From the IMG/VR virus record IMGVR_UViG_3300037468_000302, positions 1 through 42,533 of that record: DNA of 42,533 bases; one strand, 5' to 3'. The stretch is from a virus. This document shows positions 1-42,533 of the stretch, piece by piece. Under the pieces are notes generated by a model that saw only the letters and a list, made by a program, of their open reading frames with translations, ran no database searches and was not told the DNA's origin. Within the stretch, counting starts at the first letter, position 1, and each line of letters begins with the position of its first letter. The position numbers and the translations under genes are program-made.

Positions 1-639
1 AAAGAGGCTCCCTCACGCACGCAGGAGACTGAGCAGCCAAAGCCTCCTAAGAAAGGTATGCCAGCCGACCAGCAACCCAAACCTTCACAGCAGAAGCCTG
101 GTGGATTTCCAACCGGAATGCCTGGGAACTTTGGTGCTCCACAGGTTGAGCAGGTACTTACGAAAGATGAGTTGATACGGTTACTGGTAGATAAGCGTGT
201 GTTACCTGAATACCTAATCAACGATGAGCGTGTGAGCGTGTATGACAGTGAGGTTCATCTTACCAAGGAGAATCAGGAAGATGATGTTAAGTTTATCTGG
301 AGTAAAGGTATCCTAAAGGAAGTCAGGGTTAATCCGATAATTATACATTCTACTCTACCACAAGATTCTACAGGTTCTATAATTTCCGATGCCTTGGAAA
401 TCCAAGATTCTGGTGCGGATAAGATATTAGAGTATCTGAAGCAAAAAGAGACTGAGATATTCGAGTCCAAACGTGATATCAATGGCAAGCCTATCCCTGA
501 GGGGGAGGTAGTCAGAGGAGCCAGTGTTACCAGAACCACCATACGGGATGAGATAGAGCGTTGGAAGAAGCATCCTGTCCTGTCACATTATGTTCCAACA
601 GATGAAGAATTAGAAAAGTTGTTATCAGGAGGTAAGTAA
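1..639 (+). CDS. C-terminal part of a head-module protein, probably portal (5' end outside window)
   Basis: The reading frame is open from base 1, so the gene starts upstream; 212 codons are visible. The first 50 residues are a Pro/Gln/Lys-rich linker (EAPSRTQETEQPKPPKK, then repeated QKP/QQP), followed by a folded, charged domain beginning near LTKDELIRLLVDKRVLPEYL and ending in ELEKLLSGGK. An internal ATG at 58 lies inside the linker and has no good ribosome site, so I do not take it as the start. It precedes the beta-sandwich and head-morphogenesis genes by a 1-nt overlap, the position where portal genes sit in many siphovirus-like head modules. The portal assignment rests on context and a loose resemblance of the C-terminal region, not on a clear motif. 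Confidence 0.5.
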   Translation, partial: KEAPSRTQETEQPKPPKKGMPADQQPKPSQQKPGGFPTGMPGNFGAPQVEQVLTKDELIRLLVDKRVLPEYLINDERVSVYDSEVHLTKENQEDDVKFIWSKGILKEVRVNPIIIHSTLPQDSTGSIISDALEIQDSGADKILEYLKQKETEIFESKRDINGKPIPEGEVVRGASVTRTTIRDEIERWKKHPVLSHYVPTDEELEKLLSGGK

Positions 640-1253
640 TGCCATCAGCAGCGGAAATTTATCTGCGTAGAATTTTGGATTTGGTGGAAGCAGGATTTAC
701 AACCACTCCCATTCACATTGAAATTGCCGATGAAGACCAAAAGGATGCTATAACAGGAGCAATGGTAAGTATAGAAGTGATTCACCATGAGGTGCATGAA
801 GGTGAGATGTTCTATGCTGAGCATGTTAACACAAATGTAGCAAATGCTGTTAGCTTAGATATTCTCATAACCACTGGAGCAAAGTATGACCATATAGTAT
901 TCAATTTGGGTGTTGGAGGGCAGACATTAGTATATCTGTATGAAGGTCCTAATGCCTCTGGTGGAACATCGGTCCCGATATACAACATGAATCGTCCATC
1001 AGCCAATGCTCCGTTGTCCATAGTCACTCATACACCATCTGTAGTCGCAACTGGTTCTGTTGCTCTTGTGAACGGAAGGCTGTTAGCAGGAGGAACAAGT
1101 CCTCAAACTCGTGTTGGAGCAGGTGTGCGTGCTGGTACAGAATTTATCCTCAAGCCTAGCACAAAGTATTTGATTAGAGCTACTAACAACAGTGGTGCTG
1201 GGATTGCTATAAATATCGCGCTAGAATTCTATGAAGAAGCTGTTAATGCGTGA
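639..1253 (+). CDS. Beta-sandwich head-associated protein (decoration or fibre-like)
   Basis: A 204-residue protein. A short N-terminal part is followed by HHEVHEGEMFYAEHVNTNVANA, a run of alternating hydrophobic/polar strands, LYEGPNASGGTSVPIYNMNRPS and a closing strand set ending in KPSTKYLIRATNNSG. This matches my memory of a common phage head-module family of unknown detailed role, in which a jelly-roll-like domain carries the HxVHEG...LYEG...YNxNR...LKPxTxYLxRxTN pattern. It overlaps the upstream gene by one base and is followed by the head-morphogenesis gene. A capsid-surface or head-completion role is inferred from family and position. No catalytic residues are visible. Confidence 0.6.
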   Translation: MPSAAEIYLRRILDLVEAGFTTTPIHIEIADEDQKDAITGAMVSIEVIHHEVHEGEMFYAEHVNTNVANAVSLDILITTGAKYDHIVFNLGVGGQTLVYLYEGPNASGGTSVPIYNMNRPSANAPLSIVTHTPSVVATGSVALVNGRLLAGGTSPQTRVGAGVRAGTEFILKPSTKYLIRATNNSGAGIAINIALEFYEEAVNA

Positions 1254-1888
1254 TGGAAATAGTTACTAAGCAGTTCCCGATAGATGATGCTTCTAAACAG
1301 ACACTGATAGATATTCGCATATCTATTTTCGGAGATGATTCCGCAGGTCTTGCGGAAAAGGTGTTCACTGGAGATATTTCCGTGGGACAGTTCGAGGAAT
1401 CCATGAAGAAGCTAATACGGGAGTTGCATTCCTCGGTCGCAGCGATAGGTAAAGGTGGTTGGAACGAGATGACCTGGCAAGATTGGGGAAGGCTTGGTCC
1501 TCAGTTGAAAGAGCAATATAGATATTTGCACGGATTTGCCGAGTATATTACAGCTAACAAGGATACAGTATCGCTTGAGTATCTGAAGGCTAGAGCAGGT
1601 ATGTACGGAAATGCCACTCACTCTGCAATCATGATGGCAGTAGGTATAGAGATTTCCAAGATGTTGCCATGGTTACCAGGTGACTTATCTACGGAATGTG
1701 GTGGGAACTGCAAATGCCGATGGTTACTATCAATTATAGGCACGTCCGAAACTACTAACACAGTCCAAGCAGTATGGAGACTCACTCCCGCAGAGCACTG
1801 CGAGACCTGCGCAACAAGGAACGGGCATACGGTTATGTTTGAGTTAGATAAATCAATTCCTGTTCCAGAGATGATAGGATTCAGATAG
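1253..1888 (+). CDS. Putative head-morphogenesis (minor head) protein with Cys clusters
   Basis: About 211 residues if it starts at ATG 1253, which overlaps the upstream stop in a TGATG junction; GTG at 1250 is an alternative. The C-terminal third has CGGNCKCRWLL followed by HCETCATRNGHTVMF and a closing PVPEM. The pattern CxxNCKCxW...CxTCxxRNGxxxxF is typical of phage minor-head/morphogenesis proteins found after the portal gene, and the Cys pairs probably bind a metal or form disulphides. The N-terminal half looks helical. The neighbourhood (portal-like gene before, prohead protease and capsid after) supports the role; the exact biochemical function is not known. Confidence 0.6.
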   Translation: MEIVTKQFPIDDASKQTLIDIRISIFGDDSAGLAEKVFTGDISVGQFEESMKKLIRELHSSVAAIGKGGWNEMTWQDWGRLGPQLKEQYRYLHGFAEYITANKDTVSLEYLKARAGMYGNATHSAIMMAVGIEISKMLPWLPGDLSTECGGNCKCRWLLSIIGTSETTNTVQAVWRLTPAEHCETCATRNGHTVMFELDKSIPVPEMIGFR

Positions 1889-1898
1889 GAGTAATACT

Positions 1899-2444
1899 AT
1901 GAAACTAATACTTGTAAACAAAGGTGGTAGTGGTTCAGGAGACTTTGGTCATTCAGGACGACCTGGTCAAGTAGGAGGTTCATCTGGAGGCAAGGGTGGT
2001 GGAAGTAGGTATGGCATGCCGAGAGGTCTCAAACCAGGAAATCCCAGTTATCGTGCTGGTGCTGCAAAGAAACTGACTGATGCAGAGATTGATGATGCAC
2101 AAAGTGCTTATGATACTGGCTTCAGTAGTAGGACCAAAGGTATCAAGGCATATGCTAGACAAGGGTTAGAGCATCCCACAATAAAAGCAATAAGAGAGAA
2201 ATATGCCAAAATTATTCCGGATTATGAGTTGACTGCATTTGCTGTTTATATCACAAATGCTAAGATGAATGGAGCATTGTTAGGTATGGCCTCCGGTCCC
2301 TTTACTACTTATGGTCAACAGGCATGGGATGAATTTATTTCAAATACCGAAATTGGACGCACTATATATCACAGGATGCGACCTAATACACTGCACAATT
2401 GGTCTTTAGCAGTTCAAGCCATAGATGATTTTGCCAAGGATTAA
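1899..2444 (+). CDS. Tagged head-module protein of unknown function (Gly-rich tag, copy A)
   Basis: A 181-residue protein with a good AGGAG ribosome site 7-8 nt before the ATG. Residues 8-28 are the Gly-rich tag K-G-G-x-G-S-G..G-H-[AS]-G-R-P-G..G-G-S, then a Gly/Ser linker, then a predicted helical domain from about residue 55 (KKLTDAEIDDAQSAYDTGF) to the end. The first ten residues (MKLILVNKGG) are identical to those of the protein at 10141, and the DNA of the two tags is also close. I do not recognise the C-terminal domain. All tag-bearing genes in this window lie in the head module, which suggests a capsid location for their products; this is inference. Confidence 0.6.
   Translation: MKLILVNKGGSGSGDFGHSGRPGQVGGSSGGKGGGSRYGMPRGLKPGNPSYRAGAAKKLTDAEIDDAQSAYDTGFSSRTKGIKAYARQGLEHPTIKAIREKYAKIIPDYELTAFAVYITNAKMNGALLGMASGPFTTYGQQAWDEFISNTEIGRTIYHRMRPNTLHNWSLAVQAIDDFAKD
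1920..1982 (+). repeat. Gly-rich protein tag, copy A
   Basis: In-frame DNA coding for the 21-residue tag K-G-G-x-G-S-G-[DF]-F/H..G-H..G-x-x-G-x-x-G-G-S near the N-terminus of the host protein. Three more copies occur at 5961, 6567 and 10162. Confidence 0.8.
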
Positions 2445-2446
2445 TA

Positions 2447-3190
2447 ATGATTGCTGCTTACATGATTTTGCATTATGGCATAGAGTGGTTAAAGTGGTCT
2501 GTTCGGTCAGTTATAAGCCAGGTAGATGAATTTCACATATTTTACACACCTCGTCCATCGCACGGATTTGATACTAAGTATCAGAATCCAGAGACTAGAG
2601 AGCAATTATATTCCGCAGTAGCAAGTGGAATAGGTAATGGTCTGTTTTGGCACGATTGTAATGACAGGTTCCAGCATGAGGGTTATCATAGGGAATTTGC
2701 TGCTAAGACCTGCATTGACAGGGGAGCAGATACAATAGTAGTGGTAGATGCGGATGAGATATGGCCAGCGGACGTCCTGAAGACAGCCTTGGAAATAAGT
2801 TATGCTACAGATGTTCATTCTTTCAGGATAGGTATGAGGCATTTCTGGCGTTCTCTGAAATGGGTGTGTGACGACCCAGCTTGTCCTACCAGGATTATAA
2901 AGCCTAACAAACACGATATGTCTGAAGCCTATCTGCCTGGTAAAGTATTTCATATGGGCTATGCTCAGACTCCTGATATAATATTCTATAAAATGCAGAT
3001 ACATGGTCACCTATCGGAATGGAGACCCGAATGGTATAAGGAAAAGTTCTTGCATTGGGAGCCAGGAATTATAGATGTACACCCCACGTGTAAGGAAAAT
3101 TACTGGCATCCTGAACCTTATGTAGATGAAAATGATGTACTAAAGAACCTTGTTTGGGACCACCCATACTATACAACGGAGCTAATATGA
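2447..3190 (+). CDS. Glycosyltransferase-like protein (GT-A/GT2 type)
   Basis: A 247-residue protein. It begins with IAAYMILHYGIEWLKWSVRSVISQVDEFHIFYTPRP, as in glycosyltransferases that modify a nucleotide-sugar fold, and has TIVVVDADEIWP at about residues 96-107, where DAD is the DxD-like metal/nucleotide-sugar motif followed by a conserved Glu. The C-terminus is rich in His and Trp. The sugar donor and acceptor cannot be inferred. It is the first gene of a run (2447-5943) inserted among head genes that also holds two methyltransferase-like genes and two more glycosyltransferase-like genes, so modification of virion proteins or of the modified DNA base is possible. Confidence 0.6.
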   Translation: MIAAYMILHYGIEWLKWSVRSVISQVDEFHIFYTPRPSHGFDTKYQNPETREQLYSAVASGIGNGLFWHDCNDRFQHEGYHREFAAKTCIDRGADTIVVVDADEIWPADVLKTALEISYATDVHSFRIGMRHFWRSLKWVCDDPACPTRIIKPNKHDMSEAYLPGKVFHMGYAQTPDIIFYKMQIHGHLSEWRPEWYKEKFLHWEPGIIDVHPTCKENYWHPEPYVDENDVLKNLVWDHPYYTTELI

Positions 3191-3780
3191 TGATTAACAA
3201 GTTTACATTGATAAATCTAGCTAACAGAATTGTGGCAGAACCTGGATTAGGACATTCTTCTATGGTAATCAATCCATGGGAGAGTGAAGCTAGATATCCA
3301 AGATTTCTTAGGCAACTGATGAAAGAGCTGGATTTGAAAGTGGCTGTGGAGTGTGGAGTTTACTTAGGAATCTCGACGGAATACATGATTTTATCCAGTG
3401 ATGACAGTTTCGTCATAGGTATCGATTGGGAGTTACGGTTAGAGAACATTGGTCCTATTTATGACCGACATACCAAGAACGTGATATTTCTGAATCATGA
3501 TACCACTGATGCAGGGAATAAGGTTTGTGAGTTGTTAGAAGGCAGGACAATTGACTTGCTATTCTTGGACTCCACGCATGATGGTGTAACTCCTAAGAAG
3601 GAATTTGAGCAATATAAGCCTATGTTCTCAGATACAACTGTCGTAGTATGCGACGATATTGGTGATACGCTTATGCAGGACTTTTGGACTTGGCTTCCTG
3701 GAGAGAAAGTTGAGCTGAACAATTTGCACTTGAGCTATGGTGCGAGCGTTGGGTTTGGTGCAAGTATAGTGAAGAAATAG
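3187..3780 (+). CDS. Class I SAM-dependent methyltransferase-like protein
   Basis: A 197-residue protein started at ATG 3187, overlapping the upstream stop in ATGA with a GGAG sequence 6-7 nt before it; an in-frame ATG further upstream (3154) would create a longer overlap. VAVECGVYLGISTEYM (near residues 48-63) is the Gly-rich motif I with the acidic residue and GxxxGxST of the class I fold (Methyltransf_24/cephalosporin hydroxylase-like). FVIGIDWE is motif II, and IDLLFLDSTHDGVTPKKEFEQY is the typical later strand with D-x-x-H. It lies between a glycosyltransferase and an FkbM-like methyltransferase. The substrate is unknown; sugar O-methylation of a phage-made glycan would fit the neighbours (inference). 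Confidence 0.65.
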   Translation: MMINKFTLINLANRIVAEPGLGHSSMVINPWESEARYPRFLRQLMKELDLKVAVECGVYLGISTEYMILSSDDSFVIGIDWELRLENIGPIYDRHTKNVIFLNHDTTDAGNKVCELLEGRTIDLLFLDSTHDGVTPKKEFEQYKPMFSDTTVVVCDDIGDTLMQDFWTWLPGEKVELNNLHLSYGASVGFGASIVKK

Positions 3781-3782
3781 CT

Positions 3783-4568
3783 ATGTTACTAGAGCACATA
3801 CATAACAAGTATTCTCAGTTTGGTGAAGATGGGATAATAGCCTATCTTTTCCAACTTATAGGTGAGTCTACCAGGTCTTGCTTAGAGGTAGGAGCAGGGG
3901 ATGGTGTTACTAACAGCAATACTAGGCTATTATTCGAAAATGGTTGGAGGTCTTTGCAGATAGAGAATGATGGTGGTGTTTATGAGGCATTAGTCCGCAA
4001 TACACAGCAATATGACAATGTGAAGACAGTATTGGCTAAAGTATCTTCTGTGAATTTTAGCAGCATGATAACGGAAAATGGATTTACCACATGTGATTTT
4101 ATGGTTATAGACGTGGACGGAGATGACTATCACCTGTGGAATAGTATGGTATCTGCTTGTCATCCTAGAGTTGTGATGATAGAATATAATCCTACATTTC
4201 CATTCAATGTTGAGTATATACAGAAAGAAGGCTTGCGGATAGGTAGTAGTTCTTATGCCTTATGGAAGCTTGGTAGGAGCAAAGATTATCATCTGGTTTG
4301 CATGACTCAAACCAATTGTATATTTGTGGACAATTATACGTTCTTACTGCATAAGACTGAGCTGAGATACCCATATATTCTTCTGTATAGTATGGGTGTA
4401 ATGGAAAATTATTATCCTCGTGATTATGATATGCACATATACTTTGACGGACCATGGGATTTCACAGGAAAGAGGCTGGAGTCTGTGCATCAATTGAATC
4501 ATATGGCACACAAGAACATCACTCATAACAAACCATCTGACTTACAGGAAATGCTATGGCAGACATAA
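3783..4568 (+). CDS. FkbM-family methyltransferase-like protein
   Basis: A 261-residue protein. The N-terminus NKYSQFGEDGIIAYLFQLIGE and the motif CLEVGAGDGVTNSNTRLLFENGW are characteristic of FkbM-type SAM methyltransferases (SQ-GED at the start, E-x-G-A-x-D-G as the SAM loop). DFMVIDVDGDDYHLW fits the D-x-D-G-x-D strand of this family. FkbM enzymes usually O-methylate sugars or polyketides. The gene starts 2 nt after the previous stop and overlaps the next glycosyltransferase by 13 nt, so it is very likely co-expressed with them. The C-terminal 80 residues have no recognisable motif. Confidence 0.7.
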   Translation: MLLEHIHNKYSQFGEDGIIAYLFQLIGESTRSCLEVGAGDGVTNSNTRLLFENGWRSLQIENDGGVYEALVRNTQQYDNVKTVLAKVSSVNFSSMITENGFTTCDFMVIDVDGDDYHLWNSMVSACHPRVVMIEYNPTFPFNVEYIQKEGLRIGSSSYALWKLGRSKDYHLVCMTQTNCIFVDNYTFLLHKTELRYPYILLYSMGVMENYYPRDYDMHIYFDGPWDFTGKRLESVHQLNHMAHKNITHNKPSDLQEMLWQT

Positions 4569-5161
4569 CGGTTATTATCCCTCACAAGATTATGCCTGAG
4601 AATGACAAGGCATTATTGCTTAACATAAATGCACTTATGCAGAACTCTTGTTCAGTCTTGGAAATAATTATTGATACTACGCTCGGAGACCCGTATGTTA
4701 TATACAACGAGTCAGCCAAGATTGCCAGGTCTAATATAATAGTGTTCACGAATTCTGACGTTATAATGGCACCTGATTGGGATAGACCATTTATAGACCA
4801 TATGCAGGATAACGCTATACTTACAGGTTATCTTGTGGAGCCAGGAAATGTTGGAGTTGCTCTTGAGAACATTGATAAGGATTTTGGCAAGACTCCTGAT
4901 ACTTTTGACAGAAACGCATTCGAATCCTTTGCTATGGGAAGTGACAAACCTGCAATAAAGGAACAGCGTGGTTGGTATATGCCTTGTGCGTTCAAGAGGG
5001 ATTGGTTCATAGGTACTGGAGGATTTGATACATCTGTTCCGTTCCCGCATCCTAGTGACATAGCGTTCTGGAACAAGTGTGTTAGAGAATTAGGTACTAA
5101 GCTACTCCGTGTCAATTCGTTTGCTTATCATTTTCAAGCTCTCAGCCATAGAGGATATTAG
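4556..5161 (+). CDS. Glycosyltransferase-like protein (GT2)
   Basis: A 201-residue protein. DITVIIPHKIMPENDKALLLNINALMQNS resembles the first strand/helix of GT2 enzymes, and NIIVFTNSDVIMAPDW contains the nucleotide-sugar/metal motif in the form NSD. RGWYMPCAFKRDWFIGTGGFDTSVPFPHPSDIAFWNKC matches the region where GT2 enzymes carry the acceptor-side G-G-F-D and E/D-D-x-x-F/W motifs. It is short for the family, lacking a C-terminal extension. It overlaps both neighbours. Donor and acceptor are unknown. Confidence 0.65.
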   Translation: MADITVIIPHKIMPENDKALLLNINALMQNSCSVLEIIIDTTLGDPYVIYNESAKIARSNIIVFTNSDVIMAPDWDRPFIDHMQDNAILTGYLVEPGNVGVALENIDKDFGKTPDTFDRNAFESFAMGSDKPAIKEQRGWYMPCAFKRDWFIGTGGFDTSVPFPHPSDIAFWNKCVRELGTKLLRVNSFAYHFQALSHRGY

Positions 5162-5943
5162 TGCTAATAATAGCGACGTATGTAGATAACCTAGAGTATG
5201 GTGCATACAATATCCCTTTTCTGATAAACAATTGGGATGCTGATAAGGTTATAATATTCTCTGGCAGCAGCACCACAACCGATATCCTGCATACTCAGCT
5301 TGGGGAGAAAGTTTCTGTCATAGAACTAGGTATTCATATTCACACTCCTACAGATATCCCAAAGGCATTTAATGCTAGTGTGGATTATAGTTATAACATA
5401 TTGAAGACTGATGCATTGATATTTGTTCATGGAGATACTCACATTTCCAAGGCTTGTATGCAATTCCTGAAATTCACATATAATAAATCCCAGGCAGTGA
5501 GTATGATTTATGACCATGTACAGTTATATAGTTATATGTGGGTTGCTCATCCAGCAGTCATATTATCTAATACGGACTGCATAGTAAAGTGGGATGAGAC
5601 CAATGATGGTGGAGCATTGGACGGTATTTATGAGGGTAAGAAGAATTATATACATAACTACTACGATAGAGACATGATTCATGATATAGGCTATTTTACG
5701 ATAGACCAGTATGTGAAGAAGACATTCAGTCATAATCATATTTGGACAGACCCGTTCAAAACACATATATTAAAGCTGTTTGAGAAAGATAGGCAAGCAG
5801 CATTACATTTGGTATATACTAAGATAAAAGAGTATTGTCCTCTAGTTCCCATACGACAGGAACCTTATGCAGAGGTATTAGACTATTTCCAAGTTTGGCA
5901 AGAGTTTATTATGTGTTCAGAAATAATGAGGAAAATGGCGTGA
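5161..5943 (+). CDS. Glycosyltransferase-like protein
   Basis: A 260-residue protein starting at GTG 5161, which shares its first base with the TAG stop of the upstream gene. LIIATYVDNLEYGAYNIPFLINNWDADKVIIFSG looks like a GT-A N-terminus, and ALIFVHGDTHISKACMQFLKF contains the G-D-T-H equivalent of the metal-binding motif. The C-terminal half (DPFKTHILKLFEKDRQAALHL) is helical. It resembles, but is not clearly within, GT2. It is translationally coupled to the double-tag effector-like gene that follows through a GTGA overlap. Confidence 0.5.
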   Translation: MLIIATYVDNLEYGAYNIPFLINNWDADKVIIFSGSSTTTDILHTQLGEKVSVIELGIHIHTPTDIPKAFNASVDYSYNILKTDALIFVHGDTHISKACMQFLKFTYNKSQAVSMIYDHVQLYSYMWVAHPAVILSNTDCIVKWDETNDGGALDGIYEGKKNYIHNYYDRDMIHDIGYFTIDQYVKKTFSHNHIWTDPFKTHILKLFEKDRQAALHLVYTKIKEYCPLVPIRQEPYAEVLDYFQVWQEFIMCSEIMRKMA

Positions 5944-7121
5944 GAACTGCAGTAGTTACTAAAGGTGGTCCAGGTTCAGGATTTCATGGTCACGCTGGAA
6001 TAGAAGGTCACCAAGGTGGTTCTTCGCATGATTTTAGTTCTGAGAAAAGAGTTCCTCAGATGAAAAGTCCTGGGTATGTCCAAATATATCATGGTACTTC
6101 GGCAGAATATGTAAAATCTATTGCTAGAGATGGTATAAAGAAAATGTCGGGAAATGCTTTGGGGTATGGTAACAATAGACCAGATAGTGTGTATTTTACA
6201 GCCGATAGAGATAGTGCTATGGCATATGGTGAGGGAAAGGCATCAGAACATTTAGGCAATTTTGCTGTAGTAGAGTTTGTAGTGCCAAAAGAATATGAAA
6301 AGGATGTAATATTTGACACTGAAGATTTTGAATATTTTGGGCAGGAACATAATTATAGATTAGAACAAGACATATCTACAAAATGGATAAGTGGCATAAC
6401 TATTTATAGCAGTGACAGCAAGAGAATAGGATACATTCCATTTATAGATGGTGAAGCCATATTTAGAAATATGCCAGACTTAGATAAATATGTGACACAA
6501 AAGCAAACACAAAAGAAATATTATGTTGTGGCTATCACAAATGTAAAGAAAAAGATTACGGTTACTAAAGGTGGACCAGGTTCAGGATTTCGTGGTCATG
6601 CTGGAAGACCAGGTAAAGTAGGAGGAAGTGCTTCTGGAAATTCTTGGTCACAAACTGAGCTGACTGGACTGGAAGATACATTACACAAATTTGTGGAGAT
6701 GACAGCGGTATCACCATTGAGCAGAGATTTACTCAAACATGGAGAATTCTTTAGACCACCTACACATAACAGTATGCCAGAAGGTATTAATAGAGGTGAG
6801 ATGAAGCAGTGTTATAGTAATGCTGCCCTGTATGCTAATGATGATAAAGGTTGGTATTATACGGAAGGTTATGCTATATCTGATAGTTTGCAAATTCCGA
6901 TAGAGCACGCTTGGATAACCACTAAAGATGGTCAGGTTATAGACCCCACTTGGAAGACTGATTTTGGTGGGATGGCATACTACGGTATAAGGATGAAATC
7001 TGAATTTGTTTGGGATACCTTGGCAAGAACTAGGTATTATGGTATATATTCAAACGACTATCTGGATAAGCATAGGTTGTATAAAAATGGTATTTCAGAA
7101 ACTGCTCTTGTGAAAGACTGA
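5940..7121 (+). CDS. Double-tagged protein: ADP-ribosyltransferase-like domain plus transglutaminase/papain-like domain
   Basis: About 393 residues from GTG 5940 (GTGA overlap). Upstream in-frame starts lie deep inside the previous gene, and only this start puts the tag at residues 8-28 as in the sister proteins. Domain 1 (about 45-170): YHGTSAEYVKSIARDGI with His51, then DSVYFTADRDSAMAYGEG with Tyr85 and VVEFVVPKE, the H..Y pattern of ADP-ribosyltransferase/RNA 2'-phosphotransferase folds. A second tag copy follows at about 210-230. Domain 2 (about 250-393): KQCYSNAA with Cys291, EHAWITT with His323 and VIDPTW with Asp335, a Cys-His-Asp triad in the order of transglutaminase/papain-like hydrolases. 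The two tag-plus-domain units look like a fusion of two ancestral tagged proteins. Catalysis is predicted, not shown. Confidence 0.65.
   Translation: MRTAVVTKGGPGSGFHGHAGIEGHQGGSSHDFSSEKRVPQMKSPGYVQIYHGTSAEYVKSIARDGIKKMSGNALGYGNNRPDSVYFTADRDSAMAYGEGKASEHLGNFAVVEFVVPKEYEKDVIFDTEDFEYFGQEHNYRLEQDISTKWISGITIYSSDSKRIGYIPFIDGEAIFRNMPDLDKYVTQKQTQKKYYVVAITNVKKKITVTKGGPGSGFRGHAGRPGKVGGSASGNSWSQTELTGLEDTLHKFVEMTAVSPLSRDLLKHGEFFRPPTHNSMPEGINRGEMKQCYSNAALYANDDKGWYYTEGYAISDSLQIPIEHAWITTKDGQVIDPTWKTDFGGMAYYGIRMKSEFVWDTLARTRYYGIYSNDYLDKHRLYKNGISETALVKD
5961..6023 (+). repeat. Gly-rich protein tag, copy B
   Basis: Codes for the K-G-G-P-G-S-G-F-H-G-H-A-G tag ending G-G-S, at the N-terminus of the ADP-ribosyltransferase-like protein. 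Confidence 0.8.
6567..6629 (+). repeat. Gly-rich protein tag, copy C (internal)
   Basis: Codes for a second full tag (K-G-G-P-G-S-G-F-R-G-H-A-G-R-P-G.. G-G-S) inside the same protein, immediately before the Cys-His-Asp domain. The preceding residues VKKKITVT echo the leader before copy B. Confidence 0.8.
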
Positions 7122-7127
7122 AGTATA

Positions 7128-7133
7128 TATAAT
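7128..7133 (+). promoter_or_regulatory. Possible -10 element before the protease-scaffold-capsid genes
   Basis: A TATAAT hexamer lies in an AT-rich spacer just upstream of the prohead protease start at 7148. No convincing -35 is seen at 16-18 nt, so this is weak. Confidence 0.25.
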
Positions 7134-7147
7134 TGGAGATAGGTATT

Positions 7148-8557
7148 ATGCCATATAGCAGTCTAGCAGAAGCACGTATAAAGAAATTAAGCGGGACATC
7201 GTTGACTTTAGCACAGGTTAACAGCATAGCTGCTATGGCAGATGCTATTGGTGAAAATGGTTGGCCAATTGCCATAAATAAGTTTAAGAAATCTTACCAC
7301 GTAGAAGGTAATGCTTGGGTGAAGAACGAATCGGAAGATAAAGAGTATTCCGATTTGATTATTTCCAAGGAAAATGATAAGTGGCGTATTATAGCTATTT
7401 CTACCGCTGCCTTCAAGGATTATGATGGCGAGACTTTCACTACGCAATGCATAGATTACGATGCTGCCGCTGCAAAACAGTATAATGATTATCCAGAATT
7501 CCGAATGTTTCACAAGAACGGTATGGGATTTGGAAAAGTCACAAAGATGCGTAGAATTGGTCCATTTGCTGTTGATGAAGGGTTTGCATATGATGATTCC
7601 TTCTCTAAGCAGGTATGCGAAAAGATACTAGCTAGCAATGATGGTAAGTGGAGAGTAAGTAGGGGATTCTATGTTCAGGAAGTTTCAGGAGATTGTCCCT
7701 CCTGTAACACGCAATTGCTTCTACAACAGAAGCATATGATTGTCGGATTCAGGTGTCCAACCTGTAAATCTGTTCACTTAAGCAAGGGAGCATTGAAAGA
7801 GATACGCTTTCTTAAAGCCAGGACTTTCGATATTACGGTCACAGACATCCCCTGCGTTCCGTACACGGGAGTTGGCGCATATAAAGATAACATTGTTATG
7901 GAGGACTTTGTCATGAATAAGAAAGAATTACGCAAAAAACTAATCGATGCAGGTATCGAAGAAGCTGCCGTCGACGAGCGACTCAAAGACGTGACTGAAA
8001 CTCAGCTAAAGGAATTGTCCGACCTGCCAGATGCTCAAATTCTCAAAGAATTTGTTGAGGAAGTGCCAGAAGATAAAGAGCATTCCGATGAACAGACTTT
8101 CGTCCTGGACGACGCTGTTCTTGATTCGTTTGCCAAGATTGTCAAGAAAGAAGTTGCCGAGCAGCTTGCCGAGCAACTAGGTAATATGGAGATTCAGGTC
8201 GCTGACCTGGAAGGCTTCGACCTGGACCTGAAAGAGCTGCCTCAGTTGGTCGAGCTTCTGACCGCAGTCAAGGATTTGTCAAGTAAAATCGACAAACTCC
8301 TGGAAGGCGATAAGGAGCGTGTCGAAAAGATGCTCGGAGATTTACCTCGTGCTGGTAAGTTACGCATCCGTCGTTTCAAGGCTGCGGAAAAGGACGAGGA
8401 AGACATGGAAGACGAGGAAGACACGGAAGATGGTGAGGAACCTATTCCGGGTAAGAAGATTTCCAAGAAAAGTTTGCAGGACGGTGTTGTGCTCGGACCT
8501 GAAGGTCAGGTCGCTGGCAGCATGACCGAATTCGTATTTGGCTCTGGAGGTGAGTAA
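7148..8557 (+). CDS. Prohead (maturation) protease with C-terminal scaffold domain
   Basis: A 469-residue protein using ATG 7148 (GGAGATAGG just upstream; an earlier ATG at 7133 overlaps that ribosome site). IIAISTAAFKDYDGETFTTQCIDYD resembles the first strand of HK97-type (S78-like) prohead proteases. FRMFHKNG supplies the probable catalytic His and WRVSRGFYV the probable catalytic Ser. A zinc-ribbon-like insert has CPSC and CPTC. From about residue 256 the protein changes to an acidic, helical, Leu/Glu/Lys-rich region typical of scaffold, ending in an Asp/Glu stretch and a Gly-rich tail. A strong internal start at 7913 would produce the scaffold alone. It directly precedes the major capsid gene, the usual order. 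Confidence 0.8.
   Translation: MPYSSLAEARIKKLSGTSLTLAQVNSIAAMADAIGENGWPIAINKFKKSYHVEGNAWVKNESEDKEYSDLIISKENDKWRIIAISTAAFKDYDGETFTTQCIDYDAAAAKQYNDYPEFRMFHKNGMGFGKVTKMRRIGPFAVDEGFAYDDSFSKQVCEKILASNDGKWRVSRGFYVQEVSGDCPSCNTQLLLQQKHMIVGFRCPTCKSVHLSKGALKEIRFLKARTFDITVTDIPCVPYTGVGAYKDNIVMEDFVMNKKELRKKLIDAGIEEAAVDERLKDVTETQLKELSDLPDAQILKEFVEEVPEDKEHSDEQTFVLDDAVLDSFAKIVKKEVAEQLAEQLGNMEIQVADLEGFDLDLKELPQLVELLTAVKDLSSKIDKLLEGDKERVEKMLGDLPRAGKLRIRRFKAAEKDEEDMEDEEDTEDGEEPIPGKKISKKSLQDGVVLGPEGQVAGSMTEFVFGSGGE
7900..7915 (+). promoter_or_regulatory. Internal ribosome binding site and start codon for a nested scaffold
   Basis: GGAGG at 7900-7904 is followed after 8 nt by ATG 7913, in frame with the protease gene and exactly where the sequence turns into a scaffold-like domain. 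Codon choice also shifts around here toward GAC, CTG and CGT codons as in the capsid gene. Confidence 0.55.
7913..8557 (+). CDS. Nested scaffold protein (in-frame within the protease gene)
   Basis: The predicted product is 214 residues beginning MNKKELRKKLIDAGI. It is largely helical and acidic (KIVKKEVAEQLAEQLGNME; LVELLTAVKDLSSKIDKLLEGD), with an Asp/Glu-rich segment and a short basic stretch (GKLRIRRFK), which are common features of scaffolding proteins that fill the procapsid and are then degraded. The arrangement parallels the known nested scaffold inside lambda-type protease genes. That this product is made separately is inferred only from the ribosome site. Confidence 0.5.
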   Translation: MNKKELRKKLIDAGIEEAAVDERLKDVTETQLKELSDLPDAQILKEFVEEVPEDKEHSDEQTFVLDDAVLDSFAKIVKKEVAEQLAEQLGNMEIQVADLEGFDLDLKELPQLVELLTAVKDLSSKIDKLLEGDKERVEKMLGDLPRAGKLRIRRFKAAEKDEEDMEDEEDTEDGEEPIPGKKISKKSLQDGVVLGPEGQVAGSMTEFVFGSGGE

Positions 8558-8558
8558 T

Positions 8559-10046
8559 ATGAAGACACGATTTGACAACAAAAGAATGGTAAAGTCAGAC
8601 ATGGAGCAGCTTGGCGAAACGATTGGTCGTTCCGTTGGGCAAGCTGTGTTTGGCTTACAGCATGCTTCACGACCGACAGCGTTTGCTCCTTACTTCAAGG
8701 AAACTGGCATATCGCACACGGAAGTGAGCATCTACGGTCGCAATTCCATCTTTGATTGCTGCTCACCTGGAGATGTGTTCGGGCTTCAGGTATCTACAAA
8801 CGGTTTGATGCAGTGGCTTGGGTGGCGTCCGAATCGGTTCTATCGTCGGAGGGTTGACTTTATTCCCTGGTATGGTCCTGAAGGTACTCATGACGGTGCT
8901 CCAGAAACTGGTGCCACCGACCCATGTGCAGACCCACACTCTTGGGAATATGGAGTTTGTGGTTATGACCTGTGCCATAAATCCTGGTACAGCATAGCTA
9001 GTGAAGGGTTAGACCCTCACACAATCGTGCAAGACCGCTGCGAAACTTCTCCTCGTTTCCGTCTGAATGGCATTCAGATTATGGACGATGTCGAGTGGCA
9101 GATGAACGGTATCATGAACGTCATTGCGCAGCAGGTTCGTCGGGCACAGATTCATGGTTCCCACGATAATGCCAACGAGATGAACGGTATCGAAAGCCTC
9201 ATCCGTGCCGGATATGAGAACGACGACGGGACAACTTGTCCGTTCATCGACTCTATCATGGTTGATTGGGCACACGACGACCTGGATGGTACAGGAAATG
9301 GGTTTGGAAATTTCTTTGACTATCTCGATGAGGTAGTTACGGACATTGAGTATCGTTCTCAGGATTTGGGTGGAATTGCCGAGACTGATATGATTCTCCT
9401 GACTTCTCGCTTTATGGCGACCTGCTTGCTTGATGCATACGCTTGCTATACTACCTGCGGTGTCACTGATTCCAATGACGTGACCGACCAGGCTCTGCGT
9501 GCGCAGCAACGAGCTGCACGTATGGCTCTGAATGGTGGACCTCTGTATGACGGAAGTCGTGCAGTGGGCTTCCTGAATCTGAAGAGTGGTCGTCGAGTTC
9601 CTATCATTGTCGAGGATTCTCTCGATATCACACGTCCTGGTTCCTCATATTGCACGGATATCTACCTGTTAACACGGCAGATTGGTTCTCAGGCTGTGTT
9701 CTACGGTGAGTATCTTGACCTGCGAACGTATGAGACTCGTGTGAAGAAACAAATGCCTACATTCGGTGTTCGCACTGATGCGGCAGGACGTTTCGCAATG
9801 AAAGGTAAAGAAGACAACTTCTGCCTCAGTTTGGAACTGGGAACATCACCTGAAATCTACCTGTCCGCTCCTTGGGCACAGGCAAGGTTCTCTGACGTTT
9901 GCTGCGGTCGTGTGCGCAAACCGTTATCTGGTGACCCATTCCAGCCATTCTATATGCCTGGGTATCCTCTGCACAAGGCAACTAGTGAACCTGGTTGTGA
10001 CGAGTGCTATGAGGGTGAAGGTGCTGCGCATTACGCTCAGCGATAA
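8559..10046 (+). CDS. Major capsid protein
   Basis: A 495-residue protein from ATG 8559, one base after the upstream stop, with GGAGGTGAG about 7 nt ahead. It sits directly after the protease/scaffold gene and directly before a strong terminator, as major capsid genes usually do. The sequence shows mixed alpha/beta composition, a long central helix region (NGIMNVIAQQVRRAQIHGSHDNANEMNG), a Cys-rich character (pairs such as DCCSPGD, YACYTTCG, DVCCGR, CDECYEG) and a C-terminal beta region. The Cys content is unusually high for a capsid protein and could make disulphides or inter-subunit links. Codon use is CGT/CTG/GAC-rich compared with most neighbours, consistent with high expression. Identification rests on position, length and expression signs rather than a motif. 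Confidence 0.8.
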   Translation: MKTRFDNKRMVKSDMEQLGETIGRSVGQAVFGLQHASRPTAFAPYFKETGISHTEVSIYGRNSIFDCCSPGDVFGLQVSTNGLMQWLGWRPNRFYRRRVDFIPWYGPEGTHDGAPETGATDPCADPHSWEYGVCGYDLCHKSWYSIASEGLDPHTIVQDRCETSPRFRLNGIQIMDDVEWQMNGIMNVIAQQVRRAQIHGSHDNANEMNGIESLIRAGYENDDGTTCPFIDSIMVDWAHDDLDGTGNGFGNFFDYLDEVVTDIEYRSQDLGGIAETDMILLTSRFMATCLLDAYACYTTCGVTDSNDVTDQALRAQQRAARMALNGGPLYDGSRAVGFLNLKSGRRVPIIVEDSLDITRPGSSYCTDIYLLTRQIGSQAVFYGEYLDLRTYETRVKKQMPTFGVRTDAAGRFAMKGKEDNFCLSLELGTSPEIYLSAPWAQARFSDVCCGRVRKPLSGDPFQPFYMPGYPLHKATSEPGCDECYEGEGAAHYAQR

Positions 10047-10054
10047 CAGCTAAT

Positions 10055-10067
10055 ACCCTCCAAGGGT
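10055..10067 (+). other. Small hairpin before the terminator
   Basis: ACCCT and AGGGT pair around a 3-nt loop, immediately upstream of the larger hairpin after the capsid gene. Confidence 0.4.
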
Positions 10068-10068
10068 T

Positions 10069-10105
10069 ATACTGGGAGGAGATAATACCTCCTCCCAGTA
10101 TTCTT
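10069..10105 (+). terminator. Rho-independent-type terminator after major capsid gene
   Basis: A perfect 13-bp stem (ATACTGGGAGGAG paired with its complement) encloses the 7-nt loop ATAATAC and is followed by TCTTAT. The U-tract is short, but the stem is long and GC-rich. It lies between the capsid stop and the next gene. Confidence 0.75.
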
Positions 10106-10110
10106 ATAAG

Positions 10111-10120
10111 CAAGTTTAGT
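10111..10120 (+). repeat. CAAGTTTAGT element (intergenic copy)
   Basis: The ten-base word CAAGTTTAGT occurs six times on this strand: 10111, 11250, 15735, 25308, 31213 and 35064. Here it lies after the terminator and is followed by ATAGTAGGAGG, so it precedes the ribosome site of the 10141 gene. Confidence 0.5.
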
Positions 10121-10140
10121 ATAGTAGGAGGATTTCCAAG

Positions 10141-10569
10141 ATGAAGCTAATACTTGTAAACAAAGGTGGTGCTGGTTCAGGTGATTTTGGTCATGCGGGA
10201 AGACCAGGAGAAGTAGGAGGTTCATCTGGTGGCAAAGGTAGTATAGGTGCAACCACAGGTGGTAAAGCAGCTATGAATGAGAAAGTTCTTGCTGCTATTA
10301 GCACTTATACTGCTACTAATCTCAAAAGTCCCAGTGCTGCCAAACACTGGATGTACAGGTTACGCAAAAACAGCATTGTGTTGCAGGATATCGGTGGATA
10401 TTTTGGTCACATGACCACGGGATTCTCAAATGATGACCTGGCACATAGCCAGCACAAGGGATTAACCGTTCAGGATATTGCTAAGTGGTTGGATGAGCAC
10501 GGAGCAAGTAAAATACCTAGAGCAAAGAGACAATCAGGAGCAGGAATAACATATTCCTACTACGATTGA
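10141..10569 (+). CDS. Tagged head-module protein of unknown function (tag copy D)
   Basis: A 142-residue protein with an AGGAGG ribosome site. MKLILVNKGG is identical to the start of the 1899 protein; the tag occupies residues 8-28 and is followed by a Gly/Ser/Thr linker and a small, mostly helical domain from about residue 45. That domain includes SAAKHWMYRLRKNSIVLQDIGGYF and LTVQDIAKWLDEHGASK, the latter resembling a short winged-helix or helix-turn-helix unit, though weakly. It follows the capsid gene and its terminator, so it is probably expressed from read-through or its own promoter. Function unknown. Confidence 0.6.
   Translation: MKLILVNKGGAGSGDFGHAGRPGEVGGSSGGKGSIGATTGGKAAMNEKVLAAISTYTATNLKSPSAAKHWMYRLRKNSIVLQDIGGYFGHMTTGFSNDDLAHSQHKGLTVQDIAKWLDEHGASKIPRAKRQSGAGITYSYYD
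10162..10224 (+). repeat. Gly-rich protein tag, copy D
   Basis: Codes for K-G-G-A-G-S-G-D-F-G-H-A-G-R-P-G.. G-G-S. The DNA is close to copy A, with differences mostly at third codon positions. Confidence 0.8.
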
Positions 10570-10572
10570 TGA

Positions 10573-11412
10573 ATGGAAATAATATTCGTAAAGACACGTT
10601 GGCACTATGAGAGCTACTGTGATTTCTGGAAATTAGTTACGCTATCAGGATTCCCCACTTGTTACACAGACGAAATTGATATAAGTAAAGAGGTAATCTA
10701 TTTGGTATCTCCTTATAACGGAGAGTGGGTGCCAGCAGTTACTTCTAAGGATTTCTTCCATCGCAAGGCTAGGTTATATATGCTTAACCTTGAGAGACCA
10801 TCAGGTGCTGGCTCATGGGAGAAATATATTGCAGATAATACTGAGTTAATACAATTCGGATACTTTGATGATATACTGGTTGGCGATAGGTACTTGGCTG
10901 ACCAGACAGGCTTCCCATACATGTTGATAGGTGGGCATGAGAACTTTTGTAATCTTGGAAATAATTATAACAGAGTCTATGACTTGATAACCTTGAGCTG
11001 TTACAGTCTTGCCAGAGCATGGATGTTCCAGACTCCTGAAAGGTTATATCGTAGGTTAGGAGGTATGAAGATTGCTCCTAATATAACAGCCAGTAATGGG
11101 GTTAGAGACGTCCTGTTGAAAGGCACAAAGGCTATGTTGAATATACATCAGGACGGACTTGCGATAAGTGAGCCTCTTAGAATGATTTTAGCTGTGATGT
11201 ATGGTCTTCCAATATTCACTGAGGATTGTGAATCTGATTACCCATGCCACAAGTTTAGTAGGTTTAATGACTATGCTCATGTCATAAAAGATATGCTAGA
11301 TAATGATTATGACGAATTACATACTGAAGCTATGCATACTAGAGAATTATTCACCACTGTAAAGACATTCCGCAATTGCGTTCTGAAGGCTATCAATGAG
11401 CAAGAATATTAA
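10573..11412 (+). CDS. Glycosyltransferase-like protein (GT-B/CgeB-like)
   Basis: A 279-residue protein. The second half has MLNIHQDGLAISEPLRMILAVMYGLPIFTEDCESDYP, which matches the nucleotide-sugar-binding C-terminal domain of CgeB/GT1-like enzymes (N-I-H-x-D-G...R..E/A...G.P..T-E-D). The remaining N-terminal half (KTRWHYESYCDFWKLV; DDILVGDRYLADQTGFPYMLIGGHE) would be the short acceptor half. It has no clear ribosome site and starts 3 nt after the previous stop, so it may depend on translational coupling. It overlaps the next glycosyltransferase gene by 17 nt. Acceptor unknown. Confidence 0.6.
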   Translation: MEIIFVKTRWHYESYCDFWKLVTLSGFPTCYTDEIDISKEVIYLVSPYNGEWVPAVTSKDFFHRKARLYMLNLERPSGAGSWEKYIADNTELIQFGYFDDILVGDRYLADQTGFPYMLIGGHENFCNLGNNYNRVYDLITLSCYSLARAWMFQTPERLYRRLGGMKIAPNITASNGVRDVLLKGTKAMLNIHQDGLAISEPLRMILAVMYGLPIFTEDCESDYPCHKFSRFNDYAHVIKDMLDNDYDELHTEAMHTRELFTTVKTFRNCVLKAINEQEY

Positions 11413-13102
11413 AGTATCTGTCGTAACAGGCACATATAATCGTATAACCTACTTACGCCAAATGGTAGAATCTGCCAGGAAGTCTATATTCAATGTTCCG
11501 TATGAGATTGTAATTGTGGATGGTGGTTCCACTGATGGAACCATGGAATGGTGTGCGCAACAATCAGATATAAAATTCATAGAACATGGAAAGTTACTAG
11601 GAGCAGTAAAGGCATTCAACGACGGAGCAAAGGCAGCCAGGGGGAAGTATGTTGTATTGGCAAATGACGATATCATATTCAACGATGAAAGTCTACTATC
11701 CGCATATGCATTTATGGAAGACAATCCCACGGTGGGTATAGGATGCTTCTATCAGGATAGAGGCAAAAGGGAATGGCATGTAGAGGGTATGTCGGCTGTA
11801 AAGCCTGATGGTTCGTCAGGCTGGACATATTATGGTCAGGTATGCATAGTTCCTAAGGAACTCGGAGACCAAGTAGGGTGGTGGGGTGATTACCTAAGAA
11901 CCTATGGCGGTGACAATGAAATATCATGTAACATATTGGAACTAGGTTATCAGATATTGCCAGTGCCATGTGCCTGTATAAATGACCTGATACCTATGGA
12001 TGCTCTTAGAACTATAAATATGCAGCAGTTGTTAGACCATCCCGATTCCGACTTATGGAAGGCAAAGTGGACCAGGGGAAATAAACTTGGTCCCAACCTA
12101 CCAACATCTTGGAAATCTCGTGAGTTTACTAGGGATTTGCGCATACTGTATGCTCCCATATTTGAGAAAGGATTCGATATTCAGAAGACTTCTAAGTGTG
12201 GTTTGCGCAAAGCGTTGCAAAAGATTGCCACAGTGGTAGAAGTAGACTACGTTCATACTTCTATGGATTACGTGCACGACGTAGCACTATCGTTTAGACC
12301 AGATATATTCTTGCTACAGATACATAATCCTGAGCATGCGGATACTATACAAGCCATAAGACGTGAGTTCCCTGATGCGGTATTAGTGAATTGGAATGGA
12401 GATTACCATCCTGAAATATTGTTGTTGTCATCGTATATAAAGTATTTGGAGATGTTTGACCTGGTTGGATTAGTCACTACCTCTGTAGATAAATACTATA
12501 TTACAAGTCATGTAGACTATTTCTATTGGCAGATAGGGTATGAAAGTTCCAAAGCTGAGCCATGGTCTCAGACTCCCCATTATGATGTATTATTTATGGG
12601 AAATGCATACACGAAAGAAAGGCATGAATTTGGCAAGTTTCTGCGTGGATTACCTTATCATGTAGGGTTGTATGGGAATTGGGCAAAGGAATTGAAGCCA
12701 AACGGTTATACTCTATATGACTTTGACGAGGGAGAAAGGCTATATAAAGCCTGTAAGATAGCAGTGAGCGATAGTCAGTGGCCTCATGCTACGGGATTCG
12801 TATCCAATAGGCTATTCCAGGTTATGTCTGCTGGAGCGTTCATGCTTCAACAGGAGTTTGATGGTATGGAGGAACTATTAGGATTGAAAGACGGAGTACA
12901 TCTGGTTGTTTGGAAATCTTTTGAGGATTTACAAGATAAGATACACTATTATCTAAAGAATCCTGAGTTGAGAGAATTTATAGCCAAAGCAGGACAAACC
13001 TATGTTTTGAAGCACCATTCTTTTGATGTTAGGGTAAAGGAATTGTTGAATGAACTTAAGCGACGTGGTCGTGATTATACCAGCGTATATAAACAACGAT
13101 GA
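11396..13102 (+). CDS. Two-domain glycosyltransferase (GT2 plus CgeB-like GT-B)
   Basis: A 568-residue fusion. Residues 1-230: KVSVVTGTYNRITYLRQMVESA, EIVIVDGGSTDGTMEW and YVVLANDDIIF are the classic GT2 strands with the DGGSTDG and NDD (DxD-like) motifs. Residues 250-560: ILYAPIFEKGFDIQKTSK, FRPDIFLLQIHNPE, YDVLFMGNAYTKERHEFGKFLRGL, and the donor-binding region TGFVSNRLFQVMSAGAFMLQQEFDGMEELLGLKDGVHLVVW, typical of CgeB/GT-B proteins. Such two-domain proteins can add two sugars in sequence. It sits between capsid-related genes and overlaps both neighbours (17 nt and 53 nt). The target may be the capsid, the tail or the modified DNA; the sequence does not say. Confidence 0.75.
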   Translation: MSKNIKVSVVTGTYNRITYLRQMVESARKSIFNVPYEIVIVDGGSTDGTMEWCAQQSDIKFIEHGKLLGAVKAFNDGAKAARGKYVVLANDDIIFNDESLLSAYAFMEDNPTVGIGCFYQDRGKREWHVEGMSAVKPDGSSGWTYYGQVCIVPKELGDQVGWWGDYLRTYGGDNEISCNILELGYQILPVPCACINDLIPMDALRTINMQQLLDHPDSDLWKAKWTRGNKLGPNLPTSWKSREFTRDLRILYAPIFEKGFDIQKTSKCGLRKALQKIATVVEVDYVHTSMDYVHDVALSFRPDIFLLQIHNPEHADTIQAIRREFPDAVLVNWNGDYHPEILLLSSYIKYLEMFDLVGLVTTSVDKYYITSHVDYFYWQIGYESSKAEPWSQTPHYDVLFMGNAYTKERHEFGKFLRGLPYHVGLYGNWAKELKPNGYTLYDFDEGERLYKACKIAVSDSQWPHATGFVSNRLFQVMSAGAFMLQQEFDGMEELLGLKDGVHLVVWKSFEDLQDKIHYYLKNPELREFIAKAGQTYVLKHHSFDVRVKELLNELKRRGRDYTSVYKQR

Positions 13103-14366
13103 ACAATTACAGTGGTTTGATGAGTGTCTCAAGAGCGTTGCGCAGCAGGGATGCAAGGTATCTATACACGATGATGGCTCTAAGATTGCTCTTGGAAATG
13201 TTATAAGTACATATTATAAGAGGAGTGTCATGTTTTCTCGTTCCGATACCAATACTGGGGTATCCCATGCGAGGAATGAAGCAATAAAGAATACTCCTGA
13301 TAAAAGCCTAATTTTCCCTCTTGATTGTGACGATACGCTAAAAGAAGGGACGATTAGCAAACTGCTAAAGGTTTGGAAAGGCACGCCAGTTTATCCTGAC
13401 GTAGCAAAGTTTGGAGAGGAAAATATTGAGCATTATGTACTGTTGGATTGGGATTGTTCTCATCTTTATAATTTTGTTGGATATACTTCCGTCAATGTTC
13501 TGCATTCTAAGGAACAATGGAAGGCTATTGGAGGTTATAACGAGACACTGGATTTCTATGAGGACGGAGAGTATAATGCCAGGTTGTTTGGTACTTACTG
13601 TGCAAAAAGATTTCCAGAACCTCTGGTCAATTACAGAATACATCAAGGGCAGCGCACAAAACAGTTTAGTGCCGTCTCCCGTAGATACGCAAATAAAATT
13701 TTAGAATATGTTAGGAGGTTAGATATGCCGTGTCCGAGTTGTGGTGGTAAGAAAAGAAGTGTAGGAGTGTCTGGCAGTGCGGTTAAAGCGACTGTCAATA
13801 GTTCAGTACAAATAACAGGTAACAGAGGAGATAATATTATGGTAGATAATGCAAACCTGCCTTTGCAGTTCGAGGGCAAAGTATTAGCAAGGTATATTGG
13901 TGGTAAAGGTAAAGGCAAACACTACTACCAGGGAGTCAATTCAAAGACATATTATCGGAATGTGCAGCACGGTGAGTTGGTGTATGCTGACCCTCGTGAT
14001 GTTGCTGGACAGAATGAACCAAGTCCGTCTAAGCTAATTCTGATTGTACGTGCCTCAGCTCCAGCACCAAAGCCAGTGACTGCTTCTGTTCCTGCAGCTC
14101 CAGTGGCTGAGGTGGTTCGCACTCCAAAGTTAGAGGTGGAGAAGACTCCTGTGTTTTCAGAGCCAGCTCCATTGCTTGAGAAGGCTATAATTGAGGAAGA
14201 GATTGCGGAAGCGGAAATTGAATTTGATGACATTTCCAAGATGTCTCTGAAAGACCTCAAGGGTGTAGACATAACCTGTGAAGATGCAGAAGAATTGTTG
14301 GTGATTGAAGAACAAGGTTCTAACAGACCAGCAGTAGTAAAGTATCTAAAGAGTTTATGTTTATAA
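13050..14366 (+). CDS. GT2 glycosyltransferase fused to a head-associated domain
   Basis: A 438-residue frame. Residues 1-225 are a GT2 domain (VVVIIPAYINNDEQLQWFDECLKSV, HDDGS, GVSHARNEAI, LIFPLDCDDTL as DxD, and EDGEYNARLF as the acceptor-side acidic motif). At residue 226 the sequence switches to MPCPSCGGKKRSVG, then YIGGKGKGKHYYQGVNSKTYYRN...GELVYADPRD, a small domain normally encoded as its own gene after the capsid gene in related phages, followed by a Pro/Ala/Glu linker and a short helical C-terminus (SLKDLKGVDITCEDAEELLVIEE). Two good internal ribosome sites (before ATG 13725 and ATG 13839) allow separate production of the C-terminal part. The fusion suggests that the glycosyltransferase is tethered to the head, or that a stop codon was lost. 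Confidence 0.7.
   Translation: MNLSDVVVIIPAYINNDEQLQWFDECLKSVAQQGCKVSIHDDGSKIALGNVISTYYKRSVMFSRSDTNTGVSHARNEAIKNTPDKSLIFPLDCDDTLKEGTISKLLKVWKGTPVYPDVAKFGEENIEHYVLLDWDCSHLYNFVGYTSVNVLHSKEQWKAIGGYNETLDFYEDGEYNARLFGTYCAKRFPEPLVNYRIHQGQRTKQFSAVSRRYANKILEYVRRLDMPCPSCGGKKRSVGVSGSAVKATVNSSVQITGNRGDNIMVDNANLPLQFEGKVLARYIGGKGKGKHYYQGVNSKTYYRNVQHGELVYADPRDVAGQNEPSPSKLILIVRASAPAPKPVTASVPAAPVAEVVRTPKLEVEKTPVFSEPAPLLEKAIIEEEIAEAEIEFDDISKMSLKDLKGVDITCEDAEELLVIEEQGSNRPAVVKYLKSLCL
13713..13727 (+). promoter_or_regulatory. Internal ribosome binding site for the MPCPSC head-associated protein
   Basis: AGGAGG at 13713-13718 with 6-nt spacing to ATG 13725, in frame with the glycosyltransferase and exactly at the domain border. 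A second in-frame candidate is GAGGAG at 13825-13830, 8 nt before ATG 13839. Confidence 0.6.
13725..14366 (+). CDS. Nested head-associated protein (zinc-knuckle-like start, YIGG domain)
   Basis: The predicted product is 213 residues. It starts with C-P-S-C and a basic patch, followed by a compact beta domain RYIGGKGKGKHYYQGVNSKTYYRN..LVYADPRD, a long Pro/Ala/Val/Glu-rich linker and an acidic C-terminal segment. Related phages carry a small YIGG-type gene downstream of the capsid gene, usually of unknown role. Independent translation is inferred only from the ribosome site. The C-terminal helical segment resembles short anchoring or dimerisation helices, but I cannot assign it. Confidence 0.5.
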   Translation: MPCPSCGGKKRSVGVSGSAVKATVNSSVQITGNRGDNIMVDNANLPLQFEGKVLARYIGGKGKGKHYYQGVNSKTYYRNVQHGELVYADPRDVAGQNEPSPSKLILIVRASAPAPKPVTASVPAAPVAEVVRTPKLEVEKTPVFSEPAPLLEKAIIEEEIAEAEIEFDDISKMSLKDLKGVDITCEDAEELLVIEEQGSNRPAVVKYLKSLCL

Positions 14367-14692
14367 TTGGCGACCTGGTTGTAATATCGTTGGTAGTATT
14401 CACATTGACTGTGTTATTGAAAGACACAGAAGGTCCGTTCGACCTGTTTCAGAAGTTTAAGAATATTTTGGTGGGTTCTGAGGGACATGAGAGAGCATTC
14501 TTTATAAAGCTATTTTCATGTCCTTGGTGCTTAGGAACCTGGATATCTGCTGTTGTTACGCTTCTGTACTGTATAACTAGCAAAAGCACATTTCCAACAT
14601 TTATAGCCTACTGGCTAGCATCTATTGGGATTACAGGCTTGTTATATGCTATGCTATACTCTTTTGTGAAGGATACGGAGGATGAATCATGA
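14357..14692 (+). CDS. DUF1360-like small membrane protein
   Basis: A 111-residue protein with hydrophobic segments at about residues 2-22 (IIGDLVVISLVVFTLTVLL), 58-75 and 80-105. FFIKLFSCPWCLGTWISAVV fits the C-x-x-C..W pattern of DUF1360 (YngL-like), a family found in Bacillus and in phages. Function unknown. The CPWC pair could bind metal or be redox-active. It overlaps the upstream gene by 10 nt and the connector gene by 4 nt, so it is embedded in the structural operon. Confidence 0.6.
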   Translation: MFIIGDLVVISLVVFTLTVLLKDTEGPFDLFQKFKNILVGSEGHERAFFIKLFSCPWCLGTWISAVVTLLYCITSKSTFPTFIAYWLASIGITGLLYAMLYSFVKDTEDES

Positions 14693-15726
14693 CCTGTGAA
14701 GTTAGCATACTAGGTGGAGTACAATTAGGACTTACACTTGATAGGTATCAGGAGTTGATGCGTTTGGCTCCTGCAGCCTTCAATGGTCTAGATAATCCAG
14801 CAGAAGCAAACTGTTATGACTGTTGGGCTATCTGGAAACAAACTGACAGGGATGCTATGGCCATCGTTATAGCTCAAGCGGAGGAAATGCGTGAGCGTGA
14901 ATTGAGCTATCATGTTTCTCCTAAGTGGGAGACCGATGACCAGGCATATTCCAGTAGTTCTATGTATTTCTTGAGAATGAAGCACCTGATAAAGATAGGT
15001 ACTTATGCAACATCTGATATTTCTTTGTGTGAATCTGTTACATATAGAGATGCTTTTGGTGCTATAATTGACCCTGTCATTATCAGTGTTGCTACCACAG
15101 TCACCGACCCAGATGAGATTTGTATATTTCATCCTGGCACCAGCATAAGAATAAATCCGACAAAGATTTCCATTACTGCAGGTGTTGCCGAGATTTGCAT
15201 ACCAAGACCACGGTTGAGATATCTGACAGTGGACACGAACTGTGAACCTTATCCGTTATATATTGATGACGCTAATTTCGAGAGATGTGTAGATATAAAG
15301 CGTTGTTATATCGATGAGACTGACGGAGCGGATATTATTTGTAAGGAGCACTGTGAATGCACCACCACTACAGTATCGGATACCTGTTCTTTCATACGGG
15401 ATGCCAGGCTTGCTGTAATAATGATGTACCCAAATGAGTGTTTAGCTACATGTTGTCATCCGTCTAAAGTCAGTATTCCATACCTATCAGGTATAGAGTC
15501 TTCTATCTACACGGAAATGATGACAGCAGCTCTTGCCAATTCCCTACTAAGAGACATAATCCCAGCTATGGTGGATTTATGTAATTGTTGGAAATCTGAT
15601 ATGACAGTTGAGGATAATGCTCTATATAATCCATATGGTATAGCAAACGGAGCTGTGAAGGCTTGGCTTGCGGATAGCAGAGCAAAAGTAGGACAAGGTG
15701 GCAAATTTCCTAATCCTAGGAGATAA
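14689..15726 (+). CDS. Cys-rich neck/head-tail connector-like structural protein
   Basis: A 345-residue protein. The N-terminus LTLDRYQELMRLAPAAFNGLDNP..NCYDCWAIWKQTDRDAMAIVIAQAEEMRERELSYHVSPKW is an N-terminal helical pattern seen in phage neck/adaptor proteins. The middle is beta-rich, and the C-terminus is helical (YTEMMTAALANSLLRDIIPAM). It contains about 20 Cys, many clustered (CKEHCECTTTTVSDTC; CLATCCHP), unusual for such proteins. It is the last gene before a terminator and the replication island, at the usual end of the head-neck region. The role is inferred from position and the N-terminal pattern. Confidence 0.5.
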   Translation: MTCEVSILGGVQLGLTLDRYQELMRLAPAAFNGLDNPAEANCYDCWAIWKQTDRDAMAIVIAQAEEMRERELSYHVSPKWETDDQAYSSSSMYFLRMKHLIKIGTYATSDISLCESVTYRDAFGAIIDPVIISVATTVTDPDEICIFHPGTSIRINPTKISITAGVAEICIPRPRLRYLTVDTNCEPYPLYIDDANFERCVDIKRCYIDETDGADIICKEHCECTTTTVSDTCSFIRDARLAVIMMYPNECLATCCHPSKVSIPYLSGIESSIYTEMMTAALANSLLRDIIPAMVDLCNCWKSDMTVEDNALYNPYGIANGAVKAWLADSRAKVGQGGKFPNPRR

Positions 15727-15734
15727 CACACTAA

Positions 15735-15744
15735 CAAGTTTAGT
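15735..15744 (+). repeat. CAAGTTTAGT element (intergenic copy)
   Basis: A copy of the six-fold repeated word, in the spacer between the connector gene and the helicase gene, followed by TAAGTAGG, nearly the same continuation as at 10111. Confidence 0.5.
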
Positions 15745-15782
15745 TAAGTAGGTCGGTAGCCATGCCGGACTCCTTTTTGGTG

Positions 15783-15820
15783 AATCCCTCTGACCCCCAC
15801 ATTCAGAGGGATTCTATTTC
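15783..15820 (+). terminator. Rho-independent-type terminator closing the head module
   Basis: A perfect 11-bp stem (AATCCCTCTGA and its complement) around a 9-nt loop (CCCCCACAT) is followed by CTATTTC. The U-tract is broken. It ends only 13 nt before the helicase start codon, so that gene must be read through or have a start site inside the hairpin region. Confidence 0.65.
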
Positions 15821-15825
15821 AAACT

Positions 15826-17169
15826 ATGAAAATACAAGTTGGTGACATTTATTGCAGAATTATGAAGCCTATATATTTCCCAGGACTAGCAATAGTCAGG
15901 GAAGTATGTAAGGCTAGACCCACAGGGTATATGTTCATGCCAAAGTTCAGGTCAGGTATGTGGGATGGATATATAAGCCTAATGGATGGTCCAAAGTTTC
16001 CTACTGGATTGCTTTCTAGAGCAGTAGAAGCTCTGCGTGCACAAGGGTTGAAAGTTGAGCTGGATGCTTATGGTACACATTTAACACCACCAGATTGGAA
16101 AGTGAGTGGTCATGAATTATGTGGCATAACTCTGCGTGACTATCAGATAGATGCTGCCTTGAAGCTGCTGAAAGCTGAGAGAGGTATAGCTAAAATGGCA
16201 ACCAACTCTGGCAAGACAGAGGTTATCGCTGTCATACTAAAGAAATTGAGTATGAGTGCATTGGTGATTGTACATCGTAAGGAGTTGTTATATCAGACAG
16301 CGGATAGGTTACGGAAGAGATTAGGTTGCGATATAGGCATGATTGGTGACGGAGTAGAGGATATGCAGAATATAACCGTCGCAATGGTACAGACACTGAG
16401 TAATCGTGACATAGACTTTTCCAAGAATTCTATAGTGATAGTAGACGAATGCCATCACACCTCCTCTGACCAGATGATGGATGTACTCTTTAGAATACCT
16501 GGCAAATATAGGTTTGGGTTCTCAGGCACTCCACTGAAACATGACATATTGGCTGATATGAAGCTAATAGGAGCCACAGGTGAGGTGTTAGTAGACATTT
16601 CCAATAAGTATCTTGTAGACTCGGGTTATAGTGCTAAGCCAAAGGTGAATATTATAACGGTAGAGAGCACGGAACTAGAAGATTGGGATGCTACTTATCA
16701 TGATGCCTACGATATGTTGATAGCCAGTAACACACATAGGAATAAGATTATAGGGGACATAGCTAAAGTATCTGCTGGGACAGTGCTTATTTTGGTGGAG
16801 AGAATAGAGCATGGAGAAACACTGAACAACCTTATACCAGGTTCAGTATTTGTAAATGGTTCTATGGGCACTGACTACAGGAAAGGTATCTTGCGAGATA
16901 TGGAAAGGGGAGGTATATTTATTGCTACTCCGATATTCGATGAGGGCATAGATGTTCCGTCGATAAGTACACTGATAATAGCTTGTGGTGGGCTATCTAG
17001 CAATAGATTGCTACAAAGGGTGGGACGTGGTATGCGTATGAAATCCTATGAGAACGTCATTAATGTGTTTGATTTCTTAGATGACACCAATGAGTATCTA
17101 TTCAGGCATTCGGAGAATAGGATAGATACCTATATAAAAGAGGGATTTGAGGTGACCAAATATGCATGA
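15826..17169 (+). CDS. UvsW-like superfamily 2 DNA helicase
   Basis: A 447-residue protein, a typical length for T4 UvsW-type helicases. The N-terminus (KIQVGDIYCRIMK..GYMFMPKFRSGMWDGYISLMD) matches the UvsW substrate-binding domain with its F-x-x-G-x-W-D-G motif, supporting the ATG at 15826 although no ribosome site precedes it. Helicase motifs: Q-like LRDYQIDAA, Walker A MATNSGKTE, DECHH (motif II), FSGTP (III), IFIATPIFDEGIDVPS (V) and LLQRVGRGMRMK (VI). UvsW helicases unwind branched DNA and regress forks during recombination-dependent replication. It opens the replication island and overlaps the next gene by 8 nt. Confidence 0.9.
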   Translation: MKIQVGDIYCRIMKPIYFPGLAIVREVCKARPTGYMFMPKFRSGMWDGYISLMDGPKFPTGLLSRAVEALRAQGLKVELDAYGTHLTPPDWKVSGHELCGITLRDYQIDAALKLLKAERGIAKMATNSGKTEVIAVILKKLSMSALVIVHRKELLYQTADRLRKRLGCDIGMIGDGVEDMQNITVAMVQTLSNRDIDFSKNSIVIVDECHHTSSDQMMDVLFRIPGKYRFGFSGTPLKHDILADMKLIGATGEVLVDISNKYLVDSGYSAKPKVNIITVESTELEDWDATYHDAYDMLIASNTHRNKIIGDIAKVSAGTVLILVERIEHGETLNNLIPGSVFVNGSMGTDYRKGILRDMERGGIFIATPIFDEGIDVPSISTLIIACGGLSSNRLLQRVGRGMRMKSYENVINVFDFLDDTNEYLFRHSENRIDTYIKEGFEVTKYA

Positions 17170-17761
17170 AGATTATCCTCAATTAGTGTCATTTTACATA
17201 AGTGCTACTAAGAAAGTATTTGGGCATGGTATTAGGGTATCTGAGCGGAATTATTCCATGTTCAGAGTATTAGAAGATGATTTGCGTGATATTGGTGCTG
17301 ATTCTAGGGAATATGCTTATACGGTTATGACTATGTTGAAGACTTGGGCAAAAGAGCATAACATGAATTTCGTGCCTGTAAAGGTATTTTGTGGGGAGTT
17401 TGCATATAAGAAGTTCTTGAAAGTTTGGAAATCTGAGACAGTGGTTATAGAAGATAGTGATGATTTCAAACTGTTATATGCTGAGCGTATGGTTGCCGAG
17501 GCATTCATAACGGATAACATGGCTGGAGCTAATAGGACATTTGAGCAGGAGGTAGAAGACCTGCGACCAATGCTATCTAAAGAGTGGTTGGAAATGTTTG
17601 ACTCTGGTAAGTATAGAAAATATACTGGGGAGATTATAGATGAGCTATGTAGGAAATATAAGGTAGTTTATGCTCGTGACTACAGCACCCTGCTAAGACT
17701 AATAAATCAACAGATAGTGTTTAATAAGATTACAGATGACAAACCAATACGAATTCGATAG
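17162..17761 (+). CDS. Unknown protein between two helicase genes
   Basis: A 199-residue protein, mostly helical and charged, with a Val/Phe-rich central segment (NFVPVKVFCGEFAYKKFLKVW) and a basic C-terminus (NKITDDKPIRIR). It has no motif that I recognise. It overlaps UvsW-like (8 nt) and DnaB-like (26 nt) genes, so it is very probably co-translated with them. By position it could be a helicase loader or replication accessory factor, but nothing in the sequence demonstrates this. Confidence 0.55.
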   Translation: MHEDYPQLVSFYISATKKVFGHGIRVSERNYSMFRVLEDDLRDIGADSREYAYTVMTMLKTWAKEHNMNFVPVKVFCGEFAYKKFLKVWKSETVVIEDSDDFKLLYAERMVAEAFITDNMAGANRTFEQEVEDLRPMLSKEWLEMFDSGKYRKYTGEIIDELCRKYKVVYARDYSTLLRLINQQIVFNKITDDKPIRIR

Positions 17762-19028
17762 AAATTTTCGGGTAAAGATACTGGCTTGCTTGCTAGACCC
17801 TGTGTGGTATAGCACTTATACATCTATCATAAAGCCTGAATATTTTCCGAATGAAGATGAATCTGATTTCGTGACTGCAGTAGATAAGTATCATGAGCAG
17901 TATTCCAGGATACCATCTGACCCGTATGATTTGGAAATCTTGGCGACCAGTCCTGATAGCATAGAATTGATGCATACGGTATTCGATACCTATGAACAGC
18001 AGGATTTATTCCTGGCTGGTGATAAGGCTATAGAATTTGCCAAGCAGCAAGCAGTGAAATTAGCTATACTACAGTCTGTAGATGATATAGATACTGGAGA
18101 CTTATCCCAGATAGTAGACAGGATGAAAGAAGCGTTGGAGGTGGGAACGGAAATAGATTCGTTGGGACTGGACCCGTATGTTGATGTAGATAAATGGTTG
18201 TATGACTATTGGAAGGATAAAATAAAGACAGGCTGGATGCATATAGATGGAGCATTGGAGGGAGGACTGGCTCCAGGAGAATTAGGTGTTATCCTAAGTC
18301 CACAGAATCGTGGCAAGAGTATGTCATTGATAAATATAGGGTTTGGTGCTGCAGCTATTGGCTCAGGTAAGAATGTTGTACACATAACACATGAGATGAG
18401 CGTGGCACAAACAGCCAAACGCTATGCAGCCAGAACTATATTCAGATTTCCAAGATTTGATGATGACCTGGATGATTATAGTGATGAGTTATACAAGGCA
18501 GCACACAGGCTTGTTACAGGTAGTATTAGGATAATAGGTTCTAAGGACGTAACAAAGAACATCAGCCATATGGGAGTATCAGATATTCGTGCAAAGCTGT
18601 GCAAGCTGCAGGACAGTGGCTTCAAGATAGATTTACTTATAGATGATTATGCAGACCTCCTGAAGCCTTCCAGGAAATTTTCCGATAGGAGATTTGAGTT
18701 ATCTGACATATATCAGGCTCTGCGTGAGTTGGCTAAAGAGTTTGAGTGTCCTGTATGGACAGCGTCACAATCCAGACGTTCCTCTCATACAAAGGAAATT
18801 ATAACAATGGAGGACATTGCCGAGGATATAAATAAGGTATCCATAGCTGACGTGGTGATTTCTTTATGTCAGACTAAAGAGGAAAAGGATTCTGACCAAT
18901 GCAGATTATTCACAGCTAAAGTGCGAGATGGTATAAGTGGTATGACATTTGGTGCTAAGTTCTATCCCAAGCAACAAGCTATTATAACCACTGGGTGGGT
19001 AAAGAAGGAGGAAATTGCAGATGTTTAA
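17736..19028 (+). CDS. DnaB-like replicative helicase
   Basis: A 430-residue protein, a typical length. The N-terminal helical domain runs to about residue 150. The RecA-like motor begins at TGWMHIDGALEGGLAPGELGVILSPQNRGKSMSL; the P-loop is SPQNRGKS, lacking the usual first Gly. HITHEMSV is the H1a-like Glu motif, LLIDDYADLLKP is Walker B, and PVWTASQSRR is the Gln/Arg sensor (H3/H4) region. DnaB-type rings unwind DNA at the phage fork with the primase encoded next. It overlaps the upstream gene by 26 nt and is followed by the primase with an overlap of 8 nt. Confidence 0.85.
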   Translation: MTNQYEFDRNFRVKILACLLDPVWYSTYTSIIKPEYFPNEDESDFVTAVDKYHEQYSRIPSDPYDLEILATSPDSIELMHTVFDTYEQQDLFLAGDKAIEFAKQQAVKLAILQSVDDIDTGDLSQIVDRMKEALEVGTEIDSLGLDPYVDVDKWLYDYWKDKIKTGWMHIDGALEGGLAPGELGVILSPQNRGKSMSLINIGFGAAAIGSGKNVVHITHEMSVAQTAKRYAARTIFRFPRFDDDLDDYSDELYKAAHRLVTGSIRIIGSKDVTKNISHMGVSDIRAKLCKLQDSGFKIDLLIDDYADLLKPSRKFSDRRFELSDIYQALRELAKEFECPVWTASQSRRSSHTKEIITMEDIAEDINKVSIADVVISLCQTKEEKDSDQCRLFTAKVRDGISGMTFGAKFYPKQQAIITTGWVKKEEIADV

Positions 19029-19923
19029 GATAGAATCGTTCATAGGTAGATACTTTCAGGATGTTGCTCCATATGGTAATCCTGTTACAGATATGGCAGT
19101 AAGATGTCCATTTTGTGGTGATACCAAGCGACACTTGATGATTAGTCTGAGCAAGGAAGTGTGCCATTGCTTCAAGTGTGACTATAAGGCATCATGGGTT
19201 AGCTTAGTTATGGATATGACAGGGCTGCCATATTTCAAGGCTATAAATGAGCTATATTATCAGCCGAAACTATCGGACACGAACTCCATGATAGCCAGGT
19301 TACATAACATTTCCAACCCACTAGAATTGGCAGGTGAAGATGTAGAATTACCTGTGGATTTCAAGTTACTAATTGATGATTCTACAGGGCAATCTAAACT
19401 ACTTAAACGGTATCTTATCAAGAGAGGATTTGATAGTTACTACTGGAAGAAATATAACCTGGGAATGTCTGAAAAATATCCTCTTAGAGTTATTATCCCG
19501 ATAGAGCACGGATACTGGCAGGGCAGGTCTATCGTCCCGTGGAACGAACCCAAGTATATAAATCCAAAGGCTAGTGCAAGTGATGCGATATTCAATGCTG
19601 CAGTCTTGGAAATGCTTGATGAAATAGTGGTGTGTGAGGGAGCGTTCAGTGCTATGGCAGTAGGTAGTAATGCGATAGCCTTGATAGGTAAAGAGGTCAC
19701 TGCAGATAAGTTGCAGCGTATTATTAAATGTAGTGCACACACGCTCATTATTGCGCTGGAGCCTGGAGCACTTCAAAGTATGTCTGTACTTATGGAGGCA
19801 GCTTATTCATACGGAAAGAAAGTTATTATCTGGAGATATAATGCTGGAGACCCTGCAGATTCCGACGACTTTGATGTGTTAGAATATAACATGAAGACTA
19901 AACTACTATTGCGATGGTGGTAA
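19021..19923 (+). CDS. DnaG-like primase with zinc ribbon and atypical TOPRIM
   Basis: A 300-residue protein, shorter than bacterial DnaG. I chose ATG 19021 because AGGAGG lies 9 nt ahead; the TTG at 19015 is too close to it. Residues 24-50: VRCPFCGDTKRHLMIS..VCHCFKC is a CxxC..CxxC zinc ribbon. The TOPRIM region has the conserved Glu in EIVVCEGAFSAMAVG, but the later acidic pair (normally D-x-D) reads ALEPGAL. RVIIPIEHGYWQGRSIVPWNEPKYINPK fits the RNA polymerase core basic region. Primase activity is likely by context (it directly follows the DnaB-like helicase); the altered metal motif is odd. Confidence 0.8.
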   Translation: MFKIESFIGRYFQDVAPYGNPVTDMAVRCPFCGDTKRHLMISLSKEVCHCFKCDYKASWVSLVMDMTGLPYFKAINELYYQPKLSDTNSMIARLHNISNPLELAGEDVELPVDFKLLIDDSTGQSKLLKRYLIKRGFDSYYWKKYNLGMSEKYPLRVIIPIEHGYWQGRSIVPWNEPKYINPKASASDAIFNAAVLEMLDEIVVCEGAFSAMAVGSNAIALIGKEVTADKLQRIIKCSAHTLIIALEPGALQSMSVLMEAAYSYGKKVIIWRYNAGDPADSDDFDVLEYNMKTKLLLRWW

Positions 19924-19937
19924 TATTATAGTATAAT
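19909..19937 (+). promoter_or_regulatory. Sigma70-type promoter within the primase 3' end
   Basis: TTGCGA (19909-19914), a 17-nt spacer, then TATAAT (19932-19937). The expected transcription start falls at or very near the ATG of the 19944 gene, so that gene may be leaderless from this promoter. Host-type promoters are expected for early phage genes. Confidence 0.6.
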
Positions 19938-19943
19938 ACGTGT

Positions 19944-20168
19944 ATGATTATAACAGACGGAGTTCACGTTGTATCTAGGGATTTAGAAGAGCTTCATAGG
20001 TTTGCAGCGGAGGTAGGTATGAAACGCTGTCATTTCCAGGGTAATCGTAAGCATAGGCATCCCCATTATGATGTACCCAAATTTATAGGGTGGAGAGTAT
20101 TAGTAGCAAACGGTGCTAAACTAGTTACTTCAAAAGAATTATTGCTGTATATAACCTATCAGAATTGA
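19944..20168 (+). CDS. DUF4031-like protein
   Basis: A 74-residue protein. SRDLEELHRFAAEVGMKRCHFQGNRKHRHPHYDVPKFIGWRVLVANGAKLVTSKEL follows the DUF4031 pattern closely: D-x-x-E-L-H-x-F-A-x-x-x-G, then H-x-H-Y-D and N-G-A. DUF4031 is found in bacteria and phages and its biochemistry is undescribed, although the His/Asp cluster suggests metal binding. It starts about 7 nt after a consensus -10 box and has no ribosome site, so leaderless translation is possible. Confidence 0.75.
   Translation: MIITDGVHVVSRDLEELHRFAAEVGMKRCHFQGNRKHRHPHYDVPKFIGWRVLVANGAKLVTSKELLLYITYQN
20090..20090. other. Interior of DUF4031 coding region, no separate element seen
   Basis: No separate signal is recognised at this point; it is covered by the DUF4031 coding region. 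The promoter at 20190-20218 is listed on its own. Confidence 0.05.
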
Positions 20169-20177
20169 TAATCAATT
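20163..20177. promoter_or_regulatory. Perfect 7-bp dyad, operator-like
   Basis: AATTGAT and ATCAATT flank a single A. It overlaps the stop codon of the DUF4031 gene and lies just upstream of the 20213 promoter. It may be an operator or simply the base of a hairpin. Confidence 0.35.
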
Positions 20178-20208
20178 ATCTGCAAAACCTTTACTTTTTG
20201 CAGATAAT
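20175..20208 (+). terminator. Hairpin (terminator or regulatory) overlapping a promoter
   Basis: A 13-bp perfect stem (ATTATCTGCAAAA with its complement) around an 8-nt loop. No U-tract follows, and the TTTACT -35 box of the next promoter overlaps the loop, so the hairpin may regulate as well as terminate. Confidence 0.5.
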
Positions 20209-20218
20209 GAGATATAAT
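20190..20218 (+). promoter_or_regulatory. Sigma70-type promoter for the 20.2-23.1 kb operon
   Basis: TTTACT (20190-20195), a 17-nt spacer, then a perfect TATAAT (20213-20218). The start site would lie about 10 nt before the GGAGG ribosome site of the 20236 gene. Confidence 0.6.
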
Positions 20219-20235
20219 GGGTGTTGGAGGCTGAA

Positions 20236-20427
20236 ATGAATACGACCCAAACTGAACAGACCGAATTGCAGAGGAAATTAGCAGGTGCCATGACTATGTT
20301 TGAATTTTATGAGCGTAGGTTCAAACGCACCAGGGACATGGCTGATTTTAGAGTCGCCAAATTTTGGGTGGCTGCTGTGAACAAATATGTGCGACTGGTC
20401 CAGGAAGAACAGGCGGGATTAAAATGA
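20236..20427 (+). CDS. Small unknown protein, helical
   Basis: 63 residues from ATG 20236; the in-frame codon at 20221 lies before the ribosome site and is rejected. The ribosome site is the cassette GGAGGCTGAAATG shared with three other genes in this operon. The sequence is Gln/Glu/Arg-rich and helical (LQRKLAGAMTMFEFYERRF), with no known motif. It overlaps the next small gene by 4 nt. Confidence 0.6.
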   Translation: MNTTQTEQTELQRKLAGAMTMFEFYERRFKRTRDMADFRVAKFWVAAVNKYVRLVQEEQAGLK

Positions 20428-20612
20428 CTGACCAAATTTTGAACATTTCTAAGGAGAGGGAGACGCTGGTCATCATGACGCTGGGCAGGATGAACAGCCA
20501 TGAGGTAAAGACGTTTCCAGTAGGTACTAAGATGACCGTGCAGCACGAGAGGATTCAGGGATTCGTTGCCACGGTCTACATTATTAACGGAGTTCGGTGG
20601 GAGCAGCTATGA
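20424..20612 (+). CDS. Small unknown protein
   Basis: 62 residues from ATG 20424 (ATGA overlap with the upstream stop). The upstream in-frame extension from 20364 is inside the previous gene and is not used. It looks like a small beta-rich domain (ERETLVIMTLGRMNSHEVKTF; HERIQGFVATVYIINGVRWEQL). No recognised family. It ends just before the MoxR gene. Confidence 0.6.
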   Translation: MTDQILNISKERETLVIMTLGRMNSHEVKTFPVGTKMTVQHERIQGFVATVYIINGVRWEQL

Positions 20613-20623
20613 AGGAGGCTGAA

Positions 20624-21802
20624 ATGACTGCTGTAGAAGAGTTAGCACGAGAGCAATTGTGTCTGAGAGTTCGTCGGGAGTCCGAGCTGGACAAGATTTT
20701 GCGTGTGGCTCTGGACGGAAAATTCCATACTGACGAGGAGCTGGCAAAGGTAAACGAGGCGTCCAGCTCTTTGACTCGTTCAGGATGGTTGCTACGGTTA
20801 GTGTCTAAGTGGTTCGATAACCTGACTGTTCAAACCTTGCGAGGGCACGATGGTCGTCCTACCAAGGCATCGTATGTAAATGTTATGCCATACGCTCCAA
20901 TTCCTGTGGGCACGGACGTTCGTGTGGATATAGGAGCGATTGTTACTGGAGAGGATTATTCCAGGAACATAACGTCTAGCAGCGTTATGTGGCCTCAGGC
21001 ACCACCGATGATTGAGTCTATGGAGGATACTTTCAAGACTCCTGCCTGGTTTGGAAATATGGAGAAAATGGTGAATGCTGGACGTCATATAGCCTTGTCA
21101 GGTCCTCCCGGAGTTGGTAAGGATACCGCTGTGCAGGAACTGGCAGCACAGCAAGGGAAAATTCTGGTGACCATCGGTGGTGACTCAGGATTTCGTCGGC
21201 GAGACCTGGTTGGAGCACAACAGATTTCCAATGGGCAGTCTTATTTCGAGGTTGCAGAATATGCAGCTGCCGTCGTGAATGGTTGGTGGGCACTGATAAC
21301 CGAGGTCAATGCAGCAGATGCCGATGCTTTGCTCTTTATCAACGCTCAGTTGGCTCCTCCATATATCATCAATATCGCAGGGAAAAGCTATCCTGTGCAC
21401 CCTGACTTTCGTCTGTTCATCAGTTACAATCCTGGTTTGGTAGGTACTAAGCCTCTCCCTCAGTCGTTCAAGGATAGGTTCTTCTCAATAAAAGTGCCCT
21501 TCTGGACCGAGGCAGCTCTGACGAAAGTGCTGGAGGCACACGGGATGCCTTCACTGAATGAAGAAAATACCGATAGTAGGTACTCCGTTCTGATAAGTTT
21601 TGCAATGAGAATGTGGAACGCTCACGAACGAGGAACGTTGCGATACCAGATTACCTCACGTCGTCTGCGAGACGCTGTGGAGCTGATGAAAGACCCAGAT
21701 TGCTCTGTGGCTGACGCTGTAAAGCTAGCAGTAATGTCTGCAATAGATAGCACGGTCGAAGTTTCTACTGCTACTCAAATTCTGAACGATACTAATAGAT
21801 AA
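20624..21802 (+). CDS. MoxR-family AAA+ ATPase
   Basis: 392 residues from ATG 20624, set by the GGAGGCTGAAATG cassette; the in-frame starts at 20597 and 20609 precede that ribosome site. ALSGPPGVGKDTAVQELAAQ is Walker A, and WWALITEVNAADADALLFINAQLAPP occupies the Walker B position, with Thr where MoxR proteins have the first Asp of DE. FRLFISYNPGLVGTKPLPQSFKDRF is sensor 1 plus the MoxR signature. MoxR ATPases act with VWA-domain partners to activate or remodel target complexes, and the next gene is such a partner. The phage target is not known. Confidence 0.85.
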   Translation: MTAVEELAREQLCLRVRRESELDKILRVALDGKFHTDEELAKVNEASSSLTRSGWLLRLVSKWFDNLTVQTLRGHDGRPTKASYVNVMPYAPIPVGTDVRVDIGAIVTGEDYSRNITSSSVMWPQAPPMIESMEDTFKTPAWFGNMEKMVNAGRHIALSGPPGVGKDTAVQELAAQQGKILVTIGGDSGFRRRDLVGAQQISNGQSYFEVAEYAAAVVNGWWALITEVNAADADALLFINAQLAPPYIINIAGKSYPVHPDFRLFISYNPGLVGTKPLPQSFKDRFFSIKVPFWTEAALTKVLEAHGMPSLNEENTDSRYSVLISFAMRMWNAHERGTLRYQITSRRLRDAVELMKDPDCSVADAVKLAVMSAIDSTVEVSTATQILNDTNR

Positions 21803-21812
21803 GGAGGCTGAA

Positions 21813-23096
21813 ATGAGTCCAAATGGTGATGTTAGGACGTCGGTCGGTAGGAGCGGACGAGGCAGTTACGGGAGGTCTCAGAGTTTCTACGATGATGAAG
21901 GACGAGGAAGTTCTCTGAAAATATGGGATTGGTTCCGTCAGGTCTGGGAGGCAAACGAATATACTAGGGATTGGTTGATGAGTCTGCCGGATGCGACATA
22001 CTACTCCCTGTTCTCTGCTAGCACTGAGCGGTATGGACTGATGGATATAGCCTATGGCTCTCATCCAGGCTATTTCCCTGGTCGTGATACTCGTGCTCAC
22101 AGGTTGGTCTTGCAAAAGCACAATGAGCAGACTTGGTTGGATTTCTGGACTCTGATGATTGACGGTTATAACCGAGAGACTGCCAGGAAAGAGAAAGAGC
22201 GCAAGGAAAAGGCTGAAAAGTGGCAAGGTGACTTTGAGGCATCGCAGCGGCAGCGAGAGGCAGAGCAAGCTAGGGTAGACCGAGAGGAACTTGGAAATAT
22301 CCAGCCTGTAATAGATGCGACGGCAGGACAAATTCATTCTGACCTGGCGACTACTGCCTTCATCCCGCACGATGTTATTCGGGATTACGGTGAAAGTATT
22401 GAGGACATTGTGGATGCCTATCAAGGACACGGAGGATTCCTCACTACTACCAGCAAGGCAACAGATACCAAACTGCAAATTTCTGTCAGCCTGGACCTGA
22501 GCAATTCTATGTACTATAACAATGTGCATCAGGTGGCAGCGGAGGCGTTTCTAACCGTTTGTATGTCCCTGAAAGCAATACGGGATGAGTATCCTGATGA
22601 TGTTTACATTTCATTCTTCACCTTCAGTGAGGATGGCTGGGAGGGTATTGGCAAGAGAGTTCGTCAGTTAGAAGAGCGTGATACCAGCAAGGCTGTGTTC
22701 GGTGAGTTTGACTTTATAAAGCCTAACACTATCCGAACCTGGACGAGAGCAAACTATAACGCTAAAGGTATCTTCACTGGTGAGGATACTTATATCGCTC
22801 CACTACTGAAGGAGTTGGAGGAATGGGAAAATAAACACAGCGACCCAGGAGCAATAAAACTGGATGTGGTGATAACCGATGCGGTGTTTGAGCATCCTAA
22901 GGATATCCGTGAGTCAGATGCGATTCAGGAACACCGGAATGGTCAGTTACAAACTGTCTTCCTGAATTTTATGAATGAGACGAATTGGTTAGGCAGCACC
23001 CTGCCAAAACGCAGCGTTATGGTGAAGGTAGATAAAGATAATTTGTCTGGCATACTACGGAACCTGGTGTCCGAATTCTTAGGTGCTTGTTTATAA
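21813..23096 (+). CDS. VWA-domain protein, partner of the MoxR ATPase
   Basis: A 427-residue protein with the shared GGAGGCTGAAATG start. The N-terminal half is charged, with a long Lys/Glu/Arg/Gln helix (RKEKERKEKAEKWQGDFEAS). The C-terminal half is a von Willebrand A domain: ISVSLDLSNSMYYNNV has the MIDAS D-x-S-x-S, followed by AAEAFLTVCMSLKAIRDEY, VYISFFTFSED and KLDVVITDAVFE. MoxR-VWA pairs are known in bacteria (CbbQ/CbbO, NorQ/NorD, CobS/CobT types). The pair is probably translated together, 10 nt apart. A phage role in assembly or in reprogramming a host complex is inference. Confidence 0.8.
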   Translation: MSPNGDVRTSVGRSGRGSYGRSQSFYDDEGRGSSLKIWDWFRQVWEANEYTRDWLMSLPDATYYSLFSASTERYGLMDIAYGSHPGYFPGRDTRAHRLVLQKHNEQTWLDFWTLMIDGYNRETARKEKERKEKAEKWQGDFEASQRQREAEQARVDREELGNIQPVIDATAGQIHSDLATTAFIPHDVIRDYGESIEDIVDAYQGHGGFLTTTSKATDTKLQISVSLDLSNSMYYNNVHQVAAEAFLTVCMSLKAIRDEYPDDVYISFFTFSEDGWEGIGKRVRQLEERDTSKAVFGEFDFIKPNTIRTWTRANYNAKGIFTGEDTYIAPLLKELEEWENKHSDPGAIKLDVVITDAVFEHPKDIRESDAIQEHRNGQLQTVFLNFMNETNWLGSTLPKRSVMVKVDKDNLSGILRNLVSEFLGACL

Positions 23097-23118
23097 CCTA
23101 TTCAGAATTTGGGTTATA

Positions 23119-23127
23119 TGATACAAT
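23119..23127 (+). promoter_or_regulatory. Extended -10 promoter before the UvrD-like gene
   Basis: TG, one base, then TACAAT at 23122-23127, with only a weak hexamer at the -35 position. TATAACC/GGTTATA inverted repeats lie just upstream. The gene start at 23145 follows with its GGAGG ribosome site. Confidence 0.4.
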
Positions 23128-23144
23128 CAATTTGGAGGCTGAAA

Positions 23145-25277
23145 ATGACCACTGAACAATTTAGTAAAGAGCAGTTTGAAGAGGTCCTAGCAGATTTTTG
23201 TGCTAAGAACAGCACCTCATATAAGGAAAAGGGTTATGTCGTCGGAGAATTCCGCTATCAGGTGGACGTCTCCGACATTTCCGTTGTAGGTGCAGCAAGC
23301 AGCAATAAGGTAGTGATAGAAATAGCCTCCAGCATCGGCAGGAACGGATTTGCCGACCCGACTGGAGACAATTCTATTAGGATATGGCTGACTGATGTAA
23401 CTGGTTTGCCTCTTGGAAATAAGTTTCAGAAATGGGTGACTCGGGTGTCTGGTTGGGAGGCTAGACTGACCGATAAGTTAGACAGGACATTTTCCGTAGG
23501 GAAGAAGATAACTTTCTGTGAAAAGTGTTCCTCCATGCGCAAGATTTGGATTGTGAAGAAAGAAGGACCAAATAAGGGAAGGCTATTCATCCGCTGCAAT
23601 TGCCAGAATAATTTCCAGTGGTTAGATGATACTGATGAAGAAGACCCGACTGTGCCTAATTGTCCTCGGTGTGGTAGCAGGATGGTTATGAGGAACGGAC
23701 GGAATGGTAAGTTTTATGGCTGTTCTCAGTATCCAGTTTGCACTGGCACCAGGAACCTGATACCTACTACGACGGAACAGGTAGTGGCAGAGCCAGAGAT
23801 TTCCAAGCCTGAGGTTGTGAACACTCCTGTGGGTACAGGGCAAAAGTTTGTGCCGTCAACTTACCAGTTGGCAGTCTTTCAGTTTGTGCAGACTATGAAG
23901 GCTGGTAATCACTTGGTAGTGGAGGCAGCTGCAGGTAGTGGTAAGACCACCACTGGTGTAGAAATGCTCAAGTTGATAAATTCCAGCAAGGAGGTGCTCT
24001 TTATAGCCTTCAATAAGCATATTGAGCGCAAGTTGTCGGAGGTAGCACCGCAGCACGTGAAGGTACGAACTTACCACGGTCTGGGATACAGTATCTGCCG
24101 AGATACCTATGGCAAAGGAATTATGGTCACGGACGACAAGATTTATGGCATCCTGGAAAATTTCATGAGCAAGGATGATTACGGTTACTTGTTCCCGACT
24201 ATTCGCAGGTTAGTTTCCTTGGTCAAAGATACCTTGAGCGGAGTTGAGGATGGCGACCTGACTGACCTATGTGACCACTATGGTATAGAGCTGAATGGTG
24301 ATACTGGAACAGTGTTTGAGGCAACACGATACGCTGTAGCTAAGTCACGCACGATGACTAATGCTCTGGACTTTGATGATATGTGCTGGCTCCCAGTAGT
24401 GAACAATTTGGCAGCTCATAAGTATGACGTTATCTTCATCGACGAGGCTCAGGATACGAACAAGGTACAAATTGCGTTGGCACTGATGAGTGTGAAGGAG
24501 GGTGGTAACATTATCGCAGTGGGTGATAGGCACCAGTCTTTGTACGGATTTCGTGGTGCTGATGTGGACGCGATTCCTAACCTGATTTCCAACCTTAACG
24601 CTGCCACGCTCCCGCTCTCAATAACCTATCGCAATCCCAAGGAAATTGTGCGGTTAGTAAACGAACGCTTTCCAGGATTTCCGCTGGAGGCTGCAGAATG
24701 GGCACCCGACGGTTTAATCCGTTATGTTAGTGAAGAGCTTGCACTGACCGAATACACTCCTGGAGATATGGTTCTCTGCCGTGTGAACGCAAAACTAGTA
24801 TATCCAGCGTTTGCTCTGATACGGAACGGAGTGAAGGCTATAATCCGTGGACGTGACATTGGCAAAGGTTTGCTGGTGCTTGTGAAGAAGATGAAGACGA
24901 ACGACCTGAATACCCTCTTGGAAAAGTTGGGTGATTACAAGAGAGTAGAATCTACTAAGTTACTCTTGGCAGACAAGAACACTCAGGCACAATCTCTGGA
25001 AGATAAGGTAGACACGATTATAGCATTATCCGACGGAGTAGTTTCAGTATCAGGTTTAGAAAGTCGGATTGAGGAAATCTTCAGCGACGATAATGAGGGT
25101 GTAGTGTTTAGCAGTGTGCACCGAGCCAAAGGTTTAGAGGCAAAGAGAGTGTTCATCTTAGCACCGGAATTGATGCCTCATCCTATGGCTAAGAAAGATT
25201 GGGAAATGGAACAAGAGAAGAACGTAGAATACGTTGCTCTCACACGATGCATGTCAGAACTGATATTTGTGAGCTAA
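23145..25277 (+). CDS. UvrD/PcrA-like helicase with GRF and topoisomerase-type zinc fingers
   Basis: 710 residues from ATG 23145 (GGAGGCTGAAA ribosome site; the frame is open back to 23109 but that start lacks one). Residues 1-115 are an unrecognised domain. About 122-160 (CEKCSSMRKIWIVKKEGPNKGR, then the CNC..FQWLDD pattern) is a zf-GRF finger. About 175-208 (CPRCGSRMVMRNGRNGKFYGCSQYPVC) is a topoisomerase C4 finger. The SF1 motor follows: VEAAAGSGKTT (Walker A), LDFDDMCWLP, VIFIDEAQDTN (II), VGDRHQSLYGFRGAD (III), VVFSSVHRAKGLEAKRVFIL (V) and VEYVALTRC (VI). A helicase that binds ssDNA through the GRF/C4 fingers is predicted, probably in replication or repair. Confidence 0.85.
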   Translation: MTTEQFSKEQFEEVLADFCAKNSTSYKEKGYVVGEFRYQVDVSDISVVGAASSNKVVIEIASSIGRNGFADPTGDNSIRIWLTDVTGLPLGNKFQKWVTRVSGWEARLTDKLDRTFSVGKKITFCEKCSSMRKIWIVKKEGPNKGRLFIRCNCQNNFQWLDDTDEEDPTVPNCPRCGSRMVMRNGRNGKFYGCSQYPVCTGTRNLIPTTTEQVVAEPEISKPEVVNTPVGTGQKFVPSTYQLAVFQFVQTMKAGNHLVVEAAAGSGKTTTGVEMLKLINSSKEVLFIAFNKHIERKLSEVAPQHVKVRTYHGLGYSICRDTYGKGIMVTDDKIYGILENFMSKDDYGYLFPTIRRLVSLVKDTLSGVEDGDLTDLCDHYGIELNGDTGTVFEATRYAVAKSRTMTNALDFDDMCWLPVVNNLAAHKYDVIFIDEAQDTNKVQIALALMSVKEGGNIIAVGDRHQSLYGFRGADVDAIPNLISNLNAATLPLSITYRNPKEIVRLVNERFPGFPLEAAEWAPDGLIRYVSEELALTEYTPGDMVLCRVNAKLVYPAFALIRNGVKAIIRGRDIGKGLLVLVKKMKTNDLNTLLEKLGDYKRVESTKLLLADKNTQAQSLEDKVDTIIALSDGVVSVSGLESRIEEIFSDDNEGVVFSSVHRAKGLEAKRVFILAPELMPHPMAKKDWEMEQEKNVEYVALTRCMSELIFVS

Positions 25278-25290
25278 AGAGGATAAAATC

Positions 25291-25896
25291 ATGGATAAGC
25301 AGGAACTCAAGTTTAGTAGTATAGAGAATGATGAATTATTCCAGGAGTTACAAGGTTTGGCTAGTTGGTTCGCATATCGTGGTTCGAATCCGGACAATGT
25401 AATGCTAAGTTTCGATGACGTGAGGCAGGAGTTGATGATAGAACTGATAAAGGGTTTGCGGTATTATTCAGACAAGCCTTTGCCCGAAAAGAGGAAGCTA
25501 GTAAAGACGATGTTAGACCATCGTGTGCAGGAGTTACATTATAGGTACTATCTTACTCACAGGGCAGCAGGTAACAATCCAGTACAGCTAGATGAGATAG
25601 AATATGTGGCTGAAGAAGGCGATATGTCTATGGAAAGCTATGAATTTATAGAAATGCTTTCTCAGAAGTTATCACCTGAATCTAAGCAGGTACTGGAGAC
25701 AATTCTCAATCCGTCACATATAATGGCAGCTACATTATCCCAGGCGAAATTACGGAGTGAGCAGCAAAAGAAACAACGAACTCGCAAGCCTTGGTATCTT
25801 ATTCAGCCATGGCATGTGGCTGAAGTATTAGGGTGGGATGTAAAGAAATGCAAATTGTGTTTCAAAGAGATAAGGATGGTGCTTAATGCTTTCTGA
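25291..25896 (+). CDS. Sigma-like transcription factor candidate 1
   Basis: A 201-residue protein with an AGAGGA ribosome site. The region SFDDVRQELMIELIKGLRYYSDKPLPEKRKLVKTMLDHRVQELHYRYYLTHR has the helix order of sigma70 region 2 (D-x-x-Q-E..., then a helix feeding the -10 contact helix). The C-terminus PWHVAEVLGWDVKKCKLCFKEIRMVLNAF looks like a helix-turn-helix that could be region 4. It is a plausible phage sigma factor directing late promoters. A copy of CAAGTTTAGT lies in its own 5' coding region (25308). Confidence 0.5.
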   Translation: MDKQELKFSSIENDELFQELQGLASWFAYRGSNPDNVMLSFDDVRQELMIELIKGLRYYSDKPLPEKRKLVKTMLDHRVQELHYRYYLTHRAAGNNPVQLDEIEYVAEEGDMSMESYEFIEMLSQKLSPESKQVLETILNPSHIMAATLSQAKLRSEQQKKQRTRKPWYLIQPWHVAEVLGWDVKKCKLCFKEIRMVLNAF

Positions 25897-26353
25897 CTTA
25901 GACTGTGTGAAAATATTCCAGAAGCCTGAACTCTTGGAAATCGCAAAGGAACTGGATATTGCTGTAGATATATCTATTCCTTATTCAAAGACGTATAACC
26001 TAATCATGAACGACATAAAAGAGAAGGGAGTGCCAGAAATAGATGATAACATTTCTGAGTTACTTGGAGCATTCCTGGTTACGGTAGGATTCATTGATGA
26101 GGAAGGTAATCTATTAGATATGGAATCTGATGGAGAGGAGGAAATACAAAAGCCACCCTGCTGGTCGTTCTTCAGTGAGTATGACCCTGCGTGTCAAGGA
26201 TGTAAAGTGAAGGGTTATTGTGAGAGTGCTCGCAAGGCTAACAGACCGGAGTGTTTTGGCAGATACGATGAACAAGATGATAACTGTAAGCAATGTTTGG
26301 AAATGACTGAGTGTATCAAGACCCAGAAAGCTGGGAATAAAAAATCTAACTAA
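25886..26353 (+). CDS. Cys-rich protein, probable metal-binding (CFGxYD motif)
   Basis: A 155-residue protein. A helical N-terminal half is followed by a Cys-rich module: PCWSFFSEYDPACQGCKVKGYCESARKANRPECFGRYDEQDDNCKQCLEMTECIKT. It reads as a repeated C..C-x-x-C...C unit (CQGCKVKGYC; CKQCLEMTEC), a pattern I have met in phage proteins of unknown role that probably bind zinc or an iron-sulphur cluster. It overlaps the sigma-like gene by 11 nt, so a role in transcription control is possible, but this is only context. Confidence 0.5.
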   Translation: MLSDLDCVKIFQKPELLEIAKELDIAVDISIPYSKTYNLIMNDIKEKGVPEIDDNISELLGAFLVTVGFIDEEGNLLDMESDGEEEIQKPPCWSFFSEYDPACQGCKVKGYCESARKANRPECFGRYDEQDDNCKQCLEMTECIKTQKAGNKKSN

Positions 26354-26370
26354 TAAGAGGAGAGTATAAA

Positions 26371-27069
26371 ATGACTGTTAAGAGACGTTTAATCCGTCGT
26401 AAGCCTGTTGAAGAGGAAATTGAGGAAGAAGAGGTCGAGGACGAAGACCTGGAAGTTGAGGAAGAAGAGGACGAGGAAGTTGAGGAAGAAGAGGACGAGG
26501 AAGAGGAACCTGCTCCGGTAAAGAAATCTTCCCGTGGTATTGCTCCAAAACCTACTCCCGCACCAGCACCCAAACCTGCTCCCAAGGCAGCTCCCAAGCC
26601 TACCAAGAAAGTGGTAGAGGAAGAAGAGGAAGAGGAAGAGGAACCTGCTCCTTCCAAGAAAGTGAAAGTTCAGAAAGTTGAACAGACAGTTGCCAGTGCC
26701 ATCTTGTTAGAGGCTGTGCAGCACCTGGAGGATGGTAAGACCTTGGTTATTTCCAACCTCGGCAACGGAAAGTTTGGAGTAAGCTATTCTGAAGAGATTC
26801 AGACGGCAGCCTCCAACAAACTGCGTGGTAAGTCCTACTACGACACGGTCACTTCAGACGAGCATAAAGCCTGGAGTACGGAATGGAAACAGAAAAGCTA
26901 TGAGGAAAAGGTGAAATTTGCCAAGAAGAAAGGCATCAAATGGGATGCTCAGCCTAATCCTCGTGTTGACGTTATCCATCTGACCGAGGCAGTTCGTTTG
27001 GCTCTGGGTATTGAGAAATACAAACCGGAATATCGCTCTCGTTCAGCTCGTGCTGCCCTGCGAGGTTAA
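26371..27069 (+). CDS. Acidic-linker protein of unknown function, probably abundant
   Basis: A 232-residue protein with a strong GAGGAGA ribosome site. Residues 1-13 are basic (MTVKRRLIRRKP). About 14-48 and 83-92 are almost pure Glu/Asp runs, separated by a Pro/Ala/Lys linker (repeated PAPKP). The C-terminal 120 residues form a compact domain (TVASAILLEAVQHLEDGKTLVISNLGNGKFGVSY; SYEEKVKFAKKKGIKWD; HLTEAVRLALGIEKYKPEYR) with a basic end. Codon use is of the highly expressed type seen in the capsid gene. The basic C-terminus and acidic arms suggest DNA- or protein-binding with regulated affinity. No family recognised. Confidence 0.6.
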   Translation: MTVKRRLIRRKPVEEEIEEEEVEDEDLEVEEEEDEEVEEEEDEEEEPAPVKKSSRGIAPKPTPAPAPKPAPKAAPKPTKKVVEEEEEEEEEPAPSKKVKVQKVEQTVASAILLEAVQHLEDGKTLVISNLGNGKFGVSYSEEIQTAASNKLRGKSYYDTVTSDEHKAWSTEWKQKSYEEKVKFAKKKGIKWDAQPNPRVDVIHLTEAVRLALGIEKYKPEYRSRSARAALRG

Positions 27070-27087
27070 TCAACAATCAAATAGATG

Positions 27088-27113
27088 CCGAGGAACTTGC
27101 AAAAGTTCCTCGG
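27088..27113 (+). terminator. Hairpin terminator before the inositol/DNA-modification operon
   Basis: CCGAGGAACTT and its complement form a perfect 11-bp stem closed by a GCAA (GNRA) tetraloop, followed by TAGTGTTT. Partial termination here would set the inositol operon at lower expression than the acidic protein gene upstream. Confidence 0.65.
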
Positions 27114-27131
27114 TAGTGTTTGGAGGATAAC

Positions 27132-28211
27132 ATGAGTGTGAGTAAGAAGGTTAGAGTAGCTATTATAGGAGTGGGGAATTGTGCATCTTCCCTGGTACAA
27201 GGAGTAGAATATTATAAGGATGCAGGGGATGTAGACATAGTTCCTGGTATTATGCATGTAAATCTTGGTGGTTATAGCATTGGAGATATACAAATTTCCG
27301 CTGCATTTGATGTGGTGAAAGGTAAAGTAGGGTTAGATTTATCCGATGCAATATTTGCTTATCCTAACAATACCTATAAATTCTGTGACGTGCCACCCAA
27401 ACATATTCCTGTTCTACGTGGTATGACACACGATGGTCTGGGAAAATATCTGTCGGAGATAGTAGAGAAAGACCCAGGACCGACAGTTAATGTAGCTCAG
27501 GTTCTAAGAGATACTGGCACTGATGTAGTAGTAAACTATTTGCCAGTTGGCTCGGAAGAGGCGACCAAATGGTATGTTGAGCAGGTACTGGATGCCGGAT
27601 GTGCTTTTGTGAATTGTATCCCTGTGTTTATTGGTAGTCAACCGTATTGGCAGAGAAGGTTTGTTGAAAAGCATTTGCCGATAATTGGTGATGATATAAA
27701 GAGCCAGGTGGGAGCTACTATAACTCACAGAGTTCTTACATCACTGTTTGAGGACAGAGGTGTAAGGTTAGATAGAACTTATCAACTGAACTTTGGTGGC
27801 AATACGGATTTCCTGAATATGCTGGAGCGTGAGCGTTTGGAGTCTAAGAAGATTTCCAAGACGAATGCTGTAGTCAGTATGGTGCACTCACATGATTTGA
27901 ATCCTGATGATGTACATGTTGGTCCAAGTGATTACGTTCCCTGGTTGACTGACCGGAAGTTCTGTTACATAAGGATGGAGGGAACAACCTTTGGAAATGT
28001 TCCTCTGAACCTCGAGCTGAAGTTAGAGGTATGGGATTCCCCTAATTCTGCAGGAGTAGTGATTGACGCTGTCCGATGTGCAAAACTAGCTATGGATAGG
28101 GGACAATACGGTGAGTTGATAGCTCCCTCAGCATATTTCATGAAAAGTCCCTTTATACAGGTAGAAGATGATGTAGCTAGAGATGCTCTTCTAGATTGGA
28201 TTAAGCAATAA
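27132..28211 (+). CDS. ino1: Myo-inositol-1-phosphate synthase
   Basis: 359 residues from ATG 27132 (GGAGGATAAC ahead), the length of bacterial Ino1 enzymes. [26 protein letters not shown] is the NAD-binding G-x-G-x-x-A/S start. [78 protein letters not shown] and [19 protein letters not shown] are the conserved blocks, including the catalytic Lys segments, and agree closely with actinobacterial Ino1. The enzyme turns glucose 6-phosphate into L-myo-inositol 1-phosphate. It is the first gene of an operon of DNA-modification-type genes and shares one base with the next. It appears intact and presumably active in the host cytoplasm. Confidence 0.93.
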
Positions 28212-29272
28212 TGTCAAAAGAAACTACTGTGCCAGATGGATTTGGGATTGAAACTCCTGAATGGCATCTCAATAAGATAACAGAATTCACGAAACTCAAA
28301 CAGCAGATAGGTGAGCCAAGTCCACACCTGACGGTAGTAGGTTATCTATGCCAAGACCTGGAGCTGATGGAGCGTGTATGGTTGATAGGTTGCTACGCTG
28401 CGACGTATTGTCTTCCATCTGCGCAGGTCATATTTGCGTTCTGGTCACACACCGATGTCAGAAAACGTCCTGATGAATTCCAGCAATGGTTGACGGAGAA
28501 CTGGAAAGGTATTGTTACTAGAACAGAACGTAGGACTGTAAGGACTGCTCCAAAGATGGCAAAATGCCTGGTTAGCTATGCGAACTGGCAGCGTGATGAG
28601 TTTCCCAGGATACGCAAGCTAAAGAATGATTCTAGCTTGACAGATAAAGAATACTACGATATCGTGTGGGAATCATCAAATCAGGTTTGGAGTTTCGGAA
28701 GGTATATTGTTATCAGGATGATAGAGGGTTTGCGCAGGTATTGTGCTATTCCGGCACAATTGTATGATTTACGTTCCATAGGTGGGTGGTCTCCTAAGAA
28801 ATGCCTGTGTTACTTATATCCTGATTATGCTGATGTTATACTGAAAGACGACAAGGAAGGTAACAGGGTTACAAATGAACTATTTGAAGACCTCCTAACA
28901 ACGATGCGTAAGAAGCTTCCAAGTTTAGATTATTATGTGTTAGCAGCCATGCTTTGTGAGTATAAGGGAGCATATGAGAACCACCATCAGTATGTGGGAT
29001 GGACCATTGACCAGGAACCTCTTCTGTATGATAAGGTTATAGCCTATTGGGGAAAGGAATTAGACCCCAAGGAGCTATGGGAAGCCAGGGCAGCATCATT
29101 TCCAAGAAAAGTTCTTGGTGAATTTGGTGGATGGAATGGTACACGCTGGGAGTTGGCTAAAATCCTGCGGGACTACGGTTACAATTGGTCTGACCTGAAA
29201 TATGATTATGTTTCCACGCTAAAGAGTGGAGACTTTTCTAAGCCAGTGAGGTGGCACAATGGGACAAACTAG
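28211..29272 (+). CDS. Helical DNA-modification enzyme, ADDT-like (amino acid:DNA transferase type)
   Basis: A 353-residue, mostly helical protein, starting on the last base of the Ino1 stop codon. The region LELMERVWLIGCYAATYCLPSAQVIF (about 50-75), a middle block RTVRTAPKMAKCLVSYANW, then FGRYIVIRMIEGLRRYCAIPAQLYDLRSIGGWSPKKCLCYLYPD and a C-terminal MLCEYKGAYENHHQYVGWTIDQE with WNGTRWELAKIL, resemble my memory of the phage ADDT family of thymine-hypermodification enzymes. ADDT enzymes attach an amino-type nucleophile to activated hmU in DNA; here the substrate may instead be inositol-derived. It overlaps the phosphatase gene by 14 nt. Medium-to-low certainty on the family. Confidence 0.5.
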   Translation: MSKETTVPDGFGIETPEWHLNKITEFTKLKQQIGEPSPHLTVVGYLCQDLELMERVWLIGCYAATYCLPSAQVIFAFWSHTDVRKRPDEFQQWLTENWKGIVTRTERRTVRTAPKMAKCLVSYANWQRDEFPRIRKLKNDSSLTDKEYYDIVWESSNQVWSFGRYIVIRMIEGLRRYCAIPAQLYDLRSIGGWSPKKCLCYLYPDYADVILKDDKEGNRVTNELFEDLLTTMRKKLPSLDYYVLAAMLCEYKGAYENHHQYVGWTIDQEPLLYDKVIAYWGKELDPKELWEARAASFPRKVLGEFGGWNGTRWELAKILRDYGYNWSDLKYDYVSTLKSGDFSKPVRWHNGTN

Positions 29273-29705
29273 GAACAGAATAAATACAGTTGTTAATGAC
29301 AGGTTATATCAACGAGGACAAATTTTATCCTGGAAAAGAGCAGATAAATTGGCTCTTTTCGAGGAGTTGAATATAGGCATAGTTGTGAACTTTTGGCCAA
29401 AATTAGACCCTGATATGTCAGATATGCCATGTTGGTACTGGTATCTTCCCTCAGGCTCTGATGACATGGTAAGTACACGAGTATCCAAGATGGCTCGTCT
29501 GTTAGCTAGTTTGTTAACTCATGGAGATTATTCTGCTCTTATATTGTGTGAGGCAGGTAAGACCAGGTCAGTATTCTTTGCTGGATTAGTTGTTCATTAT
29601 ATGCAGAATATTGCTGGCACAAAGGTATTGAGAGTGCTGGATAATACCATACCAGGAAACAGGATGAAGCCTTATATGTTGGAATATTTTAGGAATCTTA
29701 CATGA
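29259..29705 (+). CDS. Cysteine-based phosphatase (dual-specificity/PTP-like)
   Basis: A 148-residue protein. LILCEAGKTRSVFFAGLVVHYM holds the C-x5-R-S phosphate-binding loop (Cys, then E-A-G-K-T, then Arg-Ser) of DSP/PTP enzymes. NRINTVVNDRLYQRG, ELNIGIVVNFWPKLDPDM and WYWYLPSGSDD give the preceding strands and a possible acid loop. DSP-like folds include phosphoinositide and inositol-phosphate phosphatases. Sandwiched between inositol-phosphate synthase/ADDT-like and kinase genes with overlaps on both sides, it could remove phosphate from inositol 1-phosphate; this is inference. Confidence 0.7.
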   Translation: MGQTRNRINTVVNDRLYQRGQILSWKRADKLALFEELNIGIVVNFWPKLDPDMSDMPCWYWYLPSGSDDMVSTRVSKMARLLASLLTHGDYSALILCEAGKTRSVFFAGLVVHYMQNIAGTKVLRVLDNTIPGNRMKPYMLEYFRNLT

Positions 29706-30307
29706 TAATAAACATACGAGGTACTTCAGGTTCGGGCAAGACACATACTGTTAGGAAATTTATGGAGTATTGTGGGCTAGAGACCAGGTTGTATATGGAA
29801 GATAAGGTTATAGCTCATATGGTGCACTTTGACTTGATGCCTGTATATTTCATAGGTTCTTATGTGAACGTATGTGGGGGATGCGACAGTATTCCTACTC
29901 AGGATATGGCATGTAGTCTGGTAAGGCATTTCAGTCAGTTTGGGCATGTGATATTTGAAGGTTTGCTTATGAGTCATCTGTATGCCAGATATGCAGCCTT
30001 ATACCTGGAATTAACAGAGTTTGGAAATCCTTTCATATTTGCGTATATGGATACTCCACTTGACCTGTGTATAGATAGGGTTAAGCAGCGTAGATTAGAG
30101 AAAGGTAATCTGAAGGAGTTTAATCCACAAAATACCATTTCTCACTATGAGTCTACTTGGAGCACTGAAACTAAGTTTCAGGCTGTAGGTATTGCTACCT
30201 GCCATATAAATCATAGAAAGAATCCAGTTACTCAGATAATAGAACTCATAGACAGAGATAGATATATGAGTTTCGATTACAGCTATCGTGAGGAGTCATT
30301 TCGATGA
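29702..30307 (+). CDS. 5-hydroxymethyl-dU DNA kinase-like P-loop kinase
   Basis: A 201-residue protein. MIINIRGTSGSGKTHTVRKFM is a Walker A at the extreme N-terminus. YVNVCGGCDSIPTQDMACSLVRHF contains the G-G-x-D-x-I..Q-D pattern, HVIFEGLLMSHL is the Walker B-like strand, and AYMDTPLDLCIDRVKQRRLEKGNLKEFNP is the lid with R-x-x-R-R. This set matches the phage HMUDK-type kinases that phosphorylate 5-hydroxymethyluracil in DNA (thymidine hypermodification). It overlaps both neighbours by 4 nt (ATGA). It would create the phosphorylated base that the helical partner enzymes then substitute. Confidence 0.75.
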   Translation: MIINIRGTSGSGKTHTVRKFMEYCGLETRLYMEDKVIAHMVHFDLMPVYFIGSYVNVCGGCDSIPTQDMACSLVRHFSQFGHVIFEGLLMSHLYARYAALYLELTEFGNPFIFAYMDTPLDLCIDRVKQRRLEKGNLKEFNPQNTISHYESTWSTETKFQAVGIATCHINHRKNPVTQIIELIDRDRYMSFDYSYREESFR

Positions 30308-31221
30308 AATTCGATGAGAAATTACTAAGTTGGTACTGGTATTTTATCAATGAACGGCATGCGATTTATCTCCGTAGAGAAAGAGGGGATGAATGGCCAT
30401 GGACAGACGATGAAATACTTATGACATACAAGTTTACCAATATCTTCCGTGAGTTAGACACAGGCACGATTTGGCTCAGGGAGAATATCCGTGAACCTTA
30501 TGCGTTGCACCCTGAGTTATTCTTCAATATAGCTATGTATAGGCTATACAATTACATCCCAACTGCTGCAGAGATAATGGAAAAGATAGGATTTATAGAG
30601 AACGCTTGGCAGTTGGATGATGTAGTGAAGCTAGTATATGCCAGGCAAAAGAGAGGGGAAAGGATATTCACTGGTGCTCACATGATTACTGGTACACTTG
30701 GTGGTGATAAGGTTCATCAGGTGTTTGAGTTATGCCTTGGAGAATTGTGGAAGAACAGAAAGGCATTAGAACCAAGAAACATTGACAATTTGAAAATGTC
30801 TTTTAACAGACTAAACAAGCATAATCCAGGTTATGGTCCTTTCATTAGTTATGAGGTTATAACAGACCTGCGGCATACCAGATACCTGCAAGATGCCAAT
30901 GACATTATGATGTGGGCTAATGCTGGTCCTGGAGCCATGCGTGGGATTTGCAGGTTACTAGGTTTGAAAGTAAAGACTATGAAGGGTGGAGTTCCGAGTT
31001 TGGAAATCCGACACCAATATCCTAGCAAGGAAGAATATATAAAGTACATGAGAGCATTGCTGTCTACGTCTGACGATACTTTGGAGAAATGGTTGCCAAA
31101 CTTGGAAATGCGGGATATTGAGCATTCCCTCTGTGAATGGGATAAATATGAGAGGGTTAGGAATGGTGAAGGACGTCCTCGCAGTAAGTATGTTCCTCCA
31201 CAACTGAGACAACAAGTTTAG
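30304..31221 (+). CDS. HMUDK-helical/thymine-pyrophosphorylase-like DNA-modification protein
   Basis: A 305-residue helical protein. The N-terminal WYWYFINERHAIYLRRERGDEWPWTDDEILMTYKFTNIFRELDTGTIWLRENI is the signature of the helical domain of phage 5-hmdU DNA kinases/alpha-glutamyl-putrescinyl-thymine pyrophosphorylases (E-R..I..R-R-x-x-G..P-W-T-D-D..Y-x-F-x-N-x-F-R-E-x-D). In many phages it is fused to the kinase; here it is separate and overlaps it by 4 nt. The C-terminal part has GYGPFISYEVITDLRHTRYL and ANAGPGAMRGICRLLGL, in keeping with a DNA-glycosylase-like fold. The predicted role is substitution or activation of phosphorylated hmU in DNA. The stop region contains CAAGTTTAGT. Confidence 0.75.
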   Translation: MKFDEKLLSWYWYFINERHAIYLRRERGDEWPWTDDEILMTYKFTNIFRELDTGTIWLRENIREPYALHPELFFNIAMYRLYNYIPTAAEIMEKIGFIENAWQLDDVVKLVYARQKRGERIFTGAHMITGTLGGDKVHQVFELCLGELWKNRKALEPRNIDNLKMSFNRLNKHNPGYGPFISYEVITDLRHTRYLQDANDIMMWANAGPGAMRGICRLLGLKVKTMKGGVPSLEIRHQYPSKEEYIKYMRALLSTSDDTLEKWLPNLEMRDIEHSLCEWDKYERVRNGEGRPRSKYVPPQLRQQV

Positions 31222-31227
31222 TTAATC

Positions 31228-31491
31228 ATGAAAGGCAAACTAGTATATTACAGGTCCTTAGACAAGAAGGGATTGCTGACAAAAGCAGTATTAGACCAGA
31301 TAATCCTTGACTTTTCCAATAATATGCAATACGCTCCAGAAGAAATTGTAGCTAGAAGTGATGAAGTCGGAGATGATATTAGGGATTTAGTGACAGAAGT
31401 TACTAAAGGGTGTCCACCAGGACATGTTATAGTTTACCCTGTCATATCCAGAACATCTAGAAGATTTTATGGAGAGAGGAATCCACAATGA
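31228..31491 (+). CDS. Small unknown protein in the DNA-modification operon
   Basis: An 87-residue protein starting 6 nt after the upstream stop. It contains DLVTEVTKGCPPGHVIVYPVISRTSRRFYGERN, with a Gly-Pro-rich turn and basic C-terminus. No motif recognised. It overlaps the Nmad1 gene by 4 nt (ATGA). Confidence 0.5.
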   Translation: MKGKLVYYRSLDKKGLLTKAVLDQIILDFSNNMQYAPEEIVARSDEVGDDIRDLVTEVTKGCPPGHVIVYPVISRTSRRFYGERNPQ

Positions 31492-31880
31492 ATTTCAAGA
31501 ACGTAACTGTAACAAAGGAAGAGTTTGCTAATGTTCTGTTTGCATCCGCAAAGGTTATGACCCTGGTTGGTCTGATAAAGGAAATCACTGACCTGGTGTA
31601 TGACAAGAATCAGGATTATGGGGATGCCTGGCAACGATACGGTATATTCACTCCTCTTATTCGCATCAACGATAAAATATTGCGCACTGAGACGCTGTCG
31701 GATGGAAGGCAAGCAATAATCGCTGATGAAGGTATTGAGGAAACTCTGAAGGATATTGTAGGCTATGCAGTACTTGCTCTCATGTGGCTGAATGTCAACA
31801 CAGATGTAAAGTTGGAAAAGTTGACTGCACAAGAAAGATTTTGGGATTTAGCAGACAATGCTGACAGACAAGCCAGGTAA
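31488..31880 (+). CDS. DUF1599 (nucleotide modification associated domain 1) protein
   Basis: A 130-residue protein. LVYDKNQDYGDAWQRYGIFTPLIRINDKILRTETLSDGRQAIIADEGIEETLKDIVGYAVLALMWLNVNT matches DUF1599/Nmad1, with the K-N-x-D-Y-G-x-A-W motif and the E-E-T-L-x-D-I-x-G-Y-A-V-L-A-L helix. The family was named for recurring next to DNA-base modification genes and resembles all-alpha NTP pyrophosphohydrolase folds. A substrate such as a modified pyrimidine nucleotide is plausible. It overlaps both neighbours by 4 nt and 23 nt, linking the modification operon to the polymerase. Confidence 0.8.
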   Translation: MNFKNVTVTKEEFANVLFASAKVMTLVGLIKEITDLVYDKNQDYGDAWQRYGIFTPLIRINDKILRTETLSDGRQAIIADEGIEETLKDIVGYAVLALMWLNVNTDVKLEKLTAQERFWDLADNADRQAR

Positions 31881-34383
31881 GAATAATCCTATATGCCAAG
31901 AATGTGGTCTTTATAAAGGCTGCATTTCTCCGTTCATGAAGCCAAGTGGTTCAAAAGAACCACGAGTCCTAATAGTAGGAGAGGCTCCAGGAGAAGAGGA
32001 AGATAAGCATGGCATACCTTTCTACGGAAGGTCTGGAGTGTTACTACGCACCACAGTAGAAGGTGTAGGATTACAGAATGATGAAGTGACTTACACGAAC
32101 GTGGTCAGGTGCAGACCTCCAGATAACAAGATTTCCAAGAATGCTATAAAATATTGTAAAGTATTTGCTCTTGATGAAATACACGAATATGACCCAGAAT
32201 ATGTGTTACTTATGGGGAACAGTCCGTTAGAGGGGATTCTAGGCGAGATAGGCATAACGAATTGGCATGGTGTTATAATAAAGAAGTTTGGTAGAAAGTA
32301 TATGCCTTTGTATCATCCTGCATATATACTACGGAATGCTTCTGTGACTGACGAGTGGTTGACAGCGTTCTTATCTATAACCGAGGATGAAAAGGAAGCA
32401 CACGAGTATGAGCTGATAATACCTCATACACAAATAGAAGTGAAGCAGATGCAGATGCACCTGGAGGAATGGCAGCATATTTCTTTTGATACTGAGGTGA
32501 CTTCTCTCAATCCGTTCTCTGGGCATTGTAAACTATTAGCAGTATCATTTGCTGTTCCAGGTAGGAAATATGCTGTACCTTTGGACCATAAGAAGAGTTG
32601 GTTTAGGAATAACGTAACTGTAAAGACTGTTATAAGAGATATATTAGAAAGTCATACTGGTGGAGTGATAGGACAAAATCTCAAATTCGACCAATTGCAT
32701 GCTAGGAGGCACTTAGGAGCATATTTCACAGGCTATTCAGACACCATGCTTATAAGCCATATGTTAGATAGCAAGCCAGGACTACACGGTTTGAAGAGAT
32801 TGGCAGGTATATACTGTGGGATGTATGGTTATGAGGCTGAATTAGATGCTTATGTTACATCACACAGGGAGGCCAACCCAAGATTTGGTGGCAACTATGG
32901 TGAGATACCTTTGGAAATCTTGTTGCCATACGCTGCAGCAGATGCTGAGGCGACACTAAAAGTGTATGATACGTTATATGATAAGCTAACACCTAAGCAG
33001 CGGAATCTATTGAAAGAACTAGTTATGCAGTTCAGTGATATGTTGTGCGAAATACAGCATAATGGTATGGTGTTAGATAAGCACATGACTCGTAGGTATG
33101 TTAATTTGTATGAGTTGTTCTACAACGATTTATACACTAAGCTAATACATAATAAGCATGTAAAGAAACTCTTGGAAATCCATAAAGACAAGAAGGATTT
33201 CAAATTCAATCCGAATTCTAATCCTCAAATAGCAGAGCTATACTTTGATATATGTAAGATTCCTGTGGCTGAATATACTCCCACTGGAAAAGGCTCTACC
33301 AAGGCAACTCTCTATAAGAAAATAGAGCCAAGATTTCCAATATTGTATAGTGTGAGACAGTATAAATTGCTGGGTAAGATGCTGTCTACTTATCTTAGAC
33401 CTGCAGATACAGGTTCATGGTTGTCAGATGATGGCAGAGTAAGGTCAACATATAATTTGCACGGCACCAGGACTAGTCGTATATCTAGCAGCAATCCGAA
33501 TCTACAAAATATTCCGACGCCAGAGAAGGAACCTGGCACGTTGCTGGAGTATAAGCCTATAAAGAATATATTCACTCATTCCTATGTAGACCTGGCAGCT
33601 AAGAACTATGTAGATAGGTATTGTGGTGGGGTGTTATTATCTGCTGATTATTCAGGTATGGAACTTAGAGTATTTGCCAGCCTTGCCAGGTGCAAACCGA
33701 TGATAGAAATACATGAGTCAGGTATGGACTTTCACACAATGGTTGCCAGTATGGCTAGTGGTATTCCCTATGCTAAAATTGATAAGCCTACCAGATACAT
33801 ATACAAATGGACGAATTGGACTTTACTTTATGGAGGTGGTGTAGGAACTCTGGTGGCTATGTATGATATGAGTGAGGATGAGGCTAAGACGGTAGTAGAT
33901 AGGTATTATAAACAATTTCCTGAGGTACTGGAATACAGACAGGAATGTGTGGAGTTTGCGGAGAAGAACGGTTATATAGAAAGTCCATTTGGTAGGAGGG
34001 AGGGATTATCAGAGATAAATAGTCAGGATAAGCAATACAGGTCAAAGGCAGCACGTGAGGCTATAAACATGCCAGTGCAATCTGCTGCATCAGACCTGAC
34101 TTTATGTGCTGCTACGATTATTTCCAACCAACTGAGCGGCAGTGATGCTAAGCTAGTAAACACAGTTCATGATAGCATATTGCTTGATGTTCCTAGACGT
34201 GAAATAGATGCCATTGCAGATATGTGTATAGATGCAATGGAAAACATAAAGGAATTCAAAGAAGATTATTTTCCCAGTATAGACTTTGATTGGTTGATAT
34301 GTCCACTCAAGGCAGATATTGAAGTAGGTACTCACTATGGTTCAGAAATAAGTATAGAGGAATGGGAGGGCTTGTATGGATGA
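31858..34383 (+). CDS. Family-4 uracil-DNA glycosylase fused to family-A DNA polymerase
   Basis: An 841-residue protein. Residues 1-180: CQECGLYKGC..PFMKPSG..LIVGEAPGEEEDKHGIPFYGRSG and VVRCRPPDN...YC supply the family-4 UDG motifs and four Cys for an iron-sulphur cluster; YHPAYILR follows. Residues 200-390: proofreading exonuclease motifs FDTEVTSL, NLKFDQ and PYAAADAEATLKVYD. Residues 430-841: polymerase motifs ADYSGMELRVFASLA (A), the O-helix R-x3-Lys650-W-T-N-Trp654..YG, and VHDSILLD (C; Ser for the usual Glu). A phage polymerase with a UDG head would remove or avoid uracil during copying. Trp654 occupies the E. coli Pol I Phe762 position, which is unusual. Confidence 0.88.
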   Translation: MLTDKPGKNNPICQECGLYKGCISPFMKPSGSKEPRVLIVGEAPGEEEDKHGIPFYGRSGVLLRTTVEGVGLQNDEVTYTNVVRCRPPDNKISKNAIKYCKVFALDEIHEYDPEYVLLMGNSPLEGILGEIGITNWHGVIIKKFGRKYMPLYHPAYILRNASVTDEWLTAFLSITEDEKEAHEYELIIPHTQIEVKQMQMHLEEWQHISFDTEVTSLNPFSGHCKLLAVSFAVPGRKYAVPLDHKKSWFRNNVTVKTVIRDILESHTGGVIGQNLKFDQLHARRHLGAYFTGYSDTMLISHMLDSKPGLHGLKRLAGIYCGMYGYEAELDAYVTSHREANPRFGGNYGEIPLEILLPYAAADAEATLKVYDTLYDKLTPKQRNLLKELVMQFSDMLCEIQHNGMVLDKHMTRRYVNLYELFYNDLYTKLIHNKHVKKLLEIHKDKKDFKFNPNSNPQIAELYFDICKIPVAEYTPTGKGSTKATLYKKIEPRFPILYSVRQYKLLGKMLSTYLRPADTGSWLSDDGRVRSTYNLHGTRTSRISSSNPNLQNIPTPEKEPGTLLEYKPIKNIFTHSYVDLAAKNYVDRYCGGVLLSADYSGMELRVFASLARCKPMIEIHESGMDFHTMVASMASGIPYAKIDKPTRYIYKWTNWTLLYGGGVGTLVAMYDMSEDEAKTVVDRYYKQFPEVLEYRQECVEFAEKNGYIESPFGRREGLSEINSQDKQYRSKAAREAINMPVQSAASDLTLCAATIISNQLSGSDAKLVNTVHDSILLDVPRREIDAIADMCIDAMENIKEFKEDYFPSIDFDWLICPLKADIEVGTHYGSEISIEEWEGLYG

Positions 34384-34576
34384 CGATGACTTGTTACTAG
34401 TTCAAATAGAAGCACTACAGTCTTCTGTTGAAATGGTGAATTCTCTTATGGAACAAAACCGAGAATTGATAACAGCCTTAGAAAGGATTGTATCGGCAAA
34501 GTATTGGATTGGTAGGGATTATAAATTATTTGCCGAAGGAATTTTGCTAAAGATGAAGGAGAAACGCAATGGGTAG
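34376..34576 (+). CDS. Small coiled-coil protein
   Basis: A 66-residue protein with an acidic N-terminus (MDDDD) and heptad-like leucines/valines through SSVEMVNSLMEQNRELITALERIV. It overlaps the polymerase by 8 nt and the next gene by 8 nt. Unknown role, perhaps an accessory subunit. Confidence 0.55.
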   Translation: MDDDDLLLVQIEALQSSVEMVNSLMEQNRELITALERIVSAKYWIGRDYKLFAEGILLKMKEKRNG

Positions 34577-35072
34577 AGTAATAGAAGTTATGTTCCCTGG
34601 TGACGAGAAAGTAATAATAAATCTTGATGAACTCTTGGAAATCCATGAAGAAAATCTGATATCTGAATATGCCAAACAGGCATCATTTTATGCTTATTAT
34701 GGCACGCTATATAACCGTGCTGATAGGTCGGTTATGGAGTTGGATGCTAAGAAGGAATCCTTGTATGCCGAGATAGAATTGGACTATAGAGAGGAATATA
34801 AGGATGAGAAGACCACAGAGGGTAAAATCAAGTCATTAGTCTTGACGGATGAGAGTTATGCCAAACAGCTGACAAAATACAACTATGCCATATACCGCAA
34901 AGGTATTATGCGCACGCTTATGGATGCGTTGAAGATGAGAGCAGATATGCTAGTATCTATGGGAGCACATTTGCGTGCGGAATATGAGCAAACTGGCATG
35001 AACATGAAGAGGGATAAATTCCTCGAAGACTTTGAGGCTAGTTTAGACAAGATAAAGAAGAAGCAAGTTTAG
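34569..35072 (+). CDS. Helical protein upstream of ssDNA-binding protein, possible recombination mediator
   Basis: A 167-residue, almost fully helical, charged protein (LDELLEIHEENLISEYAKQASFYAYYGTLYNRADRSVMEL...TLMDALKMRADMLVSMGAHLRAEYEQTG). In phages with UvsX/gp32-type systems a similar helical protein next to the SSB gene acts like T4 UvsY, loading recombinase onto SSB-coated DNA. This fits the order here (this gene, SSB, SbcD, RecA). The sequence itself gives no decisive motif. The gene ends with a CAAGTTTAGT copy that runs into a TATAAT. Confidence 0.5.
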   Translation: MGRVIEVMFPGDEKVIINLDELLEIHEENLISEYAKQASFYAYYGTLYNRADRSVMELDAKKESLYAEIELDYREEYKDEKTTEGKIKSLVLTDESYAKQLTKYNYAIYRKGIMRTLMDALKMRADMLVSMGAHLRAEYEQTGMNMKRDKFLEDFEASLDKIKKKQV

Positions 35073-35078
35073 TATAAT
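35064..35078 (+). promoter_or_regulatory. CAAGTTTAGT element with embedded -10
   Basis: The repeated CAAGTTTAGT word overlaps a TATAAT at 35073-35078, and a structured RNA begins 11 nt later. No host-type -35 is present at normal spacing. It could be a promoter read by a phage sigma-like factor. Confidence 0.35.
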
Positions 35079-35088
35079 ATGATGAATA

Positions 35089-35180
35089 TGCCAGCTCTGC
35101 AACCCATAGAATTCAGCCTCCATGGGATGGGCAGCAAAACGATCTAGCTCCACAACGTGGTTCGAGTCCTCGGCTGGCAC
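35089..35180 (+). tRNA. tRNA-like element (degenerate or non-canonical)
   Basis: TGCCAGC (35089-35095) pairs over 7 bp with GCTGGCA (35173-35179) as an acceptor-like stem. GTGGTTCGAGTCC supplies a near-perfect T-arm (loop TTCGAGT; 4 of 5 stem pairs). Between them there is no canonical D-arm. A 17-nt stem-loop GCCTC-CATGGGA-TGGGC (35116-35132) would give a TGG (Pro) anticodon but lacks the usual U33. Total length is about 91 nt and CCA is not encoded. It may be a decayed tRNA, a class with odd arms, or a tRNA-like RNA. It contains the only GATC of the window (35141). Confidence 0.4.
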
Positions 35181-35221
35181 TTGAGTCCGCAAAGACTTAA
35201 TAAAATTTGAAAAGGAGAAAT

Positions 35222-36073
35222 ATGAGTACAAAAGTAGTTCCCACGAAACAGGTCAATAAACTTGATAAGTTACGAGAGAGGTTGTCCCAAATTGATACCG
35301 GAATGGGTTCCGGATTCTTCGGACCGAAAGAAGGTCGTAACCTTATCCGAATTCTGCCTCCTGTGGGCGATATGGAGTTTTTCTTTCAGCCAGTAGGTAA
35401 ACATTACTTCCCTCCGGATGGCAAGAAGTATTCCTATTGTCCAAGTTTCACAAGCGACGGTGAGCTGCCGTGTCCAGTTTGTGAATTGGTTACAGAATTG
35501 AAGAACGCTGGAGAAAAGAAACTGTCTGATGATTTACGTGTAAAGCGTTCTTTCTGGATGAATGTAATCAACCGAGACGATGAAGGCAAGGGTGTTGCAG
35601 TATATACACCTGGCATAATTGTATTCTCGGAGATTTCCAGTCTGATTACAGACCCAGATTATGGTGATATCACTGACGTTCTGAACGGTTATGATATCAT
35701 CGTTGAAAAGAGTGGTACAGGTAGAGAGACCGAATACCACGTCAAACCTCGTCCCAAAGTTACTCCTCTAACAGCGGATGAGGACCAGCTGGAAGCGTGG
35801 TTGGAAAAGGCTAAAGACTTGTCGTTCATAGAGGTCAGTGATGACCCAGAGGAAGACAAGACTCTGTCTAAGGGACACGCTATCTATGTTCTTCCCTACG
35901 ACCGCATCATGAAAGAGTACAAACTGGATGAATTCTTTGGTGCTGAGGAAGAAGAGGAGGAAGAGGAAGAAGAGGCTGAGGAAGAAGAGGAGGAAGAAAC
36001 TCCCAAGCCTAAAAAACATGCAGTAACCGAAGAGGTAGAATATCGTCGGCAGCGACGTGCTGTTCGGAGATAG
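35222..36073 (+). CDS. gp32-like single-stranded DNA-binding protein
   Basis: 283 residues from ATG 35222 (AAGGAGAAAT ahead; a TTG at 35207 precedes the ribosome site). The pattern RNLIRILPPVGDMEFFFQPVGKHYF..CPSF..CPVCELVTEL has the Cys/His zinc site of T4 gp32-type SSBs, followed by an OB-type region with basic/aromatic residues (KRSFWMNVINRD; EYHVKPRPKVTPLT). The C-terminus is a long Glu run (about residues 240-262) ending in a basic tail, the acidic protein-interaction tail usual for SSBs. It coats ssDNA during replication and recruits polymerase, helicase and recombination proteins. Confidence 0.85.
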   Translation: MSTKVVPTKQVNKLDKLRERLSQIDTGMGSGFFGPKEGRNLIRILPPVGDMEFFFQPVGKHYFPPDGKKYSYCPSFTSDGELPCPVCELVTELKNAGEKKLSDDLRVKRSFWMNVINRDDEGKGVAVYTPGIIVFSEISSLITDPDYGDITDVLNGYDIIVEKSGTGRETEYHVKPRPKVTPLTADEDQLEAWLEKAKDLSFIEVSDDPEEDKTLSKGHAIYVLPYDRIMKEYKLDEFFGAEEEEEEEEEEAEEEEEEETPKPKKHAVTEEVEYRRQRRAVRR

Positions 36074-36075
36074 TA

Positions 36076-37260
36076 TTGAAAATCTGTCACTTTGCGGACT
36101 CACATATAGGTGCTAGTACAGACGGTCCAACGGATTCAGAAACTGGCTTGAACGGGAGAGTGCTAGATTTTCTGGATTCGTTGGACTGTTTAATTGACTA
36201 TTGCATAGATAACAATGCAGATATCGTGTTATTTGCAGGGGATGCCTTCAATAAACATTCACCAAATGCTGTTATGCTGAACGAATATACCAAACGAATA
36301 TATAGGTTATCACGCTATTGTCCCGTGGTATTGCTGGTTGGAAATCATGATGTTCCTTATGCTAATGCAGAAAAGGTATCATCATTGGCAGTGTATAATG
36401 CTCTTAATTTGGACAACATTATAATAGGCAATAAATTCGAAGTTCTGGATATAGATACTAAGGGAGGACCATTACAAGTTGCTACATTTCCTTATCCTTC
36501 CAGACAAATATTCAAGTCACAGAAGGACATTTCCAATAAGCTAAAAGAGTTGGAGGAATTGATAGATGATAAATCTCCAGCTATACTACTTGGTCATTTT
36601 GGTGTACAGGGAGCAGCTATACAAAGTGGATTAGCAAGCTATCACATAAATGATGAGGCTCAGTTAGATATGTCGTGGTTGAAAAGAGGACCATGGGACT
36701 ACGTTGCTCTTGGTCATATTCATAACTATCAGATTTTGCATGACTCTCCACCAGTAATATATCCTGGCAGTATAGATAGGGTGGACTTTGGAGAGGAGTT
36801 TGACGATAAAGGGTTTGTATGGGTGGATATTTCCAAGAAATCTCTAAGTCATTATTTTGTAAGTGTAAATCCCAGACCGATGGTTACGCTAAACTATTCA
36901 TTCGATAACACCTCTAGGCATATGACTAGAAAGATAGTAGATGATATAGAGAGTAGAGATTTGAAAGACAGTTTGGTTAGAGTAAGGATTAGTGCTCCAG
37001 AGAAATTATCTGATATGATTAGAACTGCAGAAATCTATGATGCACTGAAAGGTAGTTATTATATACACTCATTATCTATAAATCGCATCAGAGATTTGCC
37101 TGAATCTAGACTAGGTGACGTTGGTGTTCCGTTATCGTCCCTGCCAAGTTTAGATTTAATAGATAGGTACTTTACATCTGTCAGCAAGCTAGTAGGTAAA
37201 GAGAAGAGAGAATTGTTAAAGTTGGCTGCAGATATTGTTCAGGAGGTAGACAATGAATGA
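36076..37260 (+). CDS. SbcD/Mre11-like (T4 gp47-type) nuclease subunit
   Basis: A 394-residue protein beginning at TTG 36076 (CGGAGA ahead, 2 nt after the SSB stop); the frame begins directly with the first metal motif, so no other start is possible. KICHFADSHIG, DIVLFAGDAFNKHSP, VLLVGNHDVPY, LLGHFGV and ALGHIHNYQ are the five calcineurin-like phosphoesterase motifs. The ATPase partner (SbcC/gp46) is not in this window. The enzyme would process DNA ends for recombination-dependent replication. Confidence 0.85.
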   Translation: MKICHFADSHIGASTDGPTDSETGLNGRVLDFLDSLDCLIDYCIDNNADIVLFAGDAFNKHSPNAVMLNEYTKRIYRLSRYCPVVLLVGNHDVPYANAEKVSSLAVYNALNLDNIIIGNKFEVLDIDTKGGPLQVATFPYPSRQIFKSQKDISNKLKELEELIDDKSPAILLGHFGVQGAAIQSGLASYHINDEAQLDMSWLKRGPWDYVALGHIHNYQILHDSPPVIYPGSIDRVDFGEEFDDKGFVWVDISKKSLSHYFVSVNPRPMVTLNYSFDNTSRHMTRKIVDDIESRDLKDSLVRVRISAPEKLSDMIRTAEIYDALKGSYYIHSLSINRIRDLPESRLGDVGVPLSSLPSLDLIDRYFTSVSKLVGKEKRELLKLAADIVQEVDNE

Positions 37261-37402
37261 TATGATAATAGGTATAACACTGGCAATTATTATTTTATTG
37301 ATTAGGAAATTGGTGGTACAATACGGGATTTCCAAGAAAGAAATAGAACTAGAAAAGATGGCACAGGAAGACATGAAAGAAGCCATGAGGCATTATGACT
37401 AA
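37253..37402 (+). CDS. Small single-pass membrane protein (49 residues)
   Basis: Begins MNDMIIGITLAIIILLIRKL with a perfect AGGAGG ribosome site 6 nt before the ATG, overlapping the SbcD-like stop by 8 nt and the RecA start by 8 nt. The first 20 residues form one transmembrane helix; the rest is a charged helix (KKEIELEKMAQEDMKEAMRHYD). Its small size hides it from length-filtered gene calls. Function unknown. Confidence 0.65.
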   Translation: MNDMIIGITLAIIILLIRKLVVQYGISKKEIELEKMAQEDMKEAMRHYD

Positions 37403-38375
37403 GATTTCTGATGATTTGAAACATAAGAAATTGAGCGTTATGTTCCTTGATGATGATGATTCTCCATGCGTGGTATCGGAGTGGGTAAGTACAGGGTGTT
37501 TGGCTCTAGATGCCATAATGGGTGGAGGCTTGCCAGTCGGTAGGTTAGTAGAAATATTTGGAGACCCCTCGACTGGCAAGTCTCTTATAGCATCTCAGAT
37601 AGCAGCCATAGCACAGCAAATGGAAGCTACGGTATTATACATAGATACTGAGACAGCGGTATCTAAAGACATGATGGCTGAGGTAGGAGTTGATATTTCC
37701 AAACTCCTATACTCATCTCCTGATACAGTTGAGGAAGTATTCACGATTATAGACGAAACGATAGAATCTAAGCTGAGCGTAGACCCTGATGCTTTACTAG
37801 TTATAGTATGGGACAGTATAGCTGCCACCTCTATCCAACAGGAAATGGATGCTGACTTTGGAAAAGCTACAATGGGAAGGCACGCTGCACTTATAAGCCA
37901 GGGACTCAGGAAGATTACCAGGAAGATAGCTAAGAACAGTGTTTGCTTTATAGCCTTGAACCAGACCAAGGAAAAGATAGGTGTAATGTTTGGGGATAAT
38001 GTCACTACATTTGGAGGAAAGGCAGTATCGTTCCACTCTTCTATTAGACTTCACCTTCACATGGGTGGTAAGATAAAGATAGACAAGCATATAATAGGCA
38101 TAAATGTGAGGGCAGTTACGGATAAGAATAAGGTAGCAATACCTTATAGGGAGGCAATACTTCCGATTTACTTTGGGCACGGAATAGATGATGCTGAGGC
38201 AACATATATATTTCTGAAGGATGCAGAGGTTATAGCTGTCAGTGGTTCATCCAATACTATTTCCATCTTTGGTGCAGAATTCAAGTTCAAGAGAACTGCT
38301 TGGGATAAACTGTATGAAGATAATTATGATGCTATTGCAGCAATTGTTATGAGTGTCTATGATACTGCTAATTGA
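37395..38375 (+). CDS. RecA/UvsX-like recombinase
   Basis: A 326-residue protein. TGCLALDAIMGGGLPVGRLVEIFGDPSTGKSLIASQIA has the RecA N-terminal signature and Walker A (GDPSTGKS). VLYIDTETAVS, ALLVIVWDSIAAT (Walker B), CFIALNQTKEKIG (loop 1) and GGKAVSFHSSIRL (loop 2) are the expected motifs in order. It is shorter than bacterial RecA, like phage UvsX. It pairs homologous DNA for recombination-dependent replication with the SSB, UvsW and SbcD-like proteins of this window. Confidence 0.9.
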   Translation: MTKISDDLKHKKLSVMFLDDDDSPCVVSEWVSTGCLALDAIMGGGLPVGRLVEIFGDPSTGKSLIASQIAAIAQQMEATVLYIDTETAVSKDMMAEVGVDISKLLYSSPDTVEEVFTIIDETIESKLSVDPDALLVIVWDSIAATSIQQEMDADFGKATMGRHAALISQGLRKITRKIAKNSVCFIALNQTKEKIGVMFGDNVTTFGGKAVSFHSSIRLHLHMGGKIKIDKHIIGINVRAVTDKNKVAIPYREAILPIYFGHGIDDAEATYIFLKDAEVIAVSGSSNTISIFGAEFKFKRTAWDKLYEDNYDAIAAIVMSVYDTAN

Positions 38376-39315
38376 TGGGAACAATTTGGCATATAAGTGT
38401 AGGTTTGTGTTTAGCTTATCCTACAAAGGTATGGATGTTTCTGTAACCTATGGATTCATCAGTGTTCTATCCAGTCTTATGAGCAAATATAAGCCTTCCT
38501 CTATTATTGTATGTTGGGATGGAGGATTACCTGATTTCAGACGTGAGGCTCTACCTCAATATAAGGCTAATAGGGTGCATGACTGGGAAGAGGGAGAGCG
38601 TGATGAATTCTACAGGCAGATAAATGAGCTATGCGACTTTATACTTCCGATAATGGGAGTTATTTCCATTCAGCAGCAGGGAGCAGAAGCGGATGATTTA
38701 CTGTATCATGCTTCCAGAATCTTAGACGAGGAAGACATAATAATAGTGACTTCTGACAAGGATTTATATCAGGCATGTAATGGAAATGTTAGAGTTCTTC
38801 ATGGTGATACGCTCATGACAAAGAAAGATGTAGAGGACTACATAGGGTTGCCATTCAATAACCTAACAGATTGGAGAGCATTACAGGGTGATAAGACTGA
38901 TAACATTCCTGGTGTAGCTGGAATTGGTCAGGTTACAGCTACAAAACTGCTGGCTATATTTGGGGATGTAGTAGGTGTATATAATGCTGCCATGCGCATA
39001 AATCCAAAGAAGGATTTGATGAGTGATAGTATGGCAGCTAGGATTTGTTCATTTGGTATGGCTGCGCTAATAACCAATATAGTGGTGGCAAAACTATATC
39101 TGGATAAGGTAGGAGCACGAATAGCTATTATTTCCAATATCTATCCTTACAATGGTGCTAACATAGTTATGCTGAAAAGGTTCTTTATGTCTAGGGCATT
39201 CACATCTTTCCTGGCATCAGATTTATTCACTAATGTTAGGAAATTGAAGCCTCCTAAGATAAATCATAAAGCTGTGTTTCCAGTGAATATTGGTAGGAGG
39301 TTCCCAGTTGAATAA
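38359..39315 (+). CDS. 5'-3' exonuclease (FEN/T4 RNase H-like)
   Basis: 318 residues from ATG 38359 (the GTG at 38353 is also in frame, but MILLIDGNN is the natural start). LLIDGNNLAYK, IVCWDGGLPDFRREALPQYKANR, AEADDLLY, IIVTSDKDLYQACNG and LQGDKTDNIPGVAGIGQVTATKLL are the metal-binding Asp clusters and the helix-hairpin-helix of the FEN family. It removes RNA primers and flaps during lagging-strand synthesis. It overlaps RecA by 17 nt. Confidence 0.88.
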   Translation: MILLIDGNNLAYKCRFVFSLSYKGMDVSVTYGFISVLSSLMSKYKPSSIIVCWDGGLPDFRREALPQYKANRVHDWEEGERDEFYRQINELCDFILPIMGVISIQQQGAEADDLLYHASRILDEEDIIIVTSDKDLYQACNGNVRVLHGDTLMTKKDVEDYIGLPFNNLTDWRALQGDKTDNIPGVAGIGQVTATKLLAIFGDVVGVYNAAMRINPKKDLMSDSMAARICSFGMAALITNIVVAKLYLDKVGARIAIISNIYPYNGANIVMLKRFFMSRAFTSFLASDLFTNVRKLKPPKINHKAVFPVNIGRRFPVE

Positions 39316-39787
39316 CAAATATTATATAGGTATAGACCCTGGAAAGTCCGGTGGTATAGCTATGATAGATGGTGATAAAGTATATGTAACTCCAATGGTG
39401 TTTGATGGAAAATTGATAGATTTTAGAAAGATGGCACAATGGATTACTGAGCGCACCATATTCAGGGAATATGGTAGATTGGCTGCCATTGAGAAGGTTG
39501 GTGCTATGCCAGGTCAGGGTGTAGTATCTATGTTCAGCTTTGGAGTTTCCACAGGTGGTATGTTAGGTATTTTAGCAGCCTTGGAAATCCCAACAATTCA
39601 GGTTCCACCACAGAGGTGGAAGAAATATACCTTATCGGATACTGATAAGAGTAAGGAAGCTGCAATAACATTCTGCACTATGATGTATCCCAAGGTGAAT
39701 CTACTTGCTACAGAGCGTTCAAAGAAGCCTCATAGCGGAATATGTGACGCTCTGTGCATTGCGCATTATGCTCGTTATAATTTTTAG
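39308..39787 (+). CDS. RuvC-like Holliday-junction resolvase (phage type)
   Basis: 159 residues from TTG 39308, chosen because AGGAGG lies 7 nt ahead; an upstream in-frame start at 39290 lies before that site. YYIGIDPGKSGGIAMID (first Asp), LAAIEKVGAMPGQGVVSMFSFG (Glu), QVPPQRWKK, and HSGICDALCIAHYARY (last Asp) are the acidic catalytic residues in the RuvC/RNase H order. It cuts recombination or replication junctions before packaging. It overlaps the exonuclease gene by 8 nt. Confidence 0.85.
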   Translation: MNNKYYIGIDPGKSGGIAMIDGDKVYVTPMVFDGKLIDFRKMAQWITERTIFREYGRLAAIEKVGAMPGQGVVSMFSFGVSTGGMLGILAALEIPTIQVPPQRWKKYTLSDTDKSKEAAITFCTMMYPKVNLLATERSKKPHSGICDALCIAHYARYNF

Positions 39788-39801
39788 ACCATTGATGAAC
39801 A

Positions 39802-40500
39802 ATGATATTCGATGCAGACGAGGTAACAAAATCGGTTGTCGAATGGCAGAGGAATAAATCTGCTATTGCTCTTGACAATATCTATTTAGGAACAGATAAG
39901 CTAATTGAAGCAATAGTTTCATACTACGACCCGATATTTAGAGACGACATGATACAGGAGTGTCGTCTCAAATTGATTACTGGGGCATTACAGGGTTATG
40001 ACTCATCTTATTCTCTGCATACCTATCTGACTACGGTATTCCATAATTGCTGTAAGACTTACATGAAGAAACAATACAGGATTTCCAACCTGTATGAGGA
40101 CTTTGAGATTGTAGAAAAGGAACCTATTATAAATGTCAAGGATACTGATACCATAGAAGATGTAGTTTGTAGGAATAGGGAGAGATTTCCTTCTATGCCA
40201 GTAGAAGTTATAGATGACATATCCGAATATATTCTTACCAGATTGACTGATGACATGAGTAAGAAGCGTGGTATGGTTATAGAAATTATGACTAATTTTG
40301 GAGTATCTAGACATATAGCTACAATAATCTATCATAGCACCATAATATATTTGCGTGGGAAGTATGACATAAACACTATAAACATTTCCAAGAGTTCTTA
40401 TGAATTTTCGTTGTTGCCTGATTTGCGGGAAGAACTTGGTGAGGCAGCTGTTCATAGGTTGACTTTAGTGTTTTCAGGACTATGTGTTAAAATTCCATAA
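39802..40500 (+). CDS. Sigma-like transcription factor candidate 2
   Basis: A 232-residue protein. LIEAIVSYYDPIFRDDMIQECRLKLITGALQGYDSSYSLHTYLTTVFHNCCKTYMKKQYR reads like sigma70 region 2 (the D-x-x-Q-E motif, Y-D...F/L-x-x-Y-L, then a basic helix), and a later basic, Ile-rich part (GVSRHIATIIYHSTIIYLRGKYD) may be a helix-turn-helix. It is the last gene of the replication island, immediately before tail genes, the position expected for a late regulator of T4 gp55 type. It is separate from the 25291 candidate. Confidence 0.5.
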   Translation: MIFDADEVTKSVVEWQRNKSAIALDNIYLGTDKLIEAIVSYYDPIFRDDMIQECRLKLITGALQGYDSSYSLHTYLTTVFHNCCKTYMKKQYRISNLYEDFEIVEKEPIINVKDTDTIEDVVCRNRERFPSMPVEVIDDISEYILTRLTDDMSKKRGMVIEIMTNFGVSRHIATIIYHSTIIYLRGKYDINTINISKSSYEFSLLPDLREELGEAAVHRLTLVFSGLCVKIP

Positions 40501-40522
40501 GCGTATATATTATGGAGATGAT

Positions 40523-41020
40523 ATGATTTTCCTATTCAAGCCTATTAAGCCACCACGACTAAAAGTAGATGCCATGCGTTTCGCACTGCTATCTGGGATG
40601 CATGAAATTAAGCGTGGCATGTTAGGGGATTGGAAACTCATAACTGATACCTGGGACCATAAGGTATTCTGGGATGTTCAGATTTCCCTGAAAGGTGGTC
40701 CAACTGTATTAGTAGGTTCCGACGACCAGATATTACGTTGGTTGAATGACGGAACCAAACCACATAGCATACCAAAAGGAAAAGGTAAGAAGACTTTGTG
40801 GTATCAACCTGGATTTACTCCAAAGAGCACGCCAAATGTTATAGGTTCCAAGAAGGGTGGTAAGTATGGTCCGTTCATAAGTCGCAAGAAAGTTTTCCAC
40901 CCTGGATTTGAAGCAAGGAACTATGAAAAGGTTCTGAAGGAAAAGTGGGAACCTAGATTCAAGAGGCGTATGGAGCAGGCTATGCGGGAAGCTGCCAAGA
41001 AGTCTGGACATGGAGTGTGA
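40523..41020 (+). CDS. HK97-gp10-like head-tail/tail completion protein
   Basis: 165 residues from ATG 40523 with GGAGA 6-7 nt ahead (the 40484 start is upstream of it). The sequence runs from a helix (RFALLSGMHEIKRGMLGDWKLITDTW) into VGSDDQILRWLNDGTKPHSIPKGKGKKTLWYQPGF, and VFHPGFEARNYEKVLKEKWEPRFKRRMEQAMREA closes with the H-P-G..A-R pattern and amphipathic helix of HK97-gp10-like neck/tail proteins. It opens the tail region. Confidence 0.65.
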   Translation: MIFLFKPIKPPRLKVDAMRFALLSGMHEIKRGMLGDWKLITDTWDHKVFWDVQISLKGGPTVLVGSDDQILRWLNDGTKPHSIPKGKGKKTLWYQPGFTPKSTPNVIGSKKGGKYGPFISRKKVFHPGFEARNYEKVLKEKWEPRFKRRMEQAMREAAKKSGHGV

Positions 41021-41022
41021 CT

Positions 41023-41376
41023 ATGGAAGTTAAGGTTATAGGTATTGTTAAGAGGGCTGCCATTGTTGAGTATTTCGATAATGGTACTAAGCATAGATGT
41101 ATAATTCCGGAAGAATCTCTTGGAAATGGAAATGTAGTCAGGGATGAACTACTATCCGCATCCATTCCTTATGGGGTGGATTGGGAGTTTCAATTAGAGG
41201 GAGTTATCGGCAAGGCAACACCGGAATTAATCGCTGAAGAATTCCACAAGGTTGGCATATGGACGGCAGAAGATGTTATGAACAACTCCAAGGCTGTACA
41301 GGGAGTATTACAAACCGTCTATGGATACGACTTTGCGGGAATCATAAATATAGCTAAAAGTTTGCTACACAAGTAG
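41023..41376 (+). CDS. Unknown tail-region protein
   Basis: 117 residues from ATG 41023 (GGAG 7 nt ahead; GTG 41017 is a weaker alternative). The N-terminal beta strands (EVKVIGIVKRAAIVEYFDNGTKHRCIIPEES) are followed by helices (TPELIAEEFHKVGIWTAEDVM). The small two-part domain before a tail-tube-like gene suggests a tail terminator or completion role, but I do not recognise the family. Confidence 0.5.
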   Translation: MEVKVIGIVKRAAIVEYFDNGTKHRCIIPEESLGNGNVVRDELLSASIPYGVDWEFQLEGVIGKATPELIAEEFHKVGIWTAEDVMNNSKAVQGVLQTVYGYDFAGIINIAKSLLHK

Positions 41377-41385
41377 GAGGTTACT

Positions 41386-42533
41386 ATGTCCGAAGCATTT
41401 TCACTAGCAGGTGAGGGAGTTGTCTGGATTCAACCAGACGGTCCTAACACCGAGCCAAAGGTTCTCGCTTGCCACATGGTGGATACGATAACCGAGCCGA
41501 AAGGCGATATTACCACTTTCTACTGTCCAGACCCTGCAATTCCAAACAAGTTCAATGTGAAAGGTAGTTTCCAGGGTGCTCCTGGAGCGATAACCTTCAC
41601 AATCGAGACAGACCTTCTCAAGACAGCAGATTATCTTGAGAGGGTTAAGTGCCCTGTCCCGATTTATATTGGAAAAGTGTCTTGCGGTAGGAAGAATGTG
41701 TTCAGTGCGTATGACCGCATGTTTGTCATGGAGAACAGCTGGCTGACCAATAAGACGGTTAGCAAGATGGTTGCTAGTGCTCCTGACAACCAAGACCGTA
41801 CAAAACAGACTTTCGATATCAGCTCTGAAATTATGCTGAGAGTATTCACTCGGAAGGCTGTCAGACAAGCAATTGCCGAGACCGAAGCATTAAACGCTAT
41901 CACTACGTGCAGCGATTTCCAATGTGCAGGTGATTGCGGAGCAGGGACCGATGTGGGTGAGAATCTATTCGTGGGTGGAGACACCCTGGCTGGTTCTCCT
42001 GTCAATACCTCAGATGTTTGGGAAACTGCTGATGCTGGAGCGAATTGGGTGCTTGCTCCGTCAGACCCATTTGCTGGTGGTGAAATTATTGCTGCCATCC
42101 AATGCGTGAAGATTGACCGAGACACTGTTCGTGTAATTGTTGGTCGTGGAACCACCGATGCTGGTAATCCAGCAGAAGTAGCTTATAGCGATGATGGTGG
42201 AGTAACATGGACTTATGTGGATGTAGGTACTGTTGACGGTCAGTATTTCATAGGACCAAATTCCATATTTGTCTATGATTTCTACAACATCTACGCTGTA
42301 ACAACTGGTGGCTATATCTACAAGAGTGCAGATGGTGGTGTTACCTGGGTTGCTCAGTCATCTGGTAGTATAACAGTGCAGAACCTGTACGCAATTCATT
42401 TTGCGGATATTCTGAACGGTTACGCTGTAGGTGCTGCCAATGTAATTCTTGCCACTATTGACGGTGGCACGACCTGGTATGCTCTTGTAGCTCCTGTAGC
42501 ACAAGCAGGTGTGACTGCTCTGTCCGTGTGGGC
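41386..42533 (+). CDS. Tail-tube-like protein with C-terminal Asp-box beta-propeller (runs off window)
   Basis: 382 residues are visible without a stop; the gene has the TAGGAGG ribosome site 5-6 nt before ATG 41386. The N-terminal 180 residues (MVDTITEPKGDITTFYCPDP; FNVKGSFQGAPGAITFTIETDLL; SWLTNKTVSKMV) look like a phage major tail/tube domain. From about residue 205, Asp-box/BNR motifs recur: TADAGANW, SDDGGVTW, SADGGVTW and TIDGGTTW, each near the end of a repeat of about 45 residues, with Ycf48/sialidase-like propeller blades. The appended propeller would decorate the tail surface and could bind host glycans. Codon use is of the highly expressed type. Confidence 0.65.
   Translation, partial: MSEAFSLAGEGVVWIQPDGPNTEPKVLACHMVDTITEPKGDITTFYCPDPAIPNKFNVKGSFQGAPGAITFTIETDLLKTADYLERVKCPVPIYIGKVSCGRKNVFSAYDRMFVMENSWLTNKTVSKMVASAPDNQDRTKQTFDISSEIMLRVFTRKAVRQAIAETEALNAITTCSDFQCAGDCGAGTDVGENLFVGGDTLAGSPVNTSDVWETADAGANWVLAPSDPFAGGEIIAAIQCVKIDRDTVRVIVGRGTTDAGNPAEVAYSDDGGVTWTYVDVGTVDGQYFIGPNSIFVYDFYNIYAVTTGGYIYKSADGGVTWVAQSSGSITVQNLYAIHFADILNGYAVGAANVILATIDGGTTWYALVAPVAQAGVTALSVW

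Follow-up and report, generated by a model that had tools for sequence, protein, structure and literature searches.

Tryptophan at position 762 marks a clade of UDG-polymerase A fusions in uncultured phages

The window, i.e. the whole 42,533-nt stretch of the IMG/VR virus record IMGVR_UViG_3300037468_000302 that was analysed, carries an open reading frame with exactly the bounds given in an earlier note, which had been made from the letters alone; its product comprises 841 aa (Table 1). That note had read the protein as a proofreading PolA fused to a UDG, and Pfam indeed places three domains along the one chain, UDG, then DNA_pol_A_exo1, then DNA_pol_A. The DnaQ-like exonuclease domain retains the D-E-D-Y-D set in the same form as E. 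coli (MAFFT alignment), and the family-A hallmarks R754, K758, Y766 (E. coli numbering) and the catalytic Asp residues are present, as judged from Pfam and the alignment with E. coli. An AlphaFold model of the protein, for which 25 clade sequences served as input, has a mean pLDDT of 89.6 and contains a helix at residues 643-657. Its best structural match is 6vdd (Z 35.4, rmsd 2.4, 560 residues aligned, corresponding to model residues 185-832); UDG structures are absent among the structural matches listed for the whole-protein model, because the polymerase part fills that list. The genes downstream code for a UvsY-like protein, a gp32-like SSB, a calcineurin-like (MRE11-like) nuclease, RecA, and a 5'-3' exonuclease.

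Table 1. Position of the polymerase gene, its domains and key residues, and neighbouring genes in the window
Feature	Position	Strand	Basis
ADDT (amino acid:DNA transferase) homologue	28211..29272	+	PF18724 7.3e-12
P-loop kinase-like protein	29702..30307	+	PF13671 below cut-off; phrog_800 3e-16
5-hmdU DNA kinase helical-domain protein	30304..31221	+	PF18723 1.7e-51
Nucleotide modification associated domain 1 protein (DUF1599)	31488..31880	+	PF07659 8.8e-12; overlaps polymerase start
UDG - 3'-5' exonuclease - family-A DNA polymerase fusion, 841 aa	31858..34383	+	ORF reading, Pfam, phmmer
Family-4 UDG domain, residues 13-166	31894..32355	+	PF03167 4e-26 (31-166); 1ui0 5.5e-27 (13-162)
UDG motif GEAPG, residues 41-45	31978..31992	+	Alignment including 1ui0
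UDG motif HPA, residues 153-155	32314..32322	+	Alignment including 1ui0
3'-5' proofreading exonuclease domain, residues 188-377	32419..32988	+	PF01612 5.9e-19; D-E-D-Y-D as E. coli
DNA polymerase A domain, residues 440-828	33175..34341	+	PF00476 1.5e-76; 6vdd Z 35.4
O helix (motif B), residues 643-657	33784..33828	+	Helix in model; aligned with E. coli 754-766
Tyr647 = E. coli R755 = Taq R660	33796..33798	+	Y in 39/39 Trp762 rows
Trp651 = E. coli A759 = Taq T664	33808..33810	+	W in 37/39 Trp762 rows
Trp654 (TGG) = E. coli F762 = T7 Y526	33817..33819	+	phmmer, MAFFT
Thr655 = E. coli G763	33820..33822	+	T/S in 39/39 Trp762 rows, G in 49/54 Phe762 rows
Motif C TVHDSI, residues 769-774	34162..34179	+	Alignment with E. 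coli/T7
Downstream replication/recombination genes	34569..39315	+	Profile matches; order kept in relatives

Residues were assigned by phmmer against Klenow and by aligning the protein to E. coli MG1655 PolA and T7 gp5 with MAFFT. Both pair R646, K650, W654 and Y658 of the window protein with R754, K758, F762 (T7 Y526) and Y766 of E. coli. The earlier reading of Lys650 followed by W-T-N-Trp654 is thus correct, and two independent alignments agree on its central claim, that this Trp occupies the 762 position of Pol I; placement of Trp654 elsewhere, the outcome named there as speaking against the claim, did not occur. The window protein shares R754, K758, Y766, the catalytic Asp and the exonuclease residues with E. 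coli Pol I and T7 gp5, but differs from both in Trp762, Trp759, Tyr755 and Thr763.

For comparison, 94 PolA rows including the window were aligned, of which 39 have Trp, 54 Phe and one Tyr at position 762; as the rows were gathered from the window protein and its kin, 39/94 is not a population frequency. Identical sequences entered once (L006, which equals the window, was left out, as were L007 and L030, which duplicate L001 and L005), and some near-copies such as L018/L019 and L024/L025 are contained in the set. Tyr755, Gly768 and Thr or Ser at 763 occur in all 39 Trp762 rows and Trp759 in 37 of them; Phe762 rows mostly have Gly763 (49/54) and never Trp759. Trp762 is therefore a clade signature within the co-conserved set Y755/W759/W762/T or S763/G768. 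Position 883 behaves differently from what had been supposed: HDSI in motif C had been called uncommon, but 20 of the 54 Phe762 rows have Ser as well, so that it does not serve as a rare marker.

The use of residue 762 as a predictor of viral replication style rests, in the published material available to us, on Phe, Tyr and Leu classes only. These are the classes given in the consulted parts of Nasko 2018 (PMC6302109) and of a further survey (PMC13228545); the former counts 934 Leu, 691 Tyr and 420 Phe among 2,095 PolA, and the remaining 50 might include Trp. In Keown 2022, IMG/VR v3 was queried and a PolA was retained only with F, L or Y at this position (PMC9069017), so that a Trp762 class was excluded by construction. 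A limited literature search found no report of Trp at 762; its matches to F667W were to a lipoxygenase paper. The window PolA, having Trp, belongs to none of the Leu762, Tyr762 and Phe762 clades. The earlier note had called Trp at this position uncommon, which holds in that it lies outside the reported classes; it is, however, no isolated oddity but the state of a whole clade.

Two protein-guided scans of IMG/VR yielded 5 and 39 loci, and a DNA pattern encoding K-x-x-N-W-T-L-x-[YF]-G-G retrieved 36 stretches, all of which decode to a PolA O helix, ruling out a sequencing slip or a one-off. The Trp version of the ordinary helix K-[AST/P]-[VIM]-N-x-G, with its usual Gly763, gave no match as compared with at least 120 for the Phe version, so that Trp762 within an ordinary helix can be dismissed; these patterns span part of PolA sequence space, and the counts are not a full census. 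In a UDG-anchored scan of IMG/VR, which is blind to residue 762, the best 80 of 575 loci included 56 with an alignable PolA domain, 18 of them with Trp762 and 38 with Phe762; the other 24 were without one. Isolated phages offered no close relative: among 4327 matching phage records, no full-length relative above about 29% identity was found. One GTDB scan returned a single match of 25% identity, hence no close relative either. Trp762 marks one group of uncultured phages.

Whether or not the O-helix columns are included, the trees unite all Trp762 rows in one clade (support 100/99), in which two Phe762 rows, L017 and L089, are nested; L017 is sister to the Trp-bearing L011 (support 100/100). 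Neither a clade of the Trp762 rows alone (p 4e-92) nor a sister relationship between L017 and L089 (p 1e-4) survives the AU test, for which the groups were named after the tree had been seen. The nesting and the rejection of the alternatives point to a single gain of Trp762 and two later reversions to Phe within the clade. Alternatively, recombination may have spread a Phe-type patch: judged by eye, the divergence between L011 and L017 is higher in the O-helix region than in the rest. In both L017 and L089, positions 755 and 759 changed along with 762, to Arg and Ser. An ORF upstream of the polymerase gene of the revertant L017 (3-1865) resembles, by eye, a fusion of a methyltransferase with a sliding-clamp-like protein.

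The earlier note had also spoken of a phage predicted to carry modified uracil/thymine derivatives, and genes of an ADDT and a 5-hmdU DNA kinase immediately upstream of the polymerase provide a thymine-hypermodification context. Relatives retain the order of these genes and of the replication and recombination genes downstream. With both PF18723 and PF18724 in the window, the phage DNA probably carries hypermodified thymine. PF00303 (thymidylate synthase/hydroxymethylase) has no match in the 42.5-kb window, and occurs in four of five related records of at least 70 kb (the two enzymes were not told apart). HMUDK or ADDT was detected in 11 of the 15 Trp762 records that reach 20 kb, compared with two of 15 Phe762 UDG fusions (Fisher p 0.0025, a statistic that ignores kinship) and one of 16 Phe762 records retrieved by pattern; against all 31 Phe762 records the p value is 2.6e-5, again disregarding kinship. 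Four of the 15 long Trp762 records, which may be fragments, showed neither gene, and both genes occur outside Trp762 phages as well. Only short surroundings are available for the polymerase genes of the two Phe762 revertants, L017 and L089. Since the association amounts to one clade, it does not constitute independent evidence for a link between polymerase and modification.

Next to the ADDT gene, a small protein and the P-loop kinase, the window (27120-30307) also contains a gene for a myo-inositol-1-phosphate synthase (PF01658); the small protein has a CX5R phosphatase-like motif, seen by eye, and no Pfam match. PF01658 was found in five of 37 records searched, all five being Trp762 phages, and in none of 15 Phe762 fusions; L001, L014 and L016 retain the cassette. 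It could serve an inositol-derived thymine hypermodification.

Adding 95 to Taq numbering, the usual offset, gives E. coli numbering, by which Arg587, Arg660 and Thr664 of Taq become positions 682, 755 and 759; the offset agrees with the alignment (R659/R754, K663/K758, F667/F762). The equivalents in the window protein are Pro, Tyr and Trp, and 682 is Pro in 33 of the 39 Trp762 rows. In KlenTaq, these three residues touch the C5-substituents of modified dUTP, according to the part of that study available (PMC10487964). As residues 755 and 759 of the window protein coincide with these contact positions, an adaptation to C5-modified pyrimidines is plausible, and we infer that the O-helix set is an active-site adaptation linked to them. 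The window protein is best explained as the replicative, proofreading family-A enzyme of a tailed phage from the uncultured fraction; its fused UDG would excise uracil, stemming from misincorporated dUMP or deaminated cytosine, from the phage DNA at or near the fork; such removal would count more in phages running on dUMP and 5-hydroxymethyl-dUMP. With less certainty, the remodelled O helix might alter the dNTP pocket: W762, replacing Phe or Tyr, would pack against the sugar of the incoming nucleotide, and Y755 and W759 would line the pocket on its major-groove side, the location of C5-substituents. C5-modified pyrimidines might thereby be handled well as nucleotide or in the template/primer. 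This reading as a whole, a replicative proofreading PolA of a hypermodified-thymine phage with UDG repair and an O helix suited to C5-modified pyrimidines, we consider to have an even chance of being right.

Packing epistasis accounts for the data nearly as well. The O-helix set would then be a lineage signature kept by internal packing and unconnected with DNA modification, W762 acting like Phe or Tyr and perhaps changing speed or ddNTP discrimination. As with the published Leu762, Tyr762 and Phe762 clades, in which residue 762 follows PolA phylogeny, and of which the Leu762 clades are monophyletic and thought to require compensatory changes in the sections consulted (PMC13228545), Trp762 was gained once; moreover, W759 is dispensable in two of the 39 Trp762 rows and two lineages reverted to Phe. 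That the co-changing positions 755 and 759 are the very residues reported to face C5-substituents in the available part of the KlenTaq study (PMC10487964), and that modification genes are over-represented relative to Phe762 UDG fusions, speaks against packing alone, which we regard as a serious contender, somewhat short of an even chance.

Adaptation to C5-modified pyrimidines is to be seen in the light of the hydroxymethyluracil phages. SPO1-type phages are known for this base, and their representatives L045 and L046 keep Phe762 in the alignment, as does L043, the record of which is annotated with a pyrimidine hydroxymethylase; hence Trp762 is not needed for hydroxymethyluracil. Hypermodification is thought to follow polymerisation. 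The most far-reaching formulation, that Trp762 constitutes a fourth natural 762 class with an O helix (Y755/W759/W762/T763/G768) rebuilt for C5-hypermodified DNA and a fused, active UDG that excludes uracil, is put forward as a tentative proposal that may well prove too strong.

The UDG domain had been read as family 4 with the GEAPG motif and four Cys kept, and this reading is borne out by alignment with the Thermus thermophilus enzyme 1ui0: C13, C16, C85, C100, GEAPG, Asn81 and HPA all have counterparts, so that by sequence alone the motifs and the four Fe-S cysteines of the family are complete. Unlike 1ui0, the domain is fused to a polymerase and has Tyr56 behind Phe55. This Tyr56 (32023-32025), following the uracil-stacking Phe55, is peculiar to the window protein among 20 aligned rows, the other 19 having V, I, T or Q. 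The covalent, uracil-binding UdgX is marked by a KRRRxH loop; none was seen by eye after C85 of the window UDG, and UdgX chains match it at about 1e-13, more weakly than 1ui0.

A domain of this kind might also be a sensor, which binds template uracil in front of the polymerase and makes the enzyme stall, or a DNA-binding platform. Such a non-catalytic role is possible because SPO1L1, LysYB1, Lebethron and Serbin keep the UDG fold despite changed catalytic positions, and fused isolates outside the clade, Yersinia P744 among them, often have altered ones (L043 keeps all 13 tested positions and L054 most). Within the Trp762 clade, by contrast, the tested catalytic and cysteine positions are kept throughout: in 28 of 29 rows with a complete N-terminus (five further rows with an incomplete one were left out of this count) all 13 are intact, and the 29th differs by A43S only, from which catalytic constraint on the domain is deduced. 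Intein-like inserts in L024, L025 and L097, moreover, sit at GEAPG. A sensor or platform role in the clade therefore seems unlikely to us. The inserts (GEAPG-C...HN-SEED) include an HNH-like stretch, recognised by eye, and the start of L097 is cut off. Inteins favour functional motifs.

The protein might simply be an ordinary SPO1-type UDG-PolA, differing by sequence divergence and offering nothing new. Its architecture is known: N-terminal UDG, 3'-5' exonuclease and polymerase follow each other in one chain in the SPO1 gp31 type and, by the published description as far as available, in the UDG-exo-pol fusion gp205 of PaBG (PMC7412058). SPO1-type relatives match 96% of the window protein at 26-27% identity. 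The polymerase of Thermus phage phiLo (PDB 9qhs) likewise combines a GEAPG-bearing UDG with a PolA domain, but has 1175 aa (1142 residues in the solved chain), many insertions, and the O helix KGASFSLVYG, read by eye as Phe762 and Ser763, in place of Trp762/Thr763; L281 (3857-7384) is this phiLo protein (100%-range match). The linked UDG, described as intriguing in the earlier note, is thus present with intact motifs, but is no curiosity, such fusions being widespread in IMG/VR (56 of the best 80 of 575 UDG-anchored loci) and published. The UDG of SP-15 is stand-alone; SP-15 is described, in the portion available, as a hypermodified-thymine phage (PMC5977210).

Mere divergence accords poorly with the O helix. 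The 38 other fusions that could be aligned among those best 80 loci have Phe762, as do SPO1L1 and LysYB1 (the latter with Gly763), the UDG catalytic positions of which are changed besides; Trp lies outside the classes of the surveys as far as seen; and the coupled Y755/W759/W762/T763 set refutes this explanation in part, leaving it rather improbable. The new part is Trp762 with its clade-defining active-site set. As viral replication style is deduced from residue 762 in metagenomic work, a coherent Trp762 clade means that the classification is incomplete. Trp762 PolA also provides a natural, pre-evolved polymerase for studying how 762 and its neighbours set nucleotide choice, and if the link to modified thymine were true, these enzymes could serve for writing or copying C5-modified DNA. 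An action of the UDG on hydroxymethyluracil or further bases, for instance to edit DNA in the course of hypermodification, is suggested by the close linkage of polymerase and 5-hmdU kinase genes, but is highly improbable given the uracil-specific family-4 motifs and the ruin that genome-wide removal of hydroxymethyluracil would bring to the phage's own DNA.

A UDG and a 3'-5' exonuclease-like part also occur together without a polymerase in many ORFs of 400-470 aa (L108, L111, L113, L117, L123, L124, L130, L133 and others), as if the module had split off.
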